Assembly (NCBI RefSeq): GCF_005144965.1 | Contig: NZ_CP039704.1 | Span: 434,001-498,000, forward strand | Direction of reading: 5' to 3' | Length of the DNA: 64,000 bases | DNA from: Hankyongella ginsenosidimutans | GTDB taxonomy: Bacteria; Pseudomonadota; Alphaproteobacteria; Sphingomonadales; Sphingomonadaceae | Part shown: positions 1 through 64,000 of the stretch, piece after piece | How positions within the stretch are numbered: the first letter of the stretch is position 1 | Layout: every line of letters begins with the position of its first letter | The notes under the pieces: model-generated | What the model saw: the letters and a program-made list of their open reading frames with translations, nothing else | Told to the model about the DNA's origin: nothing | Database searches by the model: none | Translations under genes and position numbers: made by a program

Positions 1-93
1 ACTACACGAACCTTGGTGCCATGGCCGGCAAGCTGGAGCATGCGCTCGACGATTTCGCCTGGGACCGCGTGGACCGCGTGCTTGGTGTCTCTC

Positions 94-107
<14 letters not shown>
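1..107 (+). CDS. Polysaccharide deacetylase of the exosortase A system, C-terminal end (partial)
   Basis: The window opens inside a gene whose last 34 codons begin Tyr-Thr-Asn-Leu-Gly and end at TGA 105-107. The tail, with a YTNLG start, LEHALDDFAW and RVDRVLG, resembles the extreme C-terminus of the XrtA-associated polysaccharide deacetylases. In exosortase A clusters that gene usually lies just before the FemAB-like gene, as it does here. The stop overlaps the start of the next gene by 14 bases, so the two are probably co-translated. No catalytic residue is inside the window, so the call rests on the tail and on gene order. Confidence 0.62.
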
Positions 108-5907
<5,800 letters not shown>

Positions 5908-5911
<4 letters not shown>

Positions 5912-6681
5912 CCGTGCTCAGCCGCCGGACCTGGCTTACCGGCGCTGCCGCGTTCGGATTGCTTGGCACCAAGCCCGCCTCTGCTGCGCTCCCCGAGTCG
6001 GTCGCGAAGATCAAGCGCTCGCTGGTCGGCATCACCACCTTCGCCCCAGCGGCCGCGATCTCGCAGCGCCTTGCCGGCACCGGGTTCGCCATCGGTGACG
6101 GGCGGCACATCATCACCAACTACCATGTGATCCAGCGCACACCGGATCAACCGCCCCAGCAACTCGGCGCGCTGCTGCCGCAGAGCCTGGAGCCCGAGCG
6201 GCGGGAGCTGCAGATCGTCAAGATTTCTCCAGCCCACGATCTGGCGCTGCTGCGACTCTCCGGCCCGCCCGTGACCCCGGTCGCACTCTGGCCCGAGACG
6301 TCTATGGTCGATGACGGCACAGCCGTCGCCATCACCGGCTTCCCGCTTGGCGCCGTCTTGGGGCTGGTACCGGCGACCCAGACCGGCATCGTGTCGGCGC
6401 AGACGCCGAACATCAGCCCGCAACCGAACTCCCGCTTTCTCGACGCAAACTTGCTGCGCACCCCACGCTTTTCGATCTACCAGCTCGATCTGACCGCCTA
6501 TCCCGGCCACAGCGGCAGCCCACTGTACCTTGCCGATACCGGCGTGGTGATCGGCGTGCTCAACGCCACGCTCATCAAGTCGACGAAAGAGCGGGTCATC
6601 TCCGACCCCAGCGGCATTTCCTATGCGGTGCCGTCGGCGTTCATTCGCGATCTGGCGGCGCTGGCCAGCGTGCCTGCTTAG
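5908..6681 (+). CDS. Secreted trypsin-like serine protease (S1C/HtrA-like, no PDZ)
   Basis: Intact, 257 residues from a GTG that overlaps the preceding TGA (GTGA). The N-terminus [17 protein letters not shown] has a twin-arginine look and a small-residue cleavage site at ASAA. The catalytic triad is visible: His in IITNYHVIQ, Asp in [11 protein letters not shown], Ser in [11 protein letters not shown]. It ends soon after the protease fold and has no PDZ domain. It is expected in the periplasm. Its translational coupling to the exosortase A cluster suggests a role in processing or quality control of exported proteins, but that is inference from position. A later in-frame GTG at 5914 is an alternative start. 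Confidence 0.83.
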
Positions 6682-6920
6682 CGATTTTCCTGCTGCTTGC
6701 CGTTCTTCTGCTGCGCCGTGCCGCCACCCGCCGCCGTCTCGATTCGCGAGAGTTCTTCGGGCGTAGCCTGGGCGGTCAGTGCGGTCGCCGTCGGCTCATC
6801 GCCACGGATCAGTTGATAGAACAACACGACGGCACAGCCCCAGCCGATCGTAAGCACAGCGACCCAGATCAGAATGGAATTGCGCATCGACAAACGGCCA
6901 GATTGTTCCGCCGGTTTCAT
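6678..6920 (-). CDS. Small single-pass membrane protein, unknown function
   Basis: 80 residues. One membrane segment (about residues 16-37, ILIWVAVLTIGWGCAVVLFY) is followed by an acidic, then Gln/Lys-rich tail. The start at 6920 is preferred because GGGACGGGG lies just upstream; an internal Met at residue 12 has no such site. It converges on the protease gene with a 4-base overlap of stops. I recognise no family. The topology suggests a short N-terminus inside and the tail outside or in the periplasm. Confidence 0.55.
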   Translation of the reverse strand: MKPAEQSGRLSMRNSILIWVAVLTIGWGCAVVLFYQLIRGDEPTATALTAQATPEELSRIETAAGGGTAQQKNGKQQENR

Positions 6921-7263
6921 GATCCCCGTCCCTTTGGACCGGCCGGATATCGAAGCAGCCTGCTCTACGCAGCGCCTCAGGACCCGGCTTCGGATTGCAA
7001 CATAACTTTAACAGTTTACTGCAATTAATATGCCAAAGACGACAGATAGAAAAGTGCTGCCATTTCAACGTGTCAAAATGGGACAGCAGGGCGTCGAATT
7101 AATTTGATTGTAAAATGCCCGACGAACCGGCGCCAACCGTTCATGCCGTGTTCACCAAAGACCGGCACCACCAGCGCCGATCAGGCCATAGACCCTTCCC
7201 GTTTTTGATTGGATCACTTTTGGTGAGGCAATCAAAACGGACAAAAGGCGCTAAGAAGGCTCT
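6921..7263. other. Intergenic stretch, AT-richer, no gene seen
   Basis: Clearly lower GC than the flanks between about 7010 and 7110. It holds upstream sequence for the small membrane protein on the minus strand. No open frame with family resemblance was found. It runs into the palindromic repeat at 7264. Confidence 0.5.
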
Positions 7264-7373
7264 GGTAGTATCTCAGTTTGAAACCTCCCCGCTCACCCTG
7301 AGCTGGACGAAGGAGAGCGGCTCGTGGTTCGTCAAGCTCACCACGAGCGGAGGTTTCAAACCGAGATACTACC
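7264..7373. repeat. Palindromic interspersed repeat, copy A
   Basis: Arms of 25 bases at 7264-7288 and 7349-7373 are inverted copies with one mismatch (A against G, which would still pair as G-U in RNA). Between them lie two inner hairpins: CCGCTC paired with GAGCGG, and CTCGTGG paired with CCACGAG. The inner core is shared with copies at 14729 and 52581. It has no coding capacity and looks like a REP/MITE-type element. Confidence 0.85.
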
Positions 7374-7399
7374 AAGGGTCTAGTTCGCTTGATCCGGGT

Positions 7400-7987
7400 C
7401 TACCGGGTCCGGCCATACGACTTCGCGCACGAGGTCGAAATTCGCAAGAATCTCCCGTGCAGCGGGCTGTTGGGGAAATCCACGCCGATAATCTGGATCG
7501 CGCTCTGCCGCACAATCTGCATGGCGGGAATCAGGTCCGTATCGGCGGACACCAGGATCAGGCGATCGCAGGACTGCGTTTCGACAATCTTCGCCATATC
7601 GAGGCCAAGACGTAGATCAAGGCCCTTCTGCTCGAAGTCAGGACGAAAATCCTGATCGGACAAGCCATTGCTTGGCAACGGCAATTGTTTCGGCTTCCAG
7701 CCGCGAAATTTCAAAACGCCTGTACGGACAACAAAGTAATCGCGCGACGCCAGTTCATCGAGCCAGCCTCCGCCAGACTTGAAGATCGAGGTCTCGCCAG
7801 ATACGGGCAAAGGTGTTTCACCTTGGAACGGGCGGCAATCATAATAGATCACACGTACGAGTTCTTCGGTTTTGCGCACAAGTGTGTGTGCAAAATCCTC
7901 AATAAAATCTACAGTATAGTCGACGCCATCCCGACGCGAATGCGCGCGCAGATGCCCACCGTCGATTTGGATAATAACGCGTTTCAT
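7400..7987 (-). CDS. NYN domain protein (PIN-like, LabA/DUF88 type), putative RNase
   Basis: Intact, 195 residues from ATG 7987; a TTG directly before it is a possible but less likely start. The NYN fold signature is clear: IQIDGGHLRA at the N-terminus supplies the first acidic residue, KGLDLRLGLDMAKIV the second, and LILVSADTDLIPAMQ the third acidic cluster. NYN domains are PIN-like metal-dependent nucleases, many acting on RNA. The 3' end lies just beside the palindromic repeat. There is no conserved neighbour, so its target and role are unknown. Confidence 0.82.
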   Translation of the reverse strand: MKRVIIQIDGGHLRAHSRRDGVDYTVDFIEDFAHTLVRKTEELVRVIYYDCRPFQGETPLPVSGETSIFKSGGGWLDELASRDYFVVRTGVLKFRGWKPKQLPLPSNGLSDQDFRPDFEQKGLDLRLGLDMAKIVETQSCDRLILVSADTDLIPAMQIVRQSAIQIIGVDFPNSPLHGRFLRISTSCAKSYGRTR

Positions 7988-8150
7988 CAAGACCCCAAGA
8001 AGAGTGTTTGCTATAGAGCATTGGCAAGGCCAGCAATCGTTAGCAGGCCTGTCACAGAAATGAAATGAATATTTACGACGCGCGACGAATGACGAATGCT
8101 GTTACCATAGACACACGCGGACTGCGCTGCCCACTCCCGTCCTCCGGGTG

Positions 8151-8347
8151 ATGAAGCACATGCGCGAGCATCAGAATACGCACAATTTCCAGGTGCTTGC
8201 AACGGACCCAATCGCCGAATCGGAAATTCGCGCCCTTTGCGAGGCCAATGGCTGGGCGCTCGACAAAGACGAATCAGAGGCGGGGAGATCGTCATTCTGC
8301 GGATCGCGCGTGCGGGGCCGGGTGCCGGCGAGGCGAACCAGACCTAG
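8151..8347 (+). CDS. Small protein, unknown (frame-shifted)
   Basis: About 65 residues. It starts MKHMREHQNTHNFQVLATD and continues AESEIRALCEANGWALDKDE. As written the frame breaks at four G (8282-8285); with five G it reads EAGEIVILRIARAGPGAGEA and stops at TAG 8345-8347. The same added base, read on the other strand, gives the opposing glycosyltransferase gene a stop at 8274, so one correction makes both genes sensible. I recognise no family. The alternating hydrophobic pattern at the end suggests a beta-strand. Confidence 0.4.
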
Positions 8348-9556
8348 AATCACGAAAGGCTCCAAGGGCTTGCGATAGCGCCCTTCGACCGTGAACACTG
8401 GCTGAAGCAGCAGCGCCAATGTCATGGCGGTGGCCGCGACGACGATGGGGTCAGCACGCGACCGTCGGAACTGCGCCGCAGCGCCTGCGGCAAGCGCCAC
8501 TATCGCCGGCTTCACAGCCAGCGTAGCGCCATGGTTAGGCGATCCTCCAGCCGGTCCGGGTTATTGTCCGGCCAGGAATGGCCGAACAGCAACACCGCGG
8601 CATTCTCCAGCGCCATCATCGCCTGTCGTTCCGGGGTACGCGTATCGTGGGCGATCGCCGCCCTGACGTCGAGCAGCCGCAGGGCCGGATCGAAACGAAA
8701 GGATGCGGCAAAATTCTGCCGCGAGTCCGCGGGTGTCCAGTCCGAAAATGGTGCAAAACCGGGTCGAACATCGCTGGCGAAGCGAAATCGTAATGCGCGC
8801 GATTACCCCAGGAGAAGCGGATCATGCGCGTATCGCTGACATGATAGAGCCTTGAAATCCATGGCGATCCTGTCGGCTCGAAACTGCCGAGGGTGGCTTG
8901 TGTGCGCAACCCTGCAGGCACGACCATCAGTGCGGCGAGTGCGGCTGCCAGTATCGCCGCCGGAATACGGGCAGGCAGCCGCCACCAGGCGAACGCCAGG
9001 CTGACCAGTGCTGCCGGAGCAACCGTCGACTTGATGAGAACGGCCAAGGTCCAGAGGAGGACCGCCAGCAGGAAAAGCCCCCATGCGCGCGACGCCAGGC
9101 CGCGACACTTGCCCACAGGGCCAAACCTGTCAGCGGCAGCAGCAGCGTTTCGATCATGAAGAAGCGATAAATCGCCCACAGCGACGGGTGCAGCGCGAGC
9201 ACGACCAGTGCAACCAGTGTCCAGCGCTGGCGCGTTCCCGCCTCACGCAGGGCGGCAGCATAGCCCCAGGGCGTCACGGCGCACAGCAACCCTGCAGGGC
9301 GGACAAGCCGCCGCGATTTTCCGCACCTGCCAGCGCCCTGACCCCGCGGAGCCAGAGCTGATAGACTGGCGGGTCCATCGCGCTCATGAGGTCTGGGGCA
9401 AAGAAGCGCTCGGCGTTCTGCCAGTGCCGCAGCGGGTCAGAGAACAGGAAATCCAGCGGGTGCGCGAAAAGGGATAGGCGAACGCAACAGGGTGGCGCAA
9501 AGCGCCACCCCGAGCAGTAGACGATCCGTTCCGGTCCAGCCGGACGGCTGCGTCAC
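8274..9556 (-). CDS. Integral membrane glycosyltransferase-like protein (GT39/ArnT-like)
   Basis: About 427 residues in several frames. It would start at GTG 9556, overlapping the stop of the M13 peptidase gene (GTGA), with a first membrane segment RLLLGVALCATLL. Next comes LRHWQNAERFFAPDLM and DPPVYQLWLRG, a luminal loop typical of membrane sugar transferases using polyprenyl-phosphate sugars. Further hydrophobic helices follow (LVALVVLALHPSLWAIYRFF; GLFLLAVLLWTLAVLIKS). The end reads VFTVEGRYRKPLEPFVILGL, a common tail in this group. Frames change near 9500, 9295, 9110 and 8530-8760. The acceptor is unknown. The family call is by resemblance of loops and topology, not a catalytic motif. Confidence 0.62.
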
Positions 9557-11584
9557 CAGATGCGCACGCGCTGCTCCGGCGCCACATATGCCTTGTCGCC
9601 CGACTGCACGCCGAAGGCGGCGTACCAGGCGTCAAGGTTGCGCATCGGCCCCTTGGCGCGCACAGAACCCGGCGAGTGCGGGTCGACGGTCAGTTGCTGC
9701 TTGAGCGCCGGATCACGGATCAGCGACCGCCAGACCTGCGCCCAGCCGAGGAAGAAGCGCTGGTCGCCGTTCGCCGTCGATGACCGGGGCAGGCTTGCCG
9801 CCCAGCGAGGCCTTGTATGCGGTGTAGGCGTTCTCCATGCCGCCCAGGTCGCCGATATTCTCGCCCAGCGTCAGGTCGCCGTTCACATGCAGGCCCGGCA
9901 GCGGCTCGAAGGACGAGTATTGCGCGGACAGAGCATCGGTGCGCTTCTTGAATTCGGTACGGTCCTGGTCGGTCCACCAGTTGGCAAGACGCCCAGTCTC
10001 GTCGTACTTCGAGCCTTGATCGTCGAAGCCATGGCCGATTTCGTGCCCGATCACCGCGCCGATGCCGCCGTAGTTCACCGCCGGGTCTGCGTTCGGATCG
10101 AAGAACGGCGGCTGCAGGATCGCGGCCGGGAACACGATCTCGTTCATCGGCGGGTTATAGTAGGCGTTGACCGTCTGCGGTGTCATGAACCACTCGTCGC
10201 GGTCGACCGGCTTGCCGAGCTTGTTGAGGTAATAGGCGACTTCGAACGCATTGGCGCGCTTCCAGTTGCCATAAGCGTCGCCAGGGGCGATCTCCAGGCC
10301 GGAATAATCGCGCCATTTGACCGGATAGCCGATCTTCGGCCGGAAGGTCGAGAGCTTCAGCAGGGCGCGCTTCTTGGTCTCCGGGCCCATCCAGGTCAGT
10401 TCGGCGATACGCGTGCGGTAAGCCTCGATCACATTGGCCACCAGTTGGTCCATCTGCGCCTTGGCTTCCGGCGGGAAGTGGCGCTGGACGTAGACCGCGC
10501 CGATCGCCTCGCCCAGGGCACCTTCCGTCAATTGGACGCCACGCTTCCAGCGGTCGCGCAGTTGCGGCGCGCCGGTCAGTTCCTTGCCGTAGAAATCGAA
10601 ATTCGCCTGCACTGTCTCCTTCGGCAGCACGGGTGCTGCTGCGCGTACCAGTTGGAAGCGCAGCCAATCCTGCCAGGTCGCGACCGGGGTCTCGGCGAAG
10701 ATCTTCGCCATCCCGGTGATGGCGCTGGGCTGCGCGACGATCAACTGCGGCTGCTTCTCGATCCCGGCATTGGTGAAATAGCGCACCCAGTCAACTCCCG
10801 GCGCGCGGGTCGCGAACTCCGCTGTCGGCCAGGGGTTGTAGGTCTTGTCAGCGTCACGGCTCTCGACCCGGCTCCAGTGGACACGGGCAATCTTGTCCTC
10901 GAGCGCGAAGATCGCCTGGCTGCGTTCCTGCGGCTTGTCGAACCCGGCCTGGGTCAGGACGGTCGCAATGTAGGCTTTGTATTTCGCGCGCGTCCTTGAA
11001 CTTGTCTTCGAGATAATAATCCCGGTCCGGCAGGCCGATACCGCCCTGGCCCAGATAGACGGCATACTGGTCCGGCTTCTTTTCGTCCTGGTTGATGAAG
11101 AACCCGAACGGCGTCGGCAACCCCTGGCGCTCCCAGCGGCCCAGCAGGGCGACGAGATCGGCCTGGGTTTTCACTGCATCGACTTCGGCGAAGTCAGCCG
11201 CCAGCGGCGTCATGCCGAGCTGCTCGATGCGCGCTTCATCCATGAAGGCGGCATAAAGGTGCCGACCTTGCGGGCATCCCCGGTCTGCGCATCCGGCTTG
11301 GCCGCCAGTTCCTCGATGATCGCGCGGACGTTCTTTTCGGACTTCTCCCGCAGGGCGACGAAGGCCCCATAGCTTGCGCGATCGTCGGGGATTTTGGTGT
11401 TCTTCATCCAGACGCCGTTGGCGTAGAGGTTGAAGTCGTCGCCCGGCTTCACGCTCAGGTCGCGACCGCTGAGGTCGACGCCGAAGCTGCCCAGCTCCGG
11501 CTTGCCCGCCGTCTGCGCCAGCGCCGGCAGGCTGAGCGCGCCGAGCGCGACGCCGGCAAGCGCGATTTTCAGGAACGTCCGCAT
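9553..11584 (-). CDS. M13 family zinc metallopeptidase (neprilysin/PepO-like), exported
   Basis: About 677 residues, the usual size for bacterial M13 peptidases. A signal peptide (MRTFLKIALAGVALGALSL, cut after ALA) starts at 11584. The substrate-site sequence NAYYNPPMNEIVFPAAILQP is followed by the zinc motif HEIGHGFDDQG and the third-ligand region ENIGDLGGMENAY. The end reads AYVAPEQRVRIW. It should act in the periplasm on short peptides. Frames change near 11260 (CC for CCC before LYAAFMDEARIEQ), near 11000 and near 9775. It is followed, with overlap, by the membrane glycosyltransferase gene; the link between the two is not obvious. Confidence 0.88.
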
Positions 11585-11634
11585 GTCTAGTCTCCCTTTA
11601 TCCTGCCGGTTCTGCCCGGCGCTGTTATCGTCGT

Positions 11635-12287
11635 TCAAACGCTATAGCGCTCCTCGGCCCATGGCTCGCCAACCATGTGATAGCCGCGCACTTCCCAGAA
11701 CCCCGGCTTGTCGGCGGCCATGAACTCGATCCGTTTCAGCCATTTGGCCGACTTCCAGAAATAATATTTCGGGATGACCACCCGCACCGGCCCGCCATGC
11801 TCGCGGGTGAGCGGCGCGCCGTCGTGGCTGTGGGCGAGCAGGCAGTCGGCATCTGCAAACAGCGCCAGTGCCACATTCGTCGTGTAGCCGTCGTAGCCAT
11901 GGAACATGACGTGCGTTGCCTCCGGCTTTGGCCGGACCGCCGCCAGCACGTCGCGCACTGCAACACCCTGCCAGCGGTTGTCGTAGCGCGACCAGGCGGT
12001 GACGCAGTGGATGTCGGACACATCTTCGAACGGCGGCAGGGCTGAAAATTCCGCCCAGTCCCAGGTCACCGGGTTCTCGACCAGCCCGTCGATCGTCAGC
12101 CGCCATTCCTCGCGCGCGACATGCGGCTGCATGCCAAGATCAAGCACCGGCCAGTTGGTCACCAGACGCTGGCCTGGCGGCAGGCGCTCTTCCTCCGGGC
12201 GGGAAGTGCGGCCGGTGAGCAGGCGGCCATCGCGCGCCCAGGCCTCCTTGGCGGCGATCAGCTTGTCCTGATTCCTTCGCTGCTCAC
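11635..12287 (-). CDS. Sulfite oxidase-like molybdopterin oxidoreductase
   Basis: About 217 residues of the oxidoreductase molybdopterin-binding domain (COG2041 type). Landmarks are EAWARDGRLLTGR and LPPGQRLVTNWPVLDLG at the N-terminus, the domain core DIHCVTAWSRYDNRWQGV with the molybdenum-ligand Cys, and the tail RGYHMVGEPWAEERYSV. As written it is in frame with the amidohydrolase upstream. Adding one G near 12292 gives that gene a TGA at 12284-12286, and one G near 12277 puts a GTG at 12287 in frame with this domain. I therefore treat it as a separate, translationally coupled gene. The physiological substrate is unknown. Confidence 0.75.
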
Positions 12288-13579
12288 GGCTGCCCCGCTT
12301 GACCACGTCGCCACCCTTCATGACGAAATCCACACGTTTCAGAACACGCACATCGGCAAGCGGGTCTCCGGATACGGCGATCAGATCGGCGTAGGCACCC
12401 GGCGACACTTCGCCCACCTGCCCTTTCAAGCCCAGCAGGTCTGCGGCGTTGAGAGTGGCCGCGGCAAGTGCGCTCTGCGGCGTCATGCCATGTTCGACCA
12501 TCAGCTCGAATTCGTCAGCGTTGCGGCCATGCTTCGAGACCCCGGCATCGGTGCCGTAGGCAATCTTAACGCCGGCCGGCACGGCTTTTCCAGGCTTTTG
12601 CCGGTGATGCCGATGCGCCACTCGATCTTGGCGCGCACGTCCGGGGCGTAGGCATTGGGGTTGGCGGCCAGCCGCTCCTTGTAGCCGTTCACGGTCGAGA
12701 GCGTCGGCACGTAATAGGCGCCGGACTTCGCGAACAGCTTCAGCCCATCGTCGTCCAGCAGGGTGCCATGCTCGATCGAGTCCGCGCCGACCTTCAGCGC
12801 CAGCATGATGCCGTCCGCCCCATGGGCATGAACCGCAACCTTCTTGCCGTAAAGATGCGCAGTCTCGACGATGGCGCGCGCCTCGTCCTCGAACATCTGC
12901 TGCCCCAAACCGGCGCCGATGCGGCTGTTGACGCCGCCGGTCGTCGCCATCTTGATGACGTCGACGCCACGCGCGATCTGGCTGCGCACCGCCTTGCGGC
13001 AGGCGTCTGCGCCGTCGCAGACATTGCCGTGCGCACCGAGCGCTTCATGCAGGTCGTCGCGAAAACCCAGCGTGTTGTCCATGTGTCCGGCCGTGGTCGA
13101 GATCGGCACGCCGGCGTCGACGATGCGCGGGCCGACCGCCCAGCCGCGCGCGATGGCGTCGCGCAGGCCCAATGTCACACCGTCGCCGTCGCCGAGGTTG
13201 CGCACTGTGGTGAAGCCGGCGTTCAAGGTCTTGCGCGCGTTCCACGCCGCCTCGTGCGCGGTCAAGGCCGGGTTATCGGTGACTTCGGCGAGCTGCCCCT
13301 CCACCCCGGCCCGGTCGGACGACAAGTGGACATGGCAATCGATCAGGCCGGGCAGGACGGTCCGGGTCTTGAGGTCGATGACGGTCGCGCCTGCGGGCGG
13401 CGCTGTAAAACCACGCGCCACCGCGGTGATCTTGCCATCGGTGATGGTGATCGTCGCTTGCGATAGCGGCGGCTTGTCGGCGCGGGCGATGAGGGTGCCC
13501 GCGTAAACCAGCGTTACGGACTGAGCGAAGACCGGGGCGGACAGCAGCCCCAGCATGGCGGCAAGTGCGATCTTTTCAT
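12284..13579 (-). CDS. Exported amidohydrolase (imidazolonepropionase-like)
   Basis: About 432 residues. One A added to the run after the ATG at 13579 gives MKKIALAAMLGLLSAPVFAQ, a clean Sec signal. Metal-binding features of the amidohydrolase superfamily follow: GLIDCHVHLSSD (HxH), the lysine of VDVIKMATTGG, VAVHAHGADGI, SIEHGTLLDDDG and the late aspartate in AYGTDAGVSKHGR. The family hydrolyses cyclic amides or dipeptides, so a periplasmic peptide or amide hydrolase is likely. A second frame change lies near 12590. It precedes the oxidoreductase with overlapping stop and start. Confidence 0.85.
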
Positions 13580-13624
13580 GGCCGCACGCTAGACTCGCGC
13601 AACAATGTTGTCGAGTCTTGCCGC

Positions 13625-14708
13625 TCAGGCCGGCATGAGCTTGTTGTTCACCCGCTCCACCCGCACGGCGAGCGGCTTTGCCAGCAACTCGGCGATGCCC
13701 AGGCCTTCGACAAGCGGCTGCACCGCTGCTTGCTGCGCGCGCGTGAAGCTTTGCCAGCAGTCGGCAACGCGCTGCCACATCCACTGGGTGTAGGGAAGAT
13801 CATGCGTGTGCCGGTCGCCTGCCCGATCGTGAACGGCTGCTGGCCGATGGCGCGCGGCAGTTCCTCGCCCGGGTGCGCGGCGATCCAGGCGGCGTTGGCG
13901 TCAAGCGTGCCGGCGACGACGCCCGCATAGTCGCGCCAGAGCAGCGCCAGCATGGCGACAACGCCTTCCGGCACGATATCGTCCGCAGCCAGGTCGCCAA
14001 ACGTCGCCGGCGGAAAGTTCATGCGCTCGACCCAGTCGGCGACGCGCGGCGCGACCGTGTACATGTGCTCGCCCGAGCGCGGATCGCGATACAGGTGGCC
14101 ATAGAGCGGGCCCATCAGCGCATGGTCTGCAAGCGTCGGCCGCCCGCCGAGAACATAGCGATGCTGCAAGAGATGGTCCGCGAAGAGGCGCAGGAAGTCC
14201 TCGTACAGGGCATCGATGGCGGGTGTCGTCTCCGGGTGACCCCGAGCAGTGGCAGCGCGCCAGCGAACGGCTGGCACAGCTTCTCGCCGATTTCATGCTG
14301 CTGCGCGACGCTGAGTTCAGGCCCGCTGAACATGCCGAACTGCTTGACCGCCCAGTCGCGGTTGCGGGTCCAGCGGAACAGCATGGCGGGCAGCAGCAGC
14401 CACTCGTCGGCGACGCATTCCATCAGCAGGGCCGCCAGGCGCTGGCCGGGCGATTCCGGGTAGGCAGGGTTCAGCGGCGAAAGCGGATCGAGCGCGTCGA
14501 TGATTTCCGACGTATCCTGAACGAAGCGACCGTCCGGCAGTTCGACAACCGGCACGTAGCGCACGCCGGTTTTGGGAATGACGATGTCCTTGTAGACGCT
14601 GCGGGTCGCCTGGATTTCGTCAAACGGCAGCCGCTTGTTGAGCAGGAAAGCGCGCGCCTTTGCCGTGTATAACGAGACGTGGCCGCCATAAAGTTTGATC
14701 GGCTGCAT
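13625..14708 (-). CDS. Glutathione S-transferase family protein (long form)
   Basis: About 361 residues, longer than the usual 200-230. The thioredoxin-like N-terminal domain starts MQPIKLYGGHVSLYTAKARA, has the cis-proline region VRYVPVVELPDG and the glutathione-contact stretch VQDTSEII. The helical domain shows VLGGRPTLADHALMGPLYGH, the usual C-terminal substructure. The extra 100 residues are helical. Frames change near 14225 and 13795. A good ribosome site (GGAGGAAC) precedes ATG 14708. Only 20 bases separate the start from a palindromic repeat (14729). Confidence 0.8.
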
Positions 14709-14728
14709 GCTGTTCCTCCCATTTTTGG

Positions 14729-14839
14729 GAAGTGGGTCATTTTGAGAATATGCCGCTCACCCTGAGCTGGACGAAGGGTTGAGCGGCTCGTGGTTCGTCC
14801 AGGCTCACCACGAGCGGTATTCTCAAAATGACCCACTTC
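14729..14839. repeat. Palindromic interspersed repeat, copy B
   Basis: Perfect 22-base inverted arms lie at 14729-14750 and 14818-14839. They enclose the same two-hairpin core as copy A (CCGCTCACCCTGAGCTGGAC on one side, CACGAGCGG on the other). The arm sequence (GGGTCATTTTGAGAATA) differs from that of copies A and C although both arms match each other. It sits between two minus-strand genes, in the leader of the GST gene and past the stop of the glycosyltransferase. Confidence 0.85.
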
Positions 14840-14857
14840 TTGGGAAGACTGCGCAGC

Positions 14858-15965
14858 TCAGCCGCCGATGTCCACACCGTTTGCGGCGATCAGCGCGCGC
14901 ATGCCGTCCTTGAAGCGTTCCGGCGCGAACTGCCGCGCGTGGGTCATGGCGGCTTGCGGTTCGAAGTCGCCAGCGGTGCGCGTGAACTGCTCGATGGCGG
15001 CGATCAGACCTTCGACACTTGCGTCCTGGAAGAACTGGCCGGAGACTCCCGGCACAACCGTATCCAGCGCGCCGCCGCGCTCGTACGCAATGACCGGGCG
15101 GCCGGACGCCATCACCTCGACCGGGATGATGCCGAAATCCTCCTCACCCGGGAACACCAGCGCCTGGCAGCGGGCGTAGTGGGATTTCAGCACATCGAAC
15201 GGCACCTTGCCGAGGAACGTGATGTTGGGCCTGGCGATTGCTTCCAGCGGCTTGCGCTCCGGACCATCGCCGATCACGACGAACGGCAGGCCGAGCCGGT
15301 TGAAGGCCTCGACCGCGAGGTCCGGCCGCTTGTAGCTCACCAGCTCGCCCGCCCACAGGAAGAACGGCGCACGCTCGCTGGCTGGCACCGGGCCGAAGCT
15401 GTCGACGGCGACCGGGGAAACACCACCGTCGACTCGCGCCGCCAGTATTTGCGGATGCGCTTGGCGACATGGTTCGAGTTGGCGGCGAACGCGTCGACGC
15501 GGGCCGCCGACGTCACGTCCCACTTGCGCAGCTCGTGCACCAGGTGCGGCATCACCAGCTTCGTGAAGCCGCCCGCGCGCTGGAAGTAGATGTGATACTG
15601 GTCCCAGAGATAGCGCATCGGCGAGTGGGTGTAGCAGATGTGCAGCGCATCCGGCCGGGCGATGACGCCCTTGGCCGGCCCTGCCTCGCTGGAGATCACC
15701 AGGTCGTAGGCATTGAGGTCCAGCTCCTCGAGCGCACGCGGCATGAACGGCAGGTATTTCTGGTAGAGCTTGCGCGCCATCGGCATGCGGCTGATGAACG
15801 TCGTCTCGATCCGGTGTTTCTGGATGACGGGGAGAGTTTTTCCCGGTCCAGCACATGGGTGAAGATGTCCGCCTGCGGGAACATCTCGCACAGCGCCTCC
15901 AGCACCTTCTCGCCGCCGCGCATGTGGAACAGCCAGTAGTGGATGATGGCGACGCGCAGGGTCAT
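14858..15965 (-). CDS. Glycosyltransferase family 4 protein
   Basis: About 369 residues starting MTLRVAIIHYWLFHMRGGEK at ATG 15965, with GGAGACCCCT as ribosome site. It has LHICYTHSPMRYLWDQ, the linker KRIRKYWRRESTVVFP, the donor lobe FFLWAGELVSYKRPDLAVEA, and the EX7E region PGEEDFGIIPVEVMASGRPV. This is a typical bacterial exopolysaccharide mannosyl/rhamnosyl-type GT4; the sugar is not deducible. Frames change near 15830 and 15415. The start overlaps the inferred stop of the flippase gene, so the two form an operon for a surface polysaccharide. Confidence 0.88.
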
Positions 15966-17548
15966 AGGGGTCTCCGGCAGGTTCGGCGGCGTCAAGGATG
16001 GCGCGGATGCGCGTGCGCAGCGCCTTGAGGATGCGCTTGCGCTTCAGGAAAATCGGCAGGGCGACCACGCCGAGCACGATGGCGTTCGCCGCAAGCGCTG
16101 CCAGATCGTGCGTGCGCCCGTGCAGCCCGAACTGCGCCACCAGCGCCTGCCCGGCCCAGGCGGCGGAGCCAGCGATCAGAGCACCGCTTAGAACGGCCGC
16201 AATCGTGACACCTAGCGCAGGCCAGACCGGAAACACGAAGGCGCGCCGCGCGACCCAGACGCCGCCGATCGCCAGGATGAACATGTCGGCCAGGCCCAGC
16301 ACGACGCCGGCGCCATAGCCCTGGAACGGGATGATCAACGCGATGCAGCCGACCAGCGTCACCAGCCCGTGGACGCCGCGCAGCGCAAAGATGGAGGCGT
16401 TCTTGTGCGCATAGGTCAGCCAGCTGACATAGACGTGGGTGATACCGACGGCGACACCGCTGACCGCCATCATCAGGAACAGCCTGATATCGAAAATGTT
16501 GCCGCCCTTGCTCAGCAGGTTCAGGAATTCATCCCCGCGACGGTCAACGCGCCGAGTGCTGCCCCAGCCCGAAGCCGAGGACGATGCCGGACGACAGGAT
16601 GATGGCGTTCTGCTGGCGGGTATCACCGGCTGCCGTGGTCCGGCCGAGCTCGATGCCGTAATTGAGGGCGAACTGCATGCCGAACTCGCGCAGGGTCGTC
16701 ACAAGGTTGCGGTTGAGAAGGAACGCCAGCACCACTGCGCCATCCTTCACCATGGCGTTGATGAGCAGCGTCGGCCCCTGCAGCGCGAACAGACGCGCCA
16801 GATCGCCGATCCACAGGTAGAAGCATTCACGCGGCGCGGCATGAAAGCTGGCCTTCGCCTTGCCGAACCCCAGCCACAGATGCGGCTGGGTTTTGCGGAC
16901 ATCCCAGAGCGGCAGGCCGATCCCGAGCACGATCAGGCAGGCGAAGAACACGCTCCAGCCGATCAGGATGTCCCGCCAGATCACGATCGCCAGGATGGTG
17001 ATGATAAAGCGCGGCCACCACAGGATGGTGTTGAAGTTGATGAAGCGCGGGTACTGGTCGTTGGCGCGATAGATTTCAAGGATGCCGGCGCGCACGAAGG
17101 TCACCACGCCGAACATCAGGGTCAGGAACATCAGGTGTGGCTGGTCGGCGAGCGGCACGACCTCGAAGTGAAACAGCCGGTGGATGCCGAACACATAGCT
17201 CGCCAGCGCGCTGACCAGGGTGAGGACGACCGCGATCGAGCCGTACAGCAGCACCACCGCCTTGAAATAGCTTTGCTGCGCCTGCAGTTCGCCCTTCACC
17301 CACATGTCGCGCAGGTGGTTGCCGAACACCTGCCGCATGCCGAAATCGAATACCGCCAGAAAGGTGTTGATCGAGATGAGCACCGCCCAGTCCTGGAAGG
17401 CGACGTCCGTCATCAGATAGGCGAACACGGGCACGAAGATGATGCGCTCGGACACCCGGGCAATCATCTCGAGAATCTTGGCAAACATGCCCTGATTGAT
17501 GCGCTTGAGCCCGTCCACGCCCGCCTCTGTACCTTGCCGGGCGATCAT
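15962..17548 (-). CDS. Oligosaccharide flippase-like membrane protein
   Basis: About 529 residues with 12-14 predicted membrane helices. It starts with MIARQGTEAGVDGLKRINQG and continues KILEMIARVSERIIFVPVFA, followed by FDFGMRQVFGNHLRDM, resembling Wzx/MATE-like polysaccharide exporters. Helices such as GIAVGITHVYVSWLTY-like and GYGAGVVLGLADMFILAIGG occur in the second half, which ends in a basic tail (KRKRILKALRTRIRA). The frame changes near 16555. Four C near 15966-15969 should be five: the gene then ends at TGA 15962-15964, overlapping the glycosyltransferase ATG. A GTG at 17563 or ATG near 17490 are alternative starts; none has a strong ribosome site. Confidence 0.7.
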
Positions 17549-17635
17549 GCCGCAGGCGCGCACGCCTTATTCGATTTGCGCTGGAGAGGCCAGCGACAAG
17601 TCTCGGTTAACAGCGGTTTTAAGGCTGCCAAAACC

Positions 17636-18214
17636 CTATCGCGGCGAGCGTTTGCCGAGGATGCGCTGCAGCGTGCGCCGGTGCATCTTGAGCTGGCGCG
17701 CGGTTTCCGAAACATTGCGGCCGCACTGCTCGTAGATGCGCTGGATGTGCTCCCAGCGCACGCGGTCGGCGGACATCGGCTCGTCCGGCACCTCGGGTAT
17801 CGACTCACCGTCCTCCAGCAGCGCGCGGACGATCGCCTCCGGATCGGCGGGCTTGGCGAGGTAGTCGATTGCGCCCGTCTTGATGGAGGCGACGGCAGTC
17901 GCGAGGTTGCCATAGCCAGTCAGAATGATTGCCCGCACGTCCGGCACAAGCTGTCGCAGCTCGGCGACGAACTCGAGGCCGTTTCCGTCCTCGAGCCGCA
18001 TGTCGAGCACGGCATAGCCGGGCCGGAAGTCGGCGAGCAGGCTGCGGGCCTCCATCAGCGAGGCGGCGGCCCGTACCCTGAAGCCGCGGCGTTCCAGAGT
18101 CAGCGCCAGCCGCTGCCGGAAGGCGTTGTCATCATCGAGCAGCAGCAGATCCTTGTGCGACTCAGCAGAGGCCTGTTCCACCACGAACGCTTTGGTTTCC
18201 GTCATCTGGGTCAT
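17636..18214 (-). CDS. regA: Redox response regulator RegA/PrrA/ActR
   Basis: Intact, 192 residues. The receiver domain has acidic residues in LLLLDDDNAF, the phospho-acceptor Asp in YAVLDMRLEDG, Thr in IILTGYGN and Lys in IDYLAKPAD. The C-terminal Fis-type helix-turn-helix, NVSETARQLKMHRRTLQRIL, is nearly the invariant RegA DNA-binding helix. Start 18214 is chosen because AAGGA lies 8 bases upstream. It follows regB by 16 bases. RegA controls respiratory, electron-transfer and carbon/nitrogen genes in many alphaproteobacteria. Confidence 0.95.
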   Translation of the reverse strand: MTQMTETKAFVVEQASAESHKDLLLLDDDNAFRQRLALTLERRGFRVRAAASLMEARSLLADFRPGYAVLDMRLEDGNGLEFVAELRQLVPDVRAIILTGYGNLATAVASIKTGAIDYLAKPADPEAIVRALLEDGESIPEVPDEPMSADRVRWEHIQRIYEQCGRNVSETARQLKMHRRTLQRILGKRSPR

Positions 18215-18230
18215 TCGCCAGTCCTTCGTA

Positions 18231-19553
18231 TTAAGCACGCACCTGTGTTTTACGCGGCGACGAACCGCCGCTTTTGCCGACGTCGACCTGCGAGCGCCGC
18301 CAGCTCACCTCGACGCAGGCGCCGCCCTGGTCCCGGTTCGAGAAGCGCAGGCGCGCCCCGGTCCGCTCCAGCAGCGTCACGGCGATGAAAATCCCCAACC
18401 CCGTGCCGCCGGCCTCCGAAAGGTGCGGCCCGAGGTCCGGCTCACCGAGCCGGGGCAGCAGGTCCGCGCTGAAACCGGCACCATCGTCGCTGATGCTCAG
18501 CCATACGCTGTCGCGACTCTCGCGGATGTCGATCTCAACCGCTGCGGTGCTATGTCGCACGGCATTGGCGACGAAATTGCTGAGGCCGTGCAGCAGTTCA
18601 GGCCGACGTTCGGTCCAGACCGGCTGCACCCCTTGCGGGCCTGCCCGACTGAGGCGGACGACGGCACCCCGCGCTTCGAACGGGCGTATGACCTCCCGCA
18701 GGATGGTTTCCAGCGGCAGATGCTGAAACACCTCGTCAGCTTCCGCGCGTTGGGCGATGGTCACCAGGATGTTGCGGCAGCGCGTCGCCTCCTCGTTCAG
18801 CAGGCTCAGGTCCGCGCCGAAATCCGGGTCGTTGCCCAGTTGGTCCCGCAGGTCCTTGGCGATGAGTGTGATGGTGCCCAGCGGGCCGCCCAGCTCGTGC
18901 GCTGCTGCCGCCGCCAGCGAGCCGAGCGCCGCCAGCTTCTGCTCCCGTGCCAGCGCGGTCTGGGTCGCAACCAGCGCCTTCTGCCGCCGACGCGCCTGCG
19001 CCGTTACCAGCCAGGCGTAGGCCGCAAGGAAGAGCATCGCCAGGACGAGCGCGATCCAGACGCCGAAGCGATAAATCTCCGGCAGCGGCTGCGCGCCGTT
19101 CCAGGGCAGCGGCAGGGACCAACGCCACAGCACAACCAAGCTGCACGCGGCCAGCACCGAAAGCCCGATGGTCGAGCGCAGCGACAGCAGGGTCGCCGAG
19201 ATGGTGACCGGCACGAGAATAAGCACCGAAAACGGGTTGGCGACCCCGCCGGTCAAGAACAGCAAGGCCGAAAGCTGGCTCAGGTCGAAGGCGAACTGCA
19301 GCGCCGCCTGTGGCCCGGTCATGTGCGCGCTGCTGCGATAGCCGAAGGTCAGCGCCAGGTTCATCAGCACCGAGGCCAGGAGCGCAAGGCCGACCGGTAG
19401 CCAGGGAATGCGGTCGTCGAAGTAGGCGGCGACGACCCCGAGCGTCAGCGACTGGCCGGCGACAGCAATCCAGCGCAGGGCTGTGATCGTGCGGACATGA
19501 ACCCCTGGCAGACCGAGTTCGACCGGGCTGACCTCGCTGAAGATGGAGGGCAT
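18231..19553 (-). CDS. regB: Redox sensor histidine kinase RegB/PrrB/ActS
   Basis: Intact, 440 residues. Six membrane helices fill about residues 20-185. The quinone-site heptapeptide GGVANPF is at 102-108. The phospho-acceptor His219 lies in AAAHELGGPLGTI. A cysteine in EEATRCRNIL (about residue 259) sits where the redox-active cysteine of RegB is reported. The kinase boxes SNFVANAVRHS, SDDGAGF and GGTGLGIFIA follow. It autophosphorylates according to quinone and redox state and passes phosphate to RegA, encoded directly after it. The ATG overlaps the stop of the ankyrin gene (TGATG). Confidence 0.95.
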   Translation of the reverse strand: MPSIFSEVSPVELGLPGVHVRTITALRWIAVAGQSLTLGVVAAYFDDRIPWLPVGLALLASVLMNLALTFGYRSSAHMTGPQAALQFAFDLSQLSALLFLTGGVANPFSVLILVPVTISATLLSLRSTIGLSVLAACSLVVLWRWSLPLPWNGAQPLPEIYRFGVWIALVLAMLFLAAYAWLVTAQARRRQKALVATQTALAREQKLAALGSLAAAAAHELGGPLGTITLIAKDLRDQLGNDPDFGADLSLLNEEATRCRNILVTIAQRAEADEVFQHLPLETILREVIRPFEARGAVVRLSRAGPQGVQPVWTERRPELLHGLSNFVANAVRHSTAAVEIDIRESRDSVWLSISDDGAGFSADLLPRLGEPDLGPHLSEAGGTGLGIFIAVTLLERTGARLRFSNRDQGGACVEVSWRRSQVDVGKSGGSSPRKTQVRA

Positions 19554-20163
19554 CAGGGCTGCGGCGGCTGGATCGATGCGCCGACCTTGGCGTCCACGGC
19601 ATCCTTGACGACCGGCGTCTCGAGCAGCCGCAGAATCTGCGCTGAGCGACGGTCCTGCCTGGCATAGTCGAGCGCCGAATAGCCGCTGGCATTATCCTGC
19701 AGTTTAGGGTTGGCACCAAGCGACAGCAACAGCCGGACCATGGTTGCACTGCGCGCGCGCACGGCCTTGATGAGCGCGGTTTCGCCGGCGCGGTTCTGCG
19801 CATCGACCTTCGCGCCGTTCCCGACCAGCACGCGCACGCCGTCGGTGAAATCACCAATGGCGCAGTAGATCAGCGGCGTGTTGCCGTCCCTGTCCTCGAC
19901 ATTAGCGTCCGCACCGTAGCGCAGCAGCAAGGCAAGCCAGCCCAGATCCTCGCGTTTCGCCACGATGTGCAGCGCCGCCTCGCCGGTATCCGGGTCCAGC
20001 CGGTCTGCCAGCCTGCCGCCGCCTGTGGCAGAAGCTGCACCGCCGTCGGTGCATCGGACTTGCGCACGGCTTCAATGAGTTCATATCGGGCAGACTGCGC
20101 CAGCGCAGGCGCCGCCTGCAGCAGGCTCAGCAGTACAACCAGACGCGCAAAGGGACTCTTCAT
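19553..20163 (-). CDS. Exported ankyrin-repeat protein upstream of regBA
   Basis: About 203 residues. The signal peptide MKSPFARLVVLLSLLQAAPA is cut after ALA. At least four ankyrin repeats follow: RDGNTPLIYCAIGDFTDGVR, AGETALIKAVRARSATMVR, GYSALDYARQDRRSAQILR and a damaged first one (EAALHIVAKRED). The frame changes near 19990. It is the first gene of an ank-regB-regA unit. Ankyrin repeats mediate protein contact, so a periplasmic accessory to the redox sensor is possible but unproven. Its start codon overlaps, on the other strand, the furthest start of senC. Confidence 0.8.
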
Positions 20164-20805
20164 GGGCACAAGCACTCGGATAGCAGATGATGCCGGTAGA
20201 TATAGGCGCTCCGACGCCATTGGGAACAGCCTGACGCGGCGTTCGCTGATTGCGCTTGGGCTGGGCGTGCTGGCCGCCTGCAGCAATCGCGACGATGCGG
20301 GTAGCGGCAAGGCGCTGGTCGGTGGTCCGTTCGCGTTGACGGATCAGGACGGGCGCCGCGCACGGAGCAAAGCTGGCCCGGCAAGTATCTGCTGATTTAC
20401 TTCGGCTATACCTTCTGCCCGGATGTCTGCCCGATCGACCTGCAACGCACGGCGGCGGCGCTTAAAATCCTGGAAGAGCAGGCGCCGGCGACACTGGACA
20501 AGATCCAGCCGATCTTCGTCACCATCGACCCGGAGCGGGACACGCCCGACGTCATGAAAGCATATGTCACGGCGTTCGGGCCGCGCTTCGTCGGTCTGAC
20601 CGGCACCGTCGCGCAGATCGACGCGGCGAAGAAGGCCTATCGTGTGTTCAGTCAGAAGCGCCAGGATGCCGGGTCGTCCGACTATCTGATGGACCATTCA
20701 TCGGTCACCTATCTGATGGCACCGAACGGCGACTATGTGACCGTCTTCGGCTCCGAGACCAAGGCGCAGGTCATGGCGGACACCCTGAAAGCCAAGGTGG
20801 AATGA
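20162..20805 (+). CDS. senC: SCO1/SenC family copper chaperone
   Basis: About 214 residues. An N-terminal TRRSLIALGLGVLAAC segment carries a lipobox ending in Cys, so it is likely a lipoprotein. The thioredoxin-like fold follows with the copper ligands CPDVCP and a distal His in MDHSSVTYLM. It metallates the CuA site of cytochrome oxidase and is the SenC/PrrC partner that in related bacteria lies between regA and regB. The frame changes near 20360. The first ATG (20162) leaves a long pre-lipobox region and overlaps the ankyrin start, so the true start may lie downstream. Confidence 0.88.
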
Positions 20806-21238
20806 CGCAAGCCCCATTCTGGCGGCACAAGTCGCTCGACCAGATGTCAAAAGCGAGTGGGAGTCGCTGTGCGACGGCTGCGGCAAATGCTGCGTCCACA
20901 AGCTCGAGGACGAGGTCACCGGCGAGGTGTTTCCCACCAATGTCTGCTGCCGCCTGCTCAACCGCCGCACTGCCCGCTGCGCCGACTATGCCAACCGCAA
21001 GACCCTGGTGCCGGATTGCATCGTGCTGACGCCCAAGCTTGCGCGCAGCATGGACTGGCTGCCCGAGACCTGTGCCTACCGCCGCGTGGCGCAGGGGCAG
21101 GAGCTGCCCGCGTGGCATCCGCTGGTGACCGGAGACCCGGACAGCCCGCGCAAGGCCGGTGCGACCGTCGCCGGGCGCGTGCTCTCGGAGTCCGATGTTG
21201 GCGACCTGGAGGATTTCATCCTCGATCAGCCCCTTTGA
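20802..21238 (+). CDS. YcgN/UPF0260 family cysteine-cluster protein
   Basis: About 145 residues, starting MTQAPFWRHKSLDQM. After a frame change at the four A of TCAAAAGC it reads EWESLCDGCGKCCVHKLEDE. Later cysteines are in PTNVCCRLLN, RCADYANR, VPDCIVL and PETCAYRR. This Cys pattern is typical of YkgJ/YcgN-type proteins that may bind an iron-sulfur or zinc site; function is unknown. The ATG overlaps the senC stop. Confidence 0.82.
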
Positions 21239-21247
21239 CCCAAAACT

Positions 21248-21923
21248 GTGACCCAGACGCTGACCATAGAATGCGCAGCAGGCGCGGTGCCGGTAAGGGT
21301 GCTGCGGCGCGCCAACGCCCGGCGGCTGCGCTTGGTCGCTGACCCGGTGCGGCGGGAATTCCGCCTCACCCTGCCGCCGCGCGCGACGCTTGGGACGGCC
21401 CGTGCGTTTCTGGACGACCATCACGGCTGGATCGCGGAGCGCGCGCAGCCTTCCCGAGCCGATGCGCTTCGCGCCCGGCTGCGTGATCCCCTTCCAGGGT
21501 GAGCCTCATGCCATTCTGCCCGGCGATCCCCGGCGGCGGGGTGTCATGCGCGGCTCAGCGACCCTGACCGTGCACGGCCCGCCGGTTGCCGCGCAGGACC
21601 GGCTGGTGCGCTGGTTGCGGCTGGAGGCGCGCCGTCGCCTTGCCGCCGATGTTGCTGCCACTGCCGCAGCGTTAGGGCGAACCGATGTCCGCGTTGTGAC
21701 CGGAGACACCGTCTCGCGCTGGGGCAGTTGTTCCAGCCGGGGCGTGATCCGCTTGTCCTGGCGGCTGATTCTGGCGCCGGAGTGGGTGCGCCGCTACGTG
21801 GTCGCGCATGAGGTCGCCCACCTGCGCCACATGAACCACTCTGCCGCCTTCTGGGCGCTTGCAGCGCAGCTTTATGGCGCGCCGGTCGCGGGGCCGCGCG
21901 ACTGGCTGAAGCAGCAGGGTGCG

Positions 21924-21947
<24 letters not shown>
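21248..21947 (+). CDS. YgjP-like (WLM/M48-type) zinc metallopeptidase
   Basis: About 233 residues from GTG 21248, 9 bases after the previous stop. After a frame change near 21445 it reads [20 protein letters not shown], the family's WGSCS motif. The zinc site [16 protein letters not shown] follows, with two His, the catalytic Glu and a third His. This is the SprT/YgjP clan; cellular substrates are not known. The stop overlaps the end of the opposite PBP1 gene by 24 bases. Confidence 0.87.
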
Positions 21948-23955
<2,008 letters not shown>

Positions 23956-24063
23956 TTTTCCTGAATGCGCTGACTAGGCCCGGATGTGTACGGGCGCAAG
24001 CCTACTGCGCGCCGAACCCTTGGAATCCGGTGGCGGGCGGAGGTTGGCCCCTATGGTCCGTGC

Positions 24064-24793
24064 ATGCAGACGCTGTGGAGCCTGTTTACCGTCCTCGCCG
24101 GCCCGTTCGTGGGCAGCTTCCTGGGGTTGGCGTCGCTGCGCCTGCCGGCCGGGCGCTCCTTCATGCGTGGACGCTCCGCCTGCCAGGCCTGCGCCAAACC
24201 GCTTGGACCCCACGAACTGATCCCGCTGCTCGGCTATCTGCTGCAACGCGGCCGGTGCCGGGCCTGCGCTGCCGTGATTCCCCGGCGCTACCCACTGCTG
24301 GAAACGACCTGCCTGACGATCGGCCTGCTGTCCGCTCTTCTGGCAAGCGGACCGCTGGCGCTGGCAACTGCTGTGCTCGGCTGGTGGCTGCTGCTGATCG
24401 CCGTGATCGACGCCGAGCACATGCTGCTGCCCGACAGCCTGACGCTGCCGCTGATCGTCGCGGGTCTGGCGCTCGGTGCCTGGCGCACGCCAGGTCTGGA
24501 CCACATCATCGGCGCTGCTGCAGGCTTTGCCGCATTGTCGCTGGTGGCCCTGGTCTATCGTCGCCTGCGCGGCATTGACGGGCTGGGCGACGGCGATCCG
24601 CGCCTGTTCGCCGCCAGTGGTGCCTGGCTGGGCTGGACCGCGCTGCCGACGGTCCTGCTCGGCGCGACCTGCTTGCGCTAGGCTACGTGCTGGTACGGCA
24701 GGTGCGCGGACACCGCCTGGGCGCGCAGGATGCGCTGCCGTTCGGCCCTTTCCTCGCCGCTGCCACCTGGGGGTCTGGCTGTGGGGACTGTGA
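24064..24793 (+). CDS. Type IV prepilin peptidase (leader peptidase/N-methyltransferase)
   Basis: About 243 residues, multi-pass. A first helix (AGPFVGSFLGLASLRLP) precedes two CxxC pairs in CQACAKPLG and CRACAAV, which bind zinc in this family. The aspartyl protease sites follow: VIDAEHMLLPDSLTLP and GDGDPRLFA (usual G-x-GD-x-K; here Arg replaces Lys). The frame breaks near 24670 and 24773; the end is then TWGVWLWGL and TGA 24791-24793. It processes type II secretion or type IV pilus prepilins, but none is encoded nearby. It converges on smpB with a 9-base gap. Confidence 0.88.
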
Positions 24794-24802
24794 ATTTCCC
24801 GC

Positions 24803-25287
24803 TCAGCCCTTGTCGCGCATGAGCCGCGCCTTGTCGCGCTGCCACTCGCGTTCCTTGGTCGCCGCGCGTTTGTCATGCAATTGCTTGCCCTTGGCCAGCG
24901 CCAGCTCGACCTTGGCGCGGTTGCGGTCGTTGAAGAAGATGCTGAGCGGCACCAGAGTCATGCCCTTGCGGGCGATCGCGCCGTGAAATTTGGAGATCTC
25001 GCGCGCTTTCAGCAGCAGTTTGCGCGGCCGCTTCGGCTCGTGGTTGAAGCGGTTGCCGTGGCTGAATTCGGGGATGTTGGCGTTGACCAGCCAGACCTCG
25101 CCGCCGCGGACCTCGGCATAGGAATCGGCGATCGAGCCTTCTCCGGCCCGCAGCGCCTTGACCTCGGTGCCCTGGAGCACGATGCCCGCCTCGAACACGT
25201 CGTCGATGGCATACTCATAGCGCGCGCGCCGGTTTTCGGCGACGACTTTCACTTTGGTCAGGGCGGCGGAGAGCTGGGGCGGGCCAT
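24803..25287 (-). CDS. smpB: SsrA-binding protein SmpB
   Basis: About 161 residues. The four G at 25276-25279 should be five: the gene then starts [20 protein letters not shown] at ATG 25287. The body has [20 protein letters not shown] and [18 protein letters not shown], and the basic tail [19 protein letters not shown], all hallmarks of SmpB. It binds tmRNA and brings it to stalled ribosomes. It follows dapA by about 20 bases, a common order in alphaproteobacteria. The tmRNA gene itself is not in this window. Confidence 0.94.
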
Positions 25288-25307
25288 AAGGCAGCCGAGA
25301 TGGGCCT

Positions 25308-26192
25308 TTATCGAACGGCGCGCAACCCCGCATGCGCAAGTGCTGCGTCAACCTGCGCCCTGGAGGCCGCCGACGGCGCGACCAGCGGCAGCCGCATCTC
25401 CATGGACGGCAGCAGGCCGAGCTTGAACATGGCGTATTTGGTCGGCCCCGGGCTGCAATCGCTGAACAGCGCCAGGTGCAGCGGGATCAGCATGTCGTTG
25501 AAGTCGCGTGCTGTGGCATAGTCGCCGGCCATGCATGCCGCCTGGAACTGTGCGCACAGGTCTGGCGCGACGTTGGCTGTCACCGAGATGCAACCGACGC
25601 CGCCGGTCACATTGAATGCCAGCGCGGTTTCGTCGTTGCCGGAGAGCTGCACGAAGTCCGGCCCGCATGCCGCGCGCTGCAGGCTGACGCGGACGATGCT
25701 GCCCGTCGCATCCTTGACGCCGATGATGTTCGGCAGCCTGGCCAGCGTCGCCATGGTCTCGACGCTCATGTCGACGACGCTGCGCCCGGGAATGTTATAG
25801 ATCAGGATCGGCAGGGTCGTCGCCTCGGCAAGCGCGGTATAGTGCGCGATCAAGCCGGCCTGGCTCGGTTTGTTGTAGTAGGGGCAGACCACCAGCGCCG
25901 CATCCGCACCCGCACCCTCGGCATGCTGGAGCAGGCTGATCGCTTCCACGGTGGAATTGGAGCCGCAGCCGGCGATCACCGGCACGCGGCCGGCCGCGAC
26001 TTCGATACACAGCTCGGTGACGCGCTGGTGCTCCTCGTGGCTGAGCGTCGCGGACTCGCCGGTGGTGCCAACCGGCACCAAGGCGCTCGAGCCGCCGGCG
26101 ATCTGCCGCTCGACCAACTCGGCGAAGGTCCGTTCGTCGACCATTCCATCTCGGAATGGCGTAATCAGCGCAGGTATCGAACCCTCGACCAT
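25308..26192 (-). CDS. dapA: 4-hydroxy-tetrahydrodipicolinate synthase
   Basis: Intact, 294 residues, starting [13 protein letters not shown]. The TIM-barrel aldolase has GTTGESATL, Tyr132 in IYNIPGR and the Schiff-base Lys160 in IGVKDATGS. It condenses pyruvate with aspartate semialdehyde, the first step towards diaminopimelate and lysine. The start lies 35 bases from the divergent slt gene, so the two share a short promoter region. smpB follows in the same direction. Confidence 0.96.
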
Positions 26193-26226
26193 TGAGGCTG
26201 TCCCGTAGAAATGCGATGAATGGGAA

Positions 26227-28271
26227 ATGAAGTTGCGCAACCCTAATCTCCGCGCCCGCGCCGTGCAAGCGGCCAGCCGGCTGGCGCTTGCCGTCTGTGC
26301 GCTGGCCGCCACACTGCCCGCCCATGCGCTGGATGCGGCGCAGACCGCCTGGTACCGCGCGCGGTTCGCGGCGATCGCCGCAGGCCGGCTCGATCAGACG
26401 CCGGCGTCATCCCCAGCGCCGAACCTGCCCGACCCGCTGGCGGAGGCGCTGGTGCGCTGGGCGGAGCTGCGCGCTGCGGACAAGCCCACGTTCGAAACAC
26501 TGGCCACGTTCCTGCTCGCCAACCCCGGCTGGCCGCAGGAGCAGACCCTGCGCCGCAAGGCGGAAGCCGCGATCAGTCCCGAGACCCCGCTCGAGCTGCA
26601 ACGCCAGTATTTCGCGCGGATGCCCGCCGTCTCGCCCACGGGTCGCGCCTGGCAGGCACTGGCCGAGCCGCAACCGGACAAGGCGCAGGCTGGCGCGCGC
26701 CGCCTGGGTGTCATCGGGCCTTGGCCCTGAAGACGAAGACCGGCTGCTGGCGCGCTTCAGCTTCTCGCCCGAGGCGCATGACGCACGGGCCAACGCCCTG
26801 CTCTGGGCCGGGCGGGTCAGCCGGGCGACGCGCCTGCTGAGCCTGCTTGCCCCCGACCGGCGCGCAGTGGCCGAAGCGCGGATCGCGCTCATCCAGAGCC
26901 AGACCGATGCCACCGCCAAATACGGCCGCCTGCCGGCGGAGGCGCGGGCGCAGACCGCCGTGGTTTACGATCTCGCACGCTATTTCCGGCGCGCGCAGCA
27001 GAACGCGGCGCTCGCCCGCCAGACCCTGCTGCAGGCCCGCCTGTCCGAGGCCGAAATCCTCGACGAACGCGGCTGGGCCAAAGAACTGCTGCTGCTCGCC
27101 GATCAGGCGCAGGACAGCGGCTTGCACGACGAGGCCTACCGCCTGCTCGCGGCGGACCCGTTGCATGCAAGCACGCGCAGCGTCGCCCAGATGCCGTTGG
27201 ACGAACGGGTCGCCGCAACCGATATCGCCTGGCGCGCCGGCTGGATCGCCCTCAACGATCTCAAACGTCCTGCGGACGCGATGCGGGCGTTCGATGCGGT
27301 GTTCCGCATCGGCCAGCATCCGGTTACCCAGTCGCGCGCCGCCTATTGGGCCGGGCGCGCAGCAGAGGCGAGCGGCGATGCCGCGCTCGCGCAGCGCTGG
27401 TACCAGCAGGCGGCCCAGTTCCCCGGCAGCTTTACGGGCAGCTCGCCGCTGATCGCGGACGGATTCCGGTTGCGGCCGTAACAATCGCCGCCCCGCCGCC
27501 GGGCGACGCCGCGCGTCAGGCGTTTCTTGCCGAACCACTGGTGCGCGCGGCGCAGATGCTGAGCGAACTGGGACAGGAGCGGCTGGAGTCTGCCTTCATC
27601 CGTCATCTGGCGGACGGCGCGCGCACCCTCGAGCGGCGCCAACTGGTGGCAAGCCTGGCGCAGACGCTGGATGCGCCGGAAGCCGGCGTGCTGATCGCCC
27701 GCCAGCCTGGCGCGCGCAGCATCTTCACGGAACAGGCGGGCTATCCGAAGCTGGCGCTCGACACCGATCTGACGCCTGCAAGCGTGATGATCCACGCGAT
27801 CACCCGGCAGGAAAGCCACTTCAATGCGCTTGCCGTCAGCAGCGCCGGCGCGCGCGGCCTGATGCAGCTGATGCCGGCGACCGCCAGGAGACCGCCGGCA
27901 AGCTTGGCCTGACCTACGATCCCACGGCACTGACCCGGGAGCCACTGTATAACCTCCGGCTGGGCAACAGCTATTTTCAGCGCATGCTCGACAACTACGA
28001 TGGCAATCACGTCATGGCGGTCGCGGCCTACAACGCCGGACCGGGCCGGGTCCGCCAATGGGTGCAGCGGTTTGGCGACCCGCGCGACCCGAACGTCGAC
28101 ATCCTGCAGTGGATCGAGAAAATTCCGATCCCGGAGACGCGCGACTATGTGCAGCGAGTGCTGGAGAACGCTGTCGTCTACGCCTCCCGTCAAGGCTCGG
28201 GAACGGCGGCCGTGCGCCCGAGCCTGATCTGGCGGTTTCTGGATCGCGGCGACAAGGGTGCCACCAATTGA
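26227..28271 (+). CDS. Soluble lytic murein transglycosylase (Slt-like)
   Basis: About 681 residues. The signal peptide runs through [17 protein letters not shown] long alpha-superhelical U-domain has TPR-like repeats ([40 protein letters not shown]). The C-terminal SLT domain has the catalytic Glu in [12 protein letters not shown], then [13 protein letters not shown] and [14 protein letters not shown]. It cleaves glycan strands in the periplasm to anhydromuropeptides. Frames change near 26700, 27440 and 27890. The stop overlaps the TTG start of greB. Confidence 0.9.
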
Positions 28272-28809
28272 GCAAGGCCTTCGTTCAGGAATCCGACTCC
28301 CCGAAGAGGAGGACGCGCCGCCACCGCCACCATCGGGCGGCAAACATTACATCACGCCCGCCGGCTACGCGCGGCTGCGCGACGAATATCAGCAGTTGTT
28401 CAGCGTCGAGCGCCCGGCAGTCGTCGAAGTGGTCTCCTGGGCAGCCGGCAACGGCGACCGCTCCGAGAACGGCGATTATCTCTACGGCAAGAAGCGCCTG
28501 CGCGAGATCGACCGCCGGCTGCGCTTCCTCGGGCGGCGCCTGCGCGACCTGACCGTCGTCGATCCGCGCCAGCAGCCGGACAAGACGCGGACCTTCTTCG
28601 GGGCGAGCGTCACCTACGTCGATGAGGCAGACAAGGAACGCACGGTGACCATCGTCGGCGAGGACGAGGTTGACCCCGCCAACGGCCTGGTGTCCTTCGT
28701 TTCGCCGGTCGCCCGCGCGCTCATGCGCACCCGGGTCGGCGATACCGTCACGCTGCACACGCCACGCGGCCCGCAGGAGATCGAGGTTCTGGCGATCCGC
28801 TACGATTGA
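28268..28809 (+). CDS. greB: Transcription elongation factor GreB
   Basis: About 180 residues from TTG 28268, overlapping the slt stop (TTGA). A four-C run at 28303-28306 should be five; it then reads [17 protein letters not shown] followed by five prolines. The coiled-coil domain has KHYITPAGYARLRDEYQQL and the tip NGDRSENGDYLYGKKRLREI with the acidic residues that reach the polymerase active site. A FKBP-like C-terminal domain follows. GreB rescues backtracked RNA polymerase. The Pro-rich N-terminal extension is unusual for E. coli GreB. Confidence 0.93.
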
Positions 28810-28868
28810 TCCGCAGCCCGGCGCCGCGCGTATCCACGATACAAAATTTTCCGCGGAACCCGACACCC

Positions 28869-29269
28869 ATGTCAAAGATGATCTGCCTTTATGGCGTCAC
28901 CGCCCTGATTTTTCTGGCGCTGGATGCCCTGTGGCTCGGCAAGGTCGCGACCGGCTTCTACAAGGCGGAGCTTGGCGCGCTTTTGCGGCCGCGCCCGGAC
29001 CTGGCAGTCGCACTGGCCTTTACCTGCTATACGTCGTTGGCATCGTGGTGTTCGCGTCCATGCCGGCGCTCGCGGCCGGATCGCCGCTGCGGGCCCTGCT
29101 TGCCGGGGCGCTGTTTGGCCTGATCGCCTACGCGACCTATGACCTCACCAACCTTTCGACCCTGCAGGGTTTCACCTGGCGGGTCGCTGCCGTCGACATG
29201 ACGTGGGGCACCTTCGTCACGGCGGTCTCGGCATTCTGCGGCGTCTGGCTGATGCAGAAATTCGCCTGA
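28869..29269 (+). CDS. DUF2177 family membrane protein
   Basis: About 133 residues with four membrane helices: MSKMICLYGVTALIFLALDA, then FTCYLLYVVGIVVFASMPAL across a frame change near 29030, then LRALLAGALFGLIAYATYDL, then FVTAVSAFCGVWLMQKFA. The YDLTNLSTL turn after helix 3 is the conserved part of this family. The function is unknown. It lies 59 bases after greB and may be cotranscribed. Confidence 0.8.
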
Positions 29270-29398
29270 GACCCGGCTTGCGCCACGACACAAGGCGCGC
29301 TTTTTCAGCAGGCTGTTAAGGCCGATGCGCTTCAGAGAGCGTTATGCCTTCTCTCCCTCCCGCCAGCGCGAGAGAGGAGAGACAGGCACAAACAAGGC
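29270..29398 (-). terminator. Probable pnp transcription end (hairpin)
   Basis: Just past the pnp stop on the minus strand, TCTCTCC and GGAGAGA form an imperfect long stem around GCGCTGGCG (about 29346-29379). There is no clear U tract, so factor-independent termination is uncertain. No gene is seen in this gap. Confidence 0.35.
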
Positions 29399-31618
29399 TC
29401 AGTCGTCGTTGCGCGGACGCCGGCGACGCGGACCCCGACGGTCGCCGCCGCGGTCGTCACCATCATCGTTGCGCTCGGAACGCTCCGGACGGTCGCCACG
29501 CTCGGGCTTGGCCGGGCGTTCGTCCGGCAGTTCCTCGCCGGTTTCCTGGTCGACGATGCGCATGGACAGGCGGACCTTGCCGCGATCATCGATGCCGAGC
29601 ACCTTGACCTTGACCATCTGGCCCTCGGTCAGCACGTCGCTGACCTTGGCCACGCGCTCGTTCTGGATTTCAGAGATGTGCACCAGCCCGTCGCGCGCGC
29701 CGAGGAAGTTCACGAACGCGCCGAAATCGACCATCGAGACGACCTTGCCCTCGTAGATGCGGCCGACTTCCGGCTCGGCGACGATGCCCTCGATCCAGCG
29801 CTTGGCCGCCTTGATCGAGTCGGCGTTGGACGAAGCGATCTTGATGGTGCCATCGTCCTCGATGTCGACCTTGGCACCGGTCTCCTCGACGATCTGGCGG
29901 ATCACCTTGCCGCCGGTGCCGATGACTTCGCGGATCTTGTCCTTGTTGATCTTCATCGTCTCGATGCGCGGCGCATGCGCCGACATCACGGTGCGCGCGC
30001 CGCCAAGCGCTGCCGTCATCTTCTCGAGGATGTGCGCGCGGCCGGCGTGTGCCTGATTGAGCGCGACCCGCATGATCTCCTCGGTGATGCCCGTCACCTT
30101 GATGTCCATCTGCAGCGAGGTGATGCCCTCGGACGTGCCGGCGACCTTGAAGTCCATGTCGCCAAGGTGGTCTTCATCGCCGAGGATGTCGGAGAGGACC
30201 GCGAAGTCCTTGCCTTCCAGGATCAGACCCATGGCGATGCCCGAGCAGGCGCGCTTCAGCGGCACGCCCGCATCCATCAGCGCCAGCGCGCCGCCGCAGA
30301 CCGAGGCCATGGACGACGAACCGTTCGACTCCGTGATGTCGGAGACGACGCGCACGGTGTACGGGAACTCTTCCTTGCTCGGCAGCAGCGGGTGCAGTGC
30401 GCGCCAGGCCAGCTTGCCGTGGCCGACTTCGCGCCGGCCCTGCGGACCGAAGCGACCGACTTCGCCGACCGAATAGGGCGGGAAGTTGTAGTGCAGCATG
30501 AAGTTCTCGTAGGAGGTTCCCTCCAGACCGTCGATCATCTGCTCGTCGTCGCCGGTGCCGAGCGTGGTGGTAACCAGCGCCTGGGTTTCGCCGCGCGTGA
30601 ACAGTGCCGAACCGTGCGTGCGCGGCAGTACCGAGACCTGGCAGTCGATCTGACGCACGTCAGCCAGGCCGCGACCGTCGATGCGCTTGCCGTTCTTGAC
30701 GATGTCGGTGCGCACGATGTCCTGCTCGATCTTCTTGAGCAGCTTGCCGACCGTCAGCTTGCCGTGCTCTTCGCCGAAAGCCTCCTGCGCCTTGGTCTTG
30801 GCGGCGTCCAGCAGGTCGCGGCGTTCAGACTTCAGCGTGGTGCCGTATGCGGCGCGCAGGTCAGCCTCGACGAGATCGCGGATGCTCTTCTCGAGAGCCG
30901 AAGTGTCCGGCTTGACCGGCAGGTTCCACGGGTCCTTGGCGGCGGCTTCCGCCAGCTTGATGATCGCCTCGATGATGGCGATGCTTGCGCGCTGGCCGTG
31001 CATCACCGCACCGAGCATCACGTCCTCACTCAGTTCCTGCGCTTCAGACTCGACCATCAGCACGGCGTCCGTCGTGCCGGCGACCACGAGATCGAGGACG
31101 GACGTCTGCATCTGCTCGCGGGTCGGGTTGAGGATATACTCGCCGTCGATGTAGCCGACGCGGGCGGCACCGATCGGGCCGAGGAACGGAATGCCGGAAA
31201 TGGTGAGCGCGGCAGACGCGCCGACCATGGCAACGATGTCCGGATCGTTCTCGCCGTCGTAGGAGACGGTCTGACAGATCACCAGGACTTCATTGTAGAA
31301 GCCTTCCGGGAACAGCGGCCGGATCGGCCGGTCGATCAGGCGGGAGACCAGCGTCTCCTTCTCGGTCGGGCGACCTTCGCGCTTGAAGAAGCCGCCTGGA
31401 ATGCGGCCGGCGGCAAAGAATTTTTCCTGATAGTGGACGGTGAGCGGAAAGAAGTCCTGCCCTTCCTTGACCGACTTCGCACCGACGACCGTGCAGAGCA
31501 CGGCGGTCTCGCCGTAGGTGGCCAGCACTGCGCCGTCCGCCTGGCGGGCGATGCGCCCGGTCTCGAGCGTCAGCTTGCGCCCGCCCCAAGTGATTTCCTG
31601 CTTATGGATGTCAAACAT
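29399..31618 (-). CDS. pnp: Polynucleotide phosphorylase
   Basis: Intact, 739 residues, starting [20 protein letters not shown]. Two RNase PH-like cores are seen: the first with [20 protein letters not shown], the second with [20 protein letters not shown] and the phosphate/metal site [22 protein letters not shown] ([19 protein letters not shown]) and S1 ([20 protein letters not shown]) domains follow, then an Arg/Asp-rich tail. It degrades RNA 3' to 5' and forms part of the degradosome. It lies downstream of rpsO, the classical order, with a terminator-like hairpin between them. Confidence 0.98.
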
Positions 31619-31739
31619 GATGTGACTTTCTCTAACCCGCACCGGCCCTATTGCCGGCGCGACCTCTCCGCCGCGAATGCCGGAACCCGCTGCGTCCGAC
31701 GGAACGACGCGGCAGACCGCCCGAGTGAAGGAAAAGCAA

Positions 31740-31765
31740 AACCCCGCTCGGGCAAGCGGGGTTCG
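31740..31765 (-). terminator. Rho-independent terminator after rpsO
   Basis: On the minus strand AACCCCGCTTGCCCGAGCGG pairs CCCCGCT with AGCGGGG and is followed by TTTTGCTTTT. It sits between rpsO and pnp, so it would attenuate read-through from the translation operon and leave pnp partly dependent on its own promoter. Confidence 0.75.
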
Positions 31766-31839
31766 CTTATGGCGTCAGATGTCGCCCGCCGCTCCTGCGG
31801 CAGGCGCTTTGGCTTGGCCTCTGGGCGTACGCCCCGGCA

Positions 31840-32109
31840 CTATTTGCGCAGGCCGAGCTTGGCAATCAGCGCGGTGTAACGGTCGAGGTCCTTGCGCTTC
31901 AGATAATCCAGCAGGCTGCGGCGCTTGTTCACCAGCATCAGCAGGCCGCGGCGGCTGTGGTTATCCTTCGCATGCACCTTGAAGTGCTCGGTCAGGTTGG
32001 CGATGCGCTCCGACAGGATGGCGATCTGCACTTCCGGCGAGCCGGTGTCGTTGGCAGCGCGGGCGTTGCCCTTGATGATCTCTTGCTTGCGGTCAGCGGT
32101 AACGGTCAT
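31840..32109 (-). CDS. rpsO: 30S ribosomal protein S15
   Basis: Intact, 89 residues, starting [20 protein letters not shown]. The family core [20 protein letters not shown] and [19 protein letters not shown] is complete. It binds 16S rRNA early in 30S assembly. GGAGACCAT precedes the ATG. It follows truB by 31 bases. Confidence 0.98.
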
Positions 32110-32140
32110 ATGGTCTCCATCGCGACATCGTGGAAATCCC

Positions 32141-33038
32141 CTACAGGTTGAACCCACGTGTCACCGAAACCGTTGCGCGCCCATCGGGCGTCGCTACGGC
32201 CTCCACCAGCGCAACCGGCACTTTCGCCTCGATTGCGACATAGCTTCCCGGCGCCACGGGGAACCCGACGAGCCTTTGCCCACGGCGGAGCATCGCGGCC
32301 TGTTCGGGGTTACGGCCAGCGCCGGATGTCGTCCAGCGCGGTCGTGAGCGGCGCGATCAACTCGGCCGATGGGCGCGTCTGCACCAATTCGCGCAGTTTG
32401 TCCAGTTCAATCGCATGGTCGAGCGTGAACGGCCCCGCCAGGGTGCGCCGCAGGTGCGTGACATGCCCGAGCGTGCCGAGCGCAAGCGCCAGATCCCGCG
32501 CCAGCGCGCGCACATAGGTGCCCTTCGAGCAGCGCACGCTGAAGGTCGCGGCGTCCAGATGGCCATCCATCGGCGTTGTGTCTTCCAGCGTCAGCGCATG
32601 GATCGTCACCCGTCGGGCCGCGAGCGCCACGGCCTCGCCGGCGCGCGCCAGATCGCGGGCGCCATCGACCTTCAGCGCCGAATAGGCGGGCGGGGTCTGC
32701 TCGATCTCGCCCCGGAATAGCGGCAGCACGGCCTCGACAGCCGCCTGGGTCGGGCGGTGCGGGTGGGTCGCCACGACGGCCCCTTCGAGATCGTCGGTCG
32801 CGGTCGACGCGCCGAAGGCCACTGTAAAGCGGTAACCCTTGTCGCCGTTCAGCATCCGCCCGGTCAGTTTCGTCGCCTCGCCGAGCGCGATCGGCAGCAC
32901 GCCGGTCGCCAGCGGGTCGAGCGTGCCGCCGTGGCCGACCTTCACGCCGCGCGGCGGTTTCAGCAGGCGCTTGATCGCCGCCACGCCCTGCGCGGACGTC
33001 AATCCAAGCGGTTTGTCGAGGATGATCCAGCCGTGCAT
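32141..33038 (-). CDS. truB: tRNA pseudouridine(55) synthase TruB
   Basis: About 299 residues, starting [20 protein letters not shown]. The catalytic Asp is in [15 protein letters not shown]; later motifs are [16 protein letters not shown] and [16 protein letters not shown]. As written the frame stops at 32310, but adding one C in each of two C runs (near 32325 and 32310) continues it as [20 protein letters not shown] and then [10 protein letters not shown] to TAG 32141-32143. That tail is the normal TruB C-terminal RNA-binding domain. It modifies U55 of tRNA. Confidence 0.93.
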
Positions 33039-33158
33039 GATGCCCTTTCAACGGTTCGTCGCATTTTTGTAACCGACGTGGGGATGAAACGTATTAGGGG
33101 CGCAGCGAAGTAATGCTTGGCGTCCCCTCGCGCCTGGCATTTTGCCCTCTTCGTCGCT

Positions 33159-33184
33159 AAGCGCGGGGCTTCGGCCCCGCGCTT
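33159..33184. terminator. Strong GC hairpin between the GNAT gene and truB
   Basis: AGCGCGGGGC and GCCCCGCGCT pair around TTCG, an ideal stable tetraloop. No U tract follows on either strand, so it may be a processing or pausing site rather than a terminator. Confidence 0.45.
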
Positions 33185-33195
33185 ACCCGTTCCCT

Positions 33196-33741
33196 TCATG
33201 CACGCCATTCCGTCGCCAGGATCGAGAACAGCGCGGTGTCGCGCCGGTATCCGGTCCAGGTCAGCCGGTCCTGTCGGATCACGCCGTCCTGCTGCGCGCC
33301 GAGTTTGCGCACCGCCGCCTGCGAGCGCGCGTTACGGGTATCGACGCGAAATTCGACCCTGTGCAGCCCGCAAGCGAATGCACGCGCCAACAGCATGTCT
33401 TTCACGCAACGGTTCGCCGGTCCCCGCACGGACGGCTGGATGTAGGTGCCGCCGATCTCTACTACGGCGTTTTCCGGATCGAGCCGCAGGTAGCTGGTGC
33501 AGCCGACGACGAGGTCAGCGTGCAGGATCGTGAATTTCAATGTTGCCGGGTCCGGCCGCATCAGCCGGTCGAACGCCGGATCGAACGCATCGCCCAGCAT
33601 GGAATAGGGGTAGATCGCCCAGATGTCCGGATCTGCCGCGCAGGACGCACGCAGCGGCTCGCGGTCAGCCTCCTGCATGGCGCGCACCAGAACCGCGCCA
33701 TCCACCATCGGCGCGTGCAGGCGGGCGTGTAGCGCGCTCAT
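33196..33741 (-). CDS. GNAT family N-acetyltransferase (RimJ/RimL-like)
   Basis: Intact, 181 residues. The fold is that of RimJ/RimL-type acetyltransferases: ADPDIWAIYPYS near the N-terminus, LRLDPENAVVEIGGTYIQPS for strands 4-5, the acetyl-CoA loop region RGPANRCVKDMLLARAFA and HRVEFRVDTRNARSQAAVRK. The substrate is unknown. It is inserted between rbfA and truB, and its ATG overlaps the rbfA TGA. That position within a translation operon hints at acetylation of a ribosomal or tRNA-linked target, but this is inference only. Confidence 0.85.
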   Translation of the reverse strand: MSALHARLHAPMVDGAVLVRAMQEADREPLRASCAADPDIWAIYPYSMLGDAFDPAFDRLMRPDPATLKFTILHADLVVGCTSYLRLDPENAVVEIGGTYIQPSVRGPANRCVKDMLLARAFACGLHRVEFRVDTRNARSQAAVRKLGAQQDGVIRQDRLTWTGYRRDTALFSILATEWRA

Positions 33742-34141
33742 TCGTCGGGGTCGTGGGTGGTCAGGTCTTGGCGCACCTTGTCGGAGCGCAGGATGGCGTC
33801 GATCCGGCTGGCTTCGTTGAAGCTGTCGTCGAGCCGGAAGACGAGGTCCGGCACATATTTCAGGCGAACCCGCTTGCCCACTTCGCCCTTCATGTAGCGG
33901 GCGTGGTTTTGAGCGCCGTCAGCACGCCCTGCTCGTCGATGCCGCCGAGCGGCTCGATGAACACGGTCGCATGGCGCAGATCGGGCGACACCCGCACTTG
34001 TGAAACCGTGATCGGGTTGTCGGTCAGGGCCGGCTCATGCACGTCGCCGCGCATCAACAGCTCGGCGATGATGTGGCGGATCTGCTCGCCGACGCGCAGC
34101 AGCCGCACCGAGCGCCCCGCGTCCGTCTGCTGATGTTTCAT
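33738..34141 (-). CDS. rbfA: Ribosome-binding factor A
   Basis: About 134 residues. It has RLLRVGEQIRHIIAELLMRG, ITVSQVRVSPDLRHATVFIE and, after one A is added to AAAA near 33905, ALKNHARYMKGEVGKRVRLK and VPDLVFRLDDSFNEASRIDA, the full KH-like RbfA fold. It is needed for 16S 5' end maturation. infB lies 22 bases upstream, the usual order. Confidence 0.95.
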
Positions 34142-34163
34142 CGCCGTTCTCCCGCCGTTGGTA

Positions 34164-36857
34164 TTACAGCGTGCGCGTGCGTTCCTCGAGCTGGAACACC
34201 TCGACAATGTCGTTCTGCTTGAGGTCGGTGAAACCGTCGAACGTCATGCCGCACTCGAGACCCGAGCGCACCTCGGTAACATCGTCCTTGAACCGGCGCA
34301 GGTTGGTGATGTGCCCGGTGTAGACGATGACATCGTCGCGCAGGATGCGCGCCTTGAGGTTGCGGCGGATAAAGCCGTCGTTGACGAAGCAGCCCGCCGC
34401 CTTGCCGGCCTTGCCGGCCTGGAACACGTCGCGCACGGTGGCCCGGCCGACCACATTCTCGAACACTTCCGGCCCCAGATGGCCCGCCATCGCCGCCTTG
34501 ATGTCGTCGATCAGGTCGTAGATCACGTCGTAATATTTCAGCGCGACACCTTCCCGCTCCGCCACTTCGCGTGCCTTGGAATTGGCGCGCACATTGAAGC
34601 CGAAGATCGGTGCGTTCGAGGCCTTCGCCAGCGCCACATCCGACTCCGTGATGCCGCCGACGCCCGAGTGCAGAACCCGGGCCTTGATCTCGTCCGTCGA
34701 CAATTGGGTGATGGCGGAAGCGATCGCCTCGACCGAGCCATGAACGTCGCCCTTGAGGATGACGGGAAACTCCTTCGCCCGGTCTGCCCGCAGCGAGGAG
34801 AACATGGACTCAAGCGTCGCCGGCGCTGCGGTCGTGCGCTTGCGCGCAGCGATGCCCTGCCGGTATTCCGCGATCTCGCGGGCGCGGGCTTCGTCCGCCA
34901 CCACCGCGAATTCGTCGCCGGCGGCCGGCACGCCGGTCAGGCCAAGCACTTCGACCGGCACGGTCGGCCCGGCGAGTTTCACCTGCCGGCCCTTGTCGTC
35001 GATCAGGGCGCGCACCTTGCCCCACTCCATGCCGACGACGAACACATCGCCGACCCTCAAGGTGCCGCGCCGCACCAGAACGGTCGCAACCGGGCCGCGG
35101 CCCTTGTCGAGCTTGGACTCGATGACGTTCCCCTCGGCCGTGCGATCCGGGTTCGCCTTCAGCTCGAGGATTTCCGCCTGCAGGGTGATCTTCTCGGTCA
35201 GTTCCTCAAGGCCGGTGCGCTTCAGCGCCGAGACCAGCACATCCTGGACCTCACCGCCGAACTTTTCGACCTGCACATTATGCTGCAACAGCGCCTCGCG
35301 CACCCGGTCCGGCTGGGCGTCGGGCTTGTCGCACTTGTTGATCGCCACGATCATCGGCACGTTGGCGGCGCGGGCGTGATTGATCGCCTCGATCGTCTGC
35401 GGCATGATCCCGTCGTCGGCAGCCACCACCAGCACCACGATGTCCGTGATGTTCGCGCCGCGCGCGCATCTGCGAGAAGGCGGCGTGGCCCGGCGTATCG
35501 AGGAAGGTGATGCGGTCGCCCGACTTCAGGGTCACCTGATACGCGCCGATATGCTGCGTGATGCCGCCGGCTTCGCCCGCCACAACGTCGGTGCCGCGCA
35601 GCGCGTCGAGCAGCGAGGTCTTGCCGTGGTCGACGTGGCCCATGATGGTCACGACCGGGGACGTGATTGCAGAGCCTCGTCTGCGTCCTGCTCGCCAATC
35701 ACGCCGATCTCGACGTCGGACTCCGCAACGCGCTTGATGGTGTGGCCGAACTCCGCCACGATCAGTTCGGCGGTGTCCGGGTCGATGGTTTCGGTCAGCT
35801 TGGCGACCACGCCCATCTTGAACAGCGCCTTGATCACATCGTTCGCGCGCTCCGCCATGCGGTTGGCGAGTTCCTGGACCGTGATCGTCTCCGGCACCAC
35901 CACTTCGCGCGACTGTTTCTGCTGCGGCAGCGAACTTTGATGCAGGCGCTTTTCCTTCTCGCGCGCCCGCTTGAGCGCAGCCATGGAACGCACGCGCACG
36001 CCGTCTTCACCGTCCAGCACCTTGTGCACCGTCAGTTTGCCGGTGGTGCGGCGTTCATCGCCGCGCGTGCGGCTCGGCTTGGCGACCTCGACCTTGCGCT
36101 TGGCGGCATCCGGCGCGCCTGCGGGCGGGCGCGGGCGCTCGACACGGGCCGCCGGCTGCGTGTCCGGCGCGGTCGCCTGCGGTTGCGACGCCTGCGCAGC
36201 GTCGGCCGCCTGCTGTGCCTGCTCTGCGGCAGCGGCCTCTTCTTCGGCCCGGCGCTTGGCTTCGCGCGCCAGACGTTCGGCTTCCTGCGCCTCGATGCGC
36301 TCCTGCTCGGTGCGGCGGCGCGCATCTTCGAGCGCGGTCATGCGCTCCTCTTCCACCAGACGCAGCTGGGCCTGCAGCGCCTCCTGGCGGCTCAGGCGGT
36401 CATTGGCCATCGGGCGGCGCGGCGGCGGCGGCGGGCTTGGGCGGCGGTGCGGCGGTGCGCACAGGGGCAGGTGGCGTCGGGGCGGGTGCGGGGTGGGCGC
36501 GGCTTCCACAATTTCCGCAACCGGCTCGGGGCGAGTTCCGGTTCCGGCTGCGGCGCCGGCGCATCCGGCTTGGGCGACGCGATCGTCGGCGGAGCCCCGC
36601 GCGAGCGGATCGGCTGCTCGACCGGCGCCACCACGACGCGCACGGGCGCCTGCGGCTGCGGGGCGACGGGCGCGGGCGGCGCCCCATCTCGACCTCATGG
36701 CCGCCCTGCGGCTTGAGGTTGCGGCGCTTCTTGACCTCGACAGCCACGGTATTGGAGCGGCCATGGCTGAAGGTCTGTTTCACGTTGCCTGCATCGACCG
36801 TCTTTTCAGGCCGAGCGGCGCACGCGCGCCCAGAGTCAATTTCTTCTCGTCACTCAT
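34164..36857 (-). CDS. infB: Translation initiation factor IF-2
   Basis: About 897 residues, typical of alphaproteobacterial IF-2. It starts [20 protein letters not shown], with one A added to the A run, and has the IF-2 N-terminal motif [13 protein letters not shown] Pro/Ala and then Gln/Glu/Arg-rich linker follows. The G domain has [27 protein letters not shown] and [13 protein letters not shown], then domains II-IV ending in [20 protein letters not shown]. Frame changes lie near 36800, 36660-36500, 35655 and 35460. It places initiator tRNA on the 30S subunit. Confidence 0.97.
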
Positions 36858-36943
36858 TCAGTCACATCACCTTCGTGTCGCCCCCAGCCCATTGGCCGGG
36901 GCCGCATCGCCCCAATAGGACCGCCAGCGCGCAGCATCGCGCG

Positions 36944-37537
36944 TCAAGCGTTCAGCAGCTTCGAATCGATGGCCGCGATATGTACAACATTCTCACGGCC
37001 AAGCGCCAAGCTCAATTGCTCTCGGCTTATAGGCAAACTCATACAGTAAGAGCCGGGGTCGATCCGCGCAAGCGCGTTGTCGAGCCAGCGCACGCCATCG
37101 TCGGCCGCGTCGCCAGCATGCAGGAGCGCATGGACCTTGCCGGCGGCGATCGCATCGGCGATTTTCTCGGCCCCGAACAACAGATTGCCGGCTTTGCGCT
37201 CCAGCCCCAGCCGGTCCAGGGCCCGGCGCGCCAGCCCACTGTCCAGCAGGTCGACCAGGGCCGGGTCGACTGTAATCTCGCCGGTGCGAAATGCCCGCGC
37301 GCAAGCGCCTTTCAGCTTGCCGTTGTGCAGCGCCTTCAGGATCGCCGCGCGATCCGGGGCCAGCCAGGCGCCACGGCCCGGCAGTTTCGCGCCGAGGTCC
37401 GGCAGAATCCGCCCGTCCGGCGCGCGCACCAGCCGGATCAGCGCCACGCGCTCGCCGTGCGCGCCGCTCAGGATGCAGCGGCGCTCCGGCCCGGCGTCGG
37501 GGTCTAACCTGCTCTCATCGCGTGCGCGCTCGGTCAT
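36944..37537 (-). CDS. ylxR: YlxR-like RNA-binding protein (DUF448) with L7Ae-like domain
   Basis: Intact, 197 residues. The N-terminal DUF448 domain has RRCILSGAHGERVALIRLVR and GRGAWLAPDRAAI. The C-terminal half, GLERKAGNLLFGAEKIADAI and KVHALLHAGDAADDG, is L7Ae/L30e-like. This two-domain form is usual in alphaproteobacteria between nusA and infB. It is thought to bind RNA, and YlxR has been linked to RNase P in Firmicutes. Confidence 0.9.
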   Translation of the reverse strand: MTERARDESRLDPDAGPERRCILSGAHGERVALIRLVRAPDGRILPDLGAKLPGRGAWLAPDRAAILKALHNGKLKGACARAFRTGEITVDPALVDLLDSGLARRALDRLGLERKAGNLLFGAEKIADAIAAGKVHALLHAGDAADDGVRWLDNALARIDPGSYCMSLPISREQLSLALGRENVVHIAAIDSKLLNA

Positions 37538-37558
37538 GGCGGATCGTCCTCATCGCCA

Positions 37559-39069
<1,511 letters not shown>

Positions 39070-39073
39070 GGGT

Positions 39074-39660
39074 TCAGTCCTTCTCTTCTTCGGGCTCGTC
39101 TACAGGCTCCGGCGCATCGCCGGTCTCGTCTTCCAGTTCCAGATCGACATCGTCGCCAAGGTCTTCGGCCAGCGCGGCACCCTGCGCCTTCAGCGCGGCG
39201 CGGATCAGATCGTCGGTCAACACCAGCTTCGCGCTGTCGATGTCTGCAAGCGGCAGCGCGACCGGCCCGTCCTCGGTCACCATCTGAACGACCCCGTCGA
39301 CCAGGCCCTCAAGCCGGCCCTGGAAGCGCTTGCGGCCCGCCAGCGGTACAGCCAGCGCCACCTTGGCGTCGAAGCCGCTCCAGCGGGTATAATCTTTCGG
39401 GCGGGTTAAGGGCGGTCGATGCCCGGCGAGGACACCTCGAGGCTGTATTCGCCGGGGATCGGGTCCTCCGCATCCAGCACGTCAGAGAGCGCGCGGCTGA
39501 GTGCTGCGCAGTCGTCGACCGACATGCTGCCGTCCGGCCGCTCCGCCATCACCTGCAGCACCGGCCGCCCGCCACCGTAGCTCAGGCGCACCAGCTCGAA
39601 CCCGAGGCGGGAGACCTCCGGTTCAATCAAGCTGTGCAGGCGTTCGATCAGTGTCGCCAT
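39074..39660 (-). CDS. rimP: Ribosome maturation factor RimP
   Basis: About 195 residues. It starts [20 protein letters not shown], then [20 protein letters not shown] and [14 protein letters not shown]; one G missing near 39410 breaks the frame. It continues [20 protein letters not shown] and ends in a long acidic tail. It assists 30S maturation. It is the first gene of the rimP-nusA-ylxR-infB-rbfA-GNAT-truB-rpsO run and has a good promoter about 86 bases upstream. Confidence 0.94.
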
Positions 39661-39740
39661 TCCGTTGCCGCAAATGCGTGTCGCCGGCCGCCAAGGCTGG
39701 CCCTTGGCGCTCCCGTCAACGATCAAGTTGTAAGGAATTC

Positions 39741-39774
39741 GCTGCTATATAGCAGCGCTCCCGCGCAGGAACAA
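39741..39774 (-). promoter_or_regulatory. Promoter of the rimP-nusA operon with palindromic -10 region
   Basis: On the minus strand TTGTTC (39769-39774) and TATATA (39746-39751) are 17 bases apart, a near-consensus sigma-70 promoter. The -10 box lies at the centre of a perfect 16-base palindrome, GCTGCTATATAGCAGC (39741-39756), which could be an operator. Confidence 0.65.
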
Positions 39775-39799
39775 GCAAAACTGCGCAAAGCCGTGCGCA
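39775..39799 (-). terminator. Terminator of the nitrilase gene
   Basis: On the minus strand TGCGCACGGCTTTGCGCA forms a 6-base stem followed by GTTTTGCTT, five bases past the inferred nitrilase stop and directly before the rimP promoter. Confidence 0.65.
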
Positions 39800-39803
39800 G
39801 GCG

Positions 39804-40757
39804 CTACCCGAACACCACACCGCCTGCGGTGCCGTGTTGACCCGCAGTTCGAAGATATCCGGCCGCGAATAATGGCCATCGGTATCCAGCACCGCCAGTT
39901 CGCTGCCGATCTCCCCGAGGTCGAGTTCGGCCACCAGAATCTCCGCCTGCACGCCTGCCGGCCCGGCAAGCAGGCGGGCGTCTGGCGCGATGATGGCGCT
40001 GCCGCCGGACTGCAGAACATCGTCCGGCATCGCGCGCAGCAGCGCCTCGGCCTCAGCGTGGCCACCGACCCGCGCCAGCCCCTCCAGAACATCGTCCCGG
40101 TGCTGCAGGGTGCCGCAGGCGAGCACGAAGCAGCGCCCCTCGAACGCATAGTGCCGGGATGCGATCAGGTAGGTGTCGCGCACGGTCGGCCATTGCGCGA
40201 CATGTACGGTCTCGCGTTGCGCATGCATGGCCGCGCGCGCCAGCGGCATCCAGTGCTCCCAGCAGATCAGCCCGCCGACGCGACCCCAGGGCTGCTCGAC
40301 CACGCCCAGGGTCGAGCCGTCGCCGCGTCCCCAGATCAGTCGCTCGCCATGGGTCGGCACCAGCTTGCGCCGGACCATCGGTGTGCTGGCACCCGGCACG
40401 AAGGTCATCTGTGCGTTGTACAAGCTGGAGCGCACCCGTTCGTGCGCGCCGATCGAGATCACCGCACCCGTCCGGTCCGCCGCCTCCTGCAGCACGGCCA
40501 GCCGGGAGTCGCCGGCATGAACCGCCTGCGCGAGCAGGATGCGGTGCAGCGCCTTGGCCCCGGGTGGTCCCAGAGTGCGGCGCCCGGCGCTTCATCGAGC
40601 CAGAGCGGATAGCCGCCGAGGAAGGTCTCGCCGAAACCGATGACGCGCGCACCGCTGTCCGCTGCCTGGTGGATCAGGTTCACGGCCTGTGCAATCCCGG
40701 CACCGATATCGAGCGGGATGGGTGCGGCCTGCACGACGGCGGCGGATAGTGCGGTCA
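39804..40757 (-). CDS. Carbon-nitrogen hydrolase (nitrilase family)
   Basis: About 317 residues, starting MTALSAAVVQAAPIPLDIGA with GGAGAACGCC upstream. The catalytic Glu is in IGFGETFLGGYPLW, the Lys in VRRKLVPTHGERL and the Cys in GGLICWEHWMPLARAA. The CWEHWMPL form is that of true nitrilases and cyanide-type hydrolases rather than amidases. Frames change near 40565. A single missing base near 39815 extends the end: restoring it gives NTAPQAVVVFG and TAG 39804-39806. It probably converts a nitrile to an acid; the substrate is unknown. Confidence 0.87.
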
Positions 40758-40811
40758 TGGCGTTCTCCAGCGGTTTCTGTAAGCTGTGGGGAATAGCACA
40801 TACCCTGCACA

Positions 40812-41582
40812 TCATGGCAGGATAAAGCCGTGACGCAGAATGAACGCGCGCCCGGATGCCGATCCGACGGTGTCGAGAAATGCCTGTGCCATGGGGCCGA
40901 CGCGCGACGGGTCAATGCAGCCGGGTAAAGGATCGGGGCGTGCGACGCCGCCGGGAATACACCAAGCACACGGACTTTCGGCTCAACCTTGGCGTCCGTT
41001 TCATAGACGATGCCGAGCGGCGCTTCGCCCCGCGCCACATAGAGCAACGCATCGCGCACATTCTGCGCCCGCGCCAGACGGTCTGCCAGCGCATCCCAGG
41101 CACCGAGCGACACAAGCGCGGACCGGCCGTAGCGCCCGGCCGGCACGAATTCCGGATCGGCCATCGCCAGTTTGCCGCGCGGTCCCAGCAGCGCGGCGAG
41201 ATCAACCCCGGTGTCAGAGCAACCTGTGCGCTACCACCGACCGGCGCAATCAGTGCCAACCGGTTGCCTGCGATGATCCTGCGGCTTTTGCCCTGAATAA
41301 GTCCGCGCTGCTGGACGTAATCCATCCACGCGACATCTGCGGAGAAGAACAGGTCGGCCGGTGCCCCGCCTCGATCTGCCGCGCCAGCAGCGAGGATGCG
41401 GCAAAGTTGAACTTGACCGCTGTCCCGGTACGCGCCGTGAAATCCGCTGCGATGTCTTGCAGAACATCGGCCAGCGACGCCGCAGCATAGATGGTAATGG
41501 CCTTGCGCTGCCCTGCTCGCGTAGGAGCCGCCAGCAGCGCAAGGCCCAGCGAGAGACCCTTCAGAACCAGCCGTCGCTGCAT
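40812..41582 (-). CDS. modA: Molybdate ABC transporter substrate-binding protein
   Basis: About 256 residues. The signal MQRRLVLKGLSLGLALLAAP has an RRxxLKG twin-arginine-like start. Mature motifs are ITIYAAASLADVLQDIAADF, VKFNFAASSLLARQI, DLFFSADVAWMDYVQQ, LGAWDALADRLARAQNVRDA and GIVYETDAKVEPKVRVLG, as in ModA. Frames change near 41360, 41215 and 40890; the end is then FILRHGFILP. No modB or modC lies nearby, so the permease must be elsewhere. Molybdate would serve enzymes such as the oxidoreductase at 11635-12287. Confidence 0.87.
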
Positions 41583-41597
41583 GCGCGCACGCCGACC

Positions 41598-42650
41598 TCA
41601 GGCAAACAGCTTGCCCCAGGCGCGCTTCTGGCGGGTGCGCCAGTGCCCGCGATGGTAGGCGTCCGACGCCAGCAGCGGCATCACCGAACCGGCCTCCGCG
41701 AACACCATCTGCTCAAGCGCGGTGTCGACCTTGCCCCAGCTTGCCGCCTCCTTCAGGGTCGACGACGAGCATGCGCCGTCGCGCACATCGGCGACCGTGA
41801 TCTGCACGGCGTACTTGTGCATTTCGACATCCTCGTGGCCGAGGATTTCGGCGCACACCACGGTGTCCTGGATGAAGTTCTTCGGCACGCCGCCACCGAT
41901 CATCAGCAGGCCGGTCGTGCCCGCCTTGATCTTGATCTCGGTCAGCTCGCGGAAATCGGCGATCGCGTCCAGCATCATGTACGGCTTGCCCTCCTTGGCG
42001 CGGTCGACCTGATGCTTGACCAGACCGAAACCCGCCGAGGAGTCGACAAAGGCCGGGCAGAAAATCGGCACGTCATGCTCGTAGGCGAGCTTGACCAGGC
42101 TGTTGTCCTTCTTGCCGTGCTGGCTCAGGTACTTGCCCATCTCGCGGATGAAGGCGCGGCTGGAGTAGCCCTTGGGATCGAGGCTGTTGGCGATCTCGTA
42201 GATCGTGTGGTCGCAGGCCTGAAGCTGCTCTTCGTCGATGTAGGTGTCGTAGATGCGGTCGATGTACAGCGAGCGCAGCGTATTGTCGTCCGGGATTTCC
42301 AGCGCCTGATAGTGCTTGAAGCCCAGCCCTTCGAAGAAATCCATGTCGACGATCGAGGCGCCGGTCGCGACCACGCCGTCGATCATGTTCGAGCGCAGCA
42401 GCTCGGCATAGAGGTCCATGCAGCCGCCGGCGCTGGTCGAACCGGCGATCACCAGGAAGATCGAGCAATCCGGATCGGCCAGCATCTGGTTGTAGATGCT
42501 GGTCGCCCGCGCCAGATCGCGCGAGGTGAACGACATGTTGGCCATCTGGTCGATGATCGGGCGCGCATCGAAGCTTTTGATGTCGATGTGCTGGACGGTC
42601 TTGGACAGCAGTTCCTGCTTCCGGCTGTCGTTGAGGAGGGCGTTGGTCAT
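41598..42650 (-). CDS. Deoxyhypusine synthase-like protein (possible homospermidine synthase)
   Basis: Intact, 350 residues. The NAD-binding fold has SIFLVIAGSTSAGGCMDLYA, IGGGVPKNFIQDT and DGVVATGASIVDMDFFEGLG. Lys307 in EAASWGKV matches the catalytic lysine that carries the aminobutyl group in deoxyhypusine synthase. Bacteria lack eIF5A, so the bacterial relatives are thought to move an aminobutyl group onto putrescine or another amine. It lies downstream of an ornithine-decarboxylase-like gene on the same strand, which supports a polyamine role. Confidence 0.85.
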   Translation of the reverse strand: MTNALLNDSRKQELLSKTVQHIDIKSFDARPIIDQMANMSFTSRDLARATSIYNQMLADPDCSIFLVIAGSTSAGGCMDLYAELLRSNMIDGVVATGASIVDMDFFEGLGFKHYQALEIPDDNTLRSLYIDRIYDTYIDEEQLQACDHTIYEIANSLDPKGYSSRAFIREMGKYLSQHGKKDNSLVKLAYEHDVPIFCPAFVDSSAGFGLVKHQVDRAKEGKPYMMLDAIADFRELTEIKIKAGTTGLLMIGGGVPKNFIQDTVVCAEILGHEDVEMHKYAVQITVADVRDGACSSSTLKEAASWGKVDTALEQMVFAEAGSVMPLLASDAYHRGHWRTRQKRAWGKLFA

Positions 42651-42714
42651 GCGTAGTCCTTCATGCTGTTGCTGCAGGACCCCGAGCCGCGTCGGAACCC
42701 TGCTGAAACAAGGA

Positions 42715-42746
42715 AACGCCCCCGGCTTGCGGGCTTCAGCCGGGGC
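42715..42746 (-). terminator. Hairpin after the decarboxylase gene
   Basis: On the minus strand CCCCGGCT and AGCCGGGG pair around GAAGCCCGCA, followed by a T-rich CGTTTCCTTGTTTC. It could reduce read-through from the decarboxylase gene into the deoxyhypusine-synthase-like gene. Confidence 0.5.
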
Positions 42747-42811
42747 CTGAAAAGACGATGTGGCGGCCCGAACTCGCGCCCGGGCCTTGCCGCCGAGGTC
42801 AGCGCCGCAAA

Positions 42812-43998
42812 TCAGCGCGCTTCGCTGACCAGGGTAACGATGTTGTGTGACGGTTGTGCGTCAGCATAGGCCGAGGCCATCGGCGCATCGTCGGCAATCG
42901 CCGTCAGATCCGACTGGAAGCCGTTGAAATCGGTGCGCATGGCCGCGCCGTACGCGCCCAGCATGCCGATCTCGACATAGTCCCCGGCTGGACGTCCGCC
43001 GGCAGCTCGAACGGCCCGCGCATGAAGTCCATGTCGTCGCAGGTCGGCCCGTAGAAGCTGAACGGGACCGGCTTCACCGAGGAATCGCGCAGCAGCCGAA
43101 CCGGAAAGCGCCAGTCCACATGGGCGGCATCGAACAGCGAGCCGTAGGCGCCGTCGTTGATGTAGAGCACATCGCCGCGCCGGCGCTCGACACGCACGAC
43201 GACGGAGGCGTACTCCGCGCACAACGCCCGGCCCGGTTCGCACCAGAGTTCCGCCGAGTAGGAGATCGGCAGCGCCTCGAAGTGCGTCTTGATGACCTGG
43301 AAATAGCTGGCCATGTCCGGCGGGGTCATGCCGGGATAGATCGACGGGAAACCACCGCCGACATCCACCACGTCCACAGTGACGCCGGCCTGCACGATTG
43401 CCGCGCGCACCAGCGCCATGGCGTCCGCATAGGCCTGCGGACTCATGGCCTGGCTGCCGACGTGGAAGCAGACGCCGAGCGCATCCGCAGCCTGACGGGC
43501 CGCCATGAGCAACGGTGCAGAATCTTCGACCGACACGCCAAACTTGGACGCCAGCGACAGTTTCGAGTGCCCGGACGATACCCGTAGCCGTACGCACAGG
43601 GTGAGATCGGTCGCCCCGTTGGTGGCGGCGACGATCTTGGCCAGTTCCTCGTGGCTGTCGAGGCTGAAGGTGCGAACGCCATGCTCGAAATAGGCTTCCG
43701 CAATGGCTTCCGGCGCTTTGACCGGATGCATGAAGCACAGCGTCGCCTGCGGCGCGTTCGCACGCACCAGGCGCACCTCCTTCAGCGAGGCAACATCGAA
43801 GTGCGTGATTCCGCTTTCCCAGAGCAGACGGATCAACTCGGGCGACGGATTCGACTTGACGGCGTACAGCGCCGTGCCTGGAAATTTCTCGACGAAATAC
43901 CGGGCGGCGCGGCGTGCCGCGTGCGGTCGGAGCAGGGTGACAGGTTGCGCAGGCCGGACTTCGGCCGCTAACCCCAGCGCGCTATGGTAGTGACGCAT
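42812..43998 (-). CDS. Type III PLP-dependent decarboxylase (ornithine decarboxylase-like)
   Basis: About 395 residues, alanine-racemase-like fold type III. PLP Lys is in TALYAVKSNPSPELI. Further motifs are FDVASLKEVRLV, SLDSHEELAKIV, KLSLASKFGVSVED, FHVGSQAMSP, VVDVGGGFPSIYPG, the phosphate-binding ELWCEPGRALCAEY and, for the second subunit, FYGPTCDDMDFM with the active-site Cys. The frame changes near 42985 and then reads YVEIGMLGAYGAAMRTDFNG. It should make putrescine from ornithine, although lysine use cannot be excluded. GGAGG lies 9 bases before ATG 43998. A structured leader precedes it. Confidence 0.9.
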
Positions 43999-44043
43999 CT
44001 CATGGGACCTCCAGAGCATTGTTGACACAAGCGAGGAGAAAGC

Positions 44044-44114
44044 CTTGAGGCGACGGGTTTACATCCCCTGAGCGGAGACACATCACCGAAGTCGCTTGGG
44101 GCTAACGCCTCAAG
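44044..44114 (-). promoter_or_regulatory. Structured 5' leader of the ornithine decarboxylase gene (speF-like?)
   Basis: On the minus strand CTTGAGGCG (44106-44114) and CGCCTCAAG (44044-44052) form a perfect 9-base closing stem. Inside it, CCCC-AAGCG and CGCTCA-GGGG can form a second stem around a GACTTCGGTGATG loop. It lies 46-116 bases before the start codon. An RNA motif named speF is known upstream of ornithine decarboxylase genes in alphaproteobacteria; I infer, but cannot confirm, that this is a member. Confidence 0.5.
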
Positions 44115-44299
44115 CTGCCTTGCGGTGGAAGTCCCATGGGGCAGCAGCGCCGTAATTATGAGTCGTGCCGGGGCCTGTAAAGCATTTTTGTGTGAATTTT
44201 CGTTAACGCCCTGTTCGCGCAGCGCGATCAAGCGCCTGGGGCGCAGGTTTATCGCACATGCGGCCTTGCCAGCCGGCGCGGAGCCGTTAACGGCTTTAG
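44115..44299. other. Divergent intergenic region
   Basis: The gap between the decarboxylase leader and the dehydratase gene, with promoters expected on both strands. An AT-richer patch (AAAGCATTTTTGTGTGAATT, 44179-44198) is the likely promoter area. No further gene is seen. Confidence 0.4.
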
Positions 44300-45287
44300 A
44301 TGCTTACCCACCTGCTTACGGACGATCCGGCGGTCCGGCTTGACGATGTGCAAGCCGCCGCCGGTCGTTTGCAGGTACGCCATCCGACCCCACTGCTGCG
44401 CAGCGATGCGCTTGATGCGCTGACCGGTGCCCGCGTCTTCTTGAAGCCCGAATGCCTGCAGCGCACCGGCTCGTTCAAATTCCGCGGCGCCTACAACCGG
44501 CTGAGCCAGTTGACGCCGGAGGAACGCCGCGCTGGCGTGGTCGCCTTTTCCTCCGGCAATCACGCGCAAGGCGTGGCGCTGGCGGCGCGGCTGCTGGACC
44601 TGCCGACGATGATCGTCATGCCATCCGATGCGCCGACCCTCAAGATCGAGGGCACGCGCGCGCTTGGCGCTGCGGTTGTTCTCTATGACCGCGCGACTGA
44701 AAGCCGGGAGGAGATCGCCGGCCGGCTGGCGGCCGAACGCGGTGCGGTCCTGGTGCCGTCCTTCGACGATCCGGCGATCATCGCCGGGCAAGGCACGGCC
44801 GGACTGGAAATCGCCCAGGACCTGCAGGCGCTCGGCATCACGCCCGACCATTATCTCTGCTGCCTGGGCGGCGGCGGCCGGCGGCACATCGCTCGCCCTG
44901 AGGGCGCATTTCCCTGCGCTGCACGTCACGACAGTCGAGCCTGAACATTATGACGACGGGGCGCGCTCGCTGGCGGCCGGCATCCGCGTTGGCATCGACG
45001 GCTATGCGCCGACCGTGTGCGACGCGCTCCAGACCCCGAAGATCGGGGCGCTGACCTTCCTGCTGCTGCAGGCCGCTGGCGCGACTGGCGTGTGGGTTTC
45101 GGATGCAGAGGCGCTCGCTGCGGTGCGGTTCGCAGCAACCGAACTCAAACTGGTGCTGGAGCCTGGCGGCGCGGTCGCGCTTGCCGCACTTCTGGCGGGC
45201 AAAGTGCCAGTCGCCGGACGGACCGCCATCGTCATGCTGTCTGGCGGCAACATCGATCCCGCCCTGCTGGCGCGTGCGCTGGGCTGA
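44300..45287 (+). CDS. Threonine/serine dehydratase-like PLP enzyme
   Basis: About 329 residues, fold type II. PLP Lys is in RTGSFKFRGAYNRL; then come VVAFSSGNHAQGVALAAR, the glycine loop CCLGGGG and, near the end, VIVMLSGGNID-like sequence. The frame changes at the G run near 44880 and continues TSLALRAHFPALHVTTVEPE. It lacks the regulatory domain of biosynthetic IlvA, so a catabolic threonine dehydratase or serine racemase-like role fits the length. It has no obvious operon partner. Confidence 0.87.
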
Positions 45288-45440
45288 CAGTCTGCTGAGC
45301 GGCCTTCGCAGAGCGAGCGGCGGGACCCTGCGCTAATTGAATTTGCGACTCATTCGTCACACAGCTGAAACATTACCGTACTATTAAACATAGCCATGTC
45401 TGCCATAGGCATCAGAAGTTTTATAAACAGGGGCTAACTT

Positions 45441-47284
45441 ATGAAAAGCACAAGAATTTTTCGCAAACCTTCACCGTCGCCGCCGCGACGTTCGCGCTGC
45501 TGGCGCAGGCCAGCGCGCCGGCGCTTGCCGCATCGCTGACGATTCTCCACAACAACGACGGCGAAACGAAGCTGCTGCCGCTGAGCATCAGCGGACAGAC
45601 CTATGCCGGCGCCTCGCGCTTCGTCACCGCTGTCAACACGGTCCGCAACGACCGTATCGCCGCCGGCCGCGACGTTCTGACCATTTCGTCGGGCGACAAC
45701 TTCCTCGCCAGCCCGATCTTCACCAACAACCTCTCGACCGGCACGTTCTTCGACGCGCAGGTCATCAGCGCGATCAACTATGACGTGATCACGCTCGGCA
45801 ACCACGATTTCGATTTCGGCCCGAACGTGCTGGCACAGGTGATCTCGCAGACGACCACCGGCACCTACCTCTCGGCCAACCTGGATTTCTCGGCCGAATC
45901 CAGCCTGAGCGCGCTGGTCGGCGCGGGCAAGCTCGCAAAGTCGACCGTCATCGATCGCAACGGCGAGAAGTACGGCATCGTCGGCGCCACCACCACGCTG
46001 CTCAGCAACATCTCGAGCCCTGGCCAGAACGTCGGCATCAACCCGGTCGTTGCCGCTGTGCAGGCCGAAATCGACGCCCTGGAAGCTGCCGGCGTGAACA
46101 AGATCGTGTTCACCAGCCACCTGCAGGCTGTGAACGAAGACATCGCGACTCTGGCGCAGCTGCGCGGTGTCGACATTGCAATCGTCGGCGGCGCCGACCC
46201 GCTGCTCACCAACAATATCGCGCCGCCGAGCCGCGACGTGTTCGGCCTGACGCCGGTCGGCCCCTATGCCCTGACCCAGTGGAACGGCGCGAACGGCTAC
46301 AGCGGCCCGGCGATCGTCGGCCTGGACGGCAACGCCATCCCGGTCGTCTCGACGGCTGGTGAATACCGCTACCTGGGCGTGCTGGACGTCGACTTCGATG
46401 CGAACGGCCGCGTGACCAACATCCTCAACACCAGCGGTCCGATCGTCGTCGACAACAGCTTTGCGCCGGACGCCAACATCGAGGCCAATGTGATCGCGCC
46501 GAGCCAGGCGATCATCGACGGCCTGGCCGCCAACATCATCGCGACCAGCAGCGTCGATCTCGACGGTCGCCGCAGCAGCGTGCGCACCCGTCAGACCAAC
46601 CAGGGCACCCTGGTCGCCGACGCGCTGCGCTGGCAGGCGCAGCAACTGGATGCAGCCGACGACTCGGTCCTGAACGATCAGAACCCGCTGGTTGGCCTGC
46701 AGAACGGTGGCGGCCTGCGCCGTGACTCGGTCCTCGCGGCCGGCGACATCAACGAGCTGAACACCTTCGAAATCACCCCGTTCGATAACTTCCTGGCGGT
46801 GGTGAAGGATGTCTCGGTCACCGAGCTGAAGGCGATCCTGGAAAACGCTGTGTCGCGCGTCGAGTTCGTGGACGGCCGCTTCGCGCAGATTTCGGGCATC
46901 ACCTTCGAGTATGACCGCAACCGGGCCGCTGGCGATCGCGTGCTGCGCATCGAACTGGAAGATGGCACCGTGCTGTTCGACTCGGGCTTCGTCATCGCCG
47001 ACATCAAGGTGGACATCGCCACGATCAACTTCCTCGCCAACGGCCAGGACGGCTATCCGTTCCCGGCGCTGGGTCTTGGCTTCGATGCTCTGGGCATCAC
47101 CTACCAGCAGGCGCTGTTCAACTACATCACCCAGGGCCTCGACGGCGTCATCGGTGGCGACCGTTATTCGCAAGCCTTCGCCGATGGGCTGATCGTGCAG
47201 ACCCCGGAGCCGGGCAGCCTCGCCATCCTCGGCCTGGGCGGTCTGGCCTTGTTCGTGAGCCGCAAGCGTCGTAAAGCCGCTTAA
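45441..47284 (+). CDS. PEP-CTERM bifunctional metallophosphatase/5'-nucleotidase
   Basis: About 614 residues. The start ATG 45441 has AGGGGC upstream. One A added to AAA near 45468 gives a signal peptide (TFTVAAATFALLAQASAPAL). The metallophosphatase domain shows LTILHNNDGETKLL, ISSGDNFLA, VITLGNHDFDFG and FTSHLQAVNED. The C-terminal UshA-type domain has RRSSVRTRQTNQGTLVADAL and LQNGGGLRRDSV. It ends with a sorting signal: PEPG, a hydrophobic helix and the basic tail SRKRRKAA. It is therefore a predicted XrtA substrate, and acts on nucleotides or phosphoesters outside the cytoplasmic membrane. Confidence 0.93.
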
Positions 47285-47890
47285 TGCGACTTGCTTTTCC
47301 GGCGCGCCTGCGCGCCTGCCTGACGATCCTGCTGCTGCCGGGGTTTTCACATCCCCGGCGGCAGCAGCCGATCCCAAGGGCAATTTCTCCGTCAAAGGTG
47401 CGGGCGCCGCACCCTGCTCGATCTATCTCGACGCCGCCACCAAGAAGGACCAGCGGTTCTTCATGTTCGCCGGCTGGATGGAGGGCATGCTTTCCGGCAT
47501 CAACGTCTATCAGGCCGACACCTTCGACATGGTGCCCTGGCAATCGACGGACCTGCTCGCCCTGGCGGCCGCGGAAGCCTGCAAACGCGACCCGAAGGCC
47601 AGCTTCCATACCGCCGTGCTCTCGGTTTCGCGCTCTCTCTACAACGGGCGGCTTCGCGAGCGCTCGGACCGGGTGGTGCTTGGCAAGGCACCGCAGCAGG
47701 TCGCGCTATACGCAGCCGTCATTGCGCAGGCCCAGGCCAGACTCGTGGCACTGAAACTGCTGAAGGAAAAGCCGACCGGCAAAATGTCGTCCGCAACGAC
47801 GGCCGCTCTGAAGGCGTTCCAGAAGTCTAAAAGCTGCCGGAAACCGGGCTGCCCGACCAGATCACCCTGTACCGGCTGCTGGTCAACTGA
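47284..47890 (+). CDS. Exported protein with C-terminal peptidoglycan-binding-like domain
   Basis: About 202 residues. The ATG overlaps the TAA of the PEP-CTERM gene (TAATG). With one T added near 47345 the signal reads TILLLPGFFTSPAAAADP. The middle, CSIYLDAATKKDQRFFMFAG, WMEGMLSGINVYQ and ALAAAEACKRDPKASF, has two conserved-looking Cys. The end, KMSSATTAALKAFQKSKKLP and LPDQITLYRLLVN, resembles PG_binding_1. It probably works in the periplasm with the upstream nucleotidase or in the envelope. I do not recognise the N-terminal family. Confidence 0.68.
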
Positions 47891-48010
47891 CGACCCTGCG
47901 TCGTCCGATCGCCGATCCTGCCCGCTTCGTCGCGCGGCACGCCGTACAGCGAAGGAGAAGCGGCCTCTCGAACGTTTGCTGATCAGATGCAACGCTCAGA
48001 GGATCGCTTC

Positions 48011-48474
48011 ATGATCGCACCCCGCCTGATGATGGCCCTGGCGACCGGCCTGCTGCTGACCGGCCCCGCCCTCGCCGAGGACGCGCCGACGCCGCCCAAG
48101 GGCCTGCACCGCCACATCGACACCAATAGCGATGGCAAGATCGACCGCACGGAGAACGATGCGCTGGAAGCGCGCATGTTCCAGCGCCTCGACCGCAATC
48201 AGGATGGCGTGCTGAGCGCCGCCGATGCGCCGCCGCCGGTGCCCTCGCCGCAGGATCGCTTCGCCCAGATGGTGAAGGAGGCCGACACGGACGGCGACGG
48301 CGTGGTGTCCCTCAACGAGTTCAAAGCCAAGGGCAACGCCCGCTTCGACAGCCTGGACGCCGACAAGAACGGCGTGCTGACGGCGGACGAGCGCCCGAAC
48401 CGGGAAAAATTCCGCGCCAAACATGCTGAATGGCGGCGCGCCAGGATCTCAAGGAAGGCCAGACGCAGCAGTAG
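48011..48474 (+). CDS. Exported EF-hand calcium-binding protein
   Basis: About 154 residues. The signal peptide MIAPRLMMALATGLLLTGPA is cut after ALA. Four EF-hand loops are seen: DTNSDGKIDRTE, DRNQDGVLSAAD, DTDGDGVVSLNE and DADKNGVLTADE. All have the Dx[DN]xDG-type spacing and a final Glu or Asp. A frame change near 48440 gives the end HAEWRRAQDLKEGQTQQ and TAG 48472-48474. It should bind calcium in the periplasm. A rho-independent terminator follows. Confidence 0.85.
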
Positions 48475-48517
48475 CGCGTTCTCGCTTTCCGGGTTTCTCT
48501 CGACTCCCCAGCCTTGA

Positions 48518-48541
48518 CCCCCGCGCGAGCGGGGTTCTTTT
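48518..48541 (+). terminator. Rho-independent terminator of the EF-hand gene
   Basis: CCCCGC and GCGGGG pair around GCGA, followed by TTCTTTT. It lies 43 bases after the EF-hand stop and well before flhF. Confidence 0.8.
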
Positions 48542-48616
48542 GGCGCACACGGAACACGGCGCGTTAACCTTCTGTTTGCCATGGGCGTTTAGCTTTGGGT
48601 TACAAGGTTGGAGCCT

Positions 48617-49626
48617 ATGCGCCTCAAAGTCTTTACCGCCCGCACTATCGCGCTTGCCATGGATCGCGTCCGCGCCGAACTGGGCGAGGACGCCGTCATC
48701 GTCACGGTCGACCAGGGACCGAAGGGCGGCCCCGTACGCGTCACCGCCGCCGTCGAGTTGAGGGCGCCGGCACCGCCAGTCGAGGTGACGCCGCCACCGC
48801 CTGCCCGTGCGCCCAGCCCGTTCGATGCCGCCCAGCTCGCGGCGGTGCTGCGCTACCACACCACGCCGACGCCGGTCGCGACCCGCCTGCAGACGATCGC
48901 CGCCGGCTACAGCGACGACGCCAACGACGAAGCGCTGAGCCGCGCCCTGGCCGAAGTCGTGCCGTTCCTGCCGCTTGACCTCCACAGCGACCGCCCGATC
49001 CTGCTGGCCGGATTGCCGGGCCAGGGCAAAACGTTGACGGCGGCGCGCCTGGCGGCGTCCGCGCGCGTGCAGGGCCGGAACTGCCGTGTCATCACCCTCG
49101 ACAGCATGGCCGCTGGCGCAATGGAGCAGCTGCGCGGTTTCTGCGCGCCGCTTGAGACGTCCGTGCTTGCTGCCGACTCGCCGGGTGCGCTGGAGCTGCT
49201 GTGCCGCCAGGCGTTCGACGGCCAGACGATCATCGACACCGCCGGCCTCAACCCATACGCACTCGGCGACCTGGAGACGCTGGCGCACGCCATCAAGCGT
49301 GTGCGCGCCGAACCGGTCTGGGTGCTGGCGGCCGGTGCAGACGCGCTGGAGGCTGCGGAGATGGCGGACATCTTCGCCTCGCTCGGCACGCGCAGCATGG
49401 TCGCCACCCGGCTGGACGCGGCGCGGCGGCTGGGCGCGCTGCTGACCGCGCCGATCAAGAGCCGCATCGCGCTGGCAGGGTTCAGCGCCAGCCCCTTCCT
49501 CAGCGACCCTGTGGAGCCGGCAACCCGCTCGCGCTCGCCCGCCTGATGCTCGACAAGCCAGACCCCAACCATATCGCCCGTGCGCTGGCGGACTCCCAGC
49601 GCCCAACCGCGAAGGCCAACCCATGA
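48617..49626 (+). CDS. flhF: Flagellar biosynthesis GTPase FlhF
   Basis: About 336 residues from ATG 48617. The N-terminal MRLKVFTARTIALAMDRVRA and a Pro-rich linker precede an SRP54-type G domain: GLPGQGKTLTAARLAA (P-loop), VITLDSMAAGAMEQL, TIIDTAGLNP and MVATRLDAARRLGALL. FlhF places the flagellum at the pole. The frame changes near 49515 and the end is then NPLALARLMLDKPDPNHIAR. The TGA overlaps flhG (ATGA). Confidence 0.9.
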
Positions 49627-50417
49627 CCGCGCTCGCCCTGCACCCCACGCCCGCGCCGCTGGAAAAGCGGCTGCTCACCGTCGCCTCCGGCAAGGGCGGC
49701 GTCGGCAAGACCTGGCTTGCGATCACCCTGGCGCACGCGCTGGCCCTGCGCGGCCGCAAGGTCCTGCTGTTCGATGGCGACCTCGGCCTCGCCAACGTCG
49801 ACATCCAGCTCGGCCTGATGCCGACCAGGGACCTGGGCGACGTGCTCTCGGGTTCGACGGCGCTGGTCGACGCCGTGACGCCGTTCGACATCGACGCCGC
49901 ACAGCCGGTGCATTTTGATATTCTCGCCGGGCGCTCGGGCTCCGGTTCGCTGGCCGGGCTGGGCAAGGACGCAATCCTCGGCGTGCGCCAGGCGCTGGTG
50001 CAGGCCGCCGCCAAGTACGATGACGTGATCCTCGATCTCGGCGCAGGCATCGACCAGCCGGTGGCGATACTCGCCAACCACGGCGGCACCTGTCTCGTCG
50101 TGGTGACACCGGAGCCGACCGCGATCACCGACGCCTATGCGTTCATCAAGGTGCGCCGCCTGCGCGACCCGGCCGCCGATATCCGCCTCGCGATCAACGG
50201 TGTCGCCAGCCGCCGCGAGGGCGAGCAGACGTACCAGACCCTGGCCAAGGCCTGCGCCAGCTTCCTGAAATTCACCCCGCCGCTCGCCGGCATGGTGCAC
50301 CGCGACCCGAAGGTGCGGGACGCGATCCGCGCCCAGACCGCGCTGCTCACCCGCTCGCCGGAATGCCCGGCCGCCCATGACGTGACGGCGCTGGCGCGCG
50401 CGTTGCGCCCGGCGTGA
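49623..50417 (+). CDS. flhG: MinD-like flagellar number regulator FlhG
   Basis: Intact, 264 residues. The deviant Walker A SGKGGVGKTWLAI is at about 22-34. LLFDGDLGLANVDIQLGLMP and VILDLGAGID give the other nucleotide-site elements. The C-terminal part has LAINGVASRREGEQTYQTL. FlhG acts on FlhF and limits flagellar number at the pole. It overlaps both neighbours. Confidence 0.92.
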   Translation: MTALALHPTPAPLEKRLLTVASGKGGVGKTWLAITLAHALALRGRKVLLFDGDLGLANVDIQLGLMPTRDLGDVLSGSTALVDAVTPFDIDAAQPVHFDILAGRSGSGSLAGLGKDAILGVRQALVQAAAKYDDVILDLGAGIDQPVAILANHGGTCLVVVTPEPTAITDAYAFIKVRRLRDPAADIRLAINGVASRREGEQTYQTLAKACASFLKFTPPLAGMVHRDPKVRDAIRAQTALLTRSPECPAAHDVTALARALRPA

Positions 50418-52395
50418 GCGAGACCGGCAGCATCGCAAAGCCGCCGCCGGCCGCCGCCTATGGCCGGGACGCCACTGCACCCGATGCGCCGGAGGCCCGG
50501 CCCGCCACTCCGCCTGCCGAGCCGGAACAGCCGCACGCCGACCCCGCGATCCGGCTGGCGAGCCGCCTGGCCAATCTGGTCATCGGGCAGGCTATCCTCG
50601 GCGAGGTGTTGCGCCAGCAGGAGGAAGGTCGCCCGCTGCTGCGCACGCCCAGCGGCGATTTCGCGGTCGATCCCGTGCGCGCTTTGCCGGCACGTGGCAG
50701 TGTTGAAATCCTGCTGACCCGGGTCACGCCGAGCGTCGACGGCAGCGATCTGACCGGCCTGCTGGTCGCCCGCGACGGCCAACCCTGGACCCGCCGCAGA
50801 CCGTGCGCCTGACACTCGTGCGCCTGCCGCAGGCGACGCCACAGCCTGCGCCGGGCGTATCGCCGCCTGCCGCACCGCTGCTCAGGATCGCGCTCGATAC
50901 CCTGCCCGAAGCCGCAAAGGCAGCCCTTGCCATCCCGACGGAACTGGCCGGCACGGCGCTGCTCGCCCCGACACAGGGTGCGCTGCGGGCCGGCCTGATC
51001 CCGCCCGGCGCACCGACACTACCAAACCCCGGCGCACCGACATTACCGACCCCCGGCGCACCGACTCTTGCTGCCGCCCTGCCGCCCGCGTCTCAGCCGA
51101 GGCCCTCGCCCGTCCTGCAGGCGCTGCGCCCGGCTGCGCCGCCACTGCCTGGCGGACCCGCCACATCGGTACCGCCACTGCCCGAGGCCGGCAGCCGCAT
51201 CGTGCACGCACCGGTGCCCGAATATCCGCGACAACCAGCGCCGCACTCCTCGGAACACCGGGCCGCGCAGGCGTCGCAACCCGCAGCCGTGCCGCCACCC
51301 CAGGCCGAAGTCGCCCCGAAGACGGTGCCGCCAAGCGCACCCCTTGCGCCAAACCCGCCACGGCAGAACCCGGCACCAGCAGCGACAGGTCTACTGCCAG
51401 CGCCTGGCCCTGCCCCCGCTGCGTACGCGGTCGCCAGCCCGGTGAGCGCTGTCATTGCCCCCGCATCCGCGTTTTCGCCCGATCCCTGGCTGAAGGCGCC
51501 GACCCTCATCCTCTCCACAGCAGAGGGGCGGCCTGTGGGGCATGTGTCCGTGGTCGCCGCCGAACCCGCCGCTGCACACAGTCTGCTGCGCGCGCCGACG
51601 CCGGACTCGCCGCTCGGGCGGCTGGTCAAAGCGGGCCGGCTGCTGATCGCCGAAACCAGGGCGGAGGGCGCGTCACAGGATGCCGCCCGGCTGCACGCGC
51701 CAGCGCACGCCGCAACCCAGCCGGCGCGCCCGGAGGCTGCACCCGTGGCGACGCTGCGGATCGTCGCGGGCGGGCAGGAATATGTGCTGGTGTCGCCCCG
51801 GACCTGCCGGCCGATGCACCGCCGGCGCGCCTGCTGCTGTTGCACACCGGCCCGGCGGACACGGCGGCACCGGCACCGCCGCCGCAAGCCATCGTACCCC
51901 AAGCCCGGACGGGGTTGCCCGTACCCCGGTCGCCGCGACGGTTGCGTTCCTGTTCAAGGCGCTGAGCCGCCAGGGCTTCCAGATCGAGGCGCTGGAGCCG
52001 GTCAGCCGCGCGCCGGACCTGTCGCCGCTTGCACGTCTAGCGGGCGTGGACGCTCCCGCAGCCGAGGCGCCGCGCCTGCTGATCGTCCTGCAGCCGCCCA
52101 CCCCGCAGGCCCCGCCGATCCAGGCTGTCTTGTGGTTCCAGCCGCCTTTGCCACGCGACGACAATCAGGATGACGGCCAGGATGGCGCGGAGTCAGGTGC
52201 TGCCTTCCATGTCGACATCATCTTCCCCGGCCTCGGCGAGAGCCGGCTGTCAGGCCCTGCGGCCGCAGGCTGGACATGCGCTTCGCCAGCCGCAATCCGG
52301 TCTCGCCTGCGCTCCAGGCCAGCACGCGCGCCGCCTTCGAGGCGGCACTCGGCGACCGCCCCGGCCGGCTCTGGTTCCTGACCCTGCCGGGCTAG
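50414..52395 (+). CDS. FliK-like flagellar hook-length control protein (tentative)
   Basis: About 660 residues, very rich in Pro and Ala. A helical N-terminal part (AIRLASRLANLVIGQAILGE and VEILLTRVTP) precedes a long Pro/Ala linker with a short tandem repeat. The C-terminal part has AFHVDIIFPGLGESRLSG and, after a frame change, LDMRFASRNPVSPALQASTR and AAFEAALGDRPGRLWFLTLP. That resembles the FliK C-terminal domain (Flg_hook). Position after flhF-flhG and the Pro-rich ruler-like middle agree. Frames change near 50785, 51800, 51900 and 52265. The call is by architecture and position only. Confidence 0.5.
51004..51069 (+). repeat. In-frame 24-base tandem repeat in the FliK-like gene
   Basis: The octapeptide pattern PGAPTLPx occurs three times in a row (PGAPTLPN, PGAPTLPT, PGAPTLAA). 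DNA copies differ at a few third positions and at the end. Length change here would alter the linker in steps of eight residues. Confidence 0.8.
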
Positions 52396-52580
52396 CGGCT
52401 GATGAGAAAGTGGGAAAATAAAGTTGCATTTCGTCATTCCGGCGAAGCCGAATCCATGGGTGCCCATATACACAACGAATACAAGGCGTTCGTCATGGAC
52501 CCCGGCCTGCGCCGGGGTGACGGCTAGGTTTGGAGTCCAAGAAACCACTTTTCAACGGCCTGCCAGACCAGATCGGATCG
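52396..52580. other. Intergenic gap after the FliK-like gene
   Basis: About 185 bases between two convergent genes, leading into the palindromic repeat. It includes a short inverted motif (GTCATTCCGGCGAAGCCG near 52432 and CCCGGCCTGCGCCGGGGTGA near 52500), often seen as small dispersed repeats. No gene is seen. Confidence 0.35.
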
Positions 52581-56442
<3,862 letters not shown>

Positions 56443-56445
56443 GGC

Positions 56446-57308
56446 TTACGGCGTGGCGGCCTTCTGCGCGTCCTTGTCGCCTGGCTTGTCTTCCGGCTTT
56501 GCCGCGGGCTTCTCGGCGGGCTCGGGCTTTTCCAGCGGCAGGACCTGCTCGGGGCCAACATTTTCCAGCAGGGCGTAGGTGCGCCGGTACCAGCGGTTGC
56601 CGGGGTAGTTGTAGCCGAGCACAGCGCCAACGCGGCGCGCCTCCTCGCGCAGACCAAGCCGCAGATAGGTCTCGACCAGCCGGTGCATGGCCTCCGGCAC
56701 ATGGCTGGTGGTTTCATAATTATCGATGACGGCCTTGAAGCGCTTGGACGCGGCCAGATATTCGTGACGCAGCTGATACCAGCGGCCGACCGCCATCTCC
56801 TTGCCCGCCAACTGGTCACGGGTGAGGTCGATCTTCAGGCGGGCATCGTTGGCGTAGCGCGAATCCGGGTAGCGGCGCACCAGCTCGGTGAAGCTGCTCA
56901 GCGCCTGATCGGTAATCTTCTGGTCCCGCTTCACATCGACGATGCGCTCATAGTAGCACAGGCCGATCAGGTAATAAGCGTAGTCGGCGTCGCGGTTGCC
57001 GGGGTGCAGGCTGAGGAAGCGCTGCGCGGCGAGGATCGCCTCGTTGTACTTGTGTGCCTTGTAGGCCGCGTAGGACGACATCAGCTGCGCGCGCCGCGCC
57101 CAGATCGAATAGGGTGCTGGCGCTCGACCTCGTCGAAGAATGCCGCCGCAAGCTCATAGTCGCCCTTGCCGATCTGGTCGGCGGCAAGGTTGTACAGCGT
57201 CTCGACGTCGCGGGCGATGTAGGTTTCTTTCTTGCTGCCGCACGAGGCCAGAAGGGTCGCCGCCAGAACGCAGAGGATGCCGCTGCGAATTTGCTTGATG
57301 TCTGTCAT
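56446..57308 (-). CDS. bamD: Outer membrane assembly lipoprotein BamD
   Basis: About 287 residues. The lipoprotein signal ends in LLASCGSKKE. TPR repeats follow: TLYNLAADQIGKGDYELAAA, then across a frame change near 57112 YSIWARRAQLMSSYAAYKAH, DADYAYYLIGLCYYERIVDV with the BamD-typical YY pair, and RRYPDSRYANDARLKIDLTR. A low-complexity Lys/Glu/Pro tail of about 35 residues is not typical of E. coli BamD. It is part of the BAM complex that inserts beta-barrels. Confidence 0.95.
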
Positions 57309-57379
57309 GCGGCCTTGTTTAGCGGAGCGACCGAGGGCCGCCAAGGTCCGTTCGCCACGATCTTTCAACGCGCCGGCTG

Positions 57380-58560
57380 ATGCTGAACGTCCTGACCTTC
57401 TCCACGCTCTACCCGAACGCCGCTCGCCCGGACTGGGGTGTGTTCGTCGGCCGGCAGACAGCGGAACTGGCGCGCTCCGGCCTTGCGGCGGTGCAGGTGG
57501 TCAACCCGGTCGGCGTGCCGCCCGCGCTGTTGCGCGCGTTGCCCGCCTTCGCCCGCTACCGTGCGCTCGCCAGCCTACCCCGCGTGGCCGAGCGCGACGG
57601 CGTGACCGTGCATCACGTGCCCTTCCCGCTGCTGCCCGGCATCGGCTGGCGACTGAACCCAGCCGCCATCGTCCACGCCTGCCGGCCGGTGCTGGCCGGG
57701 CTGCGCGCCACGTTCGCCTTCGATGTGATCGACGCCGAGTTCTTCTTTCCCTGCGGCGTGGCCGCCACACGGCTTGGCGCCGCGTTCGGGGTTCCGGTCT
57801 CGATCAAGGCGCGCGGATCGGACATCCATCTGTGGGGCGCCAGCCGGCTGCCCGCCGCATGATCCTGGAGGCCGGACGGCATGCCGGCGGGCTGCTGGCG
57901 GTCTCGGCGGCGCTCAAGCGCGACATGGCGGCGCTTGGCCTGCCGGAGGACAGGATCGCCGTCCACTACACCGGCGTCGACCTGAGCCGCTTCCAGCCGA
58001 TCGAGCGCCCGGCGGCGCGTGCGGCGCTCGGGCTGCCGGAAGGGCCGCTGCTGGTCTCGGTCGGCGCGCTGGTGCCGCTGAAGGGCCATGCGTTGACCAT
58101 CGACGCACTGGCGCGCCTGCCCGGCGTAACGCTTGCCATTGCCGGCGACGGGCCGGAACGCGCAACCCTGCAGGCGCTGGCCGCGCGGCTGGGCGTGGCG
58201 GATCGGGTGCGGCTGCTCGGCCATGTCGCGCATGCCGACATCCCGAAGCTGCTGGCCGCCGGCGACGCCATGGTGCTGGCGTCCGAGCGCGAGGGGCTGG
58301 CCAACGCCTGGGTCGAAGCGCTGGCCTGCGGCACCCCGATCGTCGTGACCGACGTCGGCGGAGCGCGCGAGGTCGTGGACCGGCCGGCGGCCGGGCGCGT
58401 GCTGGCCACGCGCACGCCGGACGCCATCGCCGACGCCGCCCGGGCGCTGTTGGCGGCCCCGCCACCGCGCGCGCAGACTGCGCTGGCCGCCCAGCGCTTC
58501 ACCTGGGCGCGCAACAGCGCTGCCTTAGCTGCGCACCTCGCGCGGGTCGCCGGCCTCTGA
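57380..58560 (+). CDS. Glycosyltransferase family 4 protein
   Basis: About 393 residues. The N-terminal lobe starts MLNVLTFSTLYPNAARPDWG with VFVGRQTAELARSG; KARGSDIHLWG precedes a frame change near 57858. The donor lobe has VSVGALVPLKGHALTIDALA, LAIAGDGPERATLQALAARL and the EX7E region ASEREGLANAWVEALACGTP. The sugar and acceptor are unknown. It stands alone, 72 bases from the divergent bamD, and overlaps terC by 36 bases at the 3' end. Confidence 0.88.
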
Positions 58561-59583
58561 GCCGCCGCGTGTTTTCCACAGCGAGTACCCGATGCCGGCG
58601 CAAATGAGCGCCAGGGTAATCCCGAGCGACCATTCAGCCGGGAACTTCCCGCCGGGGAACAGGTCGCCGAGGAAGATCTTGGCGCCGATGAACACCAGGG
58701 TCGCCGACAACGCATATTTCAGATAGTGGAAGCGGTGCACCATCGCCGCCAGCGCGAAATACAGCGCGCGCAAGCCAAGTATCGCGAAAATGTTCGAGGT
58801 GTAGACGATGAACGGGTCCGCGGTGATGGCGAAGATCGCCGGGACGGAGTCGACGGCAAACACCAGGTCGGCGATTTCCACCATGATCAGCGCAACCATG
58901 AGCGGCGTGGCATGGCGGACGGGCCTGCCCGTCTTCGCGTCGGGCCGGCGCACGAAGAAGCGGTTTCCGCTCAGGGTCGGCACAACCCGCATGCGCCGCT
59001 TGAGGAAGCCAAGGAGGCGGTTGTTGGCCATGTCGGGCGCGTGATCCTTGCGCAGCATCGAGATGCCGGTCCAGATCAGGAACAACGCGAAGACATACAG
59101 AATCCAGCTTACGTGTGCGACCAGCGTCGCCCCCAGCCCGATCATCAAGGCCCGCAGCACGATGACCCCGATGATGCCCCACACCAGAACCCGGTGCTGA
59201 TACTGTTGCGGAATGGCCAGAGCTGCGAAGATCAGCGAAATGACGAAAACATTATCCAGCGCCAGCGTCTTCTCGACGATGAAACCCGTGAGATAGAGCT
59301 GCGTCGCCCGCCAGGCGCGGGTGGCATCGTCTGCGATCATCAACTGCGGGTCGAGCCCGTCAGTCGGCGCGGTCTGCCGGTAGAGCAGATAGATGACGCC
59401 GGCAAAGGCAAGACCCATCGCAATGTAGAATGCGGATAGCCGAAGCGACTCCGCCACGCCGATCTGGTGGTCGTGACGATTGAGCACGCCAAGGTCGATG
59501 ACCAGCAAGGTAATGACCACGCCTATGAAGGCCAGCCACAACCAGATGGGCCAGCCAAGAAATGCCAAGGTGAAGAATTCCAT
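58525..59583 (-). CDS. TerC family integral membrane protein (Alx-like)
   Basis: Intact, 352 residues, 8-9 membrane helices. Family marks are LYLTGFIVEKTLALDNVFVI, FLIWTGISMLRKD and IVEIADLVFAVDSVPAIFAI with intramembrane acidic residues, ending GITLALICAGIGYSLW. TerC/Alx proteins are linked to manganese export and to metal loading of exported enzymes. A short perfect hairpin lies in the upstream region; I cannot show that it is a manganese riboswitch. Confidence 0.92.
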   Translation of the reverse strand: MEFFTLAFLGWPIWLWLAFIGVVITLLVIDLGVLNRHDHQIGVAESLRLSAFYIAMGLAFAGVIYLLYRQTAPTDGLDPQLMIADDATRAWRATQLYLTGFIVEKTLALDNVFVISLIFAALAIPQQYQHRVLVWGIIGVIVLRALMIGLGATLVAHVSWILYVFALFLIWTGISMLRKDHAPDMANNRLLGFLKRRMRVVPTLSGNRFFVRRPDAKTGRPVRHATPLMVALIMVEIADLVFAVDSVPAIFAITADPFIVYTSNIFAILGLRALYFALAAMVHRFHYLKYALSATLVFIGAKIFLGDLFPGGKFPAEWSLGITLALICAGIGYSLWKTRGGSEAGDPREVRS

Positions 59584-59643
59584 GAAGACACCCCGGTTCG
59601 CGCGCCGTGACCGCGCGCTGTTTCGACACGCGATCCGACATCA

Positions 59644-59661
59644 CGCAGGCAAGCGCCTGCG
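59644..59661. repeat. Perfect hairpin upstream of terC
   Basis: CGCAGGC and GCCTGCG pair around AAGC, 61-78 bases before the terC start codon. Its role is unknown; it could belong to a structured leader. Confidence 0.5.
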
Positions 59662-59793
59662 CCAGAGGGGCCCGGATCAGGCGAGATGTAGGGTGCGAAA
59701 TGCCCTCGTCAATCCGAAATGGGAAATGTGCAGCAGGTCAGTTTGAATTTGGAGTGGGGATTTAGAGTCAGCCGGGATTTACGAGCACGGCTA

Positions 59794-60392
59794 TCAGTTA
59801 TCCCACAGCGGAAAGAATATGCCTCGAATACAGTTAGGATTCTTGACCGCAACTTGAACATGGCTTTTTGGTGAAAACCACTTCCAGGGTAAACTTTACC
59901 GCCCTCAACAAACATCCCCGGACAGTGTCAAATGGGACAATGCTGTCGTCAGTTTTCGAACGAGTTTCCATGATCGTGTGCAAGTGCCTGATCACCGCGC
60001 AGTCCAAAAACGTAGTACACGATCTTTGTCCTTCATCCCTCTCGGGCTTCGATTTTGGGGACTGGTAATTTCGCCTTTTCTGCACGCTCAAAATGACTTA
60101 TGCGCAGCGCGCAGCAGTTCAACATTCTCGCGTGCGACAAGGTCAAGGCAATTGCGCAGGTCAATAACGGCGCCAATTACGGCGGGATGCTTATAGTCTC
60201 CCCGCCCCGCTTTTCTTTAGCCCATTCCATAGCGCGAAATGGGTCAGATTCCCAAAAATACGCGCCCGGCCCAAGCCAATCGTAATCCTCGTCGCTATTA
60301 AGAATTTTCGCGCCATTATTCACGGCTTTTTCAGCGATAACCCTGTCGCACCCGTGATAGCCGAGAACAAATGATGTCGCGAGACGGCTCAA
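59794..60392 (-). CDS. ADP-ribosyltransferase-like protein, probable toxin/effector (frame-shifted)
   Basis: About 199 residues from TTG 60392, which overlaps the stop of the small upstream gene. The first 60 codons are in one frame: SFVLGYHGCDRVIAEKAVNN, YDWLGPGAYFWESDPFRAME. His of YHG, Tyr of GAYFWE and Glu of the same stretch fit the H-Y-E pattern of PARP/diphtheria-type ADP-ribosyltransferases. Later parts lie in other frames: HPAVIGAVIDLRNCLDLV, FLDCAVIRHLHTIMETRS, VPFDTVRGMFVEGGKVYPGS, VAVKNPNCIRGIFFPLWDN. Each switch is at a short homopolymer, as elsewhere in the window, but decay cannot be excluded. Lower GC than neighbours suggests transfer. The ART assignment is inference. Confidence 0.5.
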
Positions 60393-60561
60393 GCAGCTGC
60401 TTTAGATTTCCCGCCGCCAAACTTCACGCGGAGTTTACCCTTTTCGTGTAGATGCCTTCAGAAATTAGCGTATCGCGAGCAATTTTCTGCGACTCGGTCG
60501 CGCGCGCGGTTTCCTTGGCTATGGCATCAAGGATTTTTGCGTTGCGTTGAGCGTGTGTCAC
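60389..60561 (-). CDS. Small basic protein upstream of the ART-like gene, possible antitoxin
   Basis: 57 residues from GTG 60561, with AAGGGA 8 bases upstream. It reads VTHAQRNAKILDAIAKETAR, then ATESQKIARDTLISEGIYTK. One A added to AAAA near 60439 gives KGKLRVKFGGGKSKAAA and a TGA at 60389-60391, which overlaps the next start (TTGA). A helical N-terminal half and a basic LISEGIYTxxGKL end are seen. Short proteins ending EGIYTxxGKL are common in proteobacteria without assigned function. The tight two-gene layout resembles an antitoxin-toxin operon. Confidence 0.48.
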
Positions 60562-60703
60562 AGGCTTTTCCCTTTGGAAAATTCGTACTACCAGCGCGCC
60601 AGTTAATCCTACCAAAACATCTCACGAAATTTCGTTATTATTTTCTACGGGAATTTCCGCCAAGCGCAAGCGGTGTAGGATTACAAGTCGCATTTTTGCA
60701 AGG
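60562..60703. other. AT-rich upstream region of the accessory pair
   Basis: It contains the likely promoter area for the small-protein/ART-like pair (TTATTATTTTC near 60634). No gene is seen. Confidence 0.35.
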
Positions 60704-60815
60704 TCAACGCTTGCGGGACTGATTTGCTTCTCCGGCTTCAATGAGCGTCATGATGTCCGGCAATTTCCCAAAGACGGTCGGCAATGCCAGCGGCCAGGCG
60801 TGGGTCCGTTTGAAA
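60704..60815 (-). pseudogene. Possible transposase C-terminal relic
   Basis: Two minus-strand frames together give DPRLAAGIADRLWEIA and DIMTLIEAGEANQSRKR. This resembles the end of IS1-like DDE transposases (PAMAAGxxDRLWEIxDIVxLIE). Only about 35 residues are left, no terminal inverted repeat was found, and the upstream catalytic part is absent. It marks the edge of the accessory islet next to ftsZ. Confidence 0.35.
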
Positions 60816-60958
60816 TGCCGCACGTCGAGAGCGCAGGCAGAACCTCGCCGCCCACCCCGGCTGTTAAACTCAAGGGGAGCGGCGGGTTTTACAAAGTGTG
60901 GCTATACTGGCCCGACGATCAGCATTGGGCCGACGGATCAGCCCAATGCCATCGCGCC
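60816..60958. other. Gap between transposase relic and ftsZ
   Basis: No gene is seen. A hairpin (ATTGGGC paired with GCCCAAT, 60925-60948) lies just past the ftsZ stop and may help end its transcript; there is no U tract. Confidence 0.35.
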
Positions 60959-62431
60959 CTAATTGGCCTGGCGGCGGAAGAAGCGCGGGATTTCCAGCGA
61001 GTCGTCCTCTTCTTCCTGGCTGGCGCGCACCGGCGGCGGCGTCTCGTCGAGCAATGGTTCCTGGGCACCACTGCCGCTCGGGCGGATGCCCATCATGCGC
61101 TCGAACAGAGTCGGTGCACGCGGTTCGTGGCGCTGGGCAGCGCGGCTGCGCTCCGGCGGATAGCGACGCTCTTCGGCATCGATTGCGGGCTGCGGCGGCA
61201 CCACAACCGGCTCGAACGCATTCGCTGCCGGTTCGTCGGAGAGCGCCTGCGCACGGTCGAGCGTCAGTTCTTCGTCCACGGTCTCGGCGATCACCGGCTG
61301 CGGCTCGACGATTGCTTCCTCCAGGAGGACTGGCGGCTGCACCGGCTCCGGTGCCGGCGTGCGGATCGGTGACACGCGCGCCGCTCAGCGAGCCGGGCGC
61401 GGAAAAACCGGGCACTGGGCGTGCCGGCGTCGCCGTCGGGCGCATCGGGGCTTCCGCCTTGGCGGGTGCAGCGTCGATGCCGGTTGCGACCACCGACACG
61501 CGCATGACGCCGTTCAGGTCCGGGCTGAACGCCGAGCCCACGATGATGTGCGCATCGGCATCGACCATCTCGCGGATGTGGTTCGCCGCTTCATCGACCT
61601 CAAACAGGCCGAGGTCGTCGCCGCCGGTGATGTTGATGATGACGCCCTTGGCACCACGCATCGACACTTCGTCGAGCAGCGGGTTGGCGATCGCCGCCTG
61701 CGCGGCCTCAATGGCGCGGTTCTCGCCCGAGGCTTCGCCGGTGCCCATCATCGCCTTGCCCATCTCCGACATCACGGTGCGGATGTCGGCGAAGTCGAGG
61801 TTGATGAGGCCAGGCATGATCATCAGGTCGGTGATGCCGCGCACGCCGGCGAGCAGCACGTCGTCGGCCATCACGAACGCCTGCTTGAAGGTGGTCTGCG
61901 GCCCGGCAACCCGGAACAGGTTCTGGTTCGGGATGATGATGAGCGTATCGACGTACTTCTGCAGTTCGGCGATGCCTTCATCGGCCAGGCGCATGCGACG
62001 CTGGCCTTCGAACATGAACGGCTTGGTGACGACGCCGACAGTCAGGATGCCCTTTCGCGCGCCGCCCGCGCCAGAACCGGCGCCGCGCCGGTGCCGGTGC
62101 CGCCGCCCATGCCGGCGGCGATGAAGCACATGTGCGCGCCATCCAGCACTTCCTCGATCTGGTTCAGGGTCTCCTCGGCGGCTGCGCGGCCGATCTCCGG
62201 CCTGGCGCCTGCACCGAGCCCCTGCGTGATCTTGAGGCCGAGCTGGATGCGCTTCTCGGTCTCACTGAACGAGAGCGCCTGCGCATCGGTGTTCGCGACC
62301 AGGAAATCCACGCCGGTCAGCCCGGCGCGGATCATGTTGTTGACCGCATTGCCACCAGCGCCGCCGACGCCGATGACGGTGATCCGGGGTGCCAGTTCGG
62401 TGAGTGGAGGATTCATCAGTTCAATTCCCAT
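60959..62431 (-). CDS. ftsZ: Cell division protein FtsZ
   Basis: About 490 residues. ATG 62431 ([20 protein letters not shown]) has AGGAG 10 bases upstream. The GTPase has [16 protein letters not shown], the tubulin signature [15 protein letters not shown] and [20 protein letters not shown] with the T7 loop. A long Pro/Glu-rich linker of the alphaproteobacterial kind leads to [13 protein letters not shown], the C-terminal peptide that binds FtsA. Frames change near 62050 and 61365. It forms the division ring. Confidence 0.97.
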
Positions 62432-62508
62432 GGTCGCCAGTCTCCTGAGGATTTGTACACTGCCGCAGACGGTGCGACAACCGCTTCCACCACGATATGT
62501 AGAGAAAA
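62432..62508 (-). promoter_or_regulatory. ftsA-ftsZ intergenic region
   Basis: A 77-base gap, longer than the overlaps elsewhere in the cluster and fairly AT-rich near 62497-62512. It probably holds an ftsZ promoter; no clear -35/-10 pair could be assigned. Confidence 0.35.
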
Positions 62509-63818
62509 TTAGAGCCTCGCCCTCAATATGCTGAGCATCTTGCCCCAGGACCCCTGTGCTGCGACCCGCATGTTCGCGGGACGTTCCCGCCAGATGTCCA
62601 CAGGCGGCCGACTGGCGAACCGCACCAGGCCCGCCAGGGTCGCAAAGGCGGGTCCGGAGAGCGCCGGCGGCAGCCCGTCGAGGCCGACCGGTGCCCCGAC
62701 TCGGACGAGCAGACCAGCACGGCGCGTGGCGGCGGCACGCGGGTCGCGCTGAAAGATATTGGCGGCGAACGGCTCCAGCCCCTGCAGTTGGGCCAGGCCG
62801 CCCGTCAGCACCAGTTGCCGCCCGCCGGAGCGCCAGAAGCCCAGCCGCTCCAGCGCTGCATCCGCCTGCTCGAACAGGCGCAGCACGGGCTGGCGGATCA
62901 GCTGCGTCAGCTCCAGCCGCGAGAGGTGCGCCATGCTGCGGTCGTCGCCAGCCTGGCGCGGGCCGATCGCCAGCATGTTGCGGCTGTCGGCATGCGTTGC
63001 GACCACCGCGCCGTGAAGACACAGCAGACGCTCCGCGTGCAGGCGCTTGGTGTTGAGCCTGACCGCCAGTTCGTTCACCACATCGAAGCCGCCGGCCGGC
63101 AGCACTTCCACCCCGACCAGCGCGCCGCGCGCATAGACGGAAACGGTGGTCAGGCCTGCGCCCATTTCGATCAGCGCCACGCCGGCGTCGCGTTCCTCGT
63201 CGAGCAGGCAGCCCATGCCGGTCGCAACCGGGCCGGCGACCACGGCGCTCACATCCAGGTGCGCGCGGCGGATGCTGGTATCGAGGTTGCGCAGCGGCGC
63301 GGTCTCGCAGTGCAGCGCCAGCGCGCTGACGCCAACCGAGCGGGCATGAAAGTGACGCGGGTCCTGCACCACGGTCTTGCCGTCGATGCAGTAGAAGGCC
63401 GGCAGCGCATGCAGAACCGAGGCGTCGTCAGCCGCGCGCGCGCAGGCGAGGTCGTGCAACTGCTCGAGGTCGGACGGCTCGACCGGATAGCCGCCAAGCT
63501 CCAGGGTCGCCTCCAGCGGCTGCGCGCCAAGGTCGGGGCAGGCGAAGTTCACATAGACCGACTGCACCTGTGCTTCGGCTGCGCGTTCGGCCTGTTCGAC
63601 CACGGCGCCGATCGACTGTTCGGTCGCGGTCATCTGCGCCACCGTCCCCTGACGCACGCCGACGCACAGCTTGTGGCCGACGCCAAGGACCTCGGGTCGG
63701 GCGCCGGGCTTCAGCCGGGCGATGATGCAGGCGACTTTGGACGAGCCGACGTCCAGCGCCGCCACCACCCGTTCGCCGCGCGCTGGCGCGGCCGCCGGGA
63801 CGCAGGGGAGACGATCAT
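62509..63818 (-). CDS. ftsA: Cell division protein FtsA
   Basis: About 436 residues. The ATG at 63818 overlaps the ftsQ stop (ATGA). After [12 protein letters not shown] and a frame change near 63780 it reads [20 protein letters not shown], the actin-fold phosphate-1 loop. Later are [20 protein letters not shown] (phosphate-2) and [20 protein letters not shown] (adenosine). The end, [20 protein letters not shown], carries a probable amphipathic membrane helix. It tethers FtsZ to the membrane. Confidence 0.95.
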
Positions 63819-64000
63819 ATGGCCACCTCTTTGATGAATTTTGGGGTCAAGCCGGATTGCGGCGTCGAGGAAGGCGTCTTGGCCTCCAGATCGGGCTTGT
63901 CGCTGGCGCGCCGCACCACAAGACGGTCGCCGATCCGCATGTCGAAGCGCGCGAACCCGCGGTCGAGCAGGCCGGTCCCACTCTCCATGCGGGCGAAACG
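63815..64000 (-). CDS. ftsQ: Cell division protein FtsQ, C-terminal end (partial)
   Basis: 62 residues remain at the window edge. ESGTGLLDRGFARFDMRIGD and RLVVRRASDK match the FtsQ/DivIB C-terminus (dominant LLxRGFxxxDLR pattern). A variable tail ends in [10 protein letters not shown]. The TGA at 63815-63817 overlaps ftsA. The order ftsQ-ftsA-ftsZ confirms the division cluster. Confidence 0.9.
   Translation of the reverse strand, partial: RFARMESGTGLLDRGFARFDMRIGDRLVVRRASDKPDLEAKTPSSTPQSGLTPKFIKEVAI

Follow-up and report, generated by a model that had tools for sequence, protein, structure and literature searches.

A probable odc1 leader with an overlapping upstream reading frame precedes a decarboxylase gene of Hankyongella ginsenosidimutans

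The odc1 motif (uORF-25-1) has been described from 272 alphaproteobacterial examples situated upstream of ornithine decarboxylase genes (Brewer et al. 2021, RNA Biol, PMC8632094). In the odc1 section of that paper, the ribosome-binding site lies in a stem, a pseudoknot links the loop with the 5' end, two UUG codons stand two nt apart, and there is an 11-residue upstream open reading frame (uORF). According to the same section, the copy of Sphingomonas echinoides has its starts at 75-77 and 80-82, and E. coli reporters showed use of both, with the uORF favored about 3-fold. Expression of the main ORF was lost upon each of three mutations of conserved bases close to the pseudoknot, two of which barely affected the uORF. 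Brewer et al. there offer an off/on model, with reporters in E. coli, as a possibility. We found no other paper on odc1 in bacteria in the open-access PMC literature, and term counts were all zero in the available text of three motif surveys (PMC2864571, PMC6429828, PMC11109978). For speF, an RNA other than odc1, passages of PMC7717549 and PMC11477304 state that no binding of metabolites of this pathway was observed.

We analyzed a 64,000-nt stretch of the H. ginsenosidimutans genome (NZ_CP039704.1, positions 434,001 to 498,000; hereafter the window). A structured cis-regulatory leader, suspected in a sequence-only reading, does precede a pair of decarboxylase and deoxyhypusine-synthase-like genes, and two of its helices are kept in relatives. 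We consider it probable that this leader belongs to the odc1 motif and acts in cis to control decarboxylase translation through masking of the Shine-Dalgarno sequence and choice of start. The relevant features, in window coordinates, are:

44176..44181, minus strand: -35-like hexamer TTTACA, from motif spacing in 107 leaders
44160-44153, minus strand: -10-like CATAATTA, from sequence
44140..44145, minus strand: helix A, 5' strand GCUGCC, pairing with 44119-44114
44127..44138, minus strand: helix B, 5' strand (anti-Shine-Dalgarno), 12 bp with 44012-44001; conserved core GGGACUUCC at 44135-44127
44114..44119, minus strand: helix A, 3' strand GGCAGC, from the alignment; base 44114, at its end, also begins the previously noticed 9-bp stem
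44044..44114, minus strand: the noticed inverted repeat of 71 nt, which is specific to this genome and inserted in the linker, from family search, shuffles and folding
44013..44113, minus strand: linker between helix A and the Shine-Dalgarno sequence, 101 nt, from comparison with 107 leaders
44001..44012, minus strand: helix B, 3' strand, comprising the Shine-Dalgarno sequence GGAGGUCCC (44012-44004) and the uORF start AUG, from the anchor pattern
43968..44003, minus strand: overlapping uORF, AUG to UAG, 11 codons, MRCVTTIARWG, from translation; same length in 151/153 leaders
42812..43998, minus strand: PLP-dependent decarboxylase (PF02784 and PF00278), main ORF from AUG 43998, from Pfam and structure matches
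41598..42650, minus strand: deoxyhypusine-synthase-like gene (PF01916; NF002699 above cut-off), from Pfam and NCBIfam

We assigned the leader by the published text description of odc1 (PMC8632094). Like the RNA described there, the window leader lies directly upstream of an ornithine-decarboxylase-like gene in an alphaproteobacterium. Its ribosome-binding site occupies the right shoulder of the main stem (44138-44127 with 44012-44001, pairing by sequence), its 5' end can make a pseudoknot with the stem loop (44145-44140 with 44119-44114, also pairing by sequence), and it has two starts two nt apart and an 11-residue uORF. However, the window copy differs from odc1 as described by its 101-nt linker, and UUG/UUG, a consensus though not a defining trait, is replaced by AUG/AUG, as in relative L192. 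The names also differ: in PMC8632094, the Shine-Dalgarno stem is P1 and the GCUGCC helix is the pseudoknot. In 82-nt leaders (e.g. L057), counted from one base before CCGCUGCC, the starts fall at 75-77 and 80-82 as in the S. echinoides copy, an agreement that is suggestive only.

Decarboxylase relatives came from 59 related genomes (30 loci taken) and from named GTDB contigs (best 80 of 536); among these best 80, relatives with a named genus or family are sphingomonads, e.g. Polymorphobacter, Sphingomonas, Sphingosinicella, and Stakelama. The resulting 110 leaders, less two duplicates and one short leader, gave 107 for counts. Of 60 non-redundant representatives, 57 were aligned; L010, L051, and L064 were omitted for their long linkers. 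The conserved leader runs from about 44148 to the start codon and is interrupted in the window by the 101-nt linker. The pattern GG[AG]GGTCCC, which was used as the anchor, is present in 110/110 leaders. They share an upstream hairpin whose consensus is CCGCUGCCCCAUGGG(G)ACUUCCAACCGCAAGGCAGC; a few leaders (e.g. L013, L026, L029) have diverged forms of it. Linkers measure 16-44 nt in 101/107 leaders and 84-86 nt in five; that of the window, at 101 nt, is unique among 298 family genomes. The 84-86-nt linkers (L010, L051, L053, L059, L064) are alike by eye and unlike that of the window; L051 is named Sandarakinorhabdus.

In the loop of helix A, GGGACUUCC pairs with the Shine-Dalgarno sequence GGAGGUCCC to give the core of helix B (44135-44127 with 44012-44004), and because CAUG faces CAUG in the window, helix B reaches 12 bp there. 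A match of at least 12 bp to the Shine-Dalgarno/start region (44138-44127 with 44012-44001) arose in only 4/2000 shuffles of the window leader. Since the 5' strand of helix B lies within the loop of helix A, the two helices can, as judged from their sequences, form an H-type pseudoknot that occupies the Shine-Dalgarno sequence and hides the ribosome-binding site. Calculated duplex energies are –20.8 kcal/mol for the 12 bp of helix B, –15.5 for its 9-bp core, and –10.0 for Shine-Dalgarno:16S pairing, so masking is stronger than ribosome pairing. In a nested fold of the window leader, helix B has probabilities of 0.25-0.91 and helix A only 0.09, because nested folding cannot score pseudoknots.

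Comparison of the 57 distinct leaders supports both helices (conservation counts ignore kinship). Together, helices A and B have 98.9% of cells paired: 99.7% for helix A, where two pairs changed on both sides, and 98.4% for the 9-bp core of helix B. In total, 3 pairs (4 cells) changed on both sides versus a shuffled mean of 0.4, and slid controls gave 0-2 such pairs with 35-59% of cells paired; 6/15 helix pairs never vary and are uninformative. Diverged forms of helix A are still paired: GCAGCC/GGCUGC in L201 and L207, UUGCCGA/UCGGCAA in L180 and L181, and a 10-bp GUUGCCGCGC/GCGCGGUGAC, G-U pairs included, in L206. In a swap control of helix A with 24 diverged leaders, the longest stem averaged 6.33 bp versus 5.77 bp after swapping (maximum 6.25 of 200), a modest contrast because the scan chose off-target stems or wrong anti-Shine-Dalgarno sites (rows including L192, L194-L197, L199, L205, L208-L210, L213, and L006) and because the consensus is common to many rows. 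Several leaders depart from the common form. L208 (genome G453) kept the 11-codon uORF and the Shine-Dalgarno sequence GGGGGTCCC and matches our covariance model R1 at E 7e-4, but has no recognizable anti-Shine-Dalgarno hairpin, a feature present in L206 of the same genus; L199 has a poor anti-Shine-Dalgarno match. Leaders L202, L204, L206, and L211 have an apparent extra hairpin, by eye, between helix A and the anti-Shine-Dalgarno strand.

Several loop bases are invariant or close to it across the 57 leaders, while outer pairs of helix A vary. This pattern favors a metabolite riboswitch in which a polyamine or a precursor would bind the loop bases CCAU and ACCGCAA and stabilize the pseudoknot, with the uORF secondary. 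A riboswitch was proposed by Brewer et al. as one possibility, although the odc1 section of their paper contains no binding data (PMC8632094). Each genome checked has a single good copy, preceding a single pathway gene, which also suits a riboswitch. However, the fixed uORF stop is then left unexplained, and the loop bases differ in the version found in a second family (both described below). We regard a riboswitch of this kind as a serious candidate with somewhat less than an even chance of being correct.

Transcription probably starts near 44148, upstream of the leader element, judging from the spacing of putative promoter hexamers. Taking as reference the first base of the leader fragment, which lies about 3 nt before helix A, we found TTTACR/TTGCRD 34-36 nt farther upstream in 83/107 leaders, and the stricter TTTACA-N13..20-YWTA in 60/107. 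The start position is deduced in this way because a consensus promoter scan of this part of the window gave no sigma-70 site. A start near 44148 would lie upstream of the noticed element; the sequence-only reading had named a start downstream of 44044 as refuting it.

The element noticed in that reading was the 71-nt inverted repeat. Its arms, CTTGAGGCG (44114-44106) and CGCCTCAAG (44052-44044) on the minus strand, do form a perfect 9-bp repeat spanning 71 nt and ending 46 nt before the decarboxylase ATG at 43998, as had been claimed. Such a stem is only mildly unusual: when the 205-nt leader was shuffled with dinucleotides preserved, 14/300 sequences contained a Watson-Crick stem of 9 bp. Folding stability is unremarkable for the 81 nt surrounding the stem (z –1.33; 19/200 shuffles fold as well) but unusually high for the 203-nt leader (z –2.61; 3/200 shuffles as good). 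In isolation, the 71 nt fold preferentially into a different structure (–25.3 versus –24.3 kcal/mol when the 9-bp stem is imposed; pair probabilities 0.2-0.55), and a nested fold of the entire leader gives the 9-bp stem a probability of 0.0. The suggested inner CCCC/GGGG pairing forms when the 9-bp stem is enforced but is absent from the other folds computed. Searched against 298 family genomes, the 87 nt around the stem match five: the window's own genome along the full length and four others over short stretches (E 5e-4 to 4e-3). The 9-bp stem is thus real in sequence but lacks comparative support.

The claim that this stem is itself the regulatory element did not hold, since it sits between the two halves of the real element and is whole in 0 other of 298 family genomes. 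It is better described as a private insert within the odc1 leader. Alignment of relatives' leaders, which had been suggested as a check, revealed changes on both sides of pairs in helices A and B, while the stretch around the 71-nt stem is matched in four relatives over short parts only. Neither an Rfam match nor covariation was found for the 71-nt element as originally drawn; in the leader as a whole, paired changes were found. A speF-type polyamine riboswitch made of the 71-nt stem would fit the perfect 9-bp stem and the location before a decarboxylase gene. However, speF model RF00518 does not match there, the insert is private to this genome, and the stem is not preferred in folding; we consider this reading next to impossible. 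Overall, the original observation is partly confirmed and its first interpretation partly supported.

The two starts, AUG 44003 of the uORF and AUG 43998 of the decarboxylase, are two nt apart and share one ribosome-binding site. For uORF counts, 166 decarboxylase loci yielded 153 distinct leaders (L141 and L212 are without the anchor; 11 are duplicates). UUG/UUG is found in 149/153 leaders and AUG/AUG in the window and L192; one leader has GUG/UUG, and in L035 the second start is shifted. An AUG at just one of the two starts occurs in 0/153 leaders. Together with the second-family pairs, this suggests that the strengths of the two starts stay matched, although few cases are available. Weak UUG starts in 149/153 leaders, together with a very stable Shine-Dalgarno helix, could also mean constitutive damping, i.e. 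a hairpin that merely keeps translation low and senses nothing. Such a device needs neither near-invariant unpaired loop bases nor a selected uORF stop, and we consider it unlikely.

The uORF overlaps the decarboxylase gene in another frame and stops about 28 nt inside it. It has exactly 11 codons in 151/153 distinct leaders; L035 has 10, and L194 has no stop at codon 12. The stop is also lost, by eye, in L212, and the leaders of both L194 and L212 are degraded. Two other views of the uORF were dropped. A chance origin of the 11-codon ORF at 44003 is at odds with the 11-residue uORF in the odc1 description (PMC8632094), and a uORF beginning at an AUG inside the loop would not be held in frame, as the loop length varies and some relatives have AAG there.

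Codon tests were done on 106 leaders (L035 was excluded for its shifted second start) and the Kullback-Leibler (KL) test on 59. Random synonymous recoding with the genes' own codon usage produced a stop at that place in only 835/21200 trials (3.9%); hence the stop is not a by-product of the decarboxylase sequence. It requires NTA-G in the main frame, and main codon 10 is CTA, TTA, or GTA in 105/106 genes (Leu 71/72, Val 34/34). The lone exception, CTG in L022, yields UGA at the same place. In the rest of the genes, 1.1% of Leu codons are CTA or TTA and 3.1% of Val codons are GTA (0.7% and 9.5%, respectively, in codons 2-26). Among the first 27 codons, codon 10 is the most biased (KL 5.2-6.1 bits); smaller values mean little, because codons 11-27 reach 2.5 bits. 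Where main codon 9 encodes Gly, it is GGG in 47/48 genes versus 9% background, and Gly therefore stays the last uORF residue. Third-position entropy is 0.08-0.58 in codons 5-10 and 0.81-1.95 from codon 11 on; in codons 7-9, first and second positions are of low entropy too, so protein conservation contributes there. The last uORF residue is Gly in 116/151 leaders, and L, P, S, R, Q, or V in the other 35. A simple substitution count gave no clear peptide constraint on the uORF, but we dropped the reading of no constraint, as the codon-usage test and the third-position entropies reveal constraint at the C-terminal end and the stop. Taken together, the sequence comparisons strongly indicate selection on the uORF stop. 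The odc1 section of PMC8632094 contains no codon test of this stop.

These data bear on uORF termination control, in which a ribosome would pause at the stop of the 11-codon uORF and cover the shared start region, with the polyamine level setting the pause. The extreme bias at the stop codon, the retention of a terminal Gly by GGG, and third positions that hardly vary in codons 5-10 but do so freely from codon 11 onward all argue for it. Its weaker side is that the peptide end varies by clade, with 35/151 ending in a residue other than Gly, that codons 11-27 are also biased, so only the strongest values count, that the substitution count shows no clear peptide constraint, and that the second-family uORF has six codons by eye. 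Termination control is a credible explanation, though the balance of probability leans against it. Ligand binding and uORF termination could also act together.

The covariance model R1 finds the element in 212/296 genomes of the order, 211 in the window's family and one outside (G047). Among the genomes listed, only G290 and G293 of the family are without a match; 64 further non-matches are unnamed, and their entries follow those of other families. In G290, the decarboxylase is present and the leader degraded, and G293 has no decarboxylase match at E ≤ 1e-60. odc1 is an orphan control element carried by nearly all sampled genomes of one family (211 versus the 2 listed without it). In the window's own genome, the sole good R1 matches are the two halves of the window leader, split by the long linker. 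The decarboxylase adjoins 32/33 R1 loci examined (30 in other genomes and the two halves in its own), the exception being an own-genome match with E = 6.9. Second R1 matches in five family genomes are weak (E 0.006-0.054) and lie on other contigs or far away. Over 337 genomes of the class, R1 gave 13 matches at E ≤ 0.05, five of them in the window's family. The other eight are weak (E 0.007-0.036), and we took them as chance, as 0/7 loci examined are near this decarboxylase.

Among 12 decarboxylase upstream regions from the same order outside the family, only L126 looks alike by eye, and R1 matches it on the Shine-Dalgarno side without reaching helix A. Decarboxylase matches at E ≤ 1e-40 occur in 6/32 genomes of a second family within the order. 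Two of these, G227 and G047 (leaders L180 and L181), share a diverged hairpin, a Shine-Dalgarno sequence GGAGGUC(C/U)C, and two AUGs, and have different linkers. Their loop bases differ from those above, and by eye the first AUG opens a 6-codon ORF. Nothing alike was seen by eye upstream of the remaining decarboxylases of the six. The second-family version is a natural variant for dissecting which parts are essential.

In our preferred and probable reading, the 5' end of the transcript can fold into the H-type pseudoknot, helix A closing a loop, part of which pairs with the Shine-Dalgarno sequence. With the pseudoknot formed, ribosomes would be excluded (the off state). Once helix B opens, initiation would be divided between the decarboxylase and the uORF, the latter being either idle or inhibitory. 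A signal of polyamine state might shift the folding, the choice of start, or ribosome dwell at the uORF stop. The window linker, some 60-85 nt longer than usual and with a possible hairpin of its own, should not block the pseudoknot. A bolder reading, advanced tentatively and with the odds against it, is that odc1 is a start-choice device. Its selected output would be the uORF termination site (a stop at codon 12, mostly preceded by Gly, held in spite of the codon usage of the main gene) with matched starts; polyamine-slowed termination would block the shared start and so provide feedback, while the pseudoknot would set ribosome entry. As the comparative data mark the uORF stop, beyond the RNA fold, as selected, the riboswitch candidate becomes a question of termination or start choice.

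The genes downstream are in line with polyamine control, a link that the sequence-only reading had judged plausible from the gene pair and that we also consider plausible. Among solved structures, the best sequence matches of the decarboxylase are lysine/ornithine decarboxylases; we infer its substrate from these, because no NCBIfam equivalog reaches its cut-off. NF002699, found in the second gene, is named 1,9-bis(guanidino)-5-aza-nonane synthase, and a relative of this gene lies downstream of the decarboxylase in 59/69 loci with about 2 kb of downstream sequence. The decarboxylase frame shifts near 42980, towards the C-terminal end, where a relative's protein matches frame –3 and then –2. 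The assembly is one contig with a listed completeness of 86.7% and contamination of 6.5%, and an assembly indel is possible as the cause. The window copy may not be functional, because its linker is far longer than normal and the decarboxylase frame is broken in the assembly. Elsewhere in the window (59626-59683, minus strand), there is a terC RNA motif (RF03067; 59.3 bits, over the gathering score).

Among known RNAs, speF resembles the window leader in being a leader before a decarboxylase gene in alphaproteobacteria, and the sequence-only reading had named it. However, RF00518 gave no match at the leader in the window, in the search of its own genome (five weak matches elsewhere, best E 0.06), or at 11 relatives' loci. 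Searching Rfam with 43900-44300 at E ≤ 10 likewise yielded nothing except a single miRNA model on the opposite strand, and the odc1 leader was matched by no Rfam 15 model in these searches. The four best RF00518 matches among 142 genomes of the class (L116-L119; three over the cut-off and the fourth just under) lie upstream of decarboxylases 29-31% identical to that of the window, and their sequence looks unrelated. With RF00518 not reaching the gathering score at the leader and so distant a gene at its best matches, we rejected speF membership. In E. coli, SpeFL is a separate short ORF upstream of speF that acts by ribosome arrest. A short ORF precedes the decarboxylase in both cases, but that of the window shares the ribosome-binding site and overlaps the gene. 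The spermidine riboswitch, a SAM-I variant, is likewise an RNA linked to polyamine genes, which it represses; as described in the relevant part of PMC10853860, it has a SAM-I fold and acts by transcription termination, while the window leader has no Rfam SAM-I match. Compared with these systems, the odc1 motif is the one to which the window leader most probably belongs and was known already; new here are the selection on the uORF stop, the AUG/AUG pair in the window and one relative, and the diverged version in a second family.
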